This document shows positions 1 through 64,000 of a stretch of DNA of 64,000 bases, piece by piece. Source of the DNA: Desertivirga arenae (GTDB taxonomy: Bacteria > Bacteroidota > Bacteroidia > Sphingobacteriales > Sphingobacteriaceae); the NCBI RefSeq assembly GCF_017355785.1, contig NZ_JAFEWE010000008.1, forward strand, positions 62,001 to 126,000. Direction: 5' to 3'. The translations under genes were made by a program, and so were the position numbers. A model generated the notes under the pieces. That model had not been told where the DNA came from, made no database searches, and saw only the letters and a program-made list of their open reading frames with translations. Numbering within the stretch: position 1 is the stretch's first letter; each line of letters begins with the position of its first letter.

Positions 1-504
1 GATAGAGTATTAAAAGTAGGTTTCGAATTTGAAAATGGGGAACTAAATTTTTATTCCTGTGACTGTCGGTTTATTGAAAAGCCCCTTGATGAAGTTTACA
101 ACTGGAAGGCTGATGTAATGAATAAGGACTTCGATAAGGAAGAAGCAAGGATAAAGCTGGAGAAGAAACAGAAGGATTTGATCTGCGAAGCCTTAATGGA
201 TCAAAGCATTCTTGCCGGAGTAGGAAATAAAATTAAGAATGAATCTTTGTTCGCTTCACATGTACATCCGGAAAGTATCGTATCTGCAATCCCAAAGAAG
301 AAACTGGAAGCGATAATAGATGCCTGCGTAAAATTGTCGGGAAATTATCTTCAATGGCAACAGGACGGCGAGGTTGAGCCGCATTGGAAGGTGTATAAAA
401 AGTCTGATTGTCCACGTGATCATATTTCCTTAAGAAAGGAAAAGATTGGAAAAACGGGTAGAACTTCCTATTTCTGCGACAAGTGCCAGGAACTTTATGT
501 CTAA
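1..504 (+). CDS. Fpg/Nei-family DNA glycosylase (endonuclease VIII-like), 5' truncated by window edge
   Basis: The frame is open from base 1, so the N-terminus, including the catalytic Pro/Glu end, lies outside the window. What remains is the helix-two-turn-helix core (MDQSILAGVGNKIKNE, matching the family's DQ-x-x-x-AGVGN-x-Y-x-x-E signature) and the C-terminal zinc finger. Family members excise oxidised bases in base excision repair. The zinc finger looks non-canonical: the first ligand pair reads C-x3-H (CPRDH) rather than C-x2-C, while the second is a normal C-x2-C (FCDKCQ), preceded by the conserved GKTGRTSY strand. Nei and Fpg cannot be separated without the N-terminus. Family assignment is firm; substrate preference is not. 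Confidence 0.88.
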   Translation, partial: DRVLKVGFEFENGELNFYSCDCRFIEKPLDEVYNWKADVMNKDFDKEEARIKLEKKQKDLICEALMDQSILAGVGNKIKNESLFASHVHPESIVSAIPKKKLEAIIDACVKLSGNYLQWQQDGEVEPHWKVYKKSDCPRDHISLRKEKIGKTGRTSYFCDKCQELYV

Positions 505-602
505 TTTTATATCATAATATTTCTTATCTCCTGAGATAGAGTAACTTTTCTTTTTTTTTGAAATAAAACTTATCAACAATTCTTATTAGGCCCATTCTGT
601 CG

Positions 603-672
603 TATATTTGCATAGGCAATTTTCCCAACACAATTGGGCAACCCCGTTGATTCTATCAGCGGGGTTTTTTAT
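603..672 (+). ncRNA. Candidate tiny RNA locus: -7 box, hairpin, intrinsic terminator
   Basis: A perfect Bacteroidota -7 box, TATATTTG (603-610), is followed within about 14 nt by a hairpin (CCCAA 624-628 pairing with TTGGG 634-638). Immediately after comes an 11-bp stem (640-650 with 656-666, loop 651-655, one G-T pair) running into a T tract. Transcription from the box would give an RNA of only about 55 nt. I found no clear -33 TTG at the right distance. The simpler reading is that the second hairpin is just the terminator of the upstream glycosylase gene, although that gene ends about 135 nt earlier. The terminator is well supported; the independent RNA is inference. Confidence 0.45.
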
Positions 673-779
673 TGTATAGTGGTAAAAATCAGGACCTAAA
701 GATTTTTTTTCTACTTCTAATTGCACTATTAATCATTACTTTAGATGGTCTGGACTGAACCTCGTCTGCAGAATATATT

Positions 780-968
780 GTGGAATACTTATTTTGTTTG
801 TGGGAGGAATTGAGATTACTGCATGGAAATTTAAGCGATATTATACTAACGGACTCAAATCTGATTGATTTAAATCTTTTCTATCAATTTCAGTTAGATC
901 CTGAGGCCTGTTATCGTGCAGCTTTTACTGTCATAACCGACGAGATTTGTTATAAGAGAGAAAAATAA
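780..968 (+). CDS. Small hypothetical protein, 62 aa
   Basis: This short frame has a GTG start and lies 19 nt upstream of the VOC gene on the same strand. The product is acidic to neutral, with no signal peptide, no membrane segment and no motif I recognise. There is no convincing ribosome binding site, which is not informative in this phylum because Shine-Dalgarno sites are weak. It could be a genuine small gene, a remnant, or a chance frame in a leader region. Confidence is low. Confidence 0.3.
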   Translation: MEYLFCLWEELRLLHGNLSDIILTDSNLIDLNLFYQFQLDPEACYRAAFTVITDEICYKREK

Positions 969-987
969 AATTTAATAGATTTTACCT

Positions 988-1344
988 ATGCTAATAGAAA
1001 TACATCCTAAATTACCGATGCGAAATAAGGAAGTAACGAAAGATTACTATGTCAGGCAACTGGGATTTCGACTTTTGGGTGACCGGGACTTTGATGGTTA
1101 TTTGATGGTTTTAAAGGATAATATCCAGATTCATTTTTTCGAATACAAAGATTTGGAACCGGGTGAAAACTATGGACAAGTGTATATCCGGACAAACAAT
1201 ATTGATGGACTTTATAATGCTTTATTAGACAAGGGCGTTTCGATTCATCCAAACGGTCCCTTAGAAACCAAGCCATGGGGACAAAGGGAATTCTCGCTCT
1301 TAGATCCGGATAATAATTTGCTAACTTTTGGTCAAACCATTTAA
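988..1344 (+). CDS. VOC-family protein (glyoxalase/bleomycin-resistance fold)
   Basis: The 118-aa product has the length and strand-helix pattern of a single-domain vicinal oxygen chelate protein: an N-terminal xxFYxxxLGF-like segment (DYYVRQLGFRLLG, about residues 18-30), a central IHFFEY strand, a helix IDGLYNALLDKG, and the C-terminal signature W-G-x-R-E-F-x-L-x-D-P-D-N-N-L. The family includes bleomycin-binding proteins, lyases and dioxygenases, and the metal or ligand cannot be assigned from this sequence. The last residues match the usual DPDGNLL(x)FGQ ending. The next gene starts 7 nt after the stop, so the two may be cotranscribed. Confidence 0.85.
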   Translation: MLIEIHPKLPMRNKEVTKDYYVRQLGFRLLGDRDFDGYLMVLKDNIQIHFFEYKDLEPGENYGQVYIRTNNIDGLYNALLDKGVSIHPNGPLETKPWGQREFSLLDPDNNLLTFGQTI

Positions 1345-1351
1345 AACTGCA

Positions 1352-1945
1352 ATGAAAAGTGTATCTAAATTCTCTTTTTCCTCAATAAGTACTTTTGCTC
1401 TACTTGGTCTTGCCTTGCTTTTGATGTTTAGTCCTGATGCTAAAAGTTGGACTATCCAGGGATTAATGTCTATTGGCTTTTTCCAACCTGGTATTAAGCC
1501 GGATCAGGTATTATTGAGGGAGCCGGGATTAGAGGTTTCCTTTAAAAATGGAAGAAATGAAATAGTAAGATTATCAGATCTTAAAGGGAAAGTGGTATTT
1601 ATAAATTTCTGGGCTACGTGGTGTCCTCCCTGTATTGCCGAGATGCCCACGATCAATCGGCTGTCTGCCCGGCTAAGTGAAAATAGTAGTATTATCTTCC
1701 TGATGGTGGATGTAGATGGGAATTATAAAAAGGCGCAGAAGTTTATGGTTCGAAAGAACTTTAACCTTCCAGTTTACACTGCCGATAGTTCTATCCCTGA
1801 AGAAATGTTAGACGGTTCTATTCCCAGCACAGTTATCTTGGATAAATCTGGAAACCTTGTTTTCAAGCATACTGGAGCGGGCGATTTTTCAAGTAAAAAA
1901 GTGGAGGAGTTTTTATTAAGCCTAAGTGAAGCAAAAGTTCGATAA
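1352..1945 (+). CDS. TlpA/ResA-like membrane-anchored thioredoxin
   Basis: A hydrophobic N-terminal anchor (about residues 12-27) is followed by an AhpC/TSA-Redoxin-type thioredoxin domain. The active site W-C-P-P-C has Cys91 and Cys94 (numbered from the ATG at 1352), in the typical context FWATWCPPCIAEMP, and the cis-Pro loop reads GSIPSTVILD. Such proteins act as thiol-disulfide reductases outside the cytoplasmic membrane, for example in cytochrome c maturation or general redox maintenance. An upstream ATG at 1328 lies inside the VOC gene. I prefer 1352 because it begins the anchor directly and does not overlap. The specific partner is unknown. Confidence 0.88.
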   Translation: MKSVSKFSFSSISTFALLGLALLLMFSPDAKSWTIQGLMSIGFFQPGIKPDQVLLREPGLEVSFKNGRNEIVRLSDLKGKVVFINFWATWCPPCIAEMPTINRLSARLSENSSIIFLMVDVDGNYKKAQKFMVRKNFNLPVYTADSSIPEEMLDGSIPSTVILDKSGNLVFKHTGAGDFSSKKVEEFLLSLSEAKVR

Positions 1946-1974
1946 TAAGAACATAATAACAATTACTTGGAATT

Positions 1975-2226
1975 CTATCTTTTAAAAAGCTCTTCGATCT
2001 TTAATCCTGTTAATCTTACTAGCTCAACATTCGGTCTTTGCTGCTTCTCCATTGCTTTTTCATCTAAAACAGCCCGGTAATTTCTCTCTTCATCTGGCTC
2101 AAAGTATAATCCCACTCCTTCGATACTGACATGAAATTTATGAATGTAGCCTGTAGTTATTAAGCTTGCTTCAAATTCTCTTTCCTGGCCTTTGTATATT
2201 ACGGGTATTTTAAATCCTTCTTCCAT
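1975..2226 (-). CDS. Conserved-looking small hypothetical protein, 83 aa
   Basis: The product is a compact, charged, soluble protein with alternating beta-like segments (IPVIYKGQEREFEASL, YIHKFHVSIEGVGLYFEP) and a helical C-terminus. It has no cysteines, no signal peptide and no membrane segment. It starts with ATG and stands alone on the minus strand between a plus-strand thioredoxin and the CE15 esterase. I do not recognise the family. The regular composition and clean frame suggest a real gene. Confidence 0.6.
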   Translation of the reverse strand: MEEGFKIPVIYKGQEREFEASLITTGYIHKFHVSIEGVGLYFEPDEERNYRAVLDEKAMEKQQRPNVELVRLTGLKIEELFKR

Positions 2227-2419
2227 TTTTGTTTCAGCTACACTTATATAAGACGGCGAACTTAATATGAATTAATCAGGAATGAAATAGTATTTTCTTT
2301 AAAATCACTCCAGACCCTTCTTGTAACAAATTCATATCTTATATGGATCTCATTTCTGGATTTTTTATTTTGTGTTGCCGTATGATTGCACGTAAGTGAT
2401 CCAAACTAACCACGTACCC

Positions 2420-3718
2420 ATGTTTAAATTAGCGAAAACTTTAGGAACCAGTTGCCTTATCATTCTGTCTGCTGCCAGTGCTGTGGCTCAAAAGGAAAAA
2501 TTAGCAAAAGTAGTGGCGGGGCATCCCGTAAATTATAGTGAAGATTCTGTAGGTTCTTATACTTTACCTGACGTTTTAAGGCTACAAAATGGTAGGCTGG
2601 TAAAAGATAGTAAAACCTGGCAGGAGAAAAGGAGGCCTGAACTCCTGAAGTTGTTCGAGCAGCATCAATTTGGTGTTGTCCCCGGTAAGCCTAAAGCGAT
2701 GTCTGTTCAGACCTTAGAAGATCATGGAAGAGCCTTGAATGGTATTGCTGTGAGGAAACAAACAAGGATTTATTTCAGTAATGATACTTCGAAGAATAAG
2801 ATGGATCTGTTGATCTACCTACCCGAAAAGGCAAGTCAACCTTCTCCGCTACTGTTGCTTATTAATTTCCAGCCCAACTCTATGGTAGTGGATGATCCTG
2901 CAGTTAGGAGAGGGTATTATTGGACCAAAGAGGGAAAACGTCTCCTGGCCCCGGAAGAGAGAGTCCCTTCTAAAATTAATATAGCAAGTTTCATTTCCCA
3001 GGGGATAGGAGTGGCCATGGTTTACTATGGAGATATAGAACCTGATTTCAAAGGAGGCTTAAAGTATGGCGTACGCAGCCTTTACTTGAAGCCGGGGCAG
3101 ACGACTGTAAAAGACTCTGAATGGGGAACTATATCAGCCTGGTCTTGGGGTTTAAGTCGTGCAATGGATTACTTTGAGACGGATAAAGATATAGATGCAA
3201 AGCGTGTTGCTCTTCAAGGTACATCGCGACTAGGGAAGACAGTATTGTGGACAGGAGCCAGGGATGAAAGGTTTAAACTTGTAATTGCAAGTTGTTCTGG
3301 CGAGGGAGGAGCAGCATTAAGTCGCCGAAATTACGGTGAAGGAGTCGAACACATGACTGACACTTCAAGATACTACTATCAATTTGCTCCTAAACGTCAC
3401 AGTTATACGGGCAGGATAAATGAATCTCCTGTTGATGCTCATATGCTTGTTGCGCTCATGGCTCCGCGCCCCCTGTTGTTGCAGACAGGTGATACAGATT
3501 ACTGGTCAGATCCCAAGGGTGAGTTTCTTGCAGCAAAGGCTGCCCAGCCTGTCTATCAGTTATTTGGAAAAAAAGGACCTGCAGGGGAAGAGTTCCCCGC
3601 TGCAAGCGATACATCTTTAATGTTTAATCCCCTGGGGTACTATATGCATGCTGGTGGTCATGGTCCTATACCCGCAGATTGGCCCCTATATCTTCAGTAT
3701 CTTAAAAAATTTCTATAG
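2420..3718 (+). CDS. Secreted CE15-like glucuronoyl esterase
   Basis: The 432-aa product begins with a signal peptide (MFKLAKTLGT...SAVAQ). I chose the ATG at 2420 over the GTG at 2396 because it starts directly at that signal. The alpha/beta-hydrolase core carries the nucleophile elbow G-T-S-R-L-G-K with Ser269, matching the GxSRxGK pattern of carbohydrate esterase family 15. A late MAPRPLLLQTGDTDYWSDP segment should hold acid and substrate contacts, and GGHGP places the catalytic His at 414. CE15 enzymes cleave the ester between 4-O-methyl-glucuronic acid of xylan and lignin alcohols. Secretion to the periplasm or surface is expected. No other xylan gene is adjacent. Confidence 0.85.
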   Translation: MFKLAKTLGTSCLIILSAASAVAQKEKLAKVVAGHPVNYSEDSVGSYTLPDVLRLQNGRLVKDSKTWQEKRRPELLKLFEQHQFGVVPGKPKAMSVQTLEDHGRALNGIAVRKQTRIYFSNDTSKNKMDLLIYLPEKASQPSPLLLLINFQPNSMVVDDPAVRRGYYWTKEGKRLLAPEERVPSKINIASFISQGIGVAMVYYGDIEPDFKGGLKYGVRSLYLKPGQTTVKDSEWGTISAWSWGLSRAMDYFETDKDIDAKRVALQGTSRLGKTVLWTGARDERFKLVIASCSGEGGAALSRRNYGEGVEHMTDTSRYYYQFAPKRHSYTGRINESPVDAHMLVALMAPRPLLLQTGDTDYWSDPKGEFLAAKAAQPVYQLFGKKGPAGEEFPAASDTSLMFNPLGYYMHAGGHGPIPADWPLYLQYLKKFL

Positions 3719-3799
3719 TAACAAAAGAAAGGAAGGTTGCGGAAGCAATCGGGTAGAATAATAGAAGTCTGCGAAACAAAAAAATGCATAATCATATTT

Positions 3800-3815
3800 C
3801 TTATGTGCACATAAG
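3800..3815. promoter_or_regulatory. 16-bp perfect palindrome
   Basis: CTTATGTGCACATAAG is a perfect 16-bp inverted repeat without a spacer, 66 nt upstream of the TerB-like gene. Its symmetry and position fit a dimeric repressor site. It has no T tract and is too short to act as a terminator. The binding protein is unknown. Confidence 0.4.
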
Positions 3816-3881
3816 GGAATTAGAGTATTAATCTTAATTCCGCTAATCAGGTATTGCTGATAAAGCACAAAATAAGGAACT

Positions 3882-4274
3882 ATGCAAAACAACTTATCAA
3901 TAGAGGAGGTGTTTAATACACCACAAAAGAAATTGGCGTTCTTTCAGAACCTCATACTTGTAGCAGCAGCAGACAAAGTGCTGGACAATGGCGAGGGTAC
4001 TTTACTACTATTAATTGGAGACAAACTTGGTCTTACCCCCGCAGATCTCATGCCTCTCGTAGACAATCTTTCGGTCCTAAGTTTTATAATTCCTGAGGAT
4101 GGATTGCAAAAGACGTTGGAGCTACAAACTTTAGTTCAAATGACAATGGAGGATGGGGAACTGCATGATCGTGAATATACCTTATGTTTAGAGTACGCAG
4201 AACGTATCGGCTATGGTAAATCGGTATTGGATGACATGATTAAACAATTCTCGACAGGACCGATTCAGGATTAA
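3882..4274 (+). CDS. TerB-like (DjlA N-terminal-like) helical protein
   Basis: The 130-aa product is almost entirely helical and shows the repeating pattern of TerB/DjlA-N domains: LVAAADKVLDNGEGTLLLLIGDKLGL in the first half and LVQMTMEDGELHDREYTLCLEYAERIGY in the second. In each, an acidic cluster (AADxxLDxGE, TMEDGELHDRE) follows a hydrophobic helix, which in the family can bind metal. Members are linked to tellurite resistance and membrane stress, but isolated TerB domains occur without other ter genes, as here. No signal peptide is present, so the protein is probably cytoplasmic. The 16-bp palindrome upstream may regulate it. Confidence 0.65.
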   Translation: MQNNLSIEEVFNTPQKKLAFFQNLILVAAADKVLDNGEGTLLLLIGDKLGLTPADLMPLVDNLSVLSFIIPEDGLQKTLELQTLVQMTMEDGELHDREYTLCLEYAERIGYGKSVLDDMIKQFSTGPIQD

Positions 4275-4289
4275 TCAATAAGCTGACAT

Positions 4290-4404
4290 ACCGGGAGGTG
4301 AAAGATATTTTATCTTTAACGAAACTTAACATGGACATCATCGTAATAACCTAAACAGCAGTGTTATTGCCAATGCCATCATTCTGCTTGTCTCATCTCC
4401 CGGT
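4290..4404. repeat. Long-range inverted repeat flanking an intergenic segment
   Basis: ACCGGGAGGTGA (4290-4301) is matched by its reverse complement TCATCTCCCGGT (4393-4404) with a single mismatch, enclosing about 90 nt. The arms sit between the TerB-like and RsbQ-like genes. This could be a structured leader or a relic of a small mobile element. No target-site duplication is obvious. Confidence 0.45.
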
Positions 4405-4430
4405 GTTAGCTAAGAACCCTGATTATAAAT

Positions 4431-5255
4431 ATGACTTTACAAGCGACAAGCAGCTCGAAATCTTCTATAACAAAAAACAATGTAAGTGTTCGGGGTAACC
4501 TGGCAAGTATAAAAACCTTGGTATTTGGCCACGGCTTTGGTACTAATCAAAAGGTCTGGAATTTCGTTAGAGCTGCTTTCGAACAAGATTATCGAATTGT
4601 TCTTTATGATAATATAGGCGCAAGTCACTCTGACCTGTCTTTTTATGAGCCTGAAAGATATAGAGATTTGAACGGGTATAAGCAGGACTTGCTGGATATT
4701 TGTGAGGATTTACAACTTACAAATATCACCTTTGTCGGACATTCCGTTAGTGGGATCATAGGGCTGCTTGCATCTGTTGATCGTCCCGATCTCTTTTCGA
4801 GCCTAATTCTCATTGGTTCTTCAGCCCGTTATCTTAATGAGGAAGGATATACAGGAGGTTTTGAACAAGCTGATTTGAATACTATTTACAGCGATATCGT
4901 ATTCAATTATGAGCAATGGGCAAAGGGCTTTTCAACGATGGTGATGAGGAATGATGATCGTCCGATTTTTGCTGAAGGCTTTATGTCGGGCCTCTTGTCT
5001 TTACGGCCTGATATTGCTCTCTCTCTGATTAAGACTATTTTTCAGTCCGACTTTCGTTCTGTTCTACCACTTGTGCAACATCCCACGCTCATTATTCAGT
5101 CCGAAAAGGATTTAGCCGTTCCACAGGAAGCTGCCGAGCATTTGCATCGCTCTATCCCAAATAGTAAAATAGAATATGTAGCAGCTGAAGGACACTTTCC
5201 CCATATTACCGCTCCTGATGCAATTGTAGGTGCTATTGAGAGGTTCTTAAAATAG
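4431..5255 (+). CDS. RsbQ/KAI2-like alpha/beta hydrolase
   Basis: The 274-aa cytosolic hydrolase shows the RsbQ/D14/KAI2 subfamily pattern: oxyanion loop FGHGFGTNQKVWN, DNIGASHSDLSFY strand, nucleophile elbow G-H-S-V-S-G with Ser105, a late acid in QSEKDLAVP, and the catalytic His in EGHFPH. In Bacillus subtilis RsbQ acts with the PAS-phosphatase RsbP to activate the stress sigma factor, probably by hydrolysing a small hydrophobic ligand. No rsbP-like gene is next to it, so this is an orphan RsbQ and its partner and ligand cannot be named. Family assignment is strong. Confidence 0.85.
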   Translation: MTLQATSSSKSSITKNNVSVRGNLASIKTLVFGHGFGTNQKVWNFVRAAFEQDYRIVLYDNIGASHSDLSFYEPERYRDLNGYKQDLLDICEDLQLTNITFVGHSVSGIIGLLASVDRPDLFSSLILIGSSARYLNEEGYTGGFEQADLNTIYSDIVFNYEQWAKGFSTMVMRNDDRPIFAEGFMSGLLSLRPDIALSLIKTIFQSDFRSVLPLVQHPTLIIQSEKDLAVPQEAAEHLHRSIPNSKIEYVAAEGHFPHITAPDAIVGAIERFLK

Positions 5256-5285
5256 TAAGGGAAGGAAAATACAGAACAGTCCTTA

Positions 5286-5906
5286 TTAATTTTTTGTTGC
5301 AGAAAGAGTTGTTGTATTTTCTGAATGTGGAGCTGAAGCTGCCAGGTAACGAGCGTTATACAGTTGAGTTATACTCACCAAACCATTTTGCTCGTATTCT
5401 TTGTTCATCCAGGCGTTATAGAGTTCTTTGTCGTCCTTTATCATTTCGGCCAGACACTTATTGACATCGCGAGGAGCGATCTCGGTCATTTTACCATCCT
5501 CATTAATAGTAAAAAAATGTGGAACTGGGGAATGATCATACGGGTGAGCACTATAAAAGGAATAAAGGTTTATTTTTCCTTCAGCCCACACCCTATAGAA
5601 GTGTTCATTGTCTCCTTTAATGCTTTTAAATTCTGAAGGACTATTCGTTAAACCAGTAATAGTGAATGATTTAATTTCATTAGGACTGAACTTTTGATTC
5701 TCTCCATTAGGTAATTCAATCCGTAGATTTCTTGTAACAGATAGGGGATTCAGTTCCTGTTTTTTCAACAAGGCCGAGCTGATTTTAATTTTACATTTAA
5801 CGGTGTCACCAGTCTTACTTACGTAATATCCTTCATATTTATTGTTAGCGAACCCGGCAGAGACACCTATAAAAAGGGTGAAAATAGACAACAGCACTCG
5901 TTTCAT
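5286..5906 (-). CDS. Secreted hypothetical protein (Bacteroidota-type, distant paralogue at 40.7 kb)
   Basis: A clear signal peptide (MKRVLLSIFT...GFANN) precedes about 185 residues with the opening pattern Y-x-G-Y-Y-x-x-x-x-G-D-T-V, followed by alternating strands, an aromatic RVWAEGKINLYSFYS segment and a helical C-terminus. The same layout (signal peptide, Y-Y-x-x-x-G-x-x-V-x-G/C-x-I opening, FY-x-x-x-x strand, YLAA-like end) appears in the minus-strand protein at 40713-41357, so they may be distant paralogues. No catalytic motif is visible and function is unknown. It is probably periplasmic. Confidence 0.7.
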   Translation of the reverse strand: MKRVLLSIFTLFIGVSAGFANNKYEGYYVSKTGDTVKCKIKISSALLKKQELNPLSVTRNLRIELPNGENQKFSPNEIKSFTITGLTNSPSEFKSIKGDNEHFYRVWAEGKINLYSFYSAHPYDHSPVPHFFTINEDGKMTEIAPRDVNKCLAEMIKDDKELYNAWMNKEYEQNGLVSITQLYNARYLAASAPHSENTTTLSATKN

Positions 5907-6159
5907 TCTTCAAAATTAAATTGGTGGTAAAAACCGATACCTGGATCTTAAATAATTCTGATCAAGGTTCGCTTTTATTATGCTAATACTGTGCCAATGG
6001 AGATAAAATTTTAGGCTGCTGTAAAAGGAGCTGAGAATTGATATGGAGAATGTTAGGTGTAGGGATTCGGGTAATTTTCGTCCCAATTATACAACAGAGA
6101 TTGAGGCCTTTTGTAGAAAGCTAAACAAATAGATAGGAGGATAGACAGGGGAAAAAATT

Positions 6160-6194
6160 AAAGGAGTACTTTGGATGGCCAAGGAGACTCCTTT
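6160..6194 (-). terminator. Intrinsic terminator of the GH28 gene
   Basis: The inverted repeat AAAGGAGT (6160-6167) with ACTCCTTT (6187-6194), with an inner TGG/CCA pair, lies just after the GH28 stop. Read on the minus strand it is followed by a T-rich run (AATTTTTTCCCC). The 250 bases beyond, up to the secreted hypothetical gene, hold only a chance 29-codon frame. Confidence 0.7.
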
Positions 6195-6205
6195 AATGAT
6201 TGATG

Positions 6206-7564
6206 TTATTTAACGTGTGAGGGCTCTTTCACTTCTTTGCCGATGATCACGTCATTAAATACTATATTTTCTGTGTTGCGTAGGCTTAAACCCGTAGAAG
6301 CAGAATCAATCGTTACATTGGAAAAATAAATGTCTTTTACTTTTTTACTCGGGTATCCCTGGATAACTACTCCTGCATTTGTTGCTTTTCTGCATTTTAC
6401 ATTATCTACAAAAACATTCCTGATATCAGTTTCGAAGCCCTTTCCTTCTCCATGGTAAAACGATGTTATAAAGAAACAGTCTTCTACCTCCCCAAATTCG
6501 AGATTATTAACGTAAATGTCACGAATGAAACCGCCCCGGTCTGGGTTCGATTTCAAATAGATACCCCGTTTGCAATATCCCGATGCTTTACAATTTTCTA
6601 CAAATACGTTTTGTACTCCTGCAGACATCTCACTACCTATGACTACACCATGTAGTCCCTTGAAACGACAATTACGGATAATGATGTTTTCTGAGCTAAT
6701 ACCTGTCCTTCTGCCTTCGTAATCGCGGCCGGCTTTGATGGCTACATTGTCGTCTCCATTGTTAAAGTCAATGTCTTCTATCAAAATATTTTTAGAGTAC
6801 TCGGGGTCGAACCCGTCATTGTTCTTATTGAAAGCTTCAAATTTTACTTTTCTTGCTGTTATATTTTCTGACTTGAGCAAATGCACACACCAGAAAGGAG
6901 AGTTTCTAATAGTAATGCCTTCAATCAGGATATTCTTACATTCAAAAAATTGGATTAGCTGTGGACGCAGGAAGTGGCCTTTGCCAAACATCCTTTGATT
7001 TAAAGCCGTATTATCCTTATTCATTTTGCGCGTTAAAAGCTGACTTTCGCCTTGCTTCTCCGACCATTTGCTGAAAGAGTCGCGTGAATTTCCGTCAATC
7101 TCTCCTTCGCCTATTATGGCTACATTCTCTAATTGGTAGGCATAAATAAAGGGACTGTAGTTGTAAACGAATGTACCCTCCCAACTGGTTAGCACAGCTG
7201 GTAAGTAATCTTCCGGATTTGTGCCGAAAATCAGTTTGGCTCCCTTTTGTAACTCAATGCAAAGATTGCTGGTCATGTGGATAGGGCCATTGATAAGGTA
7301 TGTGCCCGGGGGAACAAGGATCTTACCACCCTTTTTCGCTCTGATTACTTTTATGGCCTTGTCGAATGCGGGTTTACAATCCGTTTTGGAATCTCCTACT
7401 GCTCCGAACTTCGTTATCGTAAATACATTTTTAGAGATCTTAGGAGGAATAATATTTTTCAGGATCTGGTCCCGTTTTTCGTTTGCAGAGGGTTCTGTGG
7501 AAACGGAACTAGTCCAGGAGATGCAATTGATTGAAATAATCAGAAGAATAAAAAGCTTTTTCAT
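6206..7564 (-). CDS. Secreted GH28 polygalacturonase-like glycoside hydrolase
   Basis: The 452-aa product has a signal peptide, a pectate-lyase-3-type N-terminus (FGAVGDSKTDCKPAFDKAI, residues 54-71) and a right-handed beta-helix. The GH28 catalytic signatures are all present in order: N-N-D-G-F-D (catalytic Asp250), G-D-D-N (Asp271/Asp272), H-G-V-V-I-G-S-E (His305) and R-G-I-Y-L-K (Arg333-Lys338). The family hydrolyses alpha-1,4-galacturonic or rhamnogalacturonan linkages of pectin. The RG-I-x-x-K variant is common in exo-acting bacterial members, but endo or exo action cannot be decided here. No SusC/SusD pair is nearby. A terminator follows. Confidence 0.92.
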   Translation of the reverse strand: MKKLFILLIISINCISWTSSVSTEPSANEKRDQILKNIIPPKISKNVFTITKFGAVGDSKTDCKPAFDKAIKVIRAKKGGKILVPPGTYLINGPIHMTSNLCIELQKGAKLIFGTNPEDYLPAVLTSWEGTFVYNYSPFIYAYQLENVAIIGEGEIDGNSRDSFSKWSEKQGESQLLTRKMNKDNTALNQRMFGKGHFLRPQLIQFFECKNILIEGITIRNSPFWCVHLLKSENITARKVKFEAFNKNNDGFDPEYSKNILIEDIDFNNGDDNVAIKAGRDYEGRRTGISSENIIIRNCRFKGLHGVVIGSEMSAGVQNVFVENCKASGYCKRGIYLKSNPDRGGFIRDIYVNNLEFGEVEDCFFITSFYHGEGKGFETDIRNVFVDNVKCRKATNAGVVIQGYPSKKVKDIYFSNVTIDSASTGLSLRNTENIVFNDVIIGKEVKEPSHVK

Positions 7565-7736
7565 ACCTGCCCACTAATACTTTATTGAATTCAAAATTGG
7601 TCCCCGAAGATAGGAATAGATTTTTGCAGGTAACATTTTTTTGTTGATGAGTAGTTTGAATATTGTTAAATTAGTTCCGGTATTTAGCCTGGTATAATTT
7701 GAAAACGGAACCTTATCATTTGCTGTATCATTTATA

Positions 7737-7910
7737 ATGAAATCCTTTCTATTACTCTTTCAGGTTGTTTTTAGCATTATCATGATCACCACAGGGTGTA
7801 ATCACGTTAGCCGGCCTTCTGATTGGTTTGTTACGCTCGGTATTGTTGAAATTATTATTGGTGTAATACTTCTATTTCGTCCATTTAAAGTACTTATCAA
7901 GAATTTATAA
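7737..7910 (+). CDS. Small two-helix membrane protein, 57 aa, coupled to SPFH gene
   Basis: This frame begins MKSFLLLFQVVFSIIMITTGCNH and ends FRPFKVLIKNL. It contains two hydrophobic stretches (about residues 4-18 and 32-47) separated by a short polar loop. A Cys at position 21 after ITTG could be a lipobox, but the second membrane segment argues for a small integral protein. The stop is 3 nt before the SPFH ATG, so the two are almost certainly one transcript. The family is unknown. A partner role for the SPFH protein is inferred from spacing alone. Confidence 0.65.
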   Translation: MKSFLLLFQVVFSIIMITTGCNHVSRPSDWFVTLGIVEIIIGVILLFRPFKVLIKNL

Positions 7911-7913
7911 TAT

Positions 7914-8774
7914 ATGAGTTTTCAATCTTCAGAAGGGAGGCCTTTTCTTGGATCCCCAGTTGTAAAGGCCGTCGTTTTATTTGTTGTCCTTATCATTGTC
8001 TGGATCATTCAGCCTTTCTCCTATGAGAACATAGATGCTGGAAATGTGGGTATTAAAATAAATCTTTATGGCTCAGATAGGGGCGTAGACAATATTACTA
8101 TCGTTACCGGAAGGGTATGGTATAATACCTGGACCACTAAAATCGTAGAGTTTCCCACTTTTACTCAATCAGTAGATTACGAGCCTTTTGTTGTAACAAC
8201 AAGGGATGCTGCAGAATTTTCTGTTGATCCTAAGTTAAACTATCACATTAATCCAGCCCGTGTTCCTCAGATATACAGGCAATACCGGAAATCACTAAGT
8301 GAGATTGAACAACAATTTATGCGTAACACTATCTATGATGCTTACCGTATTGTTGCAAATTCATTTACTTCAGACTCGGTAATGTCTAACCGAGAAAAGT
8401 TTGAAGACCGCATTCAAACTATTCTTACAAAGAATCTGGGGAAAGATGGCTTTATTTACGATCAGCTTACTTCGGCTATAAGTCCTCCTGCATCTCTTCG
8501 TAGAATGATCGATGAGAAGAATGCTTCTATCCAAGCGAGATTAAAAGCCGAAAACGAAGCTAAACAAGCCATTGCAGAAGCTCAGGTAACCAAGGCTAAA
8601 GCTGAAGGAGAAGCCGCTGCACTACTAGTGAAGGCACGTGCCGAGTCTGAAGCTAACAGACTAAGACAACAATCGCTCACTCCGTTATTAATACAACAAC
8701 AGATGATTGAAAAATGGGACGGAAAACTGCCGCAGTACGGAGTAGTGCCACAACTTTTTAAAAATATACAATAA
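7914..8774 (+). CDS. SPFH/band-7 (prohibitin-like) membrane protein
   Basis: An N-terminal transmembrane helix (about residues 18-36) is followed by a band-7 domain and a C-terminal coiled coil rich in Ala, Glu and Lys (EAKQAIAEAQVTKAKAEGEAAALLVKARAESEA), which drives oligomerisation in prohibitin and stomatin-like proteins. The 286-aa length matches bacterial prohibitin homologues. SPFH proteins form large ring or cage assemblies in membrane microdomains and often modulate FtsH-type proteolysis or protect membrane integrity. It is preceded 3 nt upstream by a small membrane protein gene. No NfeD gene is present. Confidence 0.9.
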   Translation: MSFQSSEGRPFLGSPVVKAVVLFVVLIIVWIIQPFSYENIDAGNVGIKINLYGSDRGVDNITIVTGRVWYNTWTTKIVEFPTFTQSVDYEPFVVTTRDAAEFSVDPKLNYHINPARVPQIYRQYRKSLSEIEQQFMRNTIYDAYRIVANSFTSDSVMSNREKFEDRIQTILTKNLGKDGFIYDQLTSAISPPASLRRMIDEKNASIQARLKAENEAKQAIAEAQVTKAKAEGEAAALLVKARAESEANRLRQQSLTPLLIQQQMIEKWDGKLPQYGVVPQLFKNIQ

Positions 8775-8789
8775 ATTAAAGGGTGTTGA

Positions 8790-9176
8790 CTACTGGCTAT
8801 TCAAGTTAACACCCGTTACTGAAACCCTGTCATCGAAAAAAAGCTTCACAACAGGTTGTTCTTCCTCAGGATAACTTAACGCATCTTCTGCCATTACCAC
8901 AATCGAGTCTTCATAGTTGTAATAAATAGGTAGCCCGAAATAATAAGAACCTCCATTTTCCAGGGGTTCCTGAATGTGGGTTGAAGGAGGTGTAAGTTGA
9001 GTTTCCTGAAGCCCTTTAAGCAAAAAGGGGATCATATACTTTGGAATAAACAGCATACATTTTTCTGGCTGTTGGTCGGCAAAGTGAGTGAAAAAAAGCT
9101 TCACAGTTTCATTTACTGCAATCAGGAGTCCTGCAAAATCTCCAGGAGGAATTATCTTTTGATAAACTTTGCTCAT
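8790..9176 (-). CDS. Hypothetical cytoplasmic protein, 128 aa
   Basis: The product is a soluble alpha/beta protein without signal peptide or membrane helix. It has a helical first half (FAGLLIAVNETVKLFFTHFADQ, MIPFLLKGLQETQL) and an acidic C-terminal half. I do not recognise the family. The start ATG at 9176 is supported by a perfect -7 box TACCTTTG only 4 nt upstream, implying a leaderless or nearly leaderless mRNA. It converges on the SPFH gene, and the inverted repeat GGGTGTT/AACACCC (8781-8814) sits between and overlaps its 3' end. Confidence 0.6.
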   Translation of the reverse strand: MSKVYQKIIPPGDFAGLLIAVNETVKLFFTHFADQQPEKCMLFIPKYMIPFLLKGLQETQLTPPSTHIQEPLENGGSYYFGLPIYYNYEDSIVVMAEDALSYPEEEQPVVKLFFDDRVSVTGVNLNSQ

Positions 9177-9180
9177 GTTT

Positions 9181-9188
9181 CAAAGGTA
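9181..9188 (-). promoter_or_regulatory. -7 promoter box TACCTTTG, nearly leaderless
   Basis: On the minus strand TACCTTTG fits the Bacteroidota -7 consensus TAnnTTTG exactly and ends 4 nt before the ATG at 9176. No TTG -33 element is seen at 18-21 nt upstream. Confidence 0.5.
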
Positions 9189-9217
9189 CTAAAGGACTTT
9201 GATATAGTGATCTTCTC

Positions 9218-9553
9218 CTATCCCTGATTTATGGCTGCGGCAGTTTCTCCTGCTGAGATATCATAATGCGACTGGTTGTAAATACACTTTCCATCTTTAA
9301 TCAGCAGTACTTGAGGAGATTCATGGCGTACTTGAAATTTATCTGCAATAGCATTGGATAGATCACGGAAGCTTAAGAGGTCTAAAAAATAAACCGGAGT
9401 TCCTACAGGAAGAAGGTCAGCTTCTTTTTCGAAATGTATCCTTGTAGCCCTGCTTATCGGACAGGTAGTATTATGTTTAAAAATTACACAATACCCGTTA
9501 ATGGATTGTATTGTTGCTAATTCATCCTCTGTTTCTAGCTTTCTAAAATTCAT
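9218..9553 (-). CDS. ytxJ: YtxJ-like bacillithiol-associated thioredoxin-fold protein
   Basis: The 111-aa product has the family signature IFKHNTTCPIS with a single redox Cys (C31 from the ATG at 9553), followed by a thioredoxin-like fold with a cis-Pro loop (HESPQVLLIKDG). YtxJ-type proteins are predicted monothiol bacilliredoxins that reduce bacillithiolated protein thiols in Firmicutes and Bacteroidota. A GTG at 9574 would add seven residues. I prefer the ATG because family members begin with M-x-W/F-x-x-L. No other bacillithiol biosynthesis gene is in the window. Confidence 0.85.
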   Translation of the reverse strand: MNFRKLETEDELATIQSINGYCVIFKHNTTCPISRATRIHFEKEADLLPVGTPVYFLDLLSFRDLSNAIADKFQVRHESPQVLLIKDGKCIYNQSHYDISAGETAAAINQG

Positions 9554-9713
9554 ATTGTAGATACTGATTTTCACACTTAAACTACAAAAGCTTTCAGATC
9601 GTTTTTACTAATTGTCTTTTGTTCTTTGAGCTGCCTTTGTAAAAATGGCGAACGTTAAAATAATTTTCAGATTTTAATGTTAGTTCAAAGTAGTTCTACA
9701 AACAGCAAGTACT

Positions 9714-11105
9714 ATGAAAAACACCAGATCGCTACTACTTATCCTTTTTGTTGCTTTTGGATTGCAAGCGGCCGCTCAGCAGTTGAATGGAGTTTACGTT
9801 GGAGCTGAGCTTTATACTACCCCTTTCGACGGGATGCAGCTTAATCAGCTTGTATTCTATTTCAGGAACGATGGAACCTTTACTGACAAACTAGATCAGA
9901 AAAATTGGAGATCTGATGTTGGCGGAAATTATATAGTGAAGAATGGTTTTGTTGACATGAAGTTTAAAAATGAGCCCCGGACATTAAGGTATAGTTTGAA
10001 TAGGGATGGTTCTTTAGGTAGTACCGCTGGTGTTAAACATGCCTTGCATAAAGTTAAGAGGATAAGTTCTCTACCCCGGTCTAGCTATGAAAAAAGGTCG
10101 GCATCAAGCACTGGCGGAATGGGAACGGCAATGCCTAATGTATTTACGTCTTCCACAGACTTTCTTTATTTCGATGGAAAGGGCAAGTTTACTTCTGATA
10201 GAAATTCGGTAACAAGCATTGGTGGTGATGTAAATGGAGGTACCATAGGAGGGAAGTTTGAAAACGGGAAAAATGCGGTTTCAGGGAGTTATAAACTGGA
10301 AGACGGCAATATTACCTTTACTTTTGGCAACGGCAAAGTAAGTAAACATAGCTTTTTTTACAGTCCTCCCGACGAGGAAGACCTTATTTTATTGGATGGC
10401 GAGTTTTATTTCCGGCAGGAATCAGCAGATGCAGAAAGCGAGGGCCAGAAAATCACAGCAATGAAAAAGGGAGAGAATGCTTTGAAAGAGACCAGAGCCT
10501 CCAGAGCCCATGATGTGATGTTGAAGGTTCGTGCCAACTATGGTGGGCCCAATATTGATAAGATTAAGACAATGAGGGAGGTTGCCCAAGTTGGAAGTAA
10601 CTTAAAGGCTATCGCTGTAACTGACGTTATAAACAAAAAGATCCGGGCTGAGGTATGGCAAAACAATAAACTTCTGCTGGTTAAACAATTAGAGGGCAAT
10701 GAAGGCTGGCAATGGATGAAGGGTAAAAGTAAACCGCTCTCACAGAATGAAAAAAATGAACTAAAACTAGGCTTTTACCAGGGAGTTTTAGGACTTCATA
10801 ATAAACTCAATAGTAATTTTATTAATGGAACTTTAGAGGATTCTCATGGAGATTATATGCTTTCGTTTAACATAGATGGGAACAAAGTGATCTATCTTAT
10901 AGGAGAAAACTACGAGCTTAAGGGAAATGGTTGCTCTGTAAATGGGAAGGAAAGTTATACTGTTTATCGCAATTTTAGCAATACCAGTGGAGTGAAATTT
11001 CCTTTGACTACAGAATCCTCAGATGGAAAGAATAAGATCGTACTTAATACAACGTCGATAGAGGTTAACCCTAGCCTTACCCAAGATGCCTGGAAGATGC
11101 CTTAA
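9714..11105 (+). CDS. Large secreted hypothetical protein, 463 aa
   Basis: A signal peptide (MKNTRSLLLI...AAAQQ) precedes a two-part protein. Residues about 20-240 contain two repeated units of the form FYFRNDGTFTDKxxxx...GGNYxxKNGxVxxxF and FLYFDGKGKFTSDR...GSYKLEDGNITFTFGNG, each a beta-strand-rich lipocalin-like or meander fold. Residues about 255-463 (VRANYGGPNIDKIKTMREVAQVGS...) resemble the LolA-like C-terminal part found in many Bacteroidota secreted proteins next to M16 proteases. No active-site motif is visible. A periplasmic or outer-membrane role is likely and the function is unknown. Confidence 0.65.
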   Translation: MKNTRSLLLILFVAFGLQAAAQQLNGVYVGAELYTTPFDGMQLNQLVFYFRNDGTFTDKLDQKNWRSDVGGNYIVKNGFVDMKFKNEPRTLRYSLNRDGSLGSTAGVKHALHKVKRISSLPRSSYEKRSASSTGGMGTAMPNVFTSSTDFLYFDGKGKFTSDRNSVTSIGGDVNGGTIGGKFENGKNAVSGSYKLEDGNITFTFGNGKVSKHSFFYSPPDEEDLILLDGEFYFRQESADAESEGQKITAMKKGENALKETRASRAHDVMLKVRANYGGPNIDKIKTMREVAQVGSNLKAIAVTDVINKKIRAEVWQNNKLLLVKQLEGNEGWQWMKGKSKPLSQNEKNELKLGFYQGVLGLHNKLNSNFINGTLEDSHGDYMLSFNIDGNKVIYLIGENYELKGNGCSVNGKESYTVYRNFSNTSGVKFPLTTESSDGKNKIVLNTTSIEVNPSLTQDAWKMP

Positions 11106-11147
11106 AAGAATGAAACTATTGTAAGCCTTAAAGGTTTTTGTTGACGT

Positions 11148-12392
11148 ATGACCGACTACAATAGTATTTTCCCAACCTTTTTTATTTCAGGGTTCGAATG
11201 CTCAACCTTCATTTGGAAAGATCAGGGGCGCCGCAATCTCATTGCAGAAACTCAGCACGATCAATTCCTTAAAGAGGATTATGGTTTGCTGCACCGTCTG
11301 GGTATTGCCGTCTCCCGGGAAGGAATACCATGGCCTCTTGTTGACCGGGCTGGCTACTTTGATTTCTCCATGTTAGACCCGGTGATAGAGGTTCTAAACG
11401 AATATAAGATCTCGCCTATTTGGGATTTGTGTCATTACGGTTATCCGGATAACCTTGATCCTTTTTCCGAAAGTTTTTGTGAGCGTTTTGAAGAGTACTG
11501 TAAAGCAGCAACTAAATATATATCAGAACGTCTCAATACGACGTCTTACTTTACGCCTATTAATGAAATAACCTTCTTCTCGTATGCAGGCGGCGAATGG
11601 GGATGGATAGCACCGCACAAGAAAACCCGTGAAGATCGTTTCAGTCTAAGGAAAAATTTATGTAAAGCTGCTATAATGGCGGCTAAAGCAATCCGGGAAG
11701 TGATGCCGGAAGCCAGGATGGTCCATATGGATCCATTGGTGCAAGTCGTAGCTCCTTTAGACCGACCTGAGTTGAAAGCAGCAGCTGCTTTTGAAACCTA
11801 TGCCGATACCTTCGTAGCCTGGGATATCCTTTGTGGAAAGTTACACCCTGAATTCGGCGGTTCTCCTGAAATTCTTGACATTGTTGGCCTTAATAATTAT
11901 TCTTTCGGACAGATGGAATTCAGGGAGAACGGTCCCCATCAGGCTCTGGATCCTCAGGACGACCGGATTGTTTCGTTATGTGAATTAATTCATTTTGCCT
12001 GGCAGAGGTATAAAAGACCGGTTATTATCAGTGAAACAAGTGGCATGAAAGACGGTCGGGACGCTTGGCTAAAAGACGTTATGGAAGAAAGCCTGGCAGC
12101 AGTAGATTTGGGAATAGATCTGCAAGGTGTTTGTCTTTTTCCCGCAGTAGACATGCAGGACTGGCATACCGGTGAATGGTTGAACAACGGGATCTGCGAT
12201 TTGGTAAATGAAAACGGGAGATTGAAACGGGTGCCTTACGAACCATATATTCAGGAGATACGTCGTTGGCAGAAAGAGCTAAATCGCGTTACTGAATTGG
12301 ACGAGGATCCCTATAGTGACCCGGTTAATCTTGATGATATCCAGGAAGCCGCGAAAAGACTTAATATTAAACCAGATGAGAATTGGAGTTGA
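11148..12392 (+). CDS. GH1-like (clan A) TIM-barrel glycosidase family protein
   Basis: The 414-aa cytosolic protein has the barrel features of family-1-like glycosidases: a conserved start (FISGFECST), the strand-2 segment GIAVSREGIPWPLVD, the acid/base strand TPINEITFF with Glu140, and the nucleophile strand RPVIISETSG with Glu296. It lacks the canonical T-x-NEP of GH1 (NEI instead) and has no signal peptide. Proteins of this kind sit beside sugar-nucleotide or glycosyltransferase genes in other Bacteroidota. The natural substrate cannot be read from the sequence. It ends in TGA, showing that TGA is used as an ordinary stop here. Confidence 0.7.
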   Translation: MTDYNSIFPTFFISGFECSTFIWKDQGRRNLIAETQHDQFLKEDYGLLHRLGIAVSREGIPWPLVDRAGYFDFSMLDPVIEVLNEYKISPIWDLCHYGYPDNLDPFSESFCERFEEYCKAATKYISERLNTTSYFTPINEITFFSYAGGEWGWIAPHKKTREDRFSLRKNLCKAAIMAAKAIREVMPEARMVHMDPLVQVVAPLDRPELKAAAAFETYADTFVAWDILCGKLHPEFGGSPEILDIVGLNNYSFGQMEFRENGPHQALDPQDDRIVSLCELIHFAWQRYKRPVIISETSGMKDGRDAWLKDVMEESLAAVDLGIDLQGVCLFPAVDMQDWHTGEWLNNGICDLVNENGRLKRVPYEPYIQEIRRWQKELNRVTELDEDPYSDPVNLDDIQEAAKRLNIKPDENWS

Positions 12393-12492
12393 TGTAGGAA
12401 GTATAAAATGCTCATCGATAAGTTCCGACTGTAAATATTGGCTAAAAAATAAAACCTTAAACTGCCTGGCCATTTGACTGTTATCACCAAGC

Positions 12493-13914
12493 ATGATTGG
12501 GAAAATAATAAATATCTGTCTCTTAATTTGTTCTGTAGCTACAAGCTGCCTTTCACAAACAAAGGTAGAAGGAGAAGGAAACCTAAAGTTTAAAAAGAGG
12601 GTTCTACAATCAAACTTACAAGATCCCTGGGATATAACTTATGGTCCTGATGATTATTTATGGATAACAGAGTCTAAAGGTTATAAAGTTAGCAGGATTG
12701 ACATTGCTAGTGGAAAAACGCAGGTAATCCTTGACCTCAACTCCGAACGAAGTTTTAGCGGTAAGCCCTGGCCACAGGGAGGCCTGATGGGAATGGCCCT
12801 TCATCCAAAAATGAATTCTGGAAAACCCTTTGTTTACCTGGCCTACGTCTATCGTTTTGTTGAGTCTCGTTCGAATTTCGCTGGTAACTATTTTAAAACT
12901 AAAGTGGTGAGGTATACCTGGAATAAGGAAAAGCTCACCCTTAGTAATCCGAAGGTTTTGTGCGATACGATCCCTGGCAGTAATGATCATAATGGAGGAC
13001 GTCTTCATATAGCTGATATAGATGGGAAGGAATATTTGTTCTACTCGGTAGGAGATATGGGAGCCGGGCAATTTGATAATGGAAACAGACCTAATCACGC
13101 ACAGGACCCTAAGTATTATCAAGGGAAGATTCTGCGATTTAATACTGAGGAGGATAATGATAAGGAAGCGCTCGATAGATGGGTTCCTAACTCTAATCCT
13201 TTCAGGAATGCTGTCTGGTCCATCGGTCACCGAAATCCTCAAGGCTTGGCTTCTGTGACTGTAGCAGGGAAAAAGATATTGTACTCAACCGAACACGGTC
13301 CTTATTCTGACGATGAGATAAACTTGATTGAAAGGGGAGCCAACTACGGGCACCCTTTAGTAATAGGATATAACGATGGAAACTACGATGGTTTGGCTGC
13401 CAGCGTTAGTGATCATGATAGCTTGCCGGGTAAATGGAACACAACTTACCCATTAATCGAAAAAGAGGCTGCAAACGCCGCGAAGATCGGCAGTAGTTAC
13501 AGAAATCCTATTAAAGCTTTCAGTCCCAATGAAAATAGTTTCCTTACAGGTCTTTTTACTGCAGTTGCTAATAATGCTGGAAGATCTGACTGGTCTTCAG
13601 AAGCTCCTTCGAGTTTGGAAGTTTATACTTCTAACGCAATTCCTGGCTGGAGGAACTCCTTACTTATACCAACTTTAAAAACTGGAAGGCTTATCCGTCT
13701 AAAGGTGGATGATTCGGGAAAAGGGCTTAAAGGAGAAGAGGAATCATACTTTCAGGCGGGAAACCGTTTGAGAGATGTAGCAATTTCGCCGGATGGCAAG
13801 AAGATCTATCTTATAACCGATAGAAGTTCTGTAACTTCTGGCCCCACCAAAGAAGATCCCCAGGGAAGTAATGAAAAAGGGGCAGTAATAGAATTTAGTT
13901 ACACCGGACAGTAA
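12493..13914 (+). CDS. Secreted PQQ-dependent sugar dehydrogenase-like protein (GSDH family)
   Basis: A signal peptide precedes a six-bladed beta-propeller of the glucose/sorbosone dehydrogenase family: the N-terminal signature LQDPWDITYGPDDYLWITE, then GGLMGMALHP, DHNGGRLHIADIDGKEYLFYSVGD, and GHRNPQGL with the family's conserved His. Length (473 aa) fits soluble aldose dehydrogenases, which oxidise sugar C1 in the periplasm using PQQ and calcium. No PQQ biosynthesis genes are in the window, so the cofactor would have to come from elsewhere. The gene ends at a shared terminator with the convergent SGNH gene. Confidence 0.82.
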   Translation: MIGKIINICLLICSVATSCLSQTKVEGEGNLKFKKRVLQSNLQDPWDITYGPDDYLWITESKGYKVSRIDIASGKTQVILDLNSERSFSGKPWPQGGLMGMALHPKMNSGKPFVYLAYVYRFVESRSNFAGNYFKTKVVRYTWNKEKLTLSNPKVLCDTIPGSNDHNGGRLHIADIDGKEYLFYSVGDMGAGQFDNGNRPNHAQDPKYYQGKILRFNTEEDNDKEALDRWVPNSNPFRNAVWSIGHRNPQGLASVTVAGKKILYSTEHGPYSDDEINLIERGANYGHPLVIGYNDGNYDGLAASVSDHDSLPGKWNTTYPLIEKEAANAAKIGSSYRNPIKAFSPNENSFLTGLFTAVANNAGRSDWSSEAPSSLEVYTSNAIPGWRNSLLIPTLKTGRLIRLKVDDSGKGLKGEEESYFQAGNRLRDVAISPDGKKIYLITDRSSVTSGPTKEDPQGSNEKGAVIEFSYTGQ

Positions 13915-13943
13915 GACCCATAAAAGTCCAGCGATCTGCAAAT

Positions 13944-13978
13944 AATAAAGGCACATCTGATTTTGACCTGCCTTTATT
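13944..13978. terminator. Bidirectional terminator between convergent genes
   Basis: AATAAAGGCA (13944-13953) is perfectly complementary to TGCCTTTATT (13969-13978), a 10-bp stem with a 15-nt loop. It lies between the convergent GSDH and SGNH genes and is flanked by AT-rich sequence on both sides. Confidence 0.7.
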
Positions 13979-13996
13979 GTTATTCAATATCCTCTG

Positions 13997-14824
13997 TTAA
14001 TAGTTCTTCATAATCTTCACCATCATTTTTGCTATAATCTCCATTCCCTTATCTGAAGGATGTAGACCATCATAGGTAAGGTCAATCGCTTCAACAGGAT
14101 AAGGATAATCGTCTGTAGAGGGATTATAGGGCATATTGATATAGTCGGGGTATTTATAGCTTCTGTATTTCCCCGTTCCCGGATCCTTCAGCCGTTTAAA
14201 CTTAACCATCTCCTTTACTTTCATCCCACTTTTATAATAGAGGTCAACCACATCAAATTTCTCTGCCTTAGCAATTGATCTTATTGCATCAGCATATTGA
14301 GAGAGGTACATTCCCTTCCGGTCGGCATAAGATCCTTTTGCATTATTTTTTGGATCCCTGATATACACAAAGTCGCCTCTCTGCATAGGGGTGATCAAAA
14401 TAACTTTAGCGTCAGGATTAAGGCTTCGAATCTTATTGATGATCGTCCTATACGCGCCATAGAAGGTACTATTTCCGGTATTATTTTGATAATCACTTAA
14501 AGAACCAATAGGAAAGGCAGCATTCCAATCATTGGTGCCGTAGAATACAGAATATACATCTGCCTTTTTCAGATCTTCTTTTTCAATTTGGCCAGCCATT
14601 CTTGATGCCGTCCAGCCGCTGTGTCCATGGTTTTCAAATTGAATGCGAGGAAGTTTTTCTGAAACTCTAGACATATAACCTTTGGAAATCCTATTCCCGG
14701 TTTGTTCAGGGTGATTGTCAAGATAGGTGATCGAATCACCAATTGCCATCCATGTCAATTTCTCTTTGGGAGCGAAGGAGGCTAGAAAGATAAAAACAAC
14801 TAAAGCAATAAACGCTCTTTTCAT
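13997..14824 (-). CDS. Secreted SGNH/GDSL hydrolase
   Basis: A signal peptide (MKRAFIALVVFIFLASFA) begins at the ATG at 14824. The TTG at 14848 that would extend the frame is part of a -7 promoter box. All four SGNH blocks are visible: GDSITY (nucleophile Ser), GHSG (oxyanion Gly), GTND (Asn) and D-G-L-H-P (Asp-His pair). The 275-aa product is likely a carbohydrate or rhamnogalacturonan-type acetylesterase in the periplasm, consistent with the pectin enzymes in the window, but the family also includes lipases. Substrate assignment is inference. Confidence 0.85.
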   Translation of the reverse strand: MKRAFIALVVFIFLASFAPKEKLTWMAIGDSITYLDNHPEQTGNRISKGYMSRVSEKLPRIQFENHGHSGWTASRMAGQIEKEDLKKADVYSVFYGTNDWNAAFPIGSLSDYQNNTGNSTFYGAYRTIINKIRSLNPDAKVILITPMQRGDFVYIRDPKNNAKGSYADRKGMYLSQYADAIRSIAKAEKFDVVDLYYKSGMKVKEMVKFKRLKDPGTGKYRSYKYPDYINMPYNPSTDDYPYPVEAIDLTYDGLHPSDKGMEIIAKMMVKIMKNY

Positions 14825-14845
14825 ACGATGATCTGATTGAGAGTT

Positions 14846-14853
14846 CAAATGTA
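14846..14853 (-). promoter_or_regulatory. -7 promoter box TACATTTG
   Basis: On the minus strand TACATTTG matches TAnnTTTG exactly, about 21 nt upstream of the SGNH ATG at 14824. It explains the false TTG start at 14848. No -33 TTG is seen. Confidence 0.45.
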
Positions 14854-14970
14854 AAAAAAGGCTAAGTTTATTGTAGAAGAAGGGAGTTTATTAAGAAATT
14901 GTGACAGGAGGTATTGAAGGACGACAAGGAAAAAGGTTACCAGCAGTTTTACGCTGCTGGTTGAATATCA

Positions 14971-15816
14971 TCAATTTATATTATTATAGGATAAAGAAAC
15001 AGTATCAGTACAATTGCCATTACCAAAAGACAGATAGAAGGTCTTACCTCCGAGTTTTTCAATTTTATATTGCCCTTTTTTAGGGCTGAACAAAGACTGC
15101 TGGCAGGAAGAGTTTAAAATAACTGTCTGAGCGGGTTTGACTTCCATGAAATTTGTACCTTGTTTCTCAATAGCAAGAGAATAATTTTGGTTACTCATTT
15201 CGAAAACATCATCATTTACATCTCCTGTTGTGTTACCTGCAATCCATTTGCTTTTTCTGGTAGACGAAAATCTTATCTGACCTCCGTCCGGTTTAATGAT
15301 GAAGCTTTGAGCATTCAGATGATCAATGGTGACTGCTGTAGAGACTTTTGCTGCTGAAATATTTGAGAAAACTAGCGAGCCTTTGAATTTGATCCCGTCA
15401 ACAGAATACAAACTGGCATCCTCATCAGACCTCACATGCACGTGTTTCCCAATAACATTGGTTCCATTTTCGATTGCGTCTTCATACACTACTGTTAGAA
15501 GTCCGTTTCTTTTTTTATTGTCGGAACCGGTAAGATTATTAAATACAATATCATACTTCTTTTTCCCTTCGGTAGTAAAACCTTCAGTAACGTTAGCTCC
15601 CATTAAAATCCCAGGTAAATTAGGGTAAGTAATTTTTATACTTCTGGCTACAAATTCCAGCTCATTGATCAATCTTTCCGTTTCTATAACTTCATTTGCT
15701 GACTGGGCTTCGGCAACTGGTGCTGTGTCTACACCTTTTGGTTCGTTGGTTTCATTGTTTTTACAAGCGACAAAACAAAGAATAAGTGCAATCAGGTAAG
15801 TGTTGTGTTTTTTCAT
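14971..15816 (-). CDS. Hypothetical lipoprotein, 281 aa
   Basis: Starting at the ATG at 15816, the protein has a lipoprotein signal peptide ending in LCFVAC with the lipidated Cys followed by KNNET. A linker rich in Glu, Ala and Ser follows, then a beta-rich domain that includes NLTGSDNKKRNG and a strand pair around ITYPNLPGILMGANV. The C-terminus holds two or three Cys (SSCQQS, GNCTD) that may form a disulfide. No catalytic motif is recognisable. It is likely periplasmic and anchored to inner or outer membrane. The alternative TTG 27 nt upstream is unlikely. Confidence 0.65.
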   Translation of the reverse strand: MKKHNTYLIALILCFVACKNNETNEPKGVDTAPVAEAQSANEVIETERLINELEFVARSIKITYPNLPGILMGANVTEGFTTEGKKKYDIVFNNLTGSDNKKRNGLLTVVYEDAIENGTNVIGKHVHVRSDEDASLYSVDGIKFKGSLVFSNISAAKVSTAVTIDHLNAQSFIIKPDGGQIRFSSTRKSKWIAGNTTGDVNDDVFEMSNQNYSLAIEKQGTNFMEVKPAQTVILNSSCQQSLFSPKKGQYKIEKLGGKTFYLSFGNGNCTDTVSLSYNNIN

Positions 15817-15971
15817 GTATAGTATTACGGCAAGGGTTTGCAAAGTGCTACAGCCCTGGATCGGCTTGTACAGCCAGGCCTTCCTTTCTCCTTATGCTTC
15901 TGGAAAGGATTCAATTGTCATAGGAGCTTCTCCTGATCTTAACAGGATTGTCAGAACTTTTCTTTAATAGG

Positions 15972-15999
15972 TATATCGGGAAAAGTCGATATATATTTG
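15972..15999 (+). promoter_or_regulatory. ArsR operator palindrome overlapping the -7 box
   Basis: TATATCG (15972-15978) and CGATATA (15987-15993) form a perfect 7-bp inverted repeat with an 8-nt spacer. The second arm overlaps the -7 box TATATTTG (15992-15999), which ends 3 nt before the ATG of the ArsR gene. Binding of the ArsR dimer would block polymerase, the standard autorepression layout. Confidence 0.72.
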
Positions 16000-16002
16000 T
16001 GC

Positions 16003-16302
16003 ATGGATCCAGTGGAAATATTTAAAGCGCTTTCAAATAAAACCAGGTTACAGATCCTTCAATGGCTTAAGGAGCCGGAGTTGAATTTCCCTGAACAGGC
16101 CGAGTTTGGTTACGGAAATGGAGTGTGTGTAGGACAAATTCAAAAAAAAGCAGGTCTATCTCAGTCCACCGTTTCTGAGTATTTATCCTTGCTACAAAAA
16201 GTAGGTTTGGTAAAGGCTCAGCGAGTTGGTCAATGGACCTATTATGTTCGGGACAAAGAGGCATTTGCTGCTTTAAGTGAATTGATAGAGACAAAAATTT
16301 AA
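16003..16302 (+). CDS. ArsR-family winged-helix transcriptional regulator
   Basis: The 99-aa product is a minimal ArsR/SmtB winged helix: an N-terminal LSNKTRLQILQWL helix, recognition helix SQSTVSEYLSLLQ, and wing RVGQWTYYVRD. Where metal sensors carry the ELCVCDL box it has GVCVGQI, keeping only one Cys (Cys42), so thiol chemistry rather than classical metal chelation is possible. The gene starts at ATG 16003, 3 nt after a -7 box and next to a perfect palindrome, and is followed 9 nt later by an Old Yellow Enzyme gene. It likely represses both genes and responds to reactive electrophiles, which is inference. Confidence 0.88.
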   Translation: MDPVEIFKALSNKTRLQILQWLKEPELNFPEQAEFGYGNGVCVGQIQKKAGLSQSTVSEYLSLLQKVGLVKAQRVGQWTYYVRDKEAFAALSELIETKI

Positions 16303-16311
16303 ATCATTATT

Positions 16312-17418
16312 ATGAGTACAGAAAGTTTGTTTAGGCCGTTTAGCCTTAAATCATTAAATATTAAAAATCGTATAGTAATGGCTCCGATGACACGCTCATT
16401 TTCACCAGGAGGCATTCCGACAGAACAGGTTGCAGCTTATTATCAAAAAAGAGCCGAAGGAGAAGTTGGACTAATTCTTTCAGAAGGAACTGTTATTGAA
16501 AGACCTTCCTCTTCGAACGATCCTAACATTCCTCATTTTTATGGAGAACAAGCTTTAGCTGGATGGAAAAAAGTGATTGATGAGGTGCATAGTGCGGGAG
16601 GAGCGATGGCACCTCAGATATGGCACATGGGTGTGATGGATAACCATCATTCTGGTTGGGTTCCTCCAGTACCTTTCGAAGGACCGTCAGGATTAAATCG
16701 CCCTGGTTTTATAAACGGAAATTCAATGTCGGATGAAGATATTGCAGATACAATCGCAGCTTTTGGTCGCGCTGCTGCAGACGCAAAGAGGCTTGGTTTT
16801 GATACTGTTGAACTCCATGGTGCTCATGGTTATCTCATTGACCAATTTTTTTGGAACGAAACCAATAAAAGAACCGACATTTGGGGCGGAAAGACAATTG
16901 GAGAACGTACTCGCTTTGCTGTAGAGGTAATTAAGGAAGTTCGCCGGCAAGTAGGAGAAGACCTTCCCTTAATAATCCGGCTATCACAATTCAAGCCATC
17001 TGCTTATACTAATAAATTAGCAGCTAATCCTCAGGAACTTGAAGAGTGGGTAAGTCCACTAGCCGATGCCGGTATAGATATTTTTCATTGTTCTCAGCGC
17101 CGGTTCTGGGAACCTGAATTTGATGGTTCAGATCTGAACTTTGCCGGATGGGTTAAAAAGATCAGTGGAAGGGCTACCATAACGGTTGGTTCAGTTGGCT
17201 TAACAGGAGAATTCTTGGCAGCCTTTGCTGGCGAGGCGTCCCAGCCGAGTTCATTAGATGAATTATTACGTCGTCTAGATCGCGGTGATTTTGATCTGGT
17301 AGCCGTCGGTCGGCCTTTGTTGGCAGATCCTAACTGGGTTAAAAAAGTAAGGGAAGGTAGAAAAGAGGAATTAAAAGGATTCACTAAAGATGCTTTGGCT
17401 GAATTAGTAATGGCTTAA
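16312..17418 (+). CDS. Old Yellow Enzyme-family NADH:flavin oxidoreductase
   Basis: The 368-aa FMN TIM barrel has typical features: the N-terminal L-K-N-R-I-V-M-A-P-M-T-R segment, the ligand-binding pattern in VELHGAHGYLIDQFFW, and the C-terminal phosphate loop region FDLVAVGRPLLADPNWV. Such NemA/YqjM-type enzymes reduce the C=C bond of electrophilic enones, maleimides or nitro compounds. It forms an operon with the ArsR regulator 9 nt upstream, analogous in logic to nemRA in Escherichia coli but with a different regulator family. An electrophile-detoxification role is likely. Confidence 0.9.
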   Translation: MSTESLFRPFSLKSLNIKNRIVMAPMTRSFSPGGIPTEQVAAYYQKRAEGEVGLILSEGTVIERPSSSNDPNIPHFYGEQALAGWKKVIDEVHSAGGAMAPQIWHMGVMDNHHSGWVPPVPFEGPSGLNRPGFINGNSMSDEDIADTIAAFGRAAADAKRLGFDTVELHGAHGYLIDQFFWNETNKRTDIWGGKTIGERTRFAVEVIKEVRRQVGEDLPLIIRLSQFKPSAYTNKLAANPQELEEWVSPLADAGIDIFHCSQRRFWEPEFDGSDLNFAGWVKKISGRATITVGSVGLTGEFLAAFAGEASQPSSLDELLRRLDRGDFDLVAVGRPLLADPNWVKKVREGRKEELKGFTKDALAELVMA

Positions 17419-17437
17419 TAATTAATAAGTTTTAGAT

Positions 17438-17467
17438 TAGAGCCATCTCCCTCAGGTGGTGGCTCTA
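17438..17467 (+). terminator. Probable terminator after the OYE gene
   Basis: TAGAGCCA (17438-17445) pairs with TGGCTCTA (17460-17467). The T tract is weak (TAATAG), so termination may be partial. Confidence 0.45.
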
Positions 17468-17491
17468 TAATAGTAATAGTTATAACACCGC

Positions 17492-18052
17492 ATGCAATAT
17501 CACTTTAGAAAAGCGATAATATCTGAGGCATCTCAAATCTGGGATATCTTAAAACAAGCTATTGAACGTCGTAAAAAAGACGGTAGTAATCAGTGGCAGG
17601 ATGGTTACCCAAATCCAATGGTCATTCAGAGAGATATAGAAAGTGGTGCAGGGTATGTGTTAACAGAAGGAGACATTATAGTAGGGTATTGTGCTGTAAT
17701 GTTAAATAATGAACCAGCTTATGCTGACATACAAGGTAAATGGCTAACCAATAAAGACTTCGTTGTTGTTCATCGTGTGGCTATTTCTGAGAATTATTTG
17801 GGAAAGCGACTGGGCCAGAAGATATTAGAGTTTATAGAAGGATTTGCCGAGGAAAGGAATATTTACAGTATAAAGGCAGACACAAATTATGATAATCAGG
17901 CAATGCTACGGATTTTTGAAAAGTTAGGCTATGTATATTGCGGGGAAGTGTTTTTCAGAGGAAGCGTAAGAAAAGCCTATGAAAAGGTGCTCGACAGGAA
18001 TACGGCGGGAGGGACTATCGCCGCCGGAAAAACCTTAGAATCAGAAAGATAA
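17492..18052 (+). CDS. GNAT-family N-acetyltransferase
   Basis: The 186-aa product shows GNAT motif A in VHRVAISENYLGKRLGQKILEFIE (acetyl-CoA pyrophosphate loop) and motif B in IKADTNYDNQAMLRIFEKLGYVYCGEV. The acceptor substrate is unknown. Related proteins in this phylum normally end near the KAYEKVL segment. Here about 20 residues are added, rich in Gly and Ala, and this tail overlaps a small gene on the other strand, so the extension may be a recent stop-codon loss. Confidence 0.85.
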   Translation: MQYHFRKAIISEASQIWDILKQAIERRKKDGSNQWQDGYPNPMVIQRDIESGAGYVLTEGDIIVGYCAVMLNNEPAYADIQGKWLTNKDFVVVHRVAISENYLGKRLGQKILEFIEGFAEERNIYSIKADTNYDNQAMLRIFEKLGYVYCGEVFFRGSVRKAYEKVLDRNTAGGTIAAGKTLESER

Positions 18053-18182
18053 CCAGTAGGGTAATCAAGGGTAAAAAGCTTATACTCCAACCACTTCTTT
18101 CAGACCAGGTTCCTCCAATCATGATACACGCTTGCATTTGCAGGCATACAATCACTGCAAGAACATAAAAAAATCTTTTCAT
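18015..18182 (-). CDS. Small membrane protein, 55 aa, overlapping the GNAT tail
   Basis: This frame encodes MKRFFYVLAVIVCLQ, a polar middle with GGTWSERSGWS, and a second hydrophobic helix followed by a basic end FFRRR. Two membrane segments (about residues 5-20 and 34-49) with a positive C-terminus follow the positive-inside pattern. It overlaps the last 38 nt of the GNAT gene tail to tail. The family is unknown. Good membrane-protein composition supports it despite its size. Confidence 0.55.
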   Translation of the reverse strand: MKRFFYVLAVIVCLQMQACIMIGGTWSERSGWSISFLPLITLLVIFLILRFFRRR

Positions 18183-18197
18183 TAGCTAACCTCTCTT

Positions 18198-18232
18198 TTA
18201 AAAAAACAGGTCGTCTTGCTAAAAACGACCTG
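18198..18232 (-). terminator. Intrinsic terminator of the small lipoprotein gene
   Basis: CAGGTCGT (18207-18214) pairs with ACGACCTG (18225-18232). Read on the minus strand the stem is followed by a T run (complement of the A run at 18198-18206), just downstream of the lipoprotein stop. Confidence 0.8.
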
Positions 18233-18254
18233 AATTACCTGCATCAGCAGATTA

Positions 18255-18449
18255 TTACTTGTTCAATGAATCCACAGTGGTTGGAGGATTTGACAGGCTG
18301 TCGTTATCCATTACTACAGCAGTATCTCCTGTATTGGCTTCAGTAGAAGTTTCTGATGATTCGCCTTCTGATTTTGTGTTTGAGCTACACGCAGCCATCG
18401 TTAATGAAACAGCTAATGCGCAGAACAAGGTTTTGAAAATGTTTTTCAT
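18255..18449 (-). CDS. Small acidic lipoprotein, 64 aa
   Basis: The signal peptide ends in LTMAAC with the lipidation Cys followed by SSNTKSEG. The mature part, about 45 residues, is disordered and rich in Ser, Thr, Glu and Asp, ending in TVDSLNK. A similar protein is encoded at 34355-34564, and both end in a DSL-(K/N)K motif. These are common but uncharacterised in Sphingobacteriaceae. A terminator follows. Confidence 0.75.
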   Translation of the reverse strand: MKNIFKTLFCALAVSLTMAACSSNTKSEGESSETSTEANTGDTAVVMDNDSLSNPPTTVDSLNK

Positions 18450-18585
18450 AATTTTTTCAATAGATTTTTATCTCTTGTCTAAAGGGATGTTTCACTGCTT
18501 TGTTTTAAATTAAAAAAAGAAAAATAGAAAAACATCTTCTATAGGTCTCAGTTAAATAGGGACAATAGTAACCTACTTAGAAACT

Positions 18586-19110
18586 ATGGAAAACAACACT
18601 AATGGTTCTTACGGTTTAAGAACAAATCTTTACAAAGACCGCGAAAGCGCAGAACAGGCTTTTCAATCACTGAGAGACAGAGGGTATAGTCAAGAAGAAA
18701 TCAACCTGATAATGTCTGACGAAACAAGAAAAAAACATTTCGAACATTCAGATCATGATTCAGAGTTAGGAAATAAAGCATTAGAGGGTGCTGGTACAGG
18801 TTCTGCAATTGGCGGTACTGCAGGTGCTATCATTGGTGCTATCGCTGCAATTGGAACATCAGTAGCCCTTCCTGGACTTGGTTTATTAATTGCCGGACCA
18901 CTGGTTGCTGGACTGGCAGGTGCCGGAGCAGGTGGTTTAACAGGTGGTTTAGTTGGTGCTTTAATCGGATCTGGTATCCCTGAAGACCGTGCTAAAGAGT
19001 ACGAATCTGGAATTAAAGACGGTGGCATCGTCATGGGTGTTACACCTAGAAGTCAGGAAGATGCTGACTACTTCGACAGAGAATGGAGTAGCGACAGAAC
19101 CCGGGTATAG
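18586..19110 (+). CDS. General stress protein-like protein with glycine-zipper domain
   Basis: The N-terminal part (YGLRTNLYKDRESAEQAFQSLRDRGYSQEEINLIM) matches the YflT/general-stress-protein-17M-type heat-induced domain. The middle, about residues 62-135, is a Gly/Ala-rich double hydrophobic hairpin with GxxxG repeats typical of glycine-zipper membrane insertion. The C-terminus (RAKEYESGIKDGGIVMGVTP) closes the alpha/beta fold as in this family. Induction by general or osmotic stress is typical of relatives, but no sigma-factor site is visible. Confidence 0.78.
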   Translation: MENNTNGSYGLRTNLYKDRESAEQAFQSLRDRGYSQEEINLIMSDETRKKHFEHSDHDSELGNKALEGAGTGSAIGGTAGAIIGAIAAIGTSVALPGLGLLIAGPLVAGLAGAGAGGLTGGLVGALIGSGIPEDRAKEYESGIKDGGIVMGVTPRSQEDADYFDREWSSDRTRV

Positions 19111-19139
19111 TTAATTACTTCTTTATTAATTACATCAAG

Positions 19140-19178
19140 GGGGCTGTATTAGGCATTAAGCTTAATACAGCCCCTTTT
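19140..19178 (+). terminator. Strong intrinsic terminator
   Basis: GGGGCTGTATTA (19140-19151) is perfectly complementary to TAATACAGCCCC (19163-19174), followed by TTTTAT. It lies 30 nt after the stress-protein stop. The next 200 bases before the pseudouridine synthase gene show nothing further. Confidence 0.88.
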
Positions 19179-19374
19179 ATATAGTTACAATCTATGCAAC
19201 TTGTTTGTACCTTTTCAGTTATAAGCTCTTTCTTAATATAAAACCAATACTCATTAATACTACCCGGCTCAATTAATGCTGTTTATACAGTTTTCCGCAC
19301 TATGTGCCGTAATAACTAACCACAAATCTTACTCTAAACTTTCTCAATTAGTATAAAGCCAGTATTTTTAACCC

Positions 19375-21072
19375 GTGGAATACGTGAAGACGAAGCTGGC
19401 AGCAATTCATTCTTTTATAAAAGACATTTCATCGCTGTCTTTACCCGAAAAATTTAATTATCCTTTCTGTTATGAAGCTCATCCTCTTGCAAAGTTAGCG
19501 GCAATGCAGGTGCAGGATTTTCTTAGCAAGTCGTACGATAACGAGCATAACTTCGGGATTGATCCTGAGCATGAAGGAATTGTTATCGGAAAGATGTTTG
19601 GTGTATTGATAGTCAGAAATTCTGAGAATGAAATAGGTTTTCTAGCTGCCTACTCCGGCAAGCTGGCTCAGGGAAGACAGCATCCCTATTTTGTTCCTCC
19701 GGTATACGAAGTGTTCCAGGAGAATGGAATGTACCTTACAGAGGTAAGAGCGGTGACAGCTTTAAATGAAGCTTTGGAAACTCTTGAGCAGGATAAAGAA
19801 TACCTGCGTTTAAAGTCGCAGCTTGAAGAATTGAAATCATTGGCCGCCCAAGAGATAGGAGAGTTGAAATCTGAGCACAGAGGTTTAAAAAAAGAACGGC
19901 ATAAACGCAGGAAAGAAGCTCAGATTAGTTTGTTGCCAGAGGCTTTAGAACAATTACTGGAAGAGCTGAAGAATGAGAGTCTAAAACAGCAGTATGATTT
20001 AAGGGTACTAACCCGATCCTGGGATGCAAAACTTCAAGAGATTGAACTGGTTATTGGGAATTACCTGAAGAAAATAGAGCAGTTAAAAGAGGATAGGAAG
20101 CAAGCATCTGCCAAGCTGCAAAGACAGCTTTTTGAGAATTACAGATTCCTTAACGCTAACAAAGACTGGAAGAGCCTGCTATCGATATTTACTGAAGATT
20201 TGGGACTTGTTCCTCCGGCAGGTGCAGGGGAATGTGCTGCTCCTAAACTCTTACAGTATGCTTACCTCCACAACTTGCAACCCATAACCATGGCAGAATT
20301 CTGGTGGGGACAATCCCCTAAATCAGAGGTGCGTAAACATGGCGACTTCTACCCGGCATGCAGGTCGAAGTGTCTTCCTATTCTTGGATTTATGCTAGAG
20401 GGATTAGCTGTAGATGATAACCCTCTCGAAAATAATCCGGCAGAGGGGAAGGAGATGAGTATCGTATTTGAAGATGAGGACTTTATCGTAGTTAATAAAC
20501 CTTCAGAATTTCTGTCAGTTCCCGGCCGTTACGTAAAAGATTCAGTTCAAACCAGGATAAAAGAAAGGTACCCGGATGCCATATTAGTGCACCGTTTGGA
20601 TCAAAGCACTTCAGGCATTATTCTTATTGGAAAGAATCATGAAAGCTATGTGCATCTCCAGAAGCAATTTCTTAAGAGAACTGTAGTGAAGAGGTATCAG
20701 GCAGTCCTGAATGGTGTGGTGGAAAAGAGAATTGGAATAATTGATCTTCCTCTCCGGGTGGATCTCGATAATCGTCCGCAGCAAATGGTATGTTATGAAT
20801 ATGGTAAGCCTGCACAAACCAAGTTTGAGGTTCAGAAGATACAGGATGGAAAAACTTTCATTTACTTCTATCCGATCACAGGCAGAACCCATCAGTTGAG
20901 AATGCATGCTGCTCATCCTTCAGGCTTAAACGTTCCCATATGGGGAGATGATCTTTACGGTACCAAAGCCAACCGCTTGTTTCTTCATGCAGAATACCTC
21001 GAATTCGATCACCCCAAAACCATGGAAAGGTTAGCTTTTACTGTTGATCCTGAATTTGAACAGTATCTATGA
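19375..21072 (+). CDS. RluA-family pseudouridine synthase with long N-terminal extension
   Basis: The C-terminal third (about residues 360-565) is a complete RluA catalytic domain: VVNKPSEFLSVPGR, catalytic block H-R-L-D-Q-S-T-S-G with Asp409, RYQAVLNG, and GRTHQLRMHAAHP. The first 350 residues are an additional module: an N-terminal domain of about 130 residues, then a highly charged coiled coil (about residues 130-260), then a Cys-containing linker with PAGAGECAAPKLLQYAY. The family's usual length is about 220-330 aa, so this is the long type. It isomerises uridine in rRNA or tRNA, target unknown. GTG is the start. Confidence 0.88.
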   Translation: MEYVKTKLAAIHSFIKDISSLSLPEKFNYPFCYEAHPLAKLAAMQVQDFLSKSYDNEHNFGIDPEHEGIVIGKMFGVLIVRNSENEIGFLAAYSGKLAQGRQHPYFVPPVYEVFQENGMYLTEVRAVTALNEALETLEQDKEYLRLKSQLEELKSLAAQEIGELKSEHRGLKKERHKRRKEAQISLLPEALEQLLEELKNESLKQQYDLRVLTRSWDAKLQEIELVIGNYLKKIEQLKEDRKQASAKLQRQLFENYRFLNANKDWKSLLSIFTEDLGLVPPAGAGECAAPKLLQYAYLHNLQPITMAEFWWGQSPKSEVRKHGDFYPACRSKCLPILGFMLEGLAVDDNPLENNPAEGKEMSIVFEDEDFIVVNKPSEFLSVPGRYVKDSVQTRIKERYPDAILVHRLDQSTSGIILIGKNHESYVHLQKQFLKRTVVKRYQAVLNGVVEKRIGIIDLPLRVDLDNRPQQMVCYEYGKPAQTKFEVQKIQDGKTFIYFYPITGRTHQLRMHAAHPSGLNVPIWGDDLYGTKANRLFLHAEYLEFDHPKTMERLAFTVDPEFEQYL

Positions 21073-21176
21073 AAGTTTTAAGCCCTTTTAGCTAAGACTC
21101 ACATCATTCCTTTAAGAAACTTAGATCATATTTTCATTGTAAAGAAAGGTCGAGATTTCGGCTTTAATTTTTAACA

Positions 21177-21755
21177 ATGAAAGAAGAAAGAGAAATTGTT
21201 CTAAGTACTAAGTATGCAAATCCTGCACCCCTTGGCTTGTTCGCCTTTGGTATGACTACTATTCTACTGAATCTCCATAATGCGGGTTTTTTTGAGCTCG
21301 ATTCTATGATCATTGCCATGGGTATTTTTTACGGAGGTTTGGCCCAGGTAATAGCAGGTATAATTGAAAGTAAGAAAAATAACACCTTCGGTTTAACCGC
21401 TTTCACTTCTTATGGCTTCTTCTGGCTTTCATTTGCTGGATTACTCATTTTACCAAAACTTGGTTTAGCCACTGCTGTATCTGAAACCGGACTAGTTGCA
21501 TACCTGGTAATGTGGGGAATATTCACTTTACTATTATTTGTAGGCACCCTAAAGCTGAACCGGGCATTACAACTGGTTTTTGGAACGCTAACTGTACTTT
21601 TTTTCCTGTTAGCAATAGGAGATGCTACTGGAAATGCATCAATAAAAACCTTTGCAGGATATGAGGGGATTATTTGTGGTGGCCTCGCAATATATGCAGG
21701 GATTGCACAAGTTCTGAATGAACTTCATGGAAAAACCGTTTTACCTATAGGATAG
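21177..21755 (+). CDS. satP: Acetate uptake transporter (SatP/YaaH, GPR1/FUN34 family)
   Basis: The 192-aa product carries the family signature N-P-A-P-L-G-L-F near residue 15 and six hydrophobic helices (starting at about residues 17, 43, 74, 104, 128 and 158). These channels or proton symporters take up acetate and succinate across the inner membrane. Its length matches Escherichia coli SatP (188 aa). It stands alone with its own terminator. A near-consensus -7 box (TAATTTTT) ends 4 nt before the ATG, suggesting a very short leader. Confidence 0.9.
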
Positions 21756-21758
21756 TAA

Positions 21759-21791
21759 AAAAAACCTGCGGTATGAAAACTGCAGGTTTTT
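21759..21791. terminator. Intrinsic terminator after the acetate transporter
   Basis: AAAAACCTGC pairs with GCAGGTTTTT (21782-21791) around a 12-nt loop, with T/A runs on both sides. It can serve both this gene and the convergent lipoprotein gene. Confidence 0.82.
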
Positions 21792-21831
21792 TCAAATCTT
21801 CAACTAAGTACGGTATCCTGGATTTTCAGAT

Positions 21832-24117
21832 CTAAGACTTTACATAGGATCGAAAGTAGCCGCATTCTTTCAAAATCTCCTGATAATATCTGGTATTCAA
21901 AAACTTCTGTTTCAACTCCGCAAAATACTTACCTCCTGGAAAATAAGAGAAGTCATCATTATAGGATTTACTTTCAACCTGGTTATAATATTCATTGCGC
22001 TCACATTTACTAGCCATAAAAGTGCTTCGCGCCCGTTGTTCATCCGTTTGAGCATATTGCTTTGCCAACAGGTAATACTTCATTGCAATTTTGGGGTCTG
22101 TAAAGGTCCGTTGGAATTCTTTTGTTATAGCCTCTCCACTATAATCACTGTATCCGGTAATATCTGTTTGATAGAACAATCTTGCATTTCCATAGTAAGT
22201 GATGTTATAGTAGGCGTTGGCAAGTAGAAAAGAATTTCTAAATGTATTTTTCCCAGCGTTCAACTCATCTTTAGCTGCTTTTATCGCTTTCAAGAAGCTG
22301 AGGGGAGTATACTTTAATTTTTGAGGAGCTTCGTGATCGCAATCATGACAGTCGTTCAGCCGGCTATTAAACGGGTTTCCTGCTAATTCAAATTGGTTTC
22401 CTTTTTCCCCGGCCTTTTCCATCAATACTATCGCTTCATCAACTTTTTCCTTATAGGTTAGCATGGTTGCCTGGTGATAGTATAGGTCTTCCAGCTTATG
22501 AGGATAATACCTCAACATCACCTTTTGAAATTCAGTCTTGTTTTTATTAAGGAAAATAGCTTGCAGTGCGTTAATGTTCGAGTTGCTCATATAGAAGGAG
22601 GTTTCGTCTTGAAAACAAACGGCTTTCACCGGATCCTTCTGCGATTTGTATAAGTTAGCAATTGAACGGGCGACCGGGTACAAAGCATCTGTATACCTAA
22701 AATCTTTAAACTGCTTCTTCTGATCCCTAATATCGGCTAACCAATTTAAAGGTTCTACCAGTGCATCTTCTGTCGTCTTATCTAGTTTTTTTAGTTGCGC
22801 CACATGCAACAGCGTTTTCAGGAGTTTGTATTGCGCATTGATCAATGTGTCTTTAGATGGGATCGTCCGTTCAGCACGGTCGTAGAAAATGCCTGCATTT
22901 TTATAATCTTTCTTAAGAAAATGAAGGTATCCCGAGGCCAGGTTCCAAAACCACGGCTTGCTGGTAGTTCCTGTACGTGTTATAGAATCAATACTTGTCA
23001 GGTCTTTATCTGCTGTTGCCTTATTCATGAATTCCGATGCATACAAGCTATCCATCTGGTCGTACTCCGTAATATTTACTACGCGACTTAAAAGAACATC
23101 AAGTTTTTCTGATTTCGGATTCCTTATTGTGATTTCTTTAATTGCTCTGACAGGATCATGCTCCATCCCCAGAAGGTGCCAAAGGGTGATTTCTTCCTCT
23201 TTGCTTTTTGCTAATGCTAGTGTTTGTTTCCAATCCTGCTCCTCCTGTGGATGAAAACTCCAGGCTGAAGGGATCTTCATTTTGAAAGAGTAATCATAGC
23301 ATAAACTATATAAATAGTTAGCGGAAGCATATTTTTTCTGGTGATAGTAATAGCCTGCCAAATAGGAGAGTGAGCGATAGTAGAGAGCGTTTCTTTGAGA
23401 GTTCTTATAGCTGTTGAAGGCTGCATCAATTGCAGGGTTATTCTTTTCAGTAGTAAGGCTATTGAAAAAGTGATAACGAACCAGCTGGAACCAATAACGT
23501 TGTTTAAGGAAAGGTTCCTTTGTGTTTTGAAATGCAGCTTTTATTTTTATCTCCAAACTGGGGTCAACGTTTTTTTTAGGAACTGGCTCATACCAGTAAT
23601 CCTCCTCGTTCACGGCATAAGCTTCAGCCTGTTTTGCAAGTTTCAAGTATTCAAAAAACTGATCAACTTTTTTCTTTTTGTATTTGGAGCCTGAAAGATC
23701 TGGATATATACCTGGAAGACTACCAGTTTTTCCTAGTCGATTTTGGTTCACAGAATCAACCCCTGCTGCAGATAGTTTAAAAAGTAAAGTTTCAAGATCA
23801 GGCGTTTTGATAGAATTATTTAGAAATCCTGACCAGTCGCTGGTAGTCTCCTCATTAAATCTTTTATTGTTGTCTGCCGCGTTATTTTCATAAAGTCTTT
23901 CTGAATTGTAAAATCGATGGGAAGTTTCAAAGAAGAAGGGACTATAGTCAGGATCAACAAAGTATTCAGGAGCAAATACAGAAGGGTCTTCTTCGTCTCC
24001 ACCAGCACATGCCCATGCTATACCAGCAGCAATAAGCATGGTAGCACTAAAACTTAGAAGATATTTGCTTAAGCGTTTCTGCCTTAAACTGAAAATGGTC
24101 GAGGTTACCGAGTTCAT
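21832..24117 (-). CDS. Large TPR-like lipoprotein, second gene of an overlapping pair
   Basis: I take the ATG at 24117 because the segment LSKYLLSFSATMLIAAGIAWAC then forms a lipoprotein signal with Cys followed by AGGDEED. The mature protein, about 720 residues, is helical with repeated TPR-like pairs (for example ALYYRSLSYLAGYYYHQKKYASANYLYSL and ASGYLHFLKKDYKNAGIFYDRAE). It is rich in Tyr and Trp, and contains a late Cys cluster C-H-D-C-D-H. The start overlaps the end of the upstream gene by 71 nt, indicating translational coupling. I know no function for the family. It is probably a periplasmic or outer-membrane scaffold. Confidence 0.72.
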   Translation of the reverse strand: MNSVTSTIFSLRQKRLSKYLLSFSATMLIAAGIAWACAGGDEEDPSVFAPEYFVDPDYSPFFFETSHRFYNSERLYENNAADNNKRFNEETTSDWSGFLNNSIKTPDLETLLFKLSAAGVDSVNQNRLGKTGSLPGIYPDLSGSKYKKKKVDQFFEYLKLAKQAEAYAVNEEDYWYEPVPKKNVDPSLEIKIKAAFQNTKEPFLKQRYWFQLVRYHFFNSLTTEKNNPAIDAAFNSYKNSQRNALYYRSLSYLAGYYYHQKKYASANYLYSLCYDYSFKMKIPSAWSFHPQEEQDWKQTLALAKSKEEEITLWHLLGMEHDPVRAIKEITIRNPKSEKLDVLLSRVVNITEYDQMDSLYASEFMNKATADKDLTSIDSITRTGTTSKPWFWNLASGYLHFLKKDYKNAGIFYDRAERTIPSKDTLINAQYKLLKTLLHVAQLKKLDKTTEDALVEPLNWLADIRDQKKQFKDFRYTDALYPVARSIANLYKSQKDPVKAVCFQDETSFYMSNSNINALQAIFLNKNKTEFQKVMLRYYPHKLEDLYYHQATMLTYKEKVDEAIVLMEKAGEKGNQFELAGNPFNSRLNDCHDCDHEAPQKLKYTPLSFLKAIKAAKDELNAGKNTFRNSFLLANAYYNITYYGNARLFYQTDITGYSDYSGEAITKEFQRTFTDPKIAMKYYLLAKQYAQTDEQRARSTFMASKCERNEYYNQVESKSYNDDFSYFPGGKYFAELKQKFLNTRYYQEILKECGYFRSYVKS

Positions 24118-25072
24118 AAAATAGTATTGTTCGTTTGTTATTTTTTGGAAGAGCTGTTGAAAGTTGTTCTGTAGCTTGTTGCAAAACTTCTGTATTGATC
24201 TCTTCAAGTTTAAAAATATCGTTTTCTTTTATATAGATACCCTTGAAAAAAAACGAGCGTTTTGCAATCATGTAATTAGGATAGGATTTAAATGCTCCGG
24301 AATTTAAAAGATCTGCAGTGCTTAACTTGTTAAACAAGCCTTTAATTTTACTATCCCGGATTTGAATGGTCCATGAAAAAAGGGGTAATGCAATGTCGAG
24401 CTGCAAGGGATAGTTGCTTATATATGAGGTGTACTTCGAGGCGTCAACCTCATTATATATGGAATTTCGCGCATCCAAACGTCCGGTAAGTTTTCCCATA
24501 TTGTAGTACATCAATACTCCGGTTTCTACTGGTGGCACTCCAGTTCTATCTTTATATTTTACCTGATGTAGCCGGATAGTTGCTTCCAGAGGTTTCCCGC
24601 TGATCTTTCTTAATATTTTTAGGTACCTGAAATATTTTTCTTTGGTGCTTTCAGTCCAGTCGCAGTCAATTTGAATAGATTGGTAAGCGATATTGTGGTT
24701 AGACATTATATTACCCAAAAGCCGAAAGGTATTAACAGCAAGGGAATCAATGCCCTTTTGGTCTGAATTAACAAGAGTTTTATTGGTAATATAAACTACC
24801 GGGACAATTGTTTGATCCTTGAGTTCCTGTTTGAACTTTATTACTCCTGCCGGTAAGGCTGAGCCTTTGGCCTCATCCCATCTGATATCAAATAGACGGA
24901 GGTAAATCTTCTTAACGAATAGATTCTTTAGGAGTAAACGATCCTCCGCCGGCAGGTTGAACGTTGTCTTCCAGTAGTAAAAAGCGGGTTCTGTTTTTGA
25001 TTCTCTCCGGCATGCTCCTAAAGAAAGAAGAAGGATAAAGCAACAAAATATTTTAAAGAATATTTGTTTCAT
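24047..25072 (-). CDS. Lipoprotein with probable TIM-barrel fold, first gene of the pair
   Basis: The 341-aa product has a lipobox LLSLGAC followed by RRESKTEP. After that come barrel-like strand-helix repeats: FYYWKTTF, KKIYLRLFDIRWD, TIVPVVYITNKTL, YQSIQIDCDWTES, LEATIRLHQVKYKD, GVLMYYNMGKL, LDIALPLFSW. The QIDCDWT strand resembles the glycoside-hydrolase-like D-x-D-W pattern and LPLFSW a late barrel strand, so a glycoside-hydrolase-like barrel is plausible, but I cannot assign a catalytic pair. The gene overlaps the TPR-like lipoprotein gene by 71 nt, so the two probably act together. Confidence 0.7.
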   Translation of the reverse strand: MKQIFFKIFCCFILLLSLGACRRESKTEPAFYYWKTTFNLPAEDRLLLKNLFVKKIYLRLFDIRWDEAKGSALPAGVIKFKQELKDQTIVPVVYITNKTLVNSDQKGIDSLAVNTFRLLGNIMSNHNIAYQSIQIDCDWTESTKEKYFRYLKILRKISGKPLEATIRLHQVKYKDRTGVPPVETGVLMYYNMGKLTGRLDARNSIYNEVDASKYTSYISNYPLQLDIALPLFSWTIQIRDSKIKGLFNKLSTADLLNSGAFKSYPNYMIAKRSFFFKGIYIKENDIFKLEEINTEVLQQATEQLSTALPKNNKRTILFYELGNLDHFQFKAETLKQISSKF

Positions 25073-25215
25073 AGATGCATTTCTGCTGCTTTTAAAGAGG
25101 CGAATTTAGGAAAATGGCCTCGAATCATTCCCTTCTTTCTCCGATTAATTTTTTTAACTCTGTTACGTTGCTTTTTGATTATACGTAAATCTTGTATAAA
25201 TCTTACTGGTACGTT

Positions 25216-25839
25216 ATGAAAATTAAATTATTAGGTCTGACTTTATTCACTTTGTTAATTGCGGTTTCCTGTAAAAAGAAAGATAACTCTGAACCTGAAA
25301 AAGAAGCTCAATTAGAAAAAGTAACCATTGGCGGAAAAGCCTATGAAATAGTAAAAATAGGTGACCAACATTGGATAAACACAAACTATTCAGGAGAGGG
25401 AGGAATATGGAATGATGCAACTACAAGTAAACCAGAGTACGGCAAGTTTTATACTTACGAGGAGGTTCAGCAATTCACTCTGCCGGCAGGCTGGAGAGTA
25501 CCTACCGAAGCCGACTATCGCAAACTACTTACAACGATAGGAGTAAGTTTTGTTGGAGCACAGATTCAGAATGCAGAAAAGTTAAAGGCTTTGACATCCA
25601 AAACCAACTGGAATAACATTTCTGGCACCAACACCTCCGGTTTTAATGCGTATCCTGGAGGTTATAGTATCGATAACGCTTACCCAATAGGAGGGGCTAA
25701 TGCCGAGTTCTGGACTTCAAGTGATAGAACCTTTTCTATTATGGAAAGCGGAAATAATACCACATACAATGTTAGCTTTTATGGAAAAACAAATCAACCT
25801 GATCGTTTCAATGTTCGCTTCGTGAAGGATGCGCAATAG
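25216..25839 (+). CDS. FISUMP-domain lipoprotein
   Basis: The signal peptide (MKIKLLGLTLFTLLIAVSC, start at the ATG 25216 rather than the TTG-like 25192) leads to a lipidated Cys followed by KKKDNSEPE. The mature domain shows the Fibrobacter succinogenes major paralogous domain pattern: VKIGDQHWINTNY, YGKFYTYEEV, LPAGWRVPTEADYRKLL, SGFNAYPGGY, FWTSSDR, and NVRFVKD at the end. The domain is frequent in surface proteins of this phylum, with carbohydrate-related or adhesin-like functions suspected but not shown. A terminator follows. Confidence 0.88.
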   Translation: MKIKLLGLTLFTLLIAVSCKKKDNSEPEKEAQLEKVTIGGKAYEIVKIGDQHWINTNYSGEGGIWNDATTSKPEYGKFYTYEEVQQFTLPAGWRVPTEADYRKLLTTIGVSFVGAQIQNAEKLKALTSKTNWNNISGTNTSGFNAYPGGYSIDNAYPIGGANAEFWTSSDRTFSIMESGNNTTYNVSFYGKTNQPDRFNVRFVKDAQ

Positions 25840-25900
25840 AATCTTAGTCTTGGGAGATTAAAAACCTGAAAAATAAATTTTACCATTTTCGAATTTGATG

Positions 25901-25933
25901 GAGGAGTGTTCACGAAGAATACTCCTCTTTTTG
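25901..25933 (+). terminator. Intrinsic terminator after the FISUMP gene
   Basis: GAGGAGT (25901-25907) pairs with ACTCCTC (25921-25927) and is followed by a T run. The stem can extend by an inner TT/AA pair. Confidence 0.8.
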
Positions 25934-26015
25934 TTTAAACCGGGATCCTCACGAACTTTTATTTACCTGAGTTTTTAGCTACAGTTTGCTTTACTTTGCA
26001 GGTAAAATTTTTCAA

Positions 26016-27389
26016 ATGCTTAAATGGTTTTCTATTGTTCTTTTACTTGTAGCTTTTTATGGTAATTGCTTTTCTGCAGCCGGAAAATGGGCAAGTAAAA
26101 CGACCGGGACTGAGATTAGTTTTAGAGCGACCGATGCGAAGGCCCCGGTTAAGGACTTCAACGGCAAATATGCAACCATTGTCTACCTCGAAAATCTCAA
26201 CGTTAAAAAGCTAGGAAAGAACAGTAATAAAAAAGACGTGAAATGGTTGCTTTCACAAGGCTACCGTGTGATAGAGTTGGATTATAAAAAACACGCTGGC
26301 TCTGTTTCTCCCCAGATCAACAACGACATTATCGCAATTAATGATTCGATAGCTTCAGGGTCTTTTTGCGGCTTCAAAGATTGCTCCACTTCTAAAACTT
26401 ACGTCCTGTTTGAAGGTTATCGGATTCTTCGTAACGTATCTTATTTTAAAGATAATCCTTCTGTTTATAACACACCCACTGGATATCTTGAAGGAGACAG
26501 TTTACATTTGGATATCATCTATCCAGCAAATTCAAGAAAGAAAGTCCCTTTGGTCCTATCTTTTTCCTACAGTAACAGTTATGCAACTTTCGACCCTGTA
26601 AAAAAGGTCACGACGGATGCGGGAAGAGATCAACGAGTTTTTTTAAGCTATTCCTTTGCTGGTTTCAATGATAGTTTTCTTGAAGGGGCGCCTGCAAACG
26701 GTATTGCCTGGGCGATCGCTGATCATCCAAAATATTGCGAATGGGGAAAAGGAAAACCGCTAAACGGACCTAATGACGCCTATAAATCATTTCAAACCAA
26801 CCCTGATGCAGCCCAGAAAGTTAAATCGGCTATTAGAACGGTAAGAGCGATGGGAGGGAAATTGAATCTTTCAGGCAAGATAGGAATTTATGGTTTCTCA
26901 AGGGGATCAACAGCGGGTTCTCTAGCTATAGGAGATAAACATGTTCCCGAATTCGAAAATGCTGGCCCAAACCAGGACGTATCAGATGAAGTTCAGGCAG
27001 CAGCCTTAGGTCCTGGTGTTTTCGACTATACTCAAATATACAACGTAAAAGGTGATGGTGATGGAAATTTAGAGTCCCGTTGCCCTTTAGTTTGGGGGCC
27101 TATGGAAAAGAATTACGACTTATGGCAATCCATGGGAGCTGCAGGACTTGTCGAATCTCAGGCAACAGCGCCTGTTCTTTTCTTTTATAATACGGACGAC
27201 GAAGCATATTATCAGGATCAGATTTCGCATTTCCAAACAAAACTTAAGTCACTTGGTGTGCCTGTTTCAACCTTAATGAACTATGGAAAGGGGCATGCTG
27301 TTCCGCAAACGGCAGGGCCATTGAATCAACTGTATGATTTTTTCAAGCAGTATCTCCATCCTCCAAAGGTCCACAAGAACGGTAGATAA
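26016..27389 (+). CDS. Secreted alpha/beta hydrolase
   Basis: A signal peptide (MLKWFSIVLLLVAFYGNCFSA) starts at the ATG at 26016; the TTG at 25986 is unlikely. The mature part contains an N-terminal strand pair with GYRVIELDYKKH, an oxyanion-type segment LHLDIIYPANSRKKVPLVLSFSY, the nucleophile elbow G-F-S-R-G-S, a late acid in FFYNTDDEAYY, and the catalytic His in KGHAVP. The overall plan resembles the PHB-depolymerase/dienelactone-hydrolase-like esterases often found near polysaccharide genes. The substrate is unknown; an acetyl or feruloyl esterase role is possible. Confidence 0.75.
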   Translation: MLKWFSIVLLLVAFYGNCFSAAGKWASKTTGTEISFRATDAKAPVKDFNGKYATIVYLENLNVKKLGKNSNKKDVKWLLSQGYRVIELDYKKHAGSVSPQINNDIIAINDSIASGSFCGFKDCSTSKTYVLFEGYRILRNVSYFKDNPSVYNTPTGYLEGDSLHLDIIYPANSRKKVPLVLSFSYSNSYATFDPVKKVTTDAGRDQRVFLSYSFAGFNDSFLEGAPANGIAWAIADHPKYCEWGKGKPLNGPNDAYKSFQTNPDAAQKVKSAIRTVRAMGGKLNLSGKIGIYGFSRGSTAGSLAIGDKHVPEFENAGPNQDVSDEVQAAALGPGVFDYTQIYNVKGDGDGNLESRCPLVWGPMEKNYDLWQSMGAAGLVESQATAPVLFFYNTDDEAYYQDQISHFQTKLKSLGVPVSTLMNYGKGHAVPQTAGPLNQLYDFFKQYLHPPKVHKNGR

Positions 27390-27396
27390 CAAGAGT

Positions 27397-27615
27397 TCAT
27401 TTCCTTAACATATCCTTTCCAAGGGTACCTAAAATTTTAATGGCGTGTTCAATTTCTTTCGTAATTGGCGTGCCAAAGGAAATTCGTATGCAATTTTTAA
27501 ATCTCGCATCGGTGCTGAAAATGTGTCCGGGCGAGATACTCACATTATATTTCATACCCGCTTTGAATAGCTCAAAAGCGTCAAAGTTCTCGTCAAGTTC
27601 AATCCAAAGAACAAC
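27397..27615 (-). pseudogene. C-terminal remnant of a MocR/PdxR-type PLP aminotransferase gene
   Basis: The minus strand encodes about 70 residues, VVLWIELDENFDAFELF and then VSISPGHIFS, then the tail FKNCIRISFGTPITKEIEHAI, ending in TGA at 27397-27399. This is the C-terminus of GntR/MocR-type aminotransferase-fold regulators, whose members end with the same SPGxxFS...CIRISFG pattern. The remaining roughly 400 residues (winged helix and PLP-lysine domain) are absent: upstream sequence reads into an unrelated terminator and the pectate-lyase-like gene. The gene is therefore a deleted remnant. Confidence 0.7.
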
Positions 27616-27699
27616 TCGTAAAGGTAGGTAGGGAAAAGGGAAAGCTAATATTTATGGATAAAGGAGAGATCCCTTCTGCTGGATAATCGATAACTATGT

Positions 27700-27735
27700 A
27701 AAAAAGCCTGCCGTACTGCTACGGCAAGCTTTTTA
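27700..27735. terminator. Intrinsic terminator of the pectate-lyase-like gene
   Basis: AAAAGCctGCCGTA and TACGGCaaGCTTTTT form an imperfect stem with a CTGC loop and A/T runs on both sides. It lies just after the T9SS protein stop and can act for the minus strand. Confidence 0.75.
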
Positions 27736-27753
27736 AGAAAATGGATAGCAACC

Positions 27754-30700
27754 CTAATTTATAACAATAGCCTTTGAACTGCTGAATTTATTTAATGAGG
27801 TTTTGACGTAATAAACGCCCGCTGGTAAATTGCTCAATTCAATTTCCTTTTCGAATAAACCAATTTTGTTCCCACTTAAAGACTGGATAATTGAACCTCC
27901 GGAATTGATGATCGTAATAGAGACTTTGCCATCTTCTGGGGAGTTTAAACTCACCTTGAATCTTCCCCGTGATGGATTAGGGTAAATCGTTAAATCATCA
28001 TTTAATGTAAAGGTTAAGGGCGAATCTGCATTCCATGCTGAAATTTCACTTCCTCTATCACCCGCATGTCCATTTTGAACACGAACTTCATTACTTACTG
28101 AAGAAAGATTTCCGGCCGCATCTAATGCCTTCACAGTGAAATTATAAACGTTATTTCCAATTGGCCTCTCTGCATTAAAGCGAGTAATGGTTAGCAAATC
28201 AGCATTCAATTGTATTCCATTCCTGTATATATTATAACCAATAACTCCAAGATTATCAGTCGATACTTGCCAGTTCAATTGAACCTGGTGTTTAGTTGTC
28301 TTTTCGAAAACAAGAGCGGAAGGAGCCGTTGGTGCTTGTGTATCGGGCGTTGTAATGGTAACCGATGCTTTTTCAGATTCGTTAGCTGCAGCATCAAAAG
28401 CAGATACATCGAAAGTATAGGACTTGGATGCATGCAATCCAGAAGCCTGGTAGCTAGTTCCCTCTCCCGTATAAACTTTGATTCCGTTTTGATAAATATG
28501 ATAACCTTTTACGCCAATAAAGTCGGTTGACGGTGCCCAGCTTAAGGTAGCAGATGAATCTGTCGCGGATGTAGAGGAAATAACAGGTAATGAAGGTGCG
28601 ATAGAATCTCTTACAACGATAAGTATTTGTCTTGCTGAGGTATCTGCGAAGGTCTCATTTCCTTGTTGCCATGCTGTTATGATCGTAGATCCTGGCCCCA
28701 TCAGGTGAACTGCAGCACCCTGAATTATGGCAACTGTAGTATCTGAACTAAAATAGCGAACAGGCAATCCGGAACTTGCAGTAGCCGTGAGGTTAAAATC
28801 AGGTTCACCATAAACCTTTTGAGGCAAAGCAGCAAAGTTAACCGTTTGTGTTTTTCTGTTAACTGTAAGCATCCTCGTAATTGCTGGGGCAGGACTATAA
28901 ATATCATTACCTCCTTGTCCTGCTTTAATATGGGTATAACCAACCTTCAAAATATGCACTTTTCCATTACTTACCGTAGCAACAGTGGTGTCTGAACTTG
29001 AATATTCAATCGGAAGTCCGGCACTTGAGGTGGCATTTAAAGCAAAGTCCTCATCTCCGATCTCTTTCGCCGGCAGTTCTGCAAAAGTAATTGTTTGATA
29101 GTTTCTCGCTGTCGCAAGTCCTTTTATCTCCATATCCGACAGAACTTTATTGTACATCCTTACCTCATCAAGCATACCCTTGTATGGTGCAGGTTTATTA
29201 GTTGTGGTTAAGAATTCAAGTTCACCAATGTTACCTAGTATCAGGGCACTCGCTTCTCCAATTCCTGAATTAGATCTGGAGATAGTACTAGTTGCATATA
29301 AAGCGCCATTCATGTAAATGCGCAGACGCTTATTTTCCACATCCCTTATAGCCACAACATGTACCCACTTGTCTGAAAAGAATGGTGCTCCATTTGCCTG
29401 AAGCTCGTCTTTACCACCGCCTCCTGCGTCATTGTCATCATCCAGAGCGAAGCGGATCTGTTTGTTTTTAAATTCAATATCAAACCGTTTCCCGGTAGCG
29501 CCGGTACTTGCATTTCTGCTAATAGAGCCTTTGCAAAGCAAATACGAACTTGTGTTGTTATCAGGAGGCAGGAGAGAAGGCTTAGCTTTCATCCAGAAGG
29601 CAAGAGAGAAAGAATTCTTATCAAAATGGTTCTGATCTTCATTGGGGATTCTTACTACGTACATATCGGTAGCGGCGGAACTGAAGTCAAGAGCTCCCTT
29701 AAGTTTCCCTGTTATGCGAATACTTTCTTTTTCAGGATCAAGGCCGAGTAAACCGTCATTCTGATAGGAGGATGAATCAACTACACTGGTTTCGTCGGCC
29801 GATACTTCGTCAAAAGCATAATGACCAACAAGTCCTGCCGGAAGTACCGGAGGAGTTCTGAAAGACCATAGCTGTCCCTTAACTGTGCCCTTGGCATTTG
29901 TTGCATCAACCCTCCAAAAATAAGTAGTATTATCTGCTACTGAAGCGATAAAAGATGGACTGGCGGAGTAAGCAAGCTCAGATTGCAGAGCCAATCCAGC
30001 TGTGTCAGTTCCGAGATATAGGGTGTACTTCAACGTATTGCTGCTTCCGCTCCATTTTAATGTTAGCTTATTCCCTGATGGAGTAGCGTACTGATTTCCA
30101 TTAGTTGGAACAGGGTTGGTAGGAGTTACAGGGGCAGATGCTATAGTGGGCGTTAAAACGGACACTGGGTTACTATAGGCTGAAGATTCCGTTCCTGAAA
30201 CTGACTTGATCCTGTAGTAATAGGTTTTATTAGGAGAAAGGCCCGTGCTGTCAATATAAGAGGTCGAATTTGCCGCTGGCTGAGCAATATTAGCATAAGT
30301 AACACCGTCGGCTGAACGCTCAATGATAAAGTGGTTTTCATCTGTTGAGTTATCGTTCCATTTTATGAGGACAGAGCTGGTGGGAGCAGGGCTTTCCTGA
30401 GAAGTGGCTGCAAGCGTAACATTCGATGGCGGCCTTACGAAATCAGGAGGAGGGGTATCTGTTAGAGAATTTATATAAATTTCGATGTTCAAATACTGCG
30501 GATCGGCAGCGCTGAAGGCAACGGCATCTGCCTTGTTATTTTTATCGAGTCCGTGTTGATCCTCCCAGACGTCTGGTATTCCATCTTTGTCAGTATCTAA
30601 AGGACTTGGCGCTCCGTATACATCTCCCAGTCCACCGTTAGAAAAAGGAAGATCTTTCTCCGTATACACATAAAGGCCTTTGGTACCTCTTGAATTTACT

Positions 30701-31848
30701 TCGTCAACCAACAACGCGTCTACCTGATCCCTGCGGGGATAGCTGGCTCCAACATGATTTATGATATACTCATAAGCTTGAGCTGCCGACATCGAAGGTG
30801 CTGCATTAGGATAATTGAAGGGCTGTGCCTTAAAAGCCTCTCCAGTAATACCAGGGTAACCTACCGAATCGAAAGGAACCTCGCTTCCATCCAAAACTCC
30901 ATTTTTATTGTTATCAAAATAATTTCCGGCGCCATAGATATTAAAGGTCCCCGTTCCCCTTGAGAACGGAGTGGTTTTGGATGGAGGCGTTAACGGGCCT
31001 CCCACGAAATAGTTATTGATGACGTTTACTTCTGATACGCCTGAAGAGCCTCCCATAATATATGCGTCTCCTTGCCACCCATAATTAAGGTTATCGCCTA
31101 AGCGGTTACCATTTCCCCAGTCGTACACCACATTGTTAACAAATTCATTCACTCCCTTTACTTTGGGATTTCTGGTTTTGTTGCTGATATAAAGGTTTTG
31201 GACAAGGCTTACCCTGCCACCATCAGGAGTTTGAATTAGGCCACCTGCAGAATGGTTTTCCCGGTGGAGACCTTGGCCAATGATAGAGTTTTGTACTGTG
31301 ATGTTGTCTGGAGAAGTTCCCTTGCTATCCCAATTAATAGAAAATACTTCATCCATTCCCCAGGTAAATGACATGTGATCAAAGAGCATATTTGCTCCGT
31401 TTGCCAGACCAGAAGCATCTTTTCCTGAATTGGATGTAGCACCTAAGCGAATGCGAAGGTACCGGCAGATGACATCGTTGGCACCTGTGAACGTTATGCG
31501 TTTATTGAAAAAGACTATCCCATCTCCGGGGGCGGTCTGGCCTGCAATAGTGGTATTGGCAGATACTACAACATCAGAAAGCAGATTGACAATACCGCCT
31601 ACTGCAAACACCACTACACGGCCAGGTTTGCTTACAGCATCTCTGAACGACCCTGTTCCGCTGTCATTAAGATTGGTAACGATGTAAACCTCCCTGCTGG
31701 CTGCGGCTCTGGCTCCTTTGGCAAATCGACCAAATCCGAGAGCTCCTGGAAACGCAGGGGTTTGTGCTACAGCATGCTGAATAGTTCCCAGCGCAAATGC
31801 TGCTACTACTGCACATTTTTTAAAAAAACTGGACGTAGAAATTTCCAT
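27754..31848 (-). CDS. 1364-aa T9SS-exported pectate-lyase-like multidomain protein
   Basis: Domains in order: signal peptide (1-28); a PL1-like right-handed beta-helix (about 30-430) with FPGALGFGRFAKGAR, DSGTGSFRDAV and the strand segments FDHMSFTWGMDE and VNEFVNNVVYDWGNG; a Ca-binding-type DTDKDGIPDVWED segment (about 425-440); fibronectin-III-like modules (about 475-665); a LamG/concanavalin-like module (about 675-900, HYAFDE...FSLAFWMKA); two Ig-like repeats with SSDTTVA motifs (about 905-1080); two further FN3 modules; and a C-terminal type IX sorting domain (about 1290-1364, LTIYPNPSRGRF...PAGVYYVK). It is predicted to be surface-attached and to cleave pectin or a similar polyuronate. 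Confidence 0.88.
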   Translation of the reverse strand: MEISTSSFFKKCAVVAAFALGTIQHAVAQTPAFPGALGFGRFAKGARAAASREVYIVTNLNDSGTGSFRDAVSKPGRVVVFAVGGIVNLLSDVVVSANTTIAGQTAPGDGIVFFNKRITFTGANDVICRYLRIRLGATSNSGKDASGLANGANMLFDHMSFTWGMDEVFSINWDSKGTSPDNITVQNSIIGQGLHRENHSAGGLIQTPDGGRVSLVQNLYISNKTRNPKVKGVNEFVNNVVYDWGNGNRLGDNLNYGWQGDAYIMGGSSGVSEVNVINNYFVGGPLTPPSKTTPFSRGTGTFNIYGAGNYFDNNKNGVLDGSEVPFDSVGYPGITGEAFKAQPFNYPNAAPSMSAAQAYEYIINHVGASYPRRDQVDALLVDEVNSRGTKGLYVYTEKDLPFSNGGLGDVYGAPSPLDTDKDGIPDVWEDQHGLDKNNKADAVAFSAADPQYLNIEIYINSLTDTPPPDFVRPPSNVTLAATSQESPAPTSSVLIKWNDNSTDENHFIIERSADGVTYANIAQPAANSTSYIDSTGLSPNKTYYYRIKSVSGTESSAYSNPVSVLTPTIASAPVTPTNPVPTNGNQYATPSGNKLTLKWSGSSNTLKYTLYLGTDTAGLALQSELAYSASPSFIASVADNTTYFWRVDATNAKGTVKGQLWSFRTPPVLPAGLVGHYAFDEVSADETSVVDSSSYQNDGLLGLDPEKESIRITGKLKGALDFSSAATDMYVVRIPNEDQNHFDKNSFSLAFWMKAKPSLLPPDNNTSSYLLCKGSISRNASTGATGKRFDIEFKNKQIRFALDDDNDAGGGGKDELQANGAPFFSDKWVHVVAIRDVENKRLRIYMNGALYATSTISRSNSGIGEASALILGNIGELEFLTTTNKPAPYKGMLDEVRMYNKVLSDMEIKGLATARNYQTITFAELPAKEIGDEDFALNATSSAGLPIEYSSSDTTVATVSNGKVHILKVGYTHIKAGQGGNDIYSPAPAITRMLTVNRKTQTVNFAALPQKVYGEPDFNLTATASSGLPVRYFSSDTTVAIIQGAAVHLMGPGSTIITAWQQGNETFADTSARQILIVVRDSIAPSLPVISSTSATDSSATLSWAPSTDFIGVKGYHIYQNGIKVYTGEGTSYQASGLHASKSYTFDVSAFDAAANESEKASVTITTPDTQAPTAPSALVFEKTTKHQVQLNWQVSTDNLGVIGYNIYRNGIQLNADLLTITRFNAERPIGNNVYNFTVKALDAAGNLSSVSNEVRVQNGHAGDRGSEISAWNADSPLTFTLNDDLTIYPNPSRGRFKVSLNSPEDGKVSITIINSGGSIIQSLSGNKIGLFEKEIELSNLPAGVYYVKTSLNKFSSSKAIVIN

Positions 31849-32129
31849 ATTGGTGAAATGTTGGTTAGCTAAATAGGTATCGGTAGAATCCGGTTAGTTT
31901 CTTTTGCTAACCTAAAAGTTCAGCAGCGAGGTGGCAACCTGTAGTGTCATGCTCCAACCCATTTATTGTGTTATTTATTGTAAAACTGCCGTTACACAAG
32001 CAATTCCCTCTGTTGGAATTTAAGATTTTTCGACAGCGACCGCTTCATTTTTTCTTTGGTTTTTTGATTTAAATCAGCTGGTTATCAATCAATTTTAGTT
32101 AAATTTATATATATCCAATTCATTGAACC

Positions 32130-32357
32130 ATGGAAAATTTAAGCGAAAAAAACGAGGAAGTTGAGCAGGAGAATGTTCAGCCCTGGAATGTGGAAGGAGA
32201 GAGTACCAATGAAGTTCCCCTAAAAAGGGACGATAAGGTATATCCTAAACATCACCATCATGGCCATCCGCATGTCGTCACTATTGGGCATAATAGTCAT
32301 GGTCGTTCAAACTCCCGCTCTTTTGGAGTAGACCATGAACCTGGCTCTAGACTGTAA
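32130..32357 (+). CDS. Histidine-rich small protein, 75 aa
   Basis: The frame starts at ATG 32130 and encodes an acidic, disordered N-terminal half (MENLSEKNEEVEQENVQPWN) and a His-rich centre (KHHHHGHPHVV, then IGHNSHGRS, and DHEPGS near the end) with nine His in about 35 residues. It has no signal peptide. Such His clusters bind nickel, zinc or copper in metallochaperone-like proteins, but no metal gene is adjacent. The DinB-like gene follows 90 nt downstream under its own promoter. Confidence 0.6.
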   Translation: MENLSEKNEEVEQENVQPWNVEGESTNEVPLKRDDKVYPKHHHHGHPHVVTIGHNSHGRSNSRSFGVDHEPGSRL

Positions 32358-32404
32358 TGCTAAATGGAAATGGCTTCAGCTTTATGTAAGGTTTTATAAT
32401 AAGG

Positions 32405-32435
32405 TTGCAGCCATATTCTTCTTGCCATACTTTTG
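32405..32435 (+). promoter_or_regulatory. Promoter TTG-N20-TACTTTTG for the DinB-like gene
   Basis: TTG (32405-32407) and a perfect -7 box TACTTTTG (32428-32435) are 20 nt apart, ideal for Bacteroidota. The ATG follows 11 nt later (32447). It shows that the upstream TTG is a -33 box and not a start codon. Confidence 0.72.
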
Positions 32436-32446
32436 AAAAAAAGTAT

Positions 32447-32965
32447 ATGGCTAAAGTTAATACACTTGAATATTGGCAAAGGGGACCTGTTCCCGAGGTG
32501 CCTGCCTTATTACAGCCCGTTGCGCACGCTCTTCTTCAAGCCCGGGAGGAGGTAAATGAAATGATGAATGAATTTCCGGATGAATTACTATGGGAAAGGC
32601 CCGCTCAACTAGCTTCCTGTGCATTTCACCTTCAGCACCTCTCGGGTGTGATCGACCGCCTCTTTACCTATGCAAGGGCTGAAGCCTTAAATGAACAGCA
32701 GTTTGTGGAACTGGCAAATGAAAAAAGAGAGAAGCTCCCTGAGCTTTCGGTGGAAGTTTTGTTGAAGAGATTCCAACTACAGGTCGAAAAGGCCCTGGAG
32801 CAATTGAAAGCAACAGACGAAAAAACATTGAATGACTTTAGACCTGTAGGAAGAGCAGGACTGCCCACCAATGTATTGGGTTTACTTTTTCATTCTGCCG
32901 AGCATACCATGCGACATGTTGGGCAGCTGCTCACTACTGCTACTTTGGTTAAAGAGAAATACTAA
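32447..32965 (+). CDS. DinB-family protein
   Basis: The 172-aa product is a four-helix bundle of the DinB/YfiT type with the metal-ligand His in FHLQHLSGVIDR and the second pair in FHSAEHTMRHVGQL. Members bind nickel or zinc and include thiol-dependent transferases, among them bacillithiol S-transferases. The ATG at 32447 is fixed by a well-formed promoter just upstream. The biochemical reaction cannot be assigned from the sequence. The bacillithiol link fits with the YtxJ-like gene elsewhere in the window, but this is inference. Confidence 0.82.
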   Translation: MAKVNTLEYWQRGPVPEVPALLQPVAHALLQAREEVNEMMNEFPDELLWERPAQLASCAFHLQHLSGVIDRLFTYARAEALNEQQFVELANEKREKLPELSVEVLLKRFQLQVEKALEQLKATDEKTLNDFRPVGRAGLPTNVLGLLFHSAEHTMRHVGQLLTTATLVKEKY

Positions 32966-33033
32966 ATGGTAAATTTCCTTGTTTTTTCGCTAATTGTTGC
33001 ATGTTTTTAGATCCTCAAGTTTAATTCCTTTTC

Positions 33034-33041
33034 TATTTTTG
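33034..33041 (+). promoter_or_regulatory. -7 box TATTTTTG, nearly leaderless queA
   Basis: TATTTTTG matches TAnnTTTG exactly and ends 4 nt before the queA ATG at 33046, so the transcript would begin at or next to the start codon. No TTG -33 element lies at the usual distance. Confidence 0.5.
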
Positions 33042-33045
33042 CCCC

Positions 33046-34293
33046 ATGGAATCTCCTGCAGTATCTAATAATTTTTCTCTTCCGGTAAAAGATTTTGATT
33101 ATCCACTTCCTCAAGAAAGAATAGCTGTTTATCCTAAGGAACAGCGGGATTCATCAAAGTTGCTGGTATATAAAAATGGCTGCATACAAGACTGCGTGTA
33201 TCGTCAAATTGATGACTTTTTATCAACGGGTTCTCTATTAGTTTTTAATAATACCCGGGTAGTACAGGCTCGCCTTCACTTCAAAACAACTGCAGGGTCA
33301 ACAGTGGAAATTTTCTGTCTGGAACCGTACGACAAGCAGATAGAGGTTAATCAGGCCATGCAAGTAACAGGTTCTCTTAAATGGAAGTGCTTGGTTGGTG
33401 ATCTTAAGAAGTGGAAGGAAGAGTGGATAAACTTAGAAATAGACTCGGCAGAACAAGCGATCTTTTTGTCGGCGAAGCTTGTAGCAAGAGAGGCAGACAC
33501 TTTTGTAGTTGAATTTGCCTGGACTCCTGCAACATTAACATTTGCAGAAATACTGGAGAAAGCTGGAAAGATACCCTTACCTCCTTATATAAAGCGTGAG
33601 CTTAGCGAGGAGGATAAAAAGCGTTATCAAACGATCTATGCCCAGCATGAAGGGTCAGTGGCAGCACCTACTGCCGGACTTCATTATACCCCTGAAATAT
33701 TTGATCGTTTACGCGATAAAAACATTGCAGTTGACTATGTAACACTACATATCGGCGCAGGAACATTTAAGCCTATAAAAACGGAAACGGTGGCCGATCA
33801 CGACATGCATTCTGAGCAGCTGGTAGTTGAAAAGGCATTTATCGAAAAACTGATCGCTTATCTTGAAAAAGGGGTTGTTGCGGTAGGAACTACCTCTCTA
33901 CGGACCATGGAATCTTTATACTGGTTAGGTTTAAGAGTTCAACAAGACTTGTTCGACCCCCAAGATGCAGTTGCAGTAAAACAATGGGATCCTTATAACC
34001 TGGAAGCCTCCATTTCTGCCAAAGAAGCGCTGGGAGCATTGGTGGCATTTCTGGAAAGTTCAGGACAGGAAATTATGCTTTGCCGGACACAATTGCTGAT
34101 TGTACCGGGGTATGATTGGAAAATCGTTAATGTTCTTGCTACAAATTTTCATCAGCCTAAAAGTACTTTAGTGATGTTAGTCGCAGCTTTTATCGGCAAC
34201 AATTGGAGGGAAATCTACCAACATGCTCTGGATAACGACTATAGATTTTTAAGCTATGGCGATGGGTCGCTATTATTTCGTGAAAAAGTTTAG
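33046..34293 (+). CDS. queA: S-adenosylmethionine:tRNA ribosyltransferase-isomerase
   Basis: The 415-aa product matches QueA throughout: FDYPLPQERIAVYP at the start, LLVFNNTRVVQARL, PLPPYIKRE, the highly conserved QTIYAQHEGSVAAPTAGLHYT, THIGAGTFKPI-like HIGAGTF, and the end segment TNFHQPKSTLVMLVAAF. The enzyme transfers the ribosyl moiety of SAM to preQ1 at tRNA position 34 to make epoxyqueuosine. It is somewhat longer than E. coli QueA (356 aa), with an insertion around residues 90-150, common in Bacteroidota. No other queuosine gene is adjacent. Confidence 0.95.
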   Translation: MESPAVSNNFSLPVKDFDYPLPQERIAVYPKEQRDSSKLLVYKNGCIQDCVYRQIDDFLSTGSLLVFNNTRVVQARLHFKTTAGSTVEIFCLEPYDKQIEVNQAMQVTGSLKWKCLVGDLKKWKEEWINLEIDSAEQAIFLSAKLVAREADTFVVEFAWTPATLTFAEILEKAGKIPLPPYIKRELSEEDKKRYQTIYAQHEGSVAAPTAGLHYTPEIFDRLRDKNIAVDYVTLHIGAGTFKPIKTETVADHDMHSEQLVVEKAFIEKLIAYLEKGVVAVGTTSLRTMESLYWLGLRVQQDLFDPQDAVAVKQWDPYNLEASISAKEALGALVAFLESSGQEIMLCRTQLLIVPGYDWKIVNVLATNFHQPKSTLVMLVAAFIGNNWREIYQHALDNDYRFLSYGDGSLLFREKV

Positions 34294-34354
34294 GGTTACC
34301 TTTTCAAATTCCAGGTATAAATACCTAAAATGATAACCCTTTAATAAAATTACC

Positions 34355-34564
34355 ATGAAAAGATTATTCAGTTCAGCATTTGTAGCAATGGCATTAACAT
34401 TAGCAGTATCAGCTTGTAACTCAGGTAAAACAGAGAATACAGCAACTGATTCTTTGGCTGATACAATTGATTCAACTGCTGATGCAACTGCAGACACTAT
34501 GAGAGCTGATGCAGATAAAGTTGATTCTGCTGCTGATGCAAGAGTTGATTCTTTAAAGAAATAA
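34355..34564 (+). CDS. Small acidic lipoprotein, 69 aa
   Basis: The signal peptide ends in LAVSAC followed by NSGKTENT. The mature part consists of degenerate Asp/Ala/Thr/Ser repeats (DSLADTIDSTADATADT, DADKVDSAADARVDSL), an alpha-helical-looking tail. It parallels the lipoprotein at 18255-18449, including the DSL-K end. Function unknown. A strong terminator follows. Confidence 0.78.
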   Translation: MKRLFSSAFVAMALTLAVSACNSGKTENTATDSLADTIDSTADATADTMRADADKVDSAADARVDSLKK

Positions 34565-34581
34565 AAATTTAATAGCTTTTT

Positions 34582-34620
34582 AAAGAGCCGTTTCGCGAAG
34601 AGTGAAACGGCTCTTTTATT
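34582..34620 (+). terminator. Strong intrinsic terminator
   Basis: AAAGAGCCGTTTC (34582-34594) is perfectly complementary to GAAACGGCTCTTT (34604-34616) with a 9-nt loop and a following T run. Confidence 0.9.
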
Positions 34621-34670
34621 TAGGCTTTCATATAGAAATAGCAGGCTGTTCTTCCGTGTCCTGCAAAAAC

Positions 34671-35819
34671 TTATAGCTTAAGTGCCTCATCAGCATATAC
34701 GAGTATATCTTTAGAAAATTCACCTTGCTTCTCTTTGTTCCTTTTTTTGCCTAGTCTTACAATGATCTTGTTTTGAGAGGGAATTACTAGTAAATATTGT
34801 CCGGCTAATCCTCTTGCACAGTTTATTTGTAAACCATTCCTGTTCAGTATCCACCATTGGTAGCCGTAGAAGTTGGTTATAGTGCCATCCTTACCGGGAA
34901 GTTTATTAGGTGTTAGGGAGGCTTTTAAATAGCCTGGACTAACGATCTGTTCCCCGTTAAATCTTCCATTCTGCAAGATAAGCTTTCCTATTTTAGCCAG
35001 ATCTGGCGCGTTGGTATAGAAACAGCAATATGCCTTCTCTACACCATTTTCCTTATCAAGGCCTCAAAGGGCTGAAAGGGCAACACCAAGTTTTTGCCAT
35101 AGTTTTTCCGATGCATACTCGCTTATAGTCTTCCCTGTTGCTTTGGTCAGGATAAGTCCCAGGATTTGTGTATCGCCACTTTTATATCTGTAGATACTAC
35201 CTGGTGTTTCTATCACCTTTAATTTCGATACCAGCTTGGGGAGATCATCTCCATAGTAGGATTCGGTCGTGTAATTGAAGGGCGTATTGTAGCTCTCCAT
35301 AAAGTCGAGTCCCGAAGCCATTTGTAAAAGATGTTTTATTGTAATTTCGGATTTTCTTCCCTCTTTAAAATCTGGAAGGAAATCAGAGACATGCTGGTCA
35401 ACAGAAGTTATTTTTCCTTCGTCGATAGCAATTCCGATAAGGAGTCCAACAATACTTTTGGTTACAGAAAATGGATTAGATAGAGTTGTGTCAGAATACC
35501 CATCCCAGTATTCTTCGTGTACCATGGAGTCATTCTTTATGACAAGGAAGGCGACAGACTCAGTCTCTTCAAGTGTTCTTCTTAAAGTGTCTGATAAAGG
35601 CTTTTTGTTATACTCAGGGGAGTGTGCCCAGCTTTGAATTTTAGAACCCTTTGCAACTTCCCGTGAAGAAAATAAGTTTAGATCATCAATGCCAACCTGT
35701 TGATATACCAGTGCTTTGTATATATATGTTGTATCAGTAGCGTAGATAAGAATATTGGCTATCAGAAGGATTACGAGGAATATGTAAAATGCTTTAAGTA
35801 GTTTGGACTTTCTTTTCAT
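34671..35819 (-). pseudogene. Serine hydrolase (class C beta-lactamase-like) with one in-frame TGA
   Basis: A single frame of 382 residues is interrupted only by TGA at 35064-35066. Before it lie a membrane anchor (MKRKSKLLKAFYIFLVILLI), the catalytic S-x-x-K (SVTKSI) and Y-x-S (RYKSGD). After it, in the same frame, the sequence continues GLDKENGVEKAYCC and a normal C-terminus (YGYQWWILN, KIIVRLGKKRN). In relatives the position of the stop holds a conserved Trp (ALWSLD-like), so this is a TGG to TGA nonsense change rather than a frameshift. TGA ends other genes here, so readthrough is unlikely. The gene is either a very recent pseudogene or a sequencing error. Confidence 0.85.
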
Positions 35820-35985
35820 AGAGTAGCTTCTTATTATACTGCCGTCAACCCTTCATTGAATTCCCCTACACCTAAATTCCAATAACTTAAAGGCGACAGG
35901 TACAAATATCAGAATTTTAGCTAATCCTTTTGGTCGTTTGCTAGCGTACCTATTAGATTTCTTCAAAGATTCCAACATCCTCAAG

Positions 35986-36014
35986 TTGATTCTTCTATTA
36001 TTAATTTAATTTTG
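35986..36014 (+). promoter_or_regulatory. Promoter TTG-N18-TAATTTTG for the PhnA-like gene
   Basis: TTG (35986-35988) and a perfect -7 box TAATTTTG (36007-36014) are 18 nt apart, and the ATG at 36021 follows 6 nt later. The mRNA is predicted to be leaderless or to have only one or two leader bases. Confidence 0.68.
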
Positions 36015-36020
36015 TGCCAA

Positions 36021-36599
36021 ATGACTATAAGTATACAGCTTCAGGAAAGAAGTAATCAAAGCTGCGAGCTTTGCGGCAATCAGGGTGAACCCCTCCATGC
36101 TTACACGGTACCTCCTAAACAAGATGATATTTCAGAAAATCAGGTTGTGATCTGTGAAGAGTGTTTTACCCAGATCAGTGTGAATAACTACGACAACTAT
36201 AATCACTGGCGTTGTCTGGAAGGAAGTATCTGGAGTGAAGTTCCCGCTGTTCAGGTATTGTCTTATAAGATACTGAACAAGCTTTCAGCCCAGGACTGGG
36301 CCAGGGATACAATAGAGGGCGTAAATTTAGATGAGAATCTTGTGGAGTGGGCCGGGGGAGAAGATGCTCTGGAAGCTGAAAGGGTTATACATAAAGATAG
36401 CTACGGCGCCCTTCTTGAAACAGGAGACACAGTAGTACTTACGCAAAATCTGAATGTTAAAGGCACCAATTACATTGCACCCAAAGGAACCATTGTACGC
36501 AAAATAAAATTGGTGCATGATAATGCAGAGCAGATAGAAGGAAAAATCAACGGAGACACGATCGTTATTCTTACAAAATATATCAAAAAATCAGTTTAG
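36021..36599 (+). CDS. PhnA/YjdM-type zinc-ribbon protein
   Basis: The 192-aa product has an N-terminal zinc ribbon (C-E-L-C-G near residue 15 and C-E-E-C about 40 residues later) and a C-terminal domain with the PhnA signature (KDSYGALLETGDTVVLTQNLNVKGT...APKGTIVRKIKLV). Despite its historical name, this family is not established as part of phosphonate breakdown, and its function is uncertain. The start is placed by the promoter just upstream; the TTG at 36012 lies inside the -7 box. Confidence 0.85.
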   Translation: MTISIQLQERSNQSCELCGNQGEPLHAYTVPPKQDDISENQVVICEECFTQISVNNYDNYNHWRCLEGSIWSEVPAVQVLSYKILNKLSAQDWARDTIEGVNLDENLVEWAGGEDALEAERVIHKDSYGALLETGDTVVLTQNLNVKGTNYIAPKGTIVRKIKLVHDNAEQIEGKINGDTIVILTKYIKKSV

Positions 36600-36687
36600 G
36601 AGATTTTACCATTATTGCTCATTGTAGTTGTCTAAATAAAATAATATCTCTACAACTTAAGGTGCAATTTCTTCTCCTTATCAACTA

Positions 36688-36718
36688 TTGCAATTTTCTT
36701 TTGTTGGCTATACATTTA
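36688..36718 (+). promoter_or_regulatory. Probable promoter TTG-N20-TACATTTA for exonuclease III
   Basis: TTG (36688-36690) and TACATTTA (36711-36718, one mismatch to TAnnTTTG) are 20 nt apart, 23 nt upstream of the ATG. Confidence 0.45.
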
Positions 36719-36741
36719 GCGGACGCGAGAAATGATATATT

Positions 36742-37518
36742 ATGAAGATTGCTACTTATAATGTGAATGGAATAAATGGAAGGCTACCTGTCTTATTGCG
36801 ATGGTTAACCGAAGCAGCACCAGACATTGTGTGTTTGCAGGAATTGAAAGCTCCCCAGGAGAAATTTCCCGAACAAGCGATTAAAGACGCTGGTTATGAA
36901 GCTATGTGGCACGGACAAAAAAGCTGGAATGGGGTTGCAATTCTGTCCAAAGCCGGACCGATAGAGGAAGTTAGGAGAGGACTGCCTTCAGATCCGGATG
37001 ATACACAAAGCCGTTTTATTGAAGCTAATATAGCGGGAATAAGGATTGTATGCCTATATCTTCCGAATGGTAATCCATTGCCGGGGCCTAAGTTTGAATA
37101 TAAGTTAGCCTGGTTCAGCAGCTTTTCTGCCTACGCTAAAGAATTGATAGGCTTGGGAGTTCCAGTGGTTATGGCAGGAGACTATAACGTGATGCCTGAG
37201 GAGTTGGATGTCTATAAGCCCGAGCGCTGGGTAGACGACGCCCTATTTAGACCGGAAATAAGAGAATCATTTAGAGGATTAAAAAGCCAGGGTTGGATTG
37301 ACGCATTAAGAAAGCTTTATCCAGAAGAAAAGATCTACACCTTCTGGGACTATTTCAGGAATGCTTACGGCCGCGACGCAGGGTTGAGGATCGATCACTT
37401 CCTTTTAAGTCCCCAGTTGGAGAAACGGCTGGTAGGAGCAGGAGTGAATAAGGATGTTCGAGGATGGGAAAAATCTAGTGACCATGCACCGGTGTGGATA
37501 GAATTAAGCGGTAGCTGA
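36742..37518 (+). CDS. xth: Exodeoxyribonuclease III
   Basis: The 258-aa enzyme is a full-length ExoIII/AP endonuclease: MKIATYNVNGINGRL (metal-binding Asn), IVCLQELK (catalytic Glu), GDYNV (Asp-Asn), and SSDHAPV (catalytic His at the C-terminus). It incises DNA 5' of abasic sites and degrades 3' ends in base excision repair, functionally complementing the Nei/Fpg glycosylase at the left edge. No accessory domain is present. Confidence 0.94.
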   Translation: MKIATYNVNGINGRLPVLLRWLTEAAPDIVCLQELKAPQEKFPEQAIKDAGYEAMWHGQKSWNGVAILSKAGPIEEVRRGLPSDPDDTQSRFIEANIAGIRIVCLYLPNGNPLPGPKFEYKLAWFSSFSAYAKELIGLGVPVVMAGDYNVMPEELDVYKPERWVDDALFRPEIRESFRGLKSQGWIDALRKLYPEEKIYTFWDYFRNAYGRDAGLRIDHFLLSPQLEKRLVGAGVNKDVRGWEKSSDHAPVWIELSGS

Positions 37519-37533
37519 TGTATCAGCTACCCT

Positions 37534-38865
37534 TTATCTTCTTAACCAACCGGCTGGATTGGTTGGTCTGTTACCATTCCAAATTTCGAAGTGCAGCTGA
37601 GCAATTCCATCATCTTCACTGGTCTTTACTGAACCTACAGACTGACCAGCCGATACACTCTGGCCAGCTGATACATTTACTGATTGCAAATTAGAGTATA
37701 CTGAGAAGTAGTTTCCGTGTTTAATCAGCAGAATGTGCCCACTAATGTCTGATAGTACCCTTCTTACCTCGCCTGAAAATACTGCCCTGACATTAGCACC
37801 AGCAGAAGAGCGGATATCAATGCCATTATTTTGAACAACTACTGATCCGTATTTATTGATACCAAATTTAGAAACGATAGAGCCATCTACCGGCCAGGGA
37901 AGCCTTCCGTGATTACTACTAAAATCGGCAGAGAGTTTAACGTTTTCTGCACTTGGGGCCGGACTAGCTCTGACAGCAACATCTTCCGCTGCCTTAGTTT
38001 TTGCTGCAGTTGAAGTTTTGCTAGTCGAAGCTGGCTTTCCTGCCGCTATACGCGCCTTTTCTGCCAGTCTTTCTTTTTCCGCCCGGGCTCTTTCTGCTGC
38101 TGCCCGTCTTGCCGCTTCAGCCATCATTCGTTTTCGTTCTGCCGCAATTTCACGATTTATGGCACTCGATATTGCACGGGTTAAGCGGGATAGTTCCTTT
38201 TTGCGAGCGTCTACCAGTTGTTTAACCTGTTTTTCCTCTTTCTGGAATTTTTCTAACTGTTGCGCTTCACTTTCTTTCTCCTTGCTTAAGGTGGTTTTCT
38301 CCACTTCTTCGCTTTGAAGTAAATTACTTTTAGAACGCTTATTCTGATCCAGCTCGTTAATTTTAATACCCAGAACCTTCTGCGTTCCCGTAATTTTAAC
38401 TGCTTGCTTTTTATGATGCTCGCTAAACTCCTGTAAGTATTTCAAACGCATGTAGGCCTGATTAAAACTTTCGGACGCAAAAATGAACATCAGCTTGTTG
38501 TACGCGTTTTGATTTTTTTGTGCAAAGCGGATCATGGCTGCATATTCCTTTTTCAGCTGCCTAAGCTGATCACGTAGAGAAAGAACAGTACTGGTCTTTT
38601 CTTTGATCTCACTATCCAGAACCCTTATCTCGTTATTAATTGTGTTTATTTTCTCTTCCCTTAAGCGGATTTGTGCGTTCAGTCCTTCGATCTGTCGAAG
38701 CGATAACTTTTTATTGCCGGCAATCTTATTCTGCTGTTTTTTTAAAGATTCTATTTCCCTGGTGAGGGCTGCTTTTCTTTTTTTTAGTTCTGCGCTGCTT
38801 TGAGCAAAGCCTGTTGCTGAAAAGCCCAGGAATAATATTATGAGTAGTATATGTTGTAGACGCAT
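37534..38865 (-). CDS. EnvC-like murein hydrolase activator with degenerate LytM domain
   Basis: A signal peptide is followed by a long coiled coil (about residues 25-270, KxExx heptads), an Ala/Lys-rich linker, and a LytM/M23 domain (about 325-443). The domain keeps the fold signature (SKFGINKYG, GIDIRSSAGANVRAVFSGEV, ISGHILLIKHG, LHFEIW) but has lost the zinc ligands: the H of H-x-G-I-D is Asn (NNGIDI) and the first His of the Y-x-H-L position is Asn (YSNL). Like EnvC, it is therefore predicted to be catalytically dead and to activate an amidase during cell separation. Confidence 0.85.
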   Translation of the reverse strand: MRLQHILLIILFLGFSATGFAQSSAELKKRKAALTREIESLKKQQNKIAGNKKLSLRQIEGLNAQIRLREEKINTINNEIRVLDSEIKEKTSTVLSLRDQLRQLKKEYAAMIRFAQKNQNAYNKLMFIFASESFNQAYMRLKYLQEFSEHHKKQAVKITGTQKVLGIKINELDQNKRSKSNLLQSEEVEKTTLSKEKESEAQQLEKFQKEEKQVKQLVDARKKELSRLTRAISSAINREIAAERKRMMAEAARRAAAERARAEKERLAEKARIAAGKPASTSKTSTAAKTKAAEDVAVRASPAPSAENVKLSADFSSNHGRLPWPVDGSIVSKFGINKYGSVVVQNNGIDIRSSAGANVRAVFSGEVRRVLSDISGHILLIKHGNYFSVYSNLQSVNVSAGQSVSAGQSVGSVKTSEDDGIAQLHFEIWNGNRPTNPAGWLRR

Positions 38866-39071
38866 TAATGTCTTTTACAAGAAGTAAAGGGATAATGTTA
38901 TGATAACGGCGGCAAAGGTAAGGCATTTAGATTACCCCGGGGAAGAATATTAAAAAAAGGAATCTTGTAAGTGAAATAAGGCTTGTGTGCAGATCAGTAC
39001 CCAGGATGTTATTTGAAAAGATCTTGTTTAAATTTGTACCTAAGCCATCTTCAATGCAACGTGAGCCCATA

Positions 39072-39160
39072 ATAAGTCCGTACTGAGTCCATGCTTTTGA
39101 CTTGGTTTATAGACTCACTATAGACTCATTACGGACTCACTATGGACTTACCACGGACGG
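39072..39160. repeat. 11-bp tandem repeats in both orientations before mnmE
   Basis: Four consecutive 11-bp units, TAGACTCACTA (39110), TAGACTCATTA (39121), CGGACTCACTA (39132) and TGGACTTACCA (39143), are followed by a partial fifth (39154). The reverse-oriented versions AGTCCGTACTGAGTCCA precede them (about 39075-39092). The ACTCAxTACGGACT core pairs with the upstream copy, so a hairpin is possible. The rest of the 380-nt gap between the EnvC and MnmE genes shows nothing else. Confidence 0.7.
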
Positions 39161-39246
39161 TCTGCAGGTATGGTACAGGTAATTGCTATCGTTCTGCCTA
39201 GTGGGTGGGGTGTTTGTGTCAAATTATTTCCCGACATTTGCGGCCG

Positions 39247-40611
39247 ATGATTTCAGCTAATTCAGATACTATCATAGCATTGGCCACTCCAACCGGATCT
39301 GGCGCTATTGCCGTTATTCGATTGTCGGGACCAGAAGCAATCTCCATAACTAACAAAGTTTTTAAGGGGAAAGATTTAAGTAAGCAAGCAACTCATACCA
39401 TCCATTTTGGCACAATCAGAGATGGAGAAACAATCCTTGATGAAGTGCTTGTTTCACTCTTTGTTGGGCCACAATCCTATACCAAGGAGAATGTCGTAGA
39501 AATTTCAACACATGGCTCGAAGTACATCATTGAAAGCATTATAAAACTGATGGTCCGTAATGGGGCGAGAGCTGCAAAACCAGGAGAATTTACCTTAAGA
39601 GCTTTTTTAAATGGAGGGCTTGATCTTTCTCAGGCAGAGGCCGTTGCAGATCTGATAGCTTCGAATTCTGCCGCCTCGCATCAGGTTGCACTACAACAAA
39701 TGAGGGGTGGGTTTTCGAATGAGCTGAAGCATCTCCGGGAGCAGCTGATTAACTTTGCATCCCTTATCGAATTGGAGCTGGATTTTTCTGAAGAAGACGT
39801 AGAATTTGCTAATCGCGATCAGCTGAAACAACTGATCCTCACCATTACTAATGTGATCAATAAACTCATCCGTTCTTTCGAACAAGGCAACGTGATGAAG
39901 AACGGTGTCCCTGCTGTTATAGCCGGAAAACCGAATGTGGGCAAGTCCACTTTGCTTAATGCATTACTTAACGAGGAACGTGCTATCGTATCAGATATCG
40001 CCGGTACTACCCGCGACACCATAGAAGACGAACTGACCATAGGAGGCGTATTATTTCGCTTTATTGATACCGCCGGAATTCGTGAAACAGTAGACGTGAT
40101 TGAGGCAAAAGGAGTGGAGCGCACCCTCGAAAAAATGAAGCAAGCTAAGCTTATTATTTATCTTGTAGACCCGTTGCAAGTGCTGGAAGATATTAATAAG
40201 CAGGTTGATGAATTAAGTCATCTGAATATTCCTTCTGTCATCGTTGTTAATAAAAGCGATTTGCTTAGTCCGCAGCAGCAAACAGAGATGGCCATACTAG
40301 ATCCGCTCTACATATCTGCAAAGAACAACATTGGTATTGAGGAGCTAAAGACCGAAATTCTACGTAAAGTGAACCTACATAGTATTAATACTGAAGATGT
40401 TCTGGTAACTAACGTCCGTCATCTGGAAGCCTTACAACGCACGCAAGAGTCGCTTGAGAAGGTATTATTTGGTATTGATAACCCTGTTACCTCCGATTTT
40501 CTGGCAATGGATATTAAGCAAGCATTGCATTACCTGGGTGAGATTACCGGAAGTGTTAGCACGGATGATTTACTTGATAATATTTTTTCGAAGTTTTGTA
40601 TCGGGAAATAG
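39247..40611 (+). CDS. mnmE: tRNA uridine-5-carboxymethylaminomethyl modification GTPase MnmE
   Basis: The 454-aa product from ATG 39247 (the GTG/TTG at 39205 would add residues that do not match the family) has the N-terminal tetrahydrofolate-binding domain (DTIIALATPTGSGAIAVIRLSG), the helical domain with G-domain insert (GKPNVGKSTLLN, DIAGTTRDT, DTAG, NKSD) and the C-terminal C-I-G-K motif with the essential Cys. With MnmG it installs cmnm5U at the tRNA wobble position. The partner mnmG is not in the window. Expression may be influenced by the 11-bp repeats upstream. Confidence 0.96.
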   Translation: MISANSDTIIALATPTGSGAIAVIRLSGPEAISITNKVFKGKDLSKQATHTIHFGTIRDGETILDEVLVSLFVGPQSYTKENVVEISTHGSKYIIESIIKLMVRNGARAAKPGEFTLRAFLNGGLDLSQAEAVADLIASNSAASHQVALQQMRGGFSNELKHLREQLINFASLIELELDFSEEDVEFANRDQLKQLILTITNVINKLIRSFEQGNVMKNGVPAVIAGKPNVGKSTLLNALLNEERAIVSDIAGTTRDTIEDELTIGGVLFRFIDTAGIRETVDVIEAKGVERTLEKMKQAKLIIYLVDPLQVLEDINKQVDELSHLNIPSVIVVNKSDLLSPQQQTEMAILDPLYISAKNNIGIEELKTEILRKVNLHSINTEDVLVTNVRHLEALQRTQESLEKVLFGIDNPVTSDFLAMDIKQALHYLGEITGSVSTDDLLDNIFSKFCIGK

Positions 40612-40653
40612 CGGGTATGAATAGTTTACAATAACAACAAGAGAAAAGCAAAG

Positions 40654-40686
40654 GAGGCTGTTACCAACTAGGGACAGCCTCTTTTT
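40654..40686 (+). terminator. Intrinsic terminator after mnmE
   Basis: GAGGCTGT (40654-40661) pairs with ACAGCCTC (40674-40681), followed by TTTTT. Confidence 0.85.
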
Positions 40687-40712
40687 ATTATTAAGTGTTT
40701 TCGTGAATTGTT

Positions 40713-41357
40713 CTATTGTTGCCGATACTTATAAGACATTAGGAAATCCTCGACATATTTATATTTCACCTTTTTGTTCTGAAGTTGCTGAACATGCTCT
40801 GGAGAATCCGAGAAGGCGTCGAGAAGTAGAGCACGAAAGTTAGATTTTGTTAATCGATGAGTTGTACTTCCATCCGAATACATTACTTGTGTTTTCATTC
40901 CAAAATACACAGGTGAGGTTCTCCAGGACGTTGTTGTTGTAAAAGAAGGAGCACTTCCTCTTGCACTTGGATTAGCTGATACTCCTGTCGTCATAGTCGG
41001 GGCTCCACCGGAAGAGTAAGGTTTCAGCTTATGGTAGAACTTTATTTTAGGGGATTCAAGAAGAAAATCTGCAAGGTAGCTTTTGTTTCGGTCAGAATCC
41101 TCGGTCAGAACCGTCAAACTGTCCAACTGATTACCTGAATTAATAACAGACTTTAAATCCCGAATATCAAGTTTTACCGCCTTACCGTCCTTCTCCGACT
41201 TGAAAAAAATACTTGTGCTGTAGGGCTGCGAACTAATATATCCAGTTACTTTTTTACCTTCAGGTGTGTAATAACAGCCAGGATGATAACTTTTGAATAA
41301 TTGAGCATTAACTGATAGGGATAGGAAAAGCAATGATGCCGATGCGATAAGTTTCAT
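40713..41357 (-). CDS. Secreted hypothetical protein, distant paralogue of the 5.3-kb protein
   Basis: A signal peptide (MKLIASASLLFLSLSVNAQ) precedes a beta-rich domain opening with PGCYYTPEGKKVTGYISS and containing KAVKLDIRDLKSVI, IKFYHKLKPYSS and a Gly/Ser/Thr-rich insertion around residues 115-140. The C-terminus has SKYKY-type strands. Arrangement and spacing resemble the protein at 5286-5906, suggesting a common uncharacterised family. No motif indicates an enzymatic role. Confidence 0.65.
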   Translation of the reverse strand: MKLIASASLLFLSLSVNAQLFKSYHPGCYYTPEGKKVTGYISSQPYSTSIFFKSEKDGKAVKLDIRDLKSVINSGNQLDSLTVLTEDSDRNKSYLADFLLESPKIKFYHKLKPYSSGGAPTMTTGVSANPSARGSAPSFTTTTSWRTSPVYFGMKTQVMYSDGSTTHRLTKSNFRALLLDAFSDSPEHVQQLQNKKVKYKYVEDFLMSYKYRQQ

Positions 41358-41580
41358 GAAAATTAATTTAAAAGCCCAAAAGTACGTTATCTAGGTTATA
41401 TCCTTAAATTTTGGCTGTTCCTTATTTATATTTTGTTGAATCATCATTCTGATTCTGATAACGATTGTTCCTAACAAAGATCTCATAGAATAAATATAGT
41501 ACCTGTCTAGCAGTCTAAGAACATACTATTGAATATAAAAATGATATATTACCCCTTCCAAAACTTTACAACTTGACCAA

Positions 41581-41835
41581 ATGCATGCAATTGAATTTAC
41601 TTGCTGGGAAGATGACACACCTATCGACGTTTTTCTTGAACCTGAAGCGCTAAATTATCCTGTTAAACCAGGAAAAACAATTAAATTTATACCTGTAGAC
41701 CCCACCATCGAATTCTTCTGGACGGTCAGGATAACGCATGAAGATAGAGGGATCCAGTTATTTCCAGAACCGATAGGAGCTTATAAAGGAATTGCTATCT
41801 ATATGAACAATACGCTTATCGAAACTATATCTTAA
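41581..41835 (+). CDS. Small hypothetical protein, 84 aa
   Basis: The 84-aa soluble product begins MHAIEFTCWEDDTPIDVF, followed by strands IKFIPVDPTIEFFWTVRI and IQLFPEPIGAY, with no signal peptide. It has a single Cys at position 8 and a beta-sandwich-like composition. Function unknown. It lies 56 nt upstream of a secreted hypothetical gene and may be cotranscribed with it. Confidence 0.5.
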   Translation: MHAIEFTCWEDDTPIDVFLEPEALNYPVKPGKTIKFIPVDPTIEFFWTVRITHEDRGIQLFPEPIGAYKGIAIYMNNTLIETIS

Positions 41836-41891
41836 CGCAATTTGAAGTATTACCTCGGTATTAGCCTTAGTCAAACACTAACACAGTATTA

Positions 41892-42641
41892 ATGAAATTT
41901 AATATTCTCATCCTTCCCTTATTACTGCTCTTATCCTACACTTCTGCACAGACCAATAAGACCTTTATAATTGAGGAGCACCACAGAGAAAATGCATTGG
42001 AAGAAGGAAAGAAGTTATTGGTGGAAAATAAAATACCAGTTTTTTACGAAGATGAAGACTATCTAGTCTCGGCTAGCTGCAGTGGCGAGTGGGGGGGCTC
42101 AATACGGTTCAAAAATAAGAAGACAGGAGTCGAACGATCCGCGGCGTCCACTTGCCCGGTTACTATTAATAAGCTGGACGGAAAGTATTATCTAACCAAT
42201 ACACTGGCTCATATGAGTGGCTTTTCTGAGATTCTTGAAATAGCAGATCCTGAAAAGTTACAGGTATTTAATCTACCTAAGCCGATTAAAAAGAAGGGGA
42301 AAATGCTGATGAGATATGTGGGCGACGATGAAAGCAAATCAACAGCCGGCACACGGAGATTGATTGATACAATGGGCGTAATAACCCTTGCATCCTTTCC
42401 GTTTCGCGGACAATTGTTTCATGTGGTTTCCGATTTCAAAAAGTTGTACCTGGTAAAAACGGAGAATTATAAATACAACACAATTGAAATAATTTCGAAT
42501 AGCCCGATTTGGACGTACGACCCTAAAGTTGTCATAACTAAGGAAAACCATCGCATTGTCGTCTTCGATAAATCTCAGTCTGAAGGCTATCTGGATATTT
42601 TTGAAAATCGTATTAATGTTGTTTTAAATAAGATAGAATGA
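41892..42641 (+). CDS. Secreted hypothetical protein, 249 aa
   Basis: A signal peptide (MKFNILILPLLLLLSYTSAQ) precedes a domain with the segments YEDEDYLVSASCSGEWGGSIRF, STCPVTINKLDGKYYLTNTLAHMSGFSEIL and FSIPLFHVVSDFKKLYLVKTENYKY-like beta repeats, resembling an irregular propeller or solenoid. Cys in SASCSG and STCPV may form a disulfide. No known family is apparent. It is likely periplasmic. Confidence 0.6.
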   Translation: MKFNILILPLLLLLSYTSAQTNKTFIIEEHHRENALEEGKKLLVENKIPVFYEDEDYLVSASCSGEWGGSIRFKNKKTGVERSAASTCPVTINKLDGKYYLTNTLAHMSGFSEILEIADPEKLQVFNLPKPIKKKGKMLMRYVGDDESKSTAGTRRLIDTMGVITLASFPFRGQLFHVVSDFKKLYLVKTENYKYNTIEIISNSPIWTYDPKVVITKENHRIVVFDKSQSEGYLDIFENRINVVLNKIE

Positions 42642-42671
42642 TACTAGCATCGTCTGGATTCTAAGCGGTAA

Positions 42672-42990
42672 ATATTTATTTCCTCCAACTACGACAATTA
42701 CCCTGCAAAGGAAACATCAGATAAAGGATATCAGAAACCGGAAGCTAATGAAGACCAACTAAATTCTAATTTTCCCCAATACTAGTACCTCCGTGAACAA
42801 CACACAGCCTCAGAAGAGCAATTGGATACTAATAAGGTTAATAGCCCCTGGTCAAAACTCCTGGTTTATAAAGTCTTAACTGCAGTGATCTTATCGTTGT
42901 TATTTGCTTTTGTTAGAATGCTTATTTATTATTTATGCGGCTTTTTCTATCTTTAATCTGGTACAAGCGCTGAAAGAGAATAAGTTATAG
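42672..42990 (+). pseudogene. Decayed small membrane-protein gene
   Basis: One frame reads NYDNYPAKETSDKGYQKPEA, then meets TAG (42783-42785), continues HTASEEQLDTNKVNSPWSKLL and a hydrophobic helix VLTAVILSLLFAFVRMLIYY. It then shifts frame near 42930 to give AFSIFNLVQALKENKL and a stop at 42990. One in-frame stop plus one frameshift in a coherent disordered-plus-membrane layout indicates a decaying gene rather than chance. The family is unknown. A short direct link to the next gene (24 nt) suggests a former operon. Confidence 0.5.
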
Positions 42991-43014
42991 TTCTTCTGCC
43001 ACCTAGCGTCTTCC

Positions 43015-43635
43015 ATGGATCTTGAGTTCGGCTTTAGATTATTAGGGATTATTGTTGCGGCACTAGGACACATTATCCTATTTCAAATTTCCCCTTCATT
43101 TCTTAAATTCGTGACAACACAAACAGCAATGACCTTATTCAATTTAGACAAACTCGAAAACCAATTACGCAAGGATCAGGTAACAGACCGGCAAGCAATG
43201 ATTTACCTCCTCATCAACAATCTTCTTTACTCACTAACAATCTACTTTGCCACCGGACAGAAAGCAAAAGGATGGATGTTCTGGACAGAAATACTCACAG
43301 TAATACTGTCAAACGGACTAGGAGTATACTACTCCTACGTCATCAATAAAAGAGGAGATAATAAAGACTTTTTTAAACGCTTCCAAGCCATTGTATTTGT
43401 TCTGGGACTTAGGCTAATGGTCTTTGTATTATTAACCATGTTCGTTGTCGGACTTCTGTTAAATACACCCCTCGATCAACCACTTCCTGAAATGCTATTT
43501 TGTATCATCTTTAATAGCTATTTCCTTATCGCATTCACAGCCTCATTCAGGCGCATATCTCAACCAGAAGATAAAGTACTCCTGGCAGAGCTAGCAGATT
43601 CCAATGGGAAGGAAGAGGTTAACGAAAATGACTAG
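43015..43635 (+). CDS. Hypothetical multi-pass membrane protein, 206 aa
   Basis: The product has about five predicted helices: near residues 8-30, 62-80, 86-104, 124-148 and 158-178. The loop between the first two contains the amphipathic stretch TLFNLDKLENQLRK. The end (QPEDKVLLAELADSN) is polar and cytoplasmic. No catalytic motif is visible. It overlaps the next lipoprotein gene by 8 nt, so the two are translated together. Codon use here is more A- and C-rich than that of the housekeeping genes, as in the following two genes, which may indicate a different origin. Confidence 0.6.
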   Translation: MDLEFGFRLLGIIVAALGHIILFQISPSFLKFVTTQTAMTLFNLDKLENQLRKDQVTDRQAMIYLLINNLLYSLTIYFATGQKAKGWMFWTEILTVILSNGLGVYYSYVINKRGDNKDFFKRFQAIVFVLGLRLMVFVLLTMFVVGLLLNTPLDQPLPEMLFCIIFNSYFLIAFTASFRRISQPEDKVLLAELADSNGKEEVNEND

Positions 43636-44035
43636 CACCAAAGCTATTCCAAATAAGCTGATCCATGTTTTTATTCCCTTATTTCTATTTAGCTGTAATA
43701 GCACGGAAATCAAATATTATAAAGTTCATGGAAGAATAGTAACACGGATAGATAATGACGAAGAGGGAAGGAATGCTTACATCTATTCTGGAATGCTTAA
43801 ACAACCAGGAACAGGAGATAGCTATTTTACCGCTAAATACTACCCGATGAGAGATGGCTTTAAAGCACTGGTCGGATATCGCAAAGACACTCTGGTATTA
43901 GTACAAACCATCGCCCAATTCAAAATCATTGGTAATAGTAAATTATTAAAGATTGAATTCCTGGATAATCTTTCATTGGAAAGAATCTCAACGGACACAG
44001 GCGAGTACAAAGGGTATATAGAGGTGACAGACTAA
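43628..44035 (+). CDS. Hypothetical lipoprotein, 135 aa
   Basis: From the ATG at 43628 a short signal ends in FLFSC followed by NSTEIKYYK. The mature domain is beta-rich (RIVTRIDND, NAYIYSGML, FKALVGYRKDTLVLVQTIAQFKIIG). The ATG at 43604 would give a non-signal leader and is unlikely. The 8-nt overlap with the membrane-protein gene points to a two-gene unit that may form a complex at the membrane. Confidence 0.6.
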   Translation: MTSTKAIPNKLIHVFIPLFLFSCNSTEIKYYKVHGRIVTRIDNDEEGRNAYIYSGMLKQPGTGDSYFTAKYYPMRDGFKALVGYRKDTLVLVQTIAQFKIIGNSKLLKIEFLDNLSLERISTDTGEYKGYIEVTD

Positions 44036-44067
44036 TAGCCGCGTCGTGACAATTTAGCCTCCATCGA

Positions 44068-44577
44068 TTACAACAACACCTGGTTACTCTTGCCAAGATA
44101 GTCATCCAAAATCCCAAAAGCTTCATCAGAAAAACAAGCACGATCAATAAGAATATCACATGAACGCTTATCCAAAACATGAAAAATAAGATAACCCTTC
44201 ACCAAGCTAAACCCCTTTAAAACCTCCCATTTATAAAAAAAGGACTTCTCATCATCCTGATAACTCAAGCCCTGCTCATTAAACATATACTCCCATTTCA
44301 AACCCATCTTCTCAAAACGATCAGAATACTTACTTATCATTCTCGCCGCTTCGAATTTAATTTGGATTAACTGAATTAAGCAATATAGGCCATAAATAAA
44401 AGGGAACCAATAAGATAAATAATCTGAACTATCATTCCAGGTCAAGCCAATTAAGATAATTCCGAAAGTGAGAAAAATAGTGGCATTCATACGAAGGTGA
44501 GCTGTAGTAAGCTTAATTTTAAAATTTTGCGCCTTCGCAAAATCCTTTCTATCAAAATTTCCATTAATACGAACCAT
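44068..44577 (-). CDS. YcxB-like membrane protein
   Basis: The protein has a short cytoplasmic N-terminus, two adjacent transmembrane helices (about residues 33-50 and 53-72 from the ATG at 44577; the TTG at 44625 would add 16 residues) and a C-terminal domain with MFNEQGLSYQDDEKSFFYKWEVLKGFSLVKGYLIF, the pattern of the YcxB-like family. The family is widespread but without a proven function. It converges with the lipoprotein gene on the other strand. Confidence 0.65.
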   Translation of the reverse strand: MVRINGNFDRKDFAKAQNFKIKLTTAHLRMNATIFLTFGIILIGLTWNDSSDYLSYWFPFIYGLYCLIQLIQIKFEAARMISKYSDRFEKMGLKWEYMFNEQGLSYQDDEKSFFYKWEVLKGFSLVKGYLIFHVLDKRSCDILIDRACFSDEAFGILDDYLGKSNQVLL

Positions 44578-44722
44578 CGCAGTAATTTTAATATCCTTCC
44601 AGAATCTATTTAAACTTTTGGACAAGATCTATCCCTAAACATCTCTTTGAGATGCCTAGATACAAGTCCCCTTAGCTCTGGGTATCCAGCCTGGTCTCCA
44701 TCAATAATTTTAGTAAACGCAA

Positions 44723-47614
44723 TCATTGTAAAATACTCTCTACCACCTTCTTCAACCCCGTATTCGCTTTCCATTGATTTAGCTTCTCTATAAGTGCAGG
44801 ATGGCTAGCTTTTGACTTATTTATTAACAGTAGTTCTCTGTATAGGTCTAACAATTTTTTTGTATTATTTATAGGCTCATCAGCCATTTCTATAATACAG
44901 GAAACTATCAAGGTTTCCAGGGCAAGACTATGTTTTGTGGATAGCTTAAACATTGTGTTTAACATGAGGTCAGTAAGTCGCTTTAGCGGACCGTATTCGT
45001 GTTGTTCTAATTTTCCGAGTGTTTCTCCAAGTTTCTCGCTATCTATAGCTCCAGCTGAAATTCCCCTTACCCAAATTTCTGCCGCGTAATTTGCAATAGT
45101 TTTATCGCTGTTTAACATGCAGGCAGCAATAAAAAGAGTTCCCATCTCTCCATGATCTGTTGCTCCTTCTAATAACGCTTCCAAAGCTTGACTAACCACG
45201 CGTTTTTCAGGCTCTTCCCAACATTTGGAAAAGTTAAGACATTTGGAAACCACCTGGGATAGTATAGGGGACGGATTATCTGGCGTGAGATAAAGCAAGC
45301 GTTTAATATCAAAAGCTTCTACAGAAATCCAACCAGATATTTCTAAAGAATCGTAAATCGACCCTTCTGATGTATCATCAGCAAACTTGTTAAGTAGGGT
45401 TTTTATCGAAGGTTGTGCTTTAAATTTATCAGGGAAGTTTATACGTAGTTCCCTGTCTGTTACGACCTCTTTTCCGTCAATATACTTTTGCTGTTCTCTG
45501 TCATATACCTGCAAATAACGCTTTTCTGCATGTGCATTCCATGTGAAATTCCCTGTGAGGTATTCAGTGCGTAGCGCAGTGAGGTGCGAAAGAATATTTC
45601 CATTCTTCTTAATTGATTTTTGAATAGAGGCAACAAGCCAGACCGGCTTTAGCCGTCCGACTGCAGGCTTACAGGAAGTTTCACTATCCAAGTAAACAAG
45701 TATGTCCTTATGTTCTCCTGTTAGTTGAGATTCTGCTAGCCGGGTTAACTCTCCGGCATCCGTTATAAGAATACGTGAAACAGCTATCTGGAAATCGGTA
45801 ATCGACGGTTGAATTCCCTTTGCCTGATATTTTTTTAGTCGTTCAACAAGAGTAGGTACTGAGATTCTGCAAGGATAAAAGTCAGGACAGCAAAGAAGCG
45901 GAACTGCAACAGACTGCTTTAGAAAGTTAAGCACATCCAGAAGCAAAGTTTTAAACGGCTGGTAGGTAGCAGACTTATTGTGCTGTTGCTGCCATTGGGA
46001 TAATAGTCCCAGAGTTTGTTTCCACGATTGTTCTCCTAAATATTTATTAAATAGCTTTTGAAGATCAGTTGAAGCCGAAGGAAAGCGTTCAATAATTGTA
46101 GCAGAATATTCAAGAAAAAAAGTTGCAAGAAGATGATCCAGAAAACCTGTTCCAATTCTAAAGCTGTTTCTTAATACCTTAAATGCTTGTTGTAGGGCTG
46201 GAGCTAATTTATTTATGTTGTCGCCCTTAATATGCTCCTGTAAAAGTAATAAAGCATTGCACAGATGCTCCAAATGCCAGCTTTCATTGTTATCAAATGC
46301 CTGGCTCGCCAGAAACAAAAGCTCCTCAAATGTGTCTACCGATGCTAGTCTTTCAAAGTCATTATTAGTTGTATTTTCATTGGACTCTTCCTGATACTTC
46401 AATTCAATTAACAAATCAGATTTTTCTTCCTTCAAGAAGGAAGAGAGAACACTTTTGCTGTCAATAAAAAGGCTATCACCAAAAGCACTAATGGTTTGGC
46501 TTAAGGACTTGTATGATCCTCCACCATATTTTTTAATAAACTTTGCAGCCCGGAGTTGAACAGCTTCGTCTGTGTTTACAAGAGCTGAGCTCGCAAGATG
46601 ACAAAGGTCTCCCTTATCAACAGTTTCCCTTTTTGCCATTTCTTCAATGCACGCCAATGTACCAAGAACTATTGATTTGATGTTAGAGTTGATAGTAATG
46701 TTAAGGTAGTCTTTCAAATTATCGAGACAAGAGCCTCTTGCTATCATGCTTTTTAATAGCTTCAAAGTTGTATTAACTTGTTTACTGCTATTTGAATTTA
46801 AAGAGCCGAGCAATTCTGATCGCAAGTCATTTAGCTCTTCTAGATCGGGCTTTAGCTCGATAAATAATTGAGAGAACCAGCCGGATAATGCCTGGTTGAA
46901 ATTCCTATTGGTAGCAAGCAGGGTTTCACGCAAAACATGTTTACGATCCAGATGCTCTTTCTCTGTCAGCTCTTGAAACGTTTTGATCCATCTACCTTCT
47001 TTTGATCCATCGCTAAAGCTCATATATCTATCGCTGCCATGAATAAAGTTCTCGTACTGGAAGATCTTCCATATATGATGAGAAAGAGTAACCGGATATT
47101 TAAGCAGGTTTTGAGGAGCATATATGTGCTTAAATTTCTCAGAGCTGGATTGAAAAATATAGGATGGCAGGAGTTTGGCGATTAATTCATCAGATTCCTG
47201 AACATATTTGCTTTCTATCCATTCGAGATATAGCTCATAATTAAAAGGAATATAGTCTGCCTGTGCATATTTGTTAACGAATGAACTGAACCAGGATGGG
47301 CAATACCATGGTAGAATTTTGTCCATGACAGGTTTACTAAGGGTAAACGCCCCATACATGGAGGAAAAGCTTTTTTCATCACAACAAACAAAGGCTGCGA
47401 TTGACAAAATGAGTAACTGATCTCCCTTCGCCAGAGGGCTCATGCTTATGCCGCCGTCGCTTCGTACTTCCTGTATGTATTGCGAATATTCTTTGTGAAG
47501 TTTTTTGAGAAAGGGAATTATTTCCTTTTTTTTGTCACCCAGTTTCTGTAAAAACGGCACGATCTCATCCAACTGATCGTTTTCCACTATCTCTGCTAAT
47601 TGTTTAGCCAGCAT
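44723..47614 (-). CDS. DUF6493-like helical-repeat protein, 963 aa
   Basis: The very large cytosolic protein has no signal peptide and consists of irregular alpha-helical repeats of HEAT/ARM type (for example TLKLLKSMIARG, LGTLACIEEMAKRE, LRAAKFIKKYGGG). The first helices include LAEIVENDQLDEIVPFLQKL. The stop of the upstream SWIM gene is 1 nt before its ATG region, so it is the second gene of a bicistronic unit. Elsewhere this type occurs with SWIM, MoxR-AAA and VWA genes. The role is unknown; a scaffold or effector is possible. Confidence 0.75.
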   Translation of the reverse strand: MLAKQLAEIVENDQLDEIVPFLQKLGDKKKEIIPFLKKLHKEYSQYIQEVRSDGGISMSPLAKGDQLLILSIAAFVCCDEKSFSSMYGAFTLSKPVMDKILPWYCPSWFSSFVNKYAQADYIPFNYELYLEWIESKYVQESDELIAKLLPSYIFQSSSEKFKHIYAPQNLLKYPVTLSHHIWKIFQYENFIHGSDRYMSFSDGSKEGRWIKTFQELTEKEHLDRKHVLRETLLATNRNFNQALSGWFSQLFIELKPDLEELNDLRSELLGSLNSNSSKQVNTTLKLLKSMIARGSCLDNLKDYLNITINSNIKSIVLGTLACIEEMAKRETVDKGDLCHLASSALVNTDEAVQLRAAKFIKKYGGGSYKSLSQTISAFGDSLFIDSKSVLSSFLKEEKSDLLIELKYQEESNENTTNNDFERLASVDTFEELLFLASQAFDNNESWHLEHLCNALLLLQEHIKGDNINKLAPALQQAFKVLRNSFRIGTGFLDHLLATFFLEYSATIIERFPSASTDLQKLFNKYLGEQSWKQTLGLLSQWQQQHNKSATYQPFKTLLLDVLNFLKQSVAVPLLCCPDFYPCRISVPTLVERLKKYQAKGIQPSITDFQIAVSRILITDAGELTRLAESQLTGEHKDILVYLDSETSCKPAVGRLKPVWLVASIQKSIKKNGNILSHLTALRTEYLTGNFTWNAHAEKRYLQVYDREQQKYIDGKEVVTDRELRINFPDKFKAQPSIKTLLNKFADDTSEGSIYDSLEISGWISVEAFDIKRLLYLTPDNPSPILSQVVSKCLNFSKCWEEPEKRVVSQALEALLEGATDHGEMGTLFIAACMLNSDKTIANYAAEIWVRGISAGAIDSEKLGETLGKLEQHEYGPLKRLTDLMLNTMFKLSTKHSLALETLIVSCIIEMADEPINNTKKLLDLYRELLLINKSKASHPALIEKLNQWKANTGLKKVVESILQ

Positions 47615-47615
47615 A

Positions 47616-48959
47616 CTACAATTCTGAAATTTTCTTTTTTACTGCCAAAATATGTTTACAACTTCCACGCTCTCCCTGATTGCGGCTGAACCAGGTGCAA
47701 GTGCAGCGCTCTTTGCCGTTATTAATTACAACAACATGATCCACACCAGATCCTTTTACCCTTGCTTCTACCTTATCTGTTTCTCTTTGCTGTATTCTGA
47801 CGTTTCCTTCGGCAAGTAGTTTTTCTGCGTCTTTTAAACGAGGATTCAAATTAAGGATCCGTTCAGTTTTGAAGGGTAGGCGCCGGTAGAAGAAAGAGTT
47901 CTCATCAAGGTCAAACCCCAGTAGGCCCATTGCTGAAAGCCTTGTAGTAAGCTGATTTACTAAAGAGATATGTATACCTTCGTTAACTGCAAAAAGCGTA
48001 GAATTAAATTGCTGATTCGCGTAGCAAAATTTATGTGTTGCACTTAACCAGGAATCGGGAATGTCTTCCAAAAGAGAATCAAGCGCAGCACCTTCACCGG
48101 AAAATCCCCGCCAGGGGTCACGTGAAAGGGTTAAACTAAAACGTAGCGAACCAAAATACAACTGCCAACTTGTTGATTGCATATTTGGGTGCGCAAATAC
48201 CTTTAATTGATCTATAAATGGAAGTAATGGCTCTAAAAGACGAAGACGGTGAACTCCTCCAATACATATTGCATTTCCCGACTTAACAGGGGAAAATGAA
48301 GCCTTTCCTGCTCTTGAGATAAGATAGTAGTCGGACTTTGGCTTTCCTGGAGGAAGTGTTTTGAAAAGCTGGATAGACTGAATTTTATTAAAGCCATGTT
48401 GGTATTCTGAATCTGCAAGAAAAGTTTGAACTGATGTGAGTGCTTTTATCCACTTCACTGGGAGAGGTACTTTTCGTTCCCTCGTAATCTTCGCATCGCG
48501 GATTAGGTCCAGTTCCTTTGCTCCAACAGAAAGGACTACTTTCTCATTTCTTTCTATAGAGCTTAATGACGAGATCATTGGCTGGTTGAAATCAACATTG
48601 GTTGTACCCGGCTCTGGAAATTCTCCATCAAGCCCTGATTCTAGAATATCTACACGTGCATATACGCCCGCGCAGTGAGAGAAACCTTCAAATCGTATTT
48701 TCTCATTTCCGGATGTTACTATCGGATCTTTTAAAAGAGCCAGCTGGAAAGGAGAGAGGTTGAAACTTGATTGAACAACGTTTGATAGTGTAATTAGCGC
48801 CTGTGCAGTGATATAAGGATCTCTAAGGTTCCCAAAGAAAAAGCAGGGGTTATCTTTCTTCTGAATTTCACTATAATTTGATAAGAAAAGGCCTGCCTCA
48901 TTATGACTTTTGGTAATAATTGAGGGTGAGTGGTATTGATAAGTTAAGGTTTCTGTCAT
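47616..48959 (-). CDS. SWIM zinc-finger protein, 447 aa
   Basis: The N-terminal 400 residues form a large globular region with no known enzymatic motif. Near the C-terminus (about residues 421-441) lies a SWIM zinc finger, C-x-C-T-W-F-S-R-N-Q-G then RGSCKH (C-x-C-xn-C-x-H). SWIM domains bind DNA or proteins. It directly precedes the DUF6493-like gene and is divergent from a histidine-kinase gene 120 nt away. In other bacteria SWIM/DUF6493-type pairs are associated with MoxR-VWA systems, but no MoxR or VWA gene is in this window. Confidence 0.82.
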   Translation of the reverse strand: MTETLTYQYHSPSIITKSHNEAGLFLSNYSEIQKKDNPCFFFGNLRDPYITAQALITLSNVVQSSFNLSPFQLALLKDPIVTSGNEKIRFEGFSHCAGVYARVDILESGLDGEFPEPGTTNVDFNQPMISSLSSIERNEKVVLSVGAKELDLIRDAKITRERKVPLPVKWIKALTSVQTFLADSEYQHGFNKIQSIQLFKTLPPGKPKSDYYLISRAGKASFSPVKSGNAICIGGVHRLRLLEPLLPFIDQLKVFAHPNMQSTSWQLYFGSLRFSLTLSRDPWRGFSGEGAALDSLLEDIPDSWLSATHKFCYANQQFNSTLFAVNEGIHISLVNQLTTRLSAMGLLGFDLDENSFFYRRLPFKTERILNLNPRLKDAEKLLAEGNVRIQQRETDKVEARVKGSGVDHVVVINNGKERCTCTWFSRNQGERGSCKHILAVKKKISEL

Positions 48960-49079
48960 CAGTCATTTTCTTAAAGCTAACATAACTATAATTGGGGAAA
49001 TGTGAAAATCAGGAACAAATGGTTATCCACTAAATTTTTACTTCTGAAAAGCGAGCAAATTTGTAACTTTCGTCGCTTT

Positions 49080-50885
49080 ATGAGGCAATTTCAGCAAACA
49101 GCCAAATACCTTTTTCCCATAGCCTTAATTTTGCTGGCAACGCTGGCTAAATATAGCTTTACAGGAATCCTCGGAAACAGAACACCTTTTCTTCTCTATA
49201 GCGGAGTTGTGATAGGGGCTACATGGTACTCTGGTTGGCGGATTGGTCTGCTGACCAATTTCATTTGTTTGCTACTGGTAGTTTACTTATTTCTGGAACC
49301 CATTGGCAGTTTTTACATTCAACCTCGACTTTATGTACACCTTCTGATCTTTACGCTACAGAATGTCCTGGTGGCACTTATGGGATATGCGTTGCAAGAA
49401 GCTTTGAGGAAAAGCCGGGCTGCAGAATCTAAAGTGAAGCTGCTTCTTGAAGAAGCATGTGACCTGCTTGTCCTTCGGAATGAAAATGGAAAAGCAATTT
49501 ACGTAAGTCCAAAAGTAACAGAAATAACAGGCTACACTCCTGAAGAATACATGGAGCTAACTTTTGACCGTCTTGTAGAACCCGAACATCTTGAGATGTT
49601 TAAAGAGAAGATAGAATCAGTAATGGCAAAGCCGAATGAGCGGCAGACCGTCAAGTCTTTATTTCGTTGCAAGAACGGGGGCCTTAAATGGCTGGAAGGA
49701 GATGTTTATAACTACCTGGAACGCCCCGGAATTAATGCAATCGTTTCTCACATCAAAGATGTAACATCGCGAATTCAGCTTGAAACACAAAAGGATGAGT
49801 TCATTGGTATGGCAAGTCATGAACTTAAAACGCCGATCACCAATATCAAGGGTTTTACAACATTGGCAAAATCTGCTATACGGACAAATCCTGAAAAGGC
49901 AGAAGCCCTCCTTGGACGATCTGAAGTAAATATTAAACGCCTCGGGCGTTTGGTGAATGACCTACTGGATATTTCCAAGATCAATACCGGGAGACTCAGC
50001 TATGAGTTCCAGCTCTTCAATCTTAGCTCCCTTATCCAGGAGGTTGTACAATCCTTTATCCTAACCTATCCCGGTCATACTTTCACTTTAGAAACAGTGC
50101 CACTTGCGATTATCAATGGGGACCGCTTCAGGCTTGAACAGGTTATTACAAATCTTATTGATAATGCCATCAAATATTCTCCTGAAAGCCGTTCTATTGT
50201 TATCAAGCAAGAGCTCAAAGAGGGCAAGGCAATCGTATCGGTACAAGATTTTGGAATTGGCATATCGGAGGAACACCTCAAGCACATCTTCGACCGTTTC
50301 TACAGGGTAGATGCCTCATCGATGCGGTTCCAGGGATTGGGACTCGGGCTCTTTATTGCTTCCGATATTTTAAAAAATCATAAGGGAAACTTTTGGGTGG
50401 AAAGCAAACAGGGAGAGGGCTCAACCTTTTTCTTCATTGTACCGCTGCAAGGATATTCAAAAGAACTTGCTGTTACTGATCATGCAACGTTCTATCATAA
50501 CAGTTCCATCTCTATTCACTATCACAGCAAGGAGAATTATCTTGAAGTTAAATGGATCGGTATTCAGACAAAAGAAACCGTCAATGAATCAGGCTTAAAG
50601 ATTTTGGAGTTCGTACGAAAAACAAAAGCAACCCGGGTATATAATGACAACTCGGAAGTTATCGGAAATTGGAGTGATACTTCTGATCATGGGGGTAAAG
50701 TTTGGTTCCCTGCAATGGCCGAAGTTGGAGTGAGTTTCTTTGCCTGGGTGATGTCTAAAGACAGGTTTAGTAATATGGCGGCGATGAGGTCTTATGATAT
50801 GAATAAGTCGAATATTTTAATCAAGCTTTTTGACAGGCAGGAAGAGGCTGTAAGCTGGCTTTTAGAACAGGAAGTCGATGTATAG
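49080..50885 (+). CDS. Membrane PAS histidine kinase with extra C-terminal STAS-like domain
   Basis: From the ATG at 49080 (601 aa): four membrane helices of the DUF4118 type (about residues 7-105), a PAS domain (about 120-235, LVLRNENGKAIYVSPKVTEITGYTPEEY), the HisKA box SHELKTPITNIKG with His247, and the ATPase boxes NLIDNAIKYSP, DFGIGISEEH, GLGLGLFIA. After the ATPase comes a domain of about 130 residues, residues 470-601, with alternating strands and helices and WFPAMAEVGVSFFAWVMS. It looks SpoIIAA/STAS-like, which is unusual for a kinase. No response-regulator gene is adjacent; the single-domain regulator at 59 kb could be a partner. Confidence 0.88.
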   Translation: MRQFQQTAKYLFPIALILLATLAKYSFTGILGNRTPFLLYSGVVIGATWYSGWRIGLLTNFICLLLVVYLFLEPIGSFYIQPRLYVHLLIFTLQNVLVALMGYALQEALRKSRAAESKVKLLLEEACDLLVLRNENGKAIYVSPKVTEITGYTPEEYMELTFDRLVEPEHLEMFKEKIESVMAKPNERQTVKSLFRCKNGGLKWLEGDVYNYLERPGINAIVSHIKDVTSRIQLETQKDEFIGMASHELKTPITNIKGFTTLAKSAIRTNPEKAEALLGRSEVNIKRLGRLVNDLLDISKINTGRLSYEFQLFNLSSLIQEVVQSFILTYPGHTFTLETVPLAIINGDRFRLEQVITNLIDNAIKYSPESRSIVIKQELKEGKAIVSVQDFGIGISEEHLKHIFDRFYRVDASSMRFQGLGLGLFIASDILKNHKGNFWVESKQGEGSTFFFIVPLQGYSKELAVTDHATFYHNSSISIHYHSKENYLEVKWIGIQTKETVNESGLKILEFVRKTKATRVYNDNSEVIGNWSDTSDHGGKVWFPAMAEVGVSFFAWVMSKDRFSNMAAMRSYDMNKSNILIKLFDRQEEAVSWLLEQEVDV

Positions 50886-50942
50886 AAAGAATTTTAAAAG
50901 CACCTACTTTACCAATGACAGGGTGATAGCTTCAGCAACTGA

Positions 50943-51191
50943 AGAAGCTCCTGTTTTTTAACTGTGACCCGTGATGGAAATCCTCCTTATTCGGATTCAG
51001 GGCATTTTGGGATCAATATTCACAGAGGTAGTTTAAATGGAACTTCAAGCCTCGGTTGCCAAACCATTCATCCCCAACAATGGCCTGCTTTCATTAAGTT
51101 GGTTACATCAGAAGCACAGAGGTTATTTGGTTCCGACTATCGAGGGAAAGTCCTCCCGTATCTGCTTATTGAAAATAAAGGAAATATATGA
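50943..51191 (+). pseudogene. Fragment of a phage-endolysin-associated domain gene
   Basis: The frame reads TRDGNPPYSDSG, then FGINIHRGSLNGTSSLGCQ, and continues to WPAFIKLVTSEAQRLF, ending at 51191. The pattern G-x-x-x-x-H-x-G-x-x-x-x-x-S-x-G-C-Q is that of a family often found beside phage lysins and murein-active enzymes. The usual product is about twice this length, and no start codon precedes the motif convincingly (the nearest stop is TGA about 20 nt upstream). It is therefore likely a remnant of a mobile element rather than an intact gene. Confidence 0.5.
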
Positions 51192-51356
51192 ATTGAAAAA
51201 TGCTGTTTGCTTTACAATCAATATTTATTAAAATATTTCCACCGACATTAGAGATAAAAATCGCAATTATGAAACTTATCTAGATCATACACGTAAACTC
51301 CAACATAATGTGTAAGAGATTAGTGTAGAATAGTTTAGGGTTTGTGAGGTTGATAT

Positions 51357-51393
51357 AAAGGTTGGTTCTATTAGGATAGGACCAACCTTTTTT
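51357..51393 (+). terminator. Intrinsic terminator with no adjacent intact gene
   Basis: AAAGGTTGGTTCTAT pairs with ATAGgACCAACCTTT (51357-51390) and is followed by a T run. Upstream, TAGTTTAG (near 51331) and TAGGGTTTG resemble a -7 box at the right place for a very short transcript. Confidence 0.72.
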
Positions 51394-51826
51394 CGTTTAT
51401 TAAGATCCATAGAATGACCTATTAGTCTTTGTTATTTTATTACAGTTTCTACAGTCTATTCCCAGATAGCTCTTTTTTTAACCTTATTAGAAACCCCAGT
51501 AATTACAATAAGCTTTATAACGATTTAATGACCTGGTAATAAAGGCTTAATACTGCTATTTTACATTTGTGTATTAATTGGTTAAGCAGTCTGGTCCTCA
51601 TGATAAGGCTTTTGTTAGATTGAAAGCTCGACCCTACAAAACCCTATAAAAATAATATAACATTTGGTAAGTGAATTCTAACTCTCTGTTTTATTACGCT
51701 TCAAGTCTCCTTGTTTTCTTTTCATGAGGTAAATTATTAGCTGTGATATTTTGGCTTTGCAATCATCACAGTACCTTGAGAAATTATGCATGAGTCGAAA
51801 GGAATACTGTCATGAATACTGATGAA
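51394..51826. other. Gene-free stretch
   Basis: I see no credible coding frame, repeat or structured element in these bases. It is AT-rich and probably contains promoter debris around the fragmented gene to the left. Confidence 0.5.
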
Positions 51827-52570
51827 TTACTTGCACTTCAACTGATCATATTTTCGGAGCAATGCTTTTAATTTATCACCAACACCCTCATTTACTTCTC
51901 CACCATGATAGCAGAGGATGCGTTCTGCTCCAATCTTCACCAATTTTTCTACAGATTGTAGTGCGGCAGCTAGGTTAAGGGTAAATTCTGGATTGGCAAT
52001 TTCTGGTTCTCCATCTCCAATTACTACAGCATCTCCTGCAATAAGTGTATTACTAGGAATATGAAAAAGAGATAGATGACCAGGGGTGTGCCCCGGCGTT
52101 TCAATGATTAGGAGATCGGGCCATGGACTTTTACCTTCAGATAGGTATTCGTCAACTTTCGCAGTATCAATACTCTCCAAGGTTTTCTGAAACTCCAGCG
52201 CATACTTTTTCTGATCATCATCCAGCGTGTCATATAGTTCTTCAGCTTGTAAGAGTCGCGGAGCTTTTTCTGTACCTTCGATAAACGCAGCCTCTATGAC
52301 TGAGGAGTATACTTTAATTCCAGGATATCTGCACCTGATCTTTGCCAATGAACCCACATGGTCCAGGTCATGATGAGTAATCACTATTGCAGTAATTTCA
52401 GACATCGAAAAACCTGTCTTTTGAACAGCATTTTCAATCTTCGTTAGAAAACCGGGATAACCACAATCAATCAAAATAAGATCCTGAGCGCATTTAATCA
52501 AACCAGGATAAATGTATTGTTTGCCTTCGGGACCAATATACTCGAGCTGTAAAGTAAATATTTGTGACAC
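51827..52570 (-). CDS. MBL-fold metallo-hydrolase, 247 aa
   Basis: The product has the metallo-beta-lactamase signature T-H-H-D-L-D-H-V-G (H-x-x-x-D-H type binding motif), a late AGDAVVIGDGEPE segment and the C-terminal CYHGG His. It is a generic glyoxalase II/lactonase-like MBL hydrolase with two metal ions. The start is GTG. There is no signal peptide, so it is cytosolic. The substrate is unknown. Confidence 0.85.
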   Translation of the reverse strand: MSQIFTLQLEYIGPEGKQYIYPGLIKCAQDLILIDCGYPGFLTKIENAVQKTGFSMSEITAIVITHHDLDHVGSLAKIRCRYPGIKVYSSVIEAAFIEGTEKAPRLLQAEELYDTLDDDQKKYALEFQKTLESIDTAKVDEYLSEGKSPWPDLLIIETPGHTPGHLSLFHIPSNTLIAGDAVVIGDGEPEIANPEFTLNLAAALQSVEKLVKIGAERILCYHGGEVNEGVGDKLKALLRKYDQLKCK

Positions 52571-52706
52571 TATAGATTATGCTTTTCCCCCTAACGTAAT
52601 TCCGGATCTCTCTGTAACAGCTCAGCTTATTGAATTTTATAAAGGCTTACTGCTCAGACTTTATAAATAAAATCAGGCGAGGTTATGAGAAACTCACTTG
52701 GGTAAG

Positions 52707-53330
52707 CTACTCCTTCCATGAGATGTTATCTTTTATAGGCTTTGCCGGAACTCCTGCAGCAATGACTTCATTTGGAATGGTGCCCGAAACAAGAGACATT
52801 GATCCAATAACAGACCCATCTCCAATGCGGGCACCCTTTAAAATTGAAACCATGCGCCCTATCCACACGTGTTCACCAATGTAGATATTCCTATCGAGGT
52901 TAATACGTTCTCCAGCTGGATTGAAGATACTATGGCTATCAGTTGTCCTTACATCAATTTTTGTGGAGAACAAACACCTCGAACCAACTTCTACCTTAGT
53001 TCCGTTATGAACAATAAAATCTGCGCCGTTAATACGGGTATTATTGCCAATCTTAATGGCATTTCCATCACCAAATAACTCAATTGTTCCTGAAAAATAA
53101 ACTCCTTCTCCCAACTCAACCCGGTTGTTATTTCCTCTGACTTCGATAGAGGCATTTCTAATCCGGCAACCAGCACCTATAATAACCTTCGAATTACCTT
53201 TAATTTTTATGGAGGTACGCAAAATATTACCCTGAATATTAAGGGAACTATCTTTGCTCTTTCTTAATGTATTTGATATTCCCCATCTGTTTCTTATGGA
53301 GATAAATAATCTTTTTGCTTGTGTTTTCAT
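52707..53330 (-). CDS. Left-handed beta-helix acyltransferase (CatB/WbbJ-like)
   Basis: Hexapeptide repeats run through the protein: IRNASIEVRGNNNRVELGEG, GDGNAIKIGNNTRINGADFIVHNGTKVEVGSRC, then IYIGEHVWIGRMVSILKGARIGDGSVIGSMSLVSG and the C-terminal PAKPIKDNI. This is the trimeric acyltransferase fold used for O- or N-acetylation of sugars in polysaccharide synthesis. The ATG at 53330 is preferred over 53354 because MKTQAKRLF begins the conserved segment. The acceptor is unknown. Confidence 0.85.
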   Translation of the reverse strand: MKTQAKRLFISIRNRWGISNTLRKSKDSSLNIQGNILRTSIKIKGNSKVIIGAGCRIRNASIEVRGNNNRVELGEGVYFSGTIELFGDGNAIKIGNNTRINGADFIVHNGTKVEVGSRCLFSTKIDVRTTDSHSIFNPAGERINLDRNIYIGEHVWIGRMVSILKGARIGDGSVIGSMSLVSGTIPNEVIAAGVPAKPIKDNISWKE

Positions 53331-53467
53331 AGTAGGGGTAGATGTTTTATGCAACGGTTGTTAGATAAAGCACAAAATAATAAAAAATAAAGCTATTATC
53401 TTGCAAGATCCGAAAAGATCTTTCTGCAAAATTAATTTTTCAGTGTAAGCCTGATCTTTTTATGCCT

Positions 53468-54361
53468 CTACTTTTTTCGTTTTATTACCACCGCATTGGC
53501 AACTTTTCTTTCACCTGCATGATCCCAGACCTTATTATCAGAAGGGTAACTAACAATTCCATTTTCTGGGAAACCATTAATCCATAATGCAGAAGATCCA
53601 CCACCGTCCATACTAATAGCTTTCCGGCAACCCATCCATTTTAAAAATCTTCCAAGCTCCGTTAAGCTCATACCCATAGCATTTTTATCCCTGCCATCTA
53701 CAACAACAAATAAGAGTCTATTCTTCTTATCCAGGGCGAGGGCAGAGCGGGGATGACAATAGGTATTGTGAGATACTGTGTCTAATTGCTGCACTTTCCG
53801 GTCTAGAAGCACAACAGGTCCTGAAACCAATACATCTTCTCCTTCTAAATGCTTCTCCCAGTCGTTTGTTCCGTCCCATTTAGCAATATCGAGCTGTTTG
53901 TCTTTTATTATAATAGCGCCCTTACGGTGCGGTGGGCGAAGGCCATCTTTTGAGCGTTTATTCGTATCAATTACTTCCCCGTTTGACCGCAGAAAATCCA
54001 CAGATCCGCCTCGTTTTACATCAAAAAAGCCAGCGTTTATTGCAGCTATTGCTTTATGCTCGTTTCCAAATTCACTCACCTTTTTAAGCAGGGTATCTTC
54101 GTAAACTAGATCCACCGCATATTTTCTCATGTTTCTCACTTCAAGTATACTTATATACTGATTAGAATGAAATAAGGAGCTGTCTTTAAACCAATACTGT
54201 TTCAGGTTTATCTTGGGGGCAACCCTTTTGGTAAGCCATTTCGCTTTAACAACCCTTAAAGAATCGGTTTGGGAATAAGACTTATAGCCCAGGCCTAATG
54301 TGAATAAGCTGATTAATAGAGGAATGCGAACGCTGAAGTAGAATGAGTTAAGGTAGGACAT
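53468..54361 (-). CDS. Phosphodiester glycosidase (NAGPA)-domain protein
   Basis: The product begins with a membrane-anchor or signal segment (IRIPLLISLFTLGLGYKSYSQ) and contains the NAGPA-domain signatures INAGFFDVKRGGSVDFLRSNGEV, PRSALALDKKNRLLFVVVDGR and CRKAISMDGGGSSALW. This domain occurs in the mammalian uncovering enzyme and in bacterial cell-surface or exopolysaccharide enzymes. It is expected to act outside the cytoplasm on a phosphodiester- or GlcNAc-containing glycan. A perfect -7 box lies 5 nt before the ATG. Confidence 0.88.
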   Translation of the reverse strand: MSYLNSFYFSVRIPLLISLFTLGLGYKSYSQTDSLRVVKAKWLTKRVAPKINLKQYWFKDSSLFHSNQYISILEVRNMRKYAVDLVYEDTLLKKVSEFGNEHKAIAAINAGFFDVKRGGSVDFLRSNGEVIDTNKRSKDGLRPPHRKGAIIIKDKQLDIAKWDGTNDWEKHLEGEDVLVSGPVVLLDRKVQQLDTVSHNTYCHPRSALALDKKNRLLFVVVDGRDKNAMGMSLTELGRFLKWMGCRKAISMDGGGSSALWINGFPENGIVSYPSDNKVWDHAGERKVANAVVIKRKK

Positions 54362-54366
54362 GGTTT

Positions 54367-54374
54367 CAAATATA
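54367..54374 (-). promoter_or_regulatory. -7 box TATATTTG, nearly leaderless NAGPA gene
   Basis: On the minus strand TATATTTG matches TAnnTTTG exactly, 5 nt upstream of the ATG at 54361. No -33 TTG is found at 18-21 nt. Confidence 0.5.
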
Positions 54375-54765
54375 GAATTATCAGGTTAAGATAACGCTCT
54401 TGTACTATTAAAAAATTGTAGCTTCGGTCTTGAAATTACAGAAACTCAGTCAGGATTTAATGCACTACATTACCTTTCAGTAACCAGTAATTTCATAGAA
54501 ATAACTTCTTGAACGGACAGGAGGTTGGAAAAAAGAAGTCTCCCTTTTGGATAATCTCAATCTGGTTCCTATTTTTATCACTCAGAGCGTTAATGTTGTC
54601 CTATTTGTACTACCAGGATACATTGTCTCTTATTTAAATTTAACTAACCTGTTACTACACTGGGAAACATTTATCCGACTGATTTTACCAGGATCGGAAC
54701 ATAACACATAGAAGATAAAATGTTATCAAATAGTTTTCAATTTGTAGAGCTCTAAATTATTCAAT
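54375..54765. other. Intergenic stretch before the sugar operon
   Basis: One frame (54547-54711, TTG start) is open for 54 codons and mildly hydrophobic but has no ATG and no recognisable homology, so I regard it as chance or decayed. No other element is visible. Confidence 0.4.
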
Positions 54766-55917
54766 ATGAAACTAAGACTTGGAATGATTGGTGGAGGGCA
54801 AGGTGCTTTTATAGGTGCTGTCCATCGCATTGCATCCCGAATAGACGATGAATATGAATTAGTATGTGGTGCCTTTAGCAGCGATGCAAAAAGGGCACAG
54901 CTAAGTGGAGAAACTTTAGGCTTGGAAAAGGATCGTATTTATTCTTCTTATCAAGAGATGATTAACCAAGAAAAACTTCTTTCTCCGGCAAAGCGAGTTC
55001 AGGTAATTAGTATTGTAACTCCAAATAATGTTCATTTTGAGCCTGCGAAACTTGCCCTTGAGAATGGTTTTCATGTAATTCTAGATAAGCCCATGACCTT
55101 AACCCTTGAGGAAGCCAGGCAATTAGAAGCTATTTCTAATACTGCCGGCACTAAGCTTTGTCTTACCCATACCTATACAGGTTACCCCATGATAAAGCAA
55201 GCAAAGGAGTTGATCTCAGCCGGACATATTGGAAAAGTACGTAAAGTATACGTTCAATACCTTCAAGGATGGTTGAGCACTTATCTGGAGGGAAGTGATC
55301 ATAAGCAAGCTTCCTGGCGTACAGATCCGGCCAAAAGCGGAATTGCTGGAGCAATGGGTGATATTGGCACCCATGCATTTAATCTTATAGAATATGTATC
55401 GGGATTAGAAGTTACTCATGTTTGCGCTGATATTAATACTATAGTACAGGGGAGACAACTGGACGATGATGGAGCTGTACTTCTTCGCCTGACAAGCGGT
55501 GCAAGCGGAGTCCTGGTTTCGACGCAGGTGGCAACAGGTGCTGAAAATAATATACAAATGAGTGTTTATGGCGAAAAGGGAGGTGTTGAATGGCAGCAGG
55601 ATGATGCTAATTCTCTATTAGTACGACTAGTGGATAAACCAACAGAAATATGGCGAACAGGTGGCTCCTATACTGGAAGCCTTGCTAACCATAACACCAG
55701 AACTCCAGCCGGGCACCCTGAAGGCTATCTAGAGGCTTTCGCTAATCTTTACCGAAATTTCGCTTTGACGTTAAAGACGGATCTGGGAGAAATCGAAGCC
55801 CCACCGGAAGCCGCAGATTACCCGGGGATAAGGGAGGGGTTGAGAGGTATGGCTTTTATTGAAACCGTTATTGCCTCCGGAAAATCTGATCAGAAATGGA
55901 CACCACTTATTTTATAA
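54766..55917 (+). CDS. Gfo/Idh/MocA-family oxidoreductase
   Basis: The 383-aa enzyme has an N-terminal NAD(P)-binding Rossmann motif [12 protein letters not shown], the conserved substrate-side E-K/D-K-P-M-T pattern as [15 protein letters not shown] (residues 105-119), and a C-terminal beta-sheet with [17 protein letters not shown]. The family oxidises sugar or inositol hydroxyls. It is first of three genes, with the isomerase ATG 4 nt after its stop, so the three enzymes most likely handle 3-keto sugars or inositol-like intermediates. The exact substrate is not visible. Confidence 0.9.
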
Positions 55918-55921
55918 ATCT

Positions 55922-56974
55922 ATGTTAACAATTAAAGGACCTGCTATATTTATAGCACAATTTATTGGTGATAAGCCTCCTTTTAACAATCTGCAAAATA
56001 TTGCCCAGTGGGCTGCTTCGTTGGGTTTCAAAGCACTTCAAATTCCTACCAGCGACCCTCGCTTTATTGATTTGCAACTAGCAGCTGAAAGTAAAACTTA
56101 TGCTGACGAAATTAATGGCGTTGTAAAGGAGTTGGGACTGGAAATTTCTGAGCTCTCTACCCATACCCAAGGTCAGTTAGTGGCAGTTAATCCCGTATAT
56201 AACGACTTGTTTAATGGATTCGCACCTTCTAAGTTTCACAATGATTTTAAAGGACGACAGGAATGGGCTGTTCAACAAGTTAAATATGCGGCAAAAGCTT
56301 CTCAAAATCTCGGTTTAAAAGCTAGTGTTACCTTTAGCGGAGCTTTAGCCTGGCCTTTTATTTATCCCTGGCCGCAAAGGCCGGCAGGATTAATTCAGGA
56401 AGCATTCCAGGAACTCGGTAAGCGTTGGCATCCTATTCTGGATTATTACGATGAATGTGGAATTGACCTTTGTTATGAGATACATCCGGGGGAAGATTTG
56501 CACGATGGTGTTACTTATGAGATGTTCTTGGAAAGGGTGGGGCAGCACCAACGTGCTAATCTCTTGTATGATCCCTCTCATTTTGTTTTGCAATGCCTAA
56601 ATTATCTCGATTTTATCGATATCTATCACGAGCGAATAAAAATGATGCATGTGAAGGATGCGGAGTTTAATCCAAGCGGTCGGCAGGGCGTATATGGTGG
56701 CTATCAAAACTGGGAAGATCGCGCAGGTCGTTTCCGATCCCCTGGAGATGGGCAAGTTGATTTCGCAGCTATCTTTAGTAAAATGGCTCAGTATAACTTC
56801 CCAGGATGGGCCGTTCTGGAATGGGAATGTGCTCTTAAGCATCCGGAAGATGGAGCAAGGGAAGGAGCTACCTTTATCAAGGATCATATTATCAGAGTTA
56901 CAGATTATGCCTTTGATAGTTTTGCCTCCTCCGGCACCAGCTCGATCAATAAAAAGATTTTAGGAATTGAGTGA
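55922..56974 (+). CDS. Sugar phosphate isomerase/epimerase (xylose isomerase-like TIM barrel), first
   Basis: The 350-aa protein is of the AP-endonuclease-2/xylose-isomerase-like fold: QIPTSDPRFIDLQLAA, the metal ligand Glu in CYEIHPGEDLHDG, Asp in LLYDPSHFVLQ, His-Val-Lys-Asp-Ala (MMHVKDAEF), and a C-terminal EWECALKHPEDG. It has no signal peptide. It is translated directly after the oxidoreductase (ATG 4 nt downstream) and precedes a second related but exported isomerase, so the pair may work on the cytosolic and periplasmic sides of one pathway. Confidence 0.88.
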   Translation: MLTIKGPAIFIAQFIGDKPPFNNLQNIAQWAASLGFKALQIPTSDPRFIDLQLAAESKTYADEINGVVKELGLEISELSTHTQGQLVAVNPVYNDLFNGFAPSKFHNDFKGRQEWAVQQVKYAAKASQNLGLKASVTFSGALAWPFIYPWPQRPAGLIQEAFQELGKRWHPILDYYDECGIDLCYEIHPGEDLHDGVTYEMFLERVGQHQRANLLYDPSHFVLQCLNYLDFIDIYHERIKMMHVKDAEFNPSGRQGVYGGYQNWEDRAGRFRSPGDGQVDFAAIFSKMAQYNFPGWAVLEWECALKHPEDGAREGATFIKDHIIRVTDYAFDSFASSGTSSINKKILGIE

Positions 56975-57009
56975 AGATGTAAATTACTTTATTAAACACC
57001 ACATAAACT

Positions 57010-57888
57010 ATGATAAATAGAAGAACATTTATTTCCGGAGCTATTGCAGCTGGCCTTGGTCTGGCGCTTAGTCCGGCTTTAATAGCATCTACCAAAAAAA
57101 GTAAAGCAGCAGGATTGCAGTTATATACCTTAAGAGATTTATTGAAGGGTGACGTAAGGGAGGTGATTTCACAGGTAGCGAAGGCTGGATTCAAAGAAGT
57201 TGAAGTATTTGGCTATAATAAACAGAATGGTTTCTGGGGACTTCAGCCTCAGGAGCTGAAAGGCTTGCTTAAGCAACATAGACTTAGTTCGCCCAGCGGG
57301 CATTATGATCTGGGGCGTTATATAAAAAGCGGAAAGATTGAAGATTTGGATGAAACTATTTCAGTGGCTAAATTAATGGGACATCGGTACATTACCATCC
57401 CTTATCTTGCTGAAGATCTTCGAAAGACTGCTGAGAATGTAAAAGATCTGGTTTCCAATATTAATAATGCGGCTATTTATATCCGCGACAAAGGACTAAA
57501 GCTGGCTTATCACAACCATGATTTCGAATTCAATACAATTGGAGGTAAACTCCTTTATCAATCGCTATTAGAAGGGACAAAACCAGGACTAGTGGACTTC
57601 GAGATGGATCTTTATTGGGTGATCCGTGCTGGACAGGATCCGCTGAAGTGGTTCAGACAATATCCTGGAAGATTTAAAATGGTACACGTAAAAGATATGA
57701 GTAAAGACAATCCAAAACTCAATACCGAAGTTGGGTCAGGAAGTATAGATTTTAAACACATATTCACTGAAGCGAGGTTAGCGGGAATTGATCATTATAT
57801 TCTGGAACAAGAAAACTTTGACATAGATGCTTATGAAAGTATAAAGCGAAGTTGCCAGTATTTTTTAAGTAACCTGGCAACTATTTGA
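57010..57888 (+). CDS. Exported sugar phosphate isomerase/epimerase-like protein, second
   Basis: The N-terminus MINRRTFISGAIAAGLGLALS carries a twin-arginine signal (R-R-T-F-I), so the protein is predicted to be exported folded by Tat. The mature barrel has LQLYTLRDLLKGDVREVISQVAKAGFKEVEVFG, YHNHDFEF, EMDLYWVIRAGQDP, MVHVKDMS and EQENFD, the expected metal and substrate positions of this family. The 35-nt gap after the first isomerase supports one operon. A role in extracytoplasmic keto-sugar or inositol conversion is inferred. Confidence 0.87.
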   Translation: MINRRTFISGAIAAGLGLALSPALIASTKKSKAAGLQLYTLRDLLKGDVREVISQVAKAGFKEVEVFGYNKQNGFWGLQPQELKGLLKQHRLSSPSGHYDLGRYIKSGKIEDLDETISVAKLMGHRYITIPYLAEDLRKTAENVKDLVSNINNAAIYIRDKGLKLAYHNHDFEFNTIGGKLLYQSLLEGTKPGLVDFEMDLYWVIRAGQDPLKWFRQYPGRFKMVHVKDMSKDNPKLNTEVGSGSIDFKHIFTEARLAGIDHYILEQENFDIDAYESIKRSCQYFLSNLATI

Positions 57889-58165
57889 GGAGATTGTCAA
57901 TGATATTCCAGACCGGTCAGGAAAAATAACTGGTTGATCTAACCTTGTTATCCTGAGCGCCTTTTGCACCGTTGGAAACCAAACTATTGCTACTTGCATA
58001 AGCTCAATTGCATTTGTTTTGGTATCGGAATGGTAGATGAGTTCAGCAAATATGGGTAACAAATTAAGCATGCTGCAAAGACGATTACGGGGAAGTTTCT
58101 ATTCAGAAGGATTTTAGAGGCTTTACCAATCAAGGTCGGTTTTTTAGCCCATCACGGGAGTTTTA
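57889..58165. other. Gene-free stretch before the SGNH gene
   Basis: No credible frame or repeat is seen. Only weak hairpins occur, none with a T tract strong enough to call a terminator for the isomerase operon. Confidence 0.4.
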
Positions 58166-58192
58166 TTGCGAGTATTAAAATAGATATGTTTG
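58166..58192 (+). promoter_or_regulatory. Possible promoter TTG-N16-TATGTTTG
   Basis: TTG (58166-58168) and a perfect -7 box TATGTTTG (58185-58192) are 16 nt apart, somewhat short for the phylum. The predicted leader to the ATG at 58255 is about 57 nt. Confidence 0.4.
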
Positions 58193-58254
58193 TAATCTCA
58201 AGGATCAAAAAGCATTATCGTTGAGATCCTCTTTGAATACAAGTACTTGGTGTA

Positions 58255-59037
58255 ATGAATATTAAAACCCTCTTTTTAGTAATACAAGTCTTTATCATTT
58301 TTAATAGTAGTCTGGCGCAAAACAATAAGCTTGATGGTAGAAACTTAAATATAGTTTTCATCGGCAATAGCATCACTTACGGCGGCGGATTAAAAGATCC
58401 TTCTAAGGAAGCTCCGCCTGTCCGGGCAGTGGAGTGGTTACGTAATAAGAGAAATGTTGGTGATGTCAGCTTTAAAAATATGGGGTTCAGCGGCCATACC
58501 ACTGTAGATTTTCTTCCGGGAGGGCCTTATGATTTTAAAAAAGTGGTTACGGCTGCTTCTAGTTTCAAAGATAAGGACGCACAGCTGGTTTTCTCGATGA
58601 TACTTGGTACCAATGATAGTGCAGTGCAAGGACCTAAAGGTGCGCCCGTATCTCCTAAAAATTACGAGGAAAATTTGCACGCTATTGCTGATCAGTTGCT
58701 CAAAGAATTTCCTGGTTGTAAGCTTATTTTTCAGCAGCCCATATGGTATAGCCCCAATACCCATAATCGTTCACTATATGGAGCAGAAGGACTTGCACGG
58801 CTACAAAGTTATTTTCCGATTATCAGGGAGGTGGTTAAAAGTTATCATACCGCCCATCCGGGTCAAGTGTTTATGGGAGACGGGAAAGCATTTAAATTTT
58901 TTAAGAAAAATGCAGAAATCTACTTTCAACACGAGCAAGGTGTTGATGGTGTATTTCTTCTGCATCCTAATAAGCAAGGTGCTGTTAAATTAGGCGAGTT
59001 CTGGGCTAAAGCAATTTATAAAAGGCTTCTGAAATAA
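58255..59037 (+). CDS. Secreted SGNH/GDSL hydrolase, 260 aa
   Basis: After a signal peptide (MNIKTLFLVIQVFIIFNSSLAQ) the protein has SGNH blocks G-N-S-I-T-Y (Ser), GFSGHT (Gly), GTNDS (Asn) and the late D-G-V-F-L-L-H-P-N. In that last block the Asp is farther from the His than the classical D-x-x-H, so it may be atypical. It is likely an acetylesterase of a sugar polymer and may support the polysaccharide enzymes elsewhere in the window. It converges with the response-regulator gene. Confidence 0.83.
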   Translation: MNIKTLFLVIQVFIIFNSSLAQNNKLDGRNLNIVFIGNSITYGGGLKDPSKEAPPVRAVEWLRNKRNVGDVSFKNMGFSGHTTVDFLPGGPYDFKKVVTAASSFKDKDAQLVFSMILGTNDSAVQGPKGAPVSPKNYEENLHAIADQLLKEFPGCKLIFQQPIWYSPNTHNRSLYGAEGLARLQSYFPIIREVVKSYHTAHPGQVFMGDGKAFKFFKKNAEIYFQHEQGVDGVFLLHPNKQGAVKLGEFWAKAIYKRLLK

Positions 59038-59040
59038 ATA

Positions 59041-59433
59041 CTATTCATCAGCCTTCCACATAGGAATTACTTTCGCAGAAAGAAAATCATCGATAGTTTC
59101 AATTAGCGTAACAATATCAAAAGGCTTATGGATAATGGCGTCTGCACCGTAATTAGGAATGGCGTCTTTAAGACTGGCTAAACCTGATACCATAACAATC
59201 GGAATATTCCGGGCACTGCTCTCGGCTTTCAAATTTTTACAAATATCTAATCCATTATAGTTCCCGATCCGAATATCCAACAAAATCAAAGCAGGATCAA
59301 AACTATTGATAGTTCCCAGAAGGTTATCAGGTGAAATCAAAGTTTTAACTTCATAACCTTCCTCGGTTAAAATCATAGAATAGATATCTAAAATATCAGG
59401 ATCATCGTCTAATGCGAGAATTCGCTTACCCAT
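59041..59433 (-). CDS. Single-domain response regulator
   Basis: The 130-aa product is a receiver domain without an output domain: acidic pocket D9-D10-D11, phosphoacceptor Asp53 in ILLDIRIG, Ser83 at the T/S switch, Lys103 in HKPFD. I start at ATG 59433; the TTG 3 nt upstream is unlikely. Such CheY-like proteins act in phosphorelays or motility-like control. No kinase is adjacent, but the histidine kinase at 49 kb is an orphan candidate partner. A perfect -7 box (TATATTTG on the minus strand, 59460-59467) precedes it. Confidence 0.88.
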   Translation of the reverse strand: MGKRILALDDDPDILDIYSMILTEEGYEVKTLISPDNLLGTINSFDPALILLDIRIGNYNGLDICKNLKAESSARNIPIVMVSGLASLKDAIPNYGADAIIHKPFDIVTLIETIDDFLSAKVIPMWKADE

Positions 59434-59459
59434 CAAGAATGCAAATAATATTTATGTTA

Positions 59460-59467
59460 CAAATATA
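59460..59467 (-). promoter_or_regulatory. -7 box TATATTTG for the response regulator
   Basis: On the minus strand this is an exact TAnnTTTG match, about 26 nt before the ATG at 59433. No -33 TTG is visible. Confidence 0.4.
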
Positions 59468-59610
59468 AACTTTGGGGGCCTTCACTTCACACCCTTTTTT
59501 CGATACTACAGTCTTTTTTTGAAAAACTACGAAGGCCGGTCTCTTTATCAGGTGACTAAATGACCCTCATTCTGTCAAGCCGAGTATTGGATCTAGGCAC
59601 AATTGCGTTA

Positions 59611-60651
59611 CTATTTATAAAGCTTTGCCGCCGCATTAAGCATTGGGAATTGGCGTTGATGCCAGTATGGATACGGCGGTGTCACCTCACTAACCTGGTC
59701 AAGCCTTTTTATTTGCTCAGCGGAAAGGTTCCAACCAACGGCCTCCAAATTTTGTTTCAGTTGTTCCTCATTCCGGGCACCAATTATAACGTTAGAAACT
59801 GTTGGTCTTTGAAGAACCCAGTTAAGTGCAACCTGTGTAACACTCTTACCCGTTTCTTCCGCAACTTGAGCTAGTGTATCAACGATATCATAGAGCCGAA
59901 GTTCATCAGCTTCTGTGTTGACTACCGGACTGCCGCCTTGGGCTACCCGGCTATTCTCTGGGATGGGTACATTTCTGCGGTACTTTCCGGTTAATTTACC
60001 AGCAGCTAAAGGACTCCAGACAATAGTTCCGACTTCCTCTTCGATCCCTAAGGGCATTAATTCCCACTCAAAGTCCCTATTCAGCAGTGAATAATAAACT
60101 TGATGAGCGATGTACCTGGACCAGCCATACCTTTCGGAGACCGACAAGGATTTCATCAAATGCCAGCCTGAGAAGTTCGAACAGGCGATATACCGTACCT
60201 TTCCGCTTTCTACCAAATGTTCCAGCGCTTTTAATGTTTCTTCGATAGGGGTATTGGCATCAAAGCCATGCATATGATAAATATCAATATAGTCTGTATT
60301 CAGTCTTTTCAAACTTTCCTCGCAGGCTTTTATCAAATGCAGTCTGGAAGACCCAAAATCATTTGCAGTCTCACCCATTGGAAATGTAGCTTTTGTTGAT
60401 ATTAGAATTTGACTTCTTTTCCCTGTGCAGGCCTTTCCGAGGATTTCTTCAGCCATTCCACTGGAATACACATTGGCAGTATCAAAGAGATTGACACCAG
60501 AATCAAGGCAAAGCCCGACCATTCTCGTTGCTTCCGCTACCTGAGTACTTCCCCAGGCTTTGAAGAAATCGTTTCCTCCACCAAACGTGGCAGTTCCGAA
60601 GCTTAGAACAGGAACTCTTAGTCCTGATTTTCCTAATTGTCTGTATTCCAT
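59611..60651 (-). CDS. Aldo/keto reductase
   Basis: The 346-aa product is an aldo-keto reductase of the YghZ/voltage-gated-channel-beta-like type: opening MEYRQLGKSGLRVPVLSFGTATFGG, catalytic Asp and Tyr in NLFDTANVYSSG, Lys in ILISTKATF, His in IDIYHMHGFD, and the NADPH-binding end segment NVIIGARNEEQLKQN. Such enzymes reduce aldehydes and ketones of sugars or reactive carbonyls. No operon partner is adjacent. Confidence 0.92.
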   Translation of the reverse strand: MEYRQLGKSGLRVPVLSFGTATFGGGNDFFKAWGSTQVAEATRMVGLCLDSGVNLFDTANVYSSGMAEEILGKACTGKRSQILISTKATFPMGETANDFGSSRLHLIKACEESLKRLNTDYIDIYHMHGFDANTPIEETLKALEHLVESGKVRYIACSNFSGWHLMKSLSVSERYGWSRYIAHQVYYSLLNRDFEWELMPLGIEEEVGTIVWSPLAAGKLTGKYRRNVPIPENSRVAQGGSPVVNTEADELRLYDIVDTLAQVAEETGKSVTQVALNWVLQRPTVSNVIIGARNEEQLKQNLEAVGWNLSAEQIKRLDQVSEVTPPYPYWHQRQFPMLNAAAKLYK

Positions 60652-60961
60652 AAAGTCGAATATGGGTCTATGAAAAAGGTTGAATGAAATAGTAAAATCA
60701 ATAAGAACTTTAATACTAACAATGTTTTAATTGATTGTACTTCGGCGGATCATTTACCATTTGTGCTCTTCCACACCCTTGCAAGACATATAATACCGCT
60801 TCTAATGCCCTCAATGTTTAAAATCGCCCTGACGTTTACTCAGTATTTCAGTAGGTATGAAGGATTTAAAAGTGACATAGTCACCTCACATTCCTATTAT
60901 AAATAAGTTTTTTTCTTTATATTCAACCACTAATTAATTGATAGCCTAAGTATTACAAAAC
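60652..60961. other. Divergent intergenic region
   Basis: This 310-nt stretch separates the aldo/keto reductase from the lipoprotein gene on the opposite strand and should hold both promoters, but I see no full TTG/TAnnTTTG pair. No repeat or structured RNA is evident. Confidence 0.4.
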
Positions 60962-61696
60962 ATGACATTTTCAACCTTAAAACAATCACTAACTGCGTTA
61001 GCCTTAGTAGCACTAACCGTTTCCTGCTCAAAAGAAGACAAAGTCGATGCTACTGTATCGGGTGGAAAGGGAAAAGTCTCCTATTTTGCTAAGGCATCAG
61101 GGACAGCTCCTGGTGGATCCGTTATTAAAACCTCAGAAACGCCCCCGGCATCTTCTTATGTTAAATGGTCATCTGCATCTATATTTATAGAGAAGATATC
61201 CTTCGTTGGCAAAAACAATAATACGCTCGATACAACCATACTAGTCGGAAAAAACCTGAACATTCTTAATGCAGATGTTCTTACCGGCATATTTAATTTA
61301 CCCGCTGGTTCGTATAAGGATGTGAAGGTGAAGTTGTTTTTGAAGAAGGCTAATTACCCCGAACTGGCATTCAATTTAAAGGGAACTTTTGAAAATAAAA
61401 TAGGAGGGACTGATAGTATAATGGTTGCCAGCTCTCTGCCCTTCGAAGCAAACTTGTCTGTTAACGATTTTACAATTAGCGCATCCGACAGTTACAAGGT
61501 TGTTTTCAATTTCAACCTGGATAAAGTATTAGCAGGAATATCATCATCTCAACTTCAGGCAGGGGCAGGAAGTAATGTTGTTGGGGGCAAAAGGACTTAT
61601 TATATCTGGAAGGGTGGCAGTCGGGATGAGCCTTTCTATAACGAGGTTACTGCTAATTGGCAAACAGTTGCAAGTGCTGTAATTTCTAAAGAGTAA
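60962..61696 (+). CDS. Lipoprotein, tentatively DUF4382-like
   Basis: A lipobox LVALTVSC followed by SKEDKVDAT follows a standard signal peptide. The mature domain, about 215 residues, has a beta-sandwich look with the segments VKWSSASIFIEKISF, FNLPAGSYKDVKVKLFL, and DSYKVVFNFNLDKVLAG. The LPAGxYxxVKVxL pattern is that of DUF4382-type surface proteins, which is a tentative match. It may act in surface adhesion or sensing. The C-terminus contains a Trp-rich strand (YYIWKGGSRDEPFYN). Confidence 0.68.
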   Translation: MTFSTLKQSLTALALVALTVSCSKEDKVDATVSGGKGKVSYFAKASGTAPGGSVIKTSETPPASSYVKWSSASIFIEKISFVGKNNNTLDTTILVGKNLNILNADVLTGIFNLPAGSYKDVKVKLFLKKANYPELAFNLKGTFENKIGGTDSIMVASSLPFEANLSVNDFTISASDSYKVVFNFNLDKVLAGISSSQLQAGAGSNVVGGKRTYYIWKGGSRDEPFYNEVTANWQTVASAVISKE

Positions 61697-62063
61697 TTAG
61701 TGTTTTGAGAATGAGTGTTTGTAGAGATACTCAAGATATCGACACCAATTCTAATTCAGGAATAAAAAAATTTTTCAGCTAAACAATATGCAGCAATTTC
61801 CTCCGTTATTGTTTCATAATTGGTTAGTTGGCTTGCGTCCCCATGATGCGGCCATTCTTTTTTTATAAGCCATTCTGTTTGTTTTTCCAAGGAACAAGTT
61901 AAGCGCTAAATCAACAATTACCATATTCCAGGCGTTATTAGCTAGCAGGTTTTTGCAGGGTATATTTAAATGTATTAGGTTATCTATTAAATATCTTGGC
62001 ATAAGCAGGTGTTATTCAAACTCTTTTACAAACTAATTCGTTTTTTATAATAAACCTGATATT
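61697..62063. other. Gene-poor stretch before the DUF1338 gene
   Basis: The only candidate is a minus-strand frame of 62 codons (61814-62002, ATG start, ending in KPTNQL) with no motif or promoter, which I cannot support as a gene. No terminator for the lipoprotein gene is clear. Confidence 0.35.
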
Positions 62064-62936
62064 ATGCAATTTACCGATGACTCCACACTTAGCTATTTTT
62101 TGACCGATCTGTTTAATCGCTATCGAAAAGCTGTGCCTGCGGTCGATATGATTACCAGGTCTCTTATTGATCAAAATGTGATTAATTCTCAGCAAGAGAT
62201 TATCAATGATCATGTCGCTTTTCGAACCCTTGGTGTACCATACCTCGGAATCACGTCTTTTGAAAAGATATTCCTCTTTCATGGTTATAAAAGAATGGAG
62301 CAGTATCACTTTAAGGAGAAAAAGCTGAACGCCTGGTGGTATTCACCTCCATCTCCGGTTTATCCCCGAGTTTTTCTTAGTGAGCTTTTAGTCGGAGAGT
62401 TGTCGGAATTATCGCAAGCCATTATTCATAAGTATACGAGACACATTAACACTGATCCGGTTGATTCGCTAAATCTAAATTCGGGCAAAGAAATAGCAGG
62501 GTTTTTGCATAGGCCTCTCTGGGATCTGCCGACAAGGGATGATTATGAAGCACTCCTTATAGAAAGTGAATACGCAGCTTGGGTGATATACAACCGTTAT
62601 TATTTGAACCATTATACCATTAGTGTACATCCACTGCCTGCCGGGTATAACAAATTGGAAAAGTTTAATTTATTTGTGGAGGGAATTGGAATCCGACTAA
62701 ATGACGCGGGTGGGAAGATTAAAACCAGCGCTGATGGTTTGTTAAGGCAAAGTGCCACTGTAGCGAATATGGTGGAGGCTGTTTTCGCATCAGGTGAACA
62801 AAGGGAAATTGCAGGTAGCTATGTAGAGTTTGCTGAACGTAGCATTATTCCTGGTACAAATCTTTACCGGGATGGCTTCGAGACCTCTAATGCAGACAAA
62901 ATATTTGAAAGCACTTATACCTCTCAAATTAAATAG
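62064..62936 (+). CDS. DUF1338/HglS-type 2-oxoadipate dioxygenase/decarboxylase-like
   Basis: The 290-aa product shows the DUF1338 pattern: DHVAFRTLGVP with His50 and Arg54, then a second His in NHYTISVH, and the late Glu in SYVEFAERSI, which supply the iron and substrate ligands in the family. HglS-type members convert 2-oxoadipate to D-2-hydroxyglutarate with molecular oxygen, in lysine catabolism. This copy is much shorter than the HglS of pseudomonads, as expected for the compact Bacteroidota form. It is followed by a D-2-hydroxyacid FAD oxidase, which supports the pathway assignment. Confidence 0.82.
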   Translation: MQFTDDSTLSYFLTDLFNRYRKAVPAVDMITRSLIDQNVINSQQEIINDHVAFRTLGVPYLGITSFEKIFLFHGYKRMEQYHFKEKKLNAWWYSPPSPVYPRVFLSELLVGELSELSQAIIHKYTRHINTDPVDSLNLNSGKEIAGFLHRPLWDLPTRDDYEALLIESEYAAWVIYNRYYLNHYTISVHPLPAGYNKLEKFNLFVEGIGIRLNDAGGKIKTSADGLLRQSATVANMVEAVFASGEQREIAGSYVEFAERSIIPGTNLYRDGFETSNADKIFESTYTSQIK

Positions 62937-63005
62937 TGTTAAGATGCCGTAGATCAATTTAACAAATGCGTTATTTTTGATAAAAGAAAAACTCTATTTG
63001 AAAGC

Positions 63006-64000
63006 ATGAATCTCGATGGCGAATGGTACACTGATAAGGCAACCAGAATCCTTTATGCAACTGATGCCTCAGCTTATCGTGAACTACCGAAAGCCGTAGC
63101 TGTTCCAAAAACAGTAGACGATTTAAAAAAGCTTATTGCTTATGCTAAAGCAAACAAAACTTCTTTAATTCCAAGGACGGCAGGCACATCCCTTGCTGGC
63201 CAGGTAGTAGGCAATGGGGTTGTAGTAGATATTTCTAAATATTTTACAAAGATCCTTGAGTTGAACACGGAGGAGCGTTGGGTGCGTGTACAACCTGGTG
63301 TTATTAGGGACGACCTAAACCGCTACTTAAAAACCTTCGACCTTTTTTTCGCTCCTGAAACATCAACGGCTAACCGCGCAATGATCGGCGGTATGGTTGG
63401 GAATAACTCCTGTGGGGCAAACTCAGTGGTATATGGAAGTACACGGGAACATTTAATATCGGCAAAAGCGATATTATCTGACGAATCTGAAGCAGTATTT
63501 GAGTCCTTACCATTTGAATCATTTATTGAGAAGTGTAACGGTGATAATTTTGAATCATCTTTGTACCGTAATATCCGATCTATCCTTAGCAACTACGATA
63601 ATCAGGTACGCATACGTGAAGAATTTCCGAAACAACAGGTAAGCAGACGAAATACAGGTTATGCCATAGATCTGCTGCTCAATACAAACCCATTTACCGC
63701 AGGCACATCAAATTTTAATTTTTGTCAGCTGCTTGCCGGTAGTGAAGGCACATTAGCCCTATTTACTGAACTAAAACTTGGGCTCCAGCCTTTACCAAAA
63801 GGAGAAAGTGGTTTACTATGTATACATCTCGATAGTATCAGTGATGCACTTAAGGCAAATATCATTGCTTTGCGATATAAGCCGCAGGTGAGTGAGCTTA
63901 TAGATCACTACATATTGGACTGTACACGGGAGAACCTGGAACAGTCAAAGAACCGTTTTTTTGTAAGAGGGAATCCTAAGGCAATACTGGCGGTGGAGTA
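63006..64000 (+). CDS. FAD-binding D-2-hydroxyacid oxidase (YdiJ-like), 3' truncated by window edge
   Basis: The frame starts at ATG 63006 and is open to the last base, so the C-terminal Fe-S part is missing. The visible 331 residues are the PCMH/FAD-binding-4 domain (LIPRTAGTSLAGQVVGNG, GGMVGNNSCGANSVVYGSTREH) and the start of the FAD-oxidase C-terminal domain (LLAGSEGTLALFTELKL). YdiJ-type enzymes oxidise D-2-hydroxyglutarate to 2-oxoglutarate with FAD and Fe-S clusters and are usually about 1000 aa. The preceding DUF1338 gene would supply this substrate. Confidence 0.85.
   Translation, partial: MNLDGEWYTDKATRILYATDASAYRELPKAVAVPKTVDDLKKLIAYAKANKTSLIPRTAGTSLAGQVVGNGVVVDISKYFTKILELNTEERWVRVQPGVIRDDLNRYLKTFDLFFAPETSTANRAMIGGMVGNNSCGANSVVYGSTREHLISAKAILSDESEAVFESLPFESFIEKCNGDNFESSLYRNIRSILSNYDNQVRIREEFPKQQVSRRNTGYAIDLLLNTNPFTAGTSNFNFCQLLAGSEGTLALFTELKLGLQPLPKGESGLLCIHLDSISDALKANIIALRYKPQVSELIDHYILDCTRENLEQSKNRFFVRGNPKAILAVE

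Follow-up and report, generated by a model that had tools for sequence, protein, structure and literature searches.

In this study we show that two adjacent genes, here called A and B, are conserved together as a two-gene module in many Bacteroidota. The pair lies in the window (the whole stretch of 64,000 nucleotides of Desertivirga arenae DNA that was analysed). The original prediction had described a barrel that looks like an enzyme and, in tight coupling with it, a repeat protein that looks like a scaffold, neither of them in a named family; this part of it has been borne out. We tentatively propose, by analogy with a known system, that A and B constitute a two-protein module for handling glycan in the cell envelope, in which the barrel of A would probably cleave and the TPR protein B would act as its guide or activator. 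It is the reading that we prefer, with a confidence somewhat short of even.

Both genes had been read at the correct coordinates and with the correct overlap of 71 nt (Table 1). Their neighbours are a gene for a GPR1/FUN34/YaaH-type transporter (21177-21755), which is convergent, and a gene for a Fib_succ_major protein (25192-25839), which is divergent; hence A and B stand as a unit of two genes. A second in-frame start candidate for B, a TTG, lies 90 nt upstream of the ATG.

Table 1. Features of the A-B locus, with positions in the window
Feature	Position	Strand	Basis
Gene A, predicted lipoprotein with GH18-fold barrel, 341 aa, ATG start	24047..25072	-	Prediction and fold search
Gene B, predicted exported TPR-like helical solenoid, 761 aa from the ATG at 24117	21832..24117	-	Prediction
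Overlap of A and B, 71 nt (end of A, start of B)	24047..24117	-	Sequence
Predicted signal peptide of A to Cys21 (SLGA-C)	25010..25072	-	Cys kept in 72/75 rows
A residues 134-140, QIDCDWT	24653..24673	-	Q134, D136, C137, D138 and W139 in 59/59
A residues 188-190, M-Y-Y, putative counterpart of GH18 M-x-Y(D)	24503..24511	-	M188 and Y190 in 59/59
Predicted signal sequence of B to Cys37	24007..24117	-	Cys in 68/68; non-canonical lipobox (AWA-C in the window)
B cluster D-C-H-D-C-D-H with Cys590 and Cys593	22333..22353	-	Both Cys in 35/54, phi 0.96
B C-terminal Cys752	21862..21864	-	54/54 rows of alignment A2; 1.00 of 68 rows in the first alignment

One scan of species genomes yielded 125 relatives of A, and the best 80 of these 125 were kept as loci. 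Profile searches placed B directly downstream of A at 76 of the 80 (one of them, L095, as a single fused frame), so that the overlap of the two genes is not due to chance. Among the four loci without a downstream B, one sequence stops 214 bases past A (L046) and three have other genes in place of B (L054, L065, L092). Single-sequence queries found A in 6 of 41 genomes, the source's own counted, and B in 4 of 41. With alignment queries, 60 of 295 genomes of the source's class had A, 63 had B and 57 had both (Fisher p ~5e-50, phylogeny ignored). Three of the 60 gave no B match (G056, G107 and G281, the last a contig-end piece); of six genomes with B and without A, five have weak or broken matches and one has a B cut at a contig end (G256). 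A was found at 68 places in this set, and B follows just downstream at 57. Of the remaining 11 places, G112 and G281 are pieces at contig ends, G190 is a split match and G108 C4 a decayed pair; in G040, G237, G139 and G199 A and B lie on separate contigs, and at G108 C67, G107 and G056 no B adjoins A. As to whether the pair is always coupled, the homologue search thus gave coupling at the loci counted above and in 57 of the 60 A genomes, and a lack of joint conservation was not seen. Across the phylum A was present in 47 of 395 sampled genomes, six of the 47 outside the class, and some genomes have two A genes. Record titles of the taxa with the pair include Flavobacterium, Pedobacter, Dysgonomonas and rumen Bacteroidales. 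Within the source's genus the pair occurs in its own genome and is absent from the two other genomes searched.

The loci where A lacks B bear on the simplest alternative, namely that A and B are merely co-transcribed, with B binding neither glycan nor A and with A acting as a stand-alone glycan-binding lipoprotein. We regard this as very improbable. A without adjoining B at L054, L065 and L092 (among the best 80 of 125 loci), the three of 60 genomes without a B match and the different contigs of A and B in G040 and G237 speak for it. However, one would not expect co-transcription alone to maintain so tight a coupling (76 of these 80 loci) across orders; in the genome of L054 two B matches lie elsewhere; and in G108 a decayed A adjoins decayed pieces of B.

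To compare the overlaps, we placed the start of B at the nearest ATG at least 17 codons ahead of its Cys, which could be done for 66 pairs, the window left out. By this rule the overlap exceeds 4 nt in 44 pairs; in another 11 the genes touch (between an overlap of 4 nt and a gap of 10 nt), and in the last 11 they are farther apart. All 44 overlaps are 2 mod 3, that is, they share one relative frame; 41 nt is the commonest length and the 71 nt of the window the longest. For 64 A proteins and their paired B proteins the trees gave a patristic r of 0.93, with 31 of 61 splits in common; part of this agreement must reflect shared species history. Two unusual frames were also seen. In Capnocytophaga gingivalis (L095) A and B form a single frame of 1094 aa on a draft contig, with the junction near a homopolymer run; this suspect junction and the two separate frames of its relative L070 led us to discard the fusion as evidence. 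In one single case (L132) a polytopic membrane domain without any family match precedes A in a fused protein.

Alignments were built from a starting set of 81 sequences, the 80 loci and the window. Of the 81, 6 were left out for A (75 rows) and 13 for B (68 rows), because they were partial, broken or fused or because the partner was absent. Keeping rows of mutual identity below 80% gave alignments A1 (59 of the 75 A rows) and A2 (54 of the 68 B rows).

Protein A had been taken for a TIM barrel, and both structure prediction and fold search agree. The AlphaFold2 model from the 59-row alignment is a single barrel of about 320 residues with a mean pLDDT of 94.4. Foldseek ranked SleL, a spore cortex-lytic enzyme, first for this model (E 1.1e-11), and the 44 matches at E<=0.001 are mostly chitinases and other GH18-fold proteins; VIA-align to 4s3k gave Z 19.4 and rmsd 3.8 over 276 residues. 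A is predicted with high confidence to be a GH18-type (beta/alpha)8 barrel over nearly the whole protein. By sequence alone the link to GH18 is weak: hhalign of A against eight GH18 proteins from relatives gave a probability of 11.7 (E 0.0025, 100 columns), and against a wider GH18 set of 14 a probability of 3.1 (E 0.015) in an unchanged register. The A of the window matched no Pfam family, GH18 included, at E<=1. Sequence search of the PDB gave two short-stretch matches for A (E 0.045 and 0.066). Pfam, NCBIfam and PADLOC gave nothing above cut-off for either window protein, and A and B members searched as alignments against NCBIfam gave only weak, scattered matches. Hence neither protein falls in a fully characterised family, as judged by Pfam and NCBIfam models at cut-off, in line with the original prediction.

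The hhalign register places IDCDWT of A on D-x-D-W-E of GH18, LMYYN on M-x-Y-D and ALPLFSW on GLPFYG. Position 140 falls on the catalytic Glu; 50 of the 59 rows have Thr there and the other 9 have Ser. Besides the motif residues of Table 1, Y32, W34, N97, T165, R167, P180, Y214 and P230 are invariant in 59/59, and we assume that Y32, W34, N97, Q134, D136, D138, W139, T165, R167 and Y190 line one pocket. The invariance of the motif residues argues that this site is strongly constrained, though the classic proton donor is missing. Of the hallmarks of GH18 (PF00704), A has the barrel type in its predicted structure and the M-x-Y with the catalytic Tyr, and lacks the DxxDxDxE with the catalytic Glu, T140 standing on that Glu. 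A resembles SleL and GH18 chitinases in that the fold extends over nearly the entire protein and the D-x-D and M-x-Y motifs are kept; it differs from them by the uniform Thr/Ser (59/59). The prediction that A is a glycan enzyme stands in so far as the barrel is enzyme-like; as the Glu expected of GH18 is missing, a glycan enzyme is possible but not established.

A relation of A to the uncharacterised family DUF3142 (PF11340) is a lead suggested by sequence and not a family assignment. Weak matches at E<=10 occur in 7 of the 59 A members (best E 0.0056), and the best score of 17.2 bits does not reach the curated cut-off of 30. Coordinates come from 20 of the 59 members that were scanned singly; the five matches that have them are colinear, and each covers the D-x-D region or falls inside it. 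No DUF3142 proteins were found in 60 genomes, none in 58 and none in 14 controls, and the open-licence PMC literature holds a single mention of the family, in a table. The A member with the strongest DUF3142 match observed (L052) gave one chance match (E 4) in tblastn against plasmids.

What does the missing Glu mean for A? It may equally mean that catalysis has been lost. The main rival to our reading is therefore a binding-only role, in which A would be a catalytically dead GH18-fold lectin that senses or binds glycan and B a scaffold that holds A or relays a signal. GH18 proteins without the catalytic Glu are usually binding proteins, and here Thr or Ser occupies that position in 59/59; the pseudo-chitinase YKL-39 (4ay1), a solved structure, is also among the structural matches listed for A (Z 17.8). 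On the other side, the catalytic-site Asp and Tyr are kept in 59/59, beyond what a mere binder should need, and an active barrel without the Glu exists. In PgaB, D474 sits on the GH18 Asp without a Glu equivalent, and the enzyme hydrolyses dPNAG (PMC5933820). PgaB is a precedent for an active Glu-less barrel and makes an activity of A conceivable despite the missing residue. Weighing both sides, we consider the binding-only role unlikely, yet still a serious competitor.

PgaB is the nearest known system in kind. Its C-terminal domain (GH153) is, like A, a GH18-like barrel that keeps the Asp and misses the Glu equivalent, and A shows this combination with D138 in 59/59 and T/S at the Glu. PgaB (6au1) is also among the Foldseek matches of A (E 2.9e-04). 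The other marks of GH153/PgaB, an N-terminal deacetylase domain and a pga operon, are found neither in A nor at its loci: A is one barrel only, without the deacetylase domain. PgaB works with an outer-membrane TPR protein, PgaA, whose TPR region binds PgaB and can also bind the polymer; PgaB is more active with it, both as a deacetylase and as a hydrolase (PMC9384988). A is likewise paired with the TPR-like B, which differs from PgaA in being all helical, without a predicted beta-barrel pore. Unlike the pga operon, the A-B loci have no recurrent synthase or porin gene. The PgaC synthase model scored above its curated cut-off in 0 of the 295 genomes and in 1 of 14 of a control set; weaker matches, in 294 genomes, do not separate one family-2 synthase from another. 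With PgaC above cut-off in none of the 295, the likeness to Pga is an analogy of parts and not membership. By this analogy PgaB with the TPR part of PgaA would be the closest mechanism to the A-B pair.

As to export, the two genes had both been called lipoprotein genes. This holds for A, which has a plausible lipobox with its Cys: by motif patterns, as for B, 43 of 72 rows carry a relaxed and 17 a strict lipobox, and none of the 72 has a charged residue among the six positions that precede the Cys. For B the claim is doubtful, because most members lack a lipobox (strict in 6 and relaxed in 11 of 68 rows); a charged residue lies within six positions before the Cys in 24 of 68. The stretch that follows the Cys (+2 to +8) has at least two D/E in 10 of 59 A rows and 37 of 54 B rows, and K/R in 53 of 59 and 0 of 54, respectively. 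The acidic, K/R-free stretch of B is somewhat similar to the surface-lipoprotein export signal (LES) of Bacteroidota and is displaced from the LES positions, which lie nearer the Cys (PMC5080379).

Protein B had been described as an aromatic-rich helical repeat protein. Both attributes are supported: F/W/Y make up 15.3% of the window B against 12.5% of A, the model from 54 rows is all helix (mean pLDDT 89.2), and Pfam TPR_2 matches 11 of the 54 relatives (best E 4.4e-06). The window B itself stays below the TPR_2 cut-off (12.1 against 27.5 bits); the helical-hairpin solenoid of TPR proteins is present in its predicted model. Foldseek with this model returned nothing at E<=0.001, and the best Z in VIA (10.9) falls where the tool places unrelated repeats. 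The model thus supports a TPR-like helical solenoid without a specific structural match.

TPR proteins also serve in other envelope systems. AlgK, PelB and BcsC belong to synthase-dependent exopolysaccharide systems, and LbcA is a TPR lipoprotein that works with the protease CtpA. The likeness to A-B is that of an outer-membrane TPR scaffold joined with a polymer- or envelope-acting enzyme; against it, the B profile matched no PDB sequence at E<=1 and the fold match of B is generic. The LbcA-CtpA case suggests a further alternative: the pair might act in envelope biogenesis or quality control, B as adaptor and A as effector on envelope proteins or peptidoglycan and not on an exported polysaccharide. 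CtpA-LbcA (8sxf_C) is among the best rows for B (Z 10.1, rmsd 18.6 over 398), a Z that is itself within the range of unrelated repeat proteins. The spore cortex-lytic enzyme as best match of A would fit as well. To our knowledge, however, A has no recognised protease features, and a core housekeeping role would not go well with a pair so patchily distributed (A in 60 of 295 genomes). We therefore judge this alternative quite improbable.

The C-H-D-C-D-H cluster noted in the original prediction is present in the window B. It is not general to B, whose alignment indicates that DCHDCDH, exact in 10 of 54 relatives, is a variant of a CxxC. The two cysteines of this CxxC are gained and lost together (both in 35 rows, a single one in 0 and 1). 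A different pair of cysteines is more constant: Cys37 and Cys752 are both invariant, and in the mature B of L096 their counterparts are the only two Cys. This suggests that a Cys37-Cys752 disulphide may close B on itself; the low pLDDT (<50) of residues 1-3 of the B model speaks mildly against it.

The neighbourhood was clustered from 949 ORFs of at least 90 aa at the 80 loci and the window region, with flanks of up to 8 kb, shorter at contig ends. Among the 30 largest clusters the commonest family other than A and B, a candidate third partner, occurs in 12 of 81 regions; the larger families come from loci of like taxonomy. No synthase, deacetylase, porin or glycan gene recurs beside the pair in these clusters and regions. 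A search of plasmid sequences gave no match to A and none to B. We set aside a mobile origin, as the sole match in a phage collection is an unannotated, 'unverified' faecal contig of 6.75 kb that reads like bacterial chromosome. Likewise a link to type IX secretion was set aside: the SprA marker is present in 284 of 295 genomes, too common to inform, and the Foldseek match of B to SprE (8gl8_I, E 0.053) is no better than that of many unrelated repeats.

Returning to the glycan-handling module that we prefer, A would be a membrane-anchored GH18-fold barrel that binds a polymer, perhaps one containing amino sugars. It would probably cleave or trim this polymer through Asp138 and Tyr190, without the usual Glu, in the manner of the single catalytic Asp of PgaB. 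B would be an exported TPR superhelix with A, the polymer or both as its ligands, and would guide or activate the reaction of A in the role that the TPR part of PgaA has towards PgaB. Direct contact of A and B, glycan as the ligand, catalysis by A and the envelope location are what we infer here. A more far-reaching version, which we find rather doubtful, is that the pair is the minimal core of a so far undescribed glycan-processing machine of Bacteroidota, inherited as a unit, in which A would found a new family of Glu-less GH18-fold glycoside hydrolases using Asp138 and Tyr190, and B, with a possible Cys37-Cys752 link, would be its dedicated TPR activator and polymer guide.

Judged by title and start of abstract, our searches of open-licence PMC listed no paper on the A-B pair, a weak kind of absence given that scope. 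Nothing in these listings describes the combination of A and B, the conservation of this combination or the Thr/Ser that uniformly replaces the Glu; the folds of the parts are of known kind. In conclusion, roughly one in five genomes sampled from the class (A in 60 of 295) carries a two-gene unit for which no Pfam or NCBIfam model scores over cut-off with the window proteins. If A indeed acts on glycan, the pair would be a second, independently organised case in which a TPR protein directs a GH18-fold barrel that lacks the Glu. As such it might serve as a small, genetically tractable system for asking how barrels without the Glu handle sugar.

In the window, two further genes lie near the pair formed by A (the predicted lipoprotein with a GH18-fold barrel) and B (the TPR-like solenoid protein that usually follows it directly). 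We found no link of the pair to either of these genes.

Neighbours of the A-B pair in the window
Feature	Position	Location	Family matches
BD-FAE-type esterase	25986-27389	near A-B pair	BD-FAE-type esterase
1364-aa protein	27754-31848	near A-B pair	Laminin_G_3, fn3, RGI_lyase, Por_Secre_tail

Among the relatives, A is not always a separate protein. At locus L132 (genome G262, 2925-5549) its barrel is the C-terminal part of a single fused protein, preceded by a stretch of ∼540 residues in which a simple hydropathy count gave nine TM-like segments, some of them overlapping. This stretch had no match at a meaningful level to Pfam and NCBIfam models or to PDB sequences, and the usual B follows the fused gene. 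At two other loci (L074 and L078) the A frame runs open, with no stop between, into an upstream frame that resembles DNA topoisomerase III.

The pair was also noted in two records with unexpected titles. The first (L052), titled ‘uncultured proteobacterium’, is the sole carrier of A among 56 genomes of its class, which would reflect either transfer or a mis-binned contig; in the alignment of A proteins, its A has no lipobox Cys at the aligned position. The second, filed as ‘Bacteriophage sp.’ (L131, MT837997.1, 3226-6263), has B in two frames and an adjoining gene that we take to be DNA-polymerase-like; this record is probably a bacterial contig.

The two genes also occur apart from each other. 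Genome G068 bears, besides an A-B pair elsewhere, a tandem of two B genes (C43, 8829-13368) with no adjoining A match. In genome G108, an A gene with many stops adjoins pieces of B that also contain stops (C4, 34325-37171); here A and B are decaying together. A second, intact A of that genome (C67) has no B beside it. At locus L133 (genome G107, 3346-4395) there is an A without B. Read by eye, this A still has D-C-D-W; it lacks M-x-Y, as well as the arginine of R-L-H-Q. The loss of B may be accompanied by the loss of conserved A residues.
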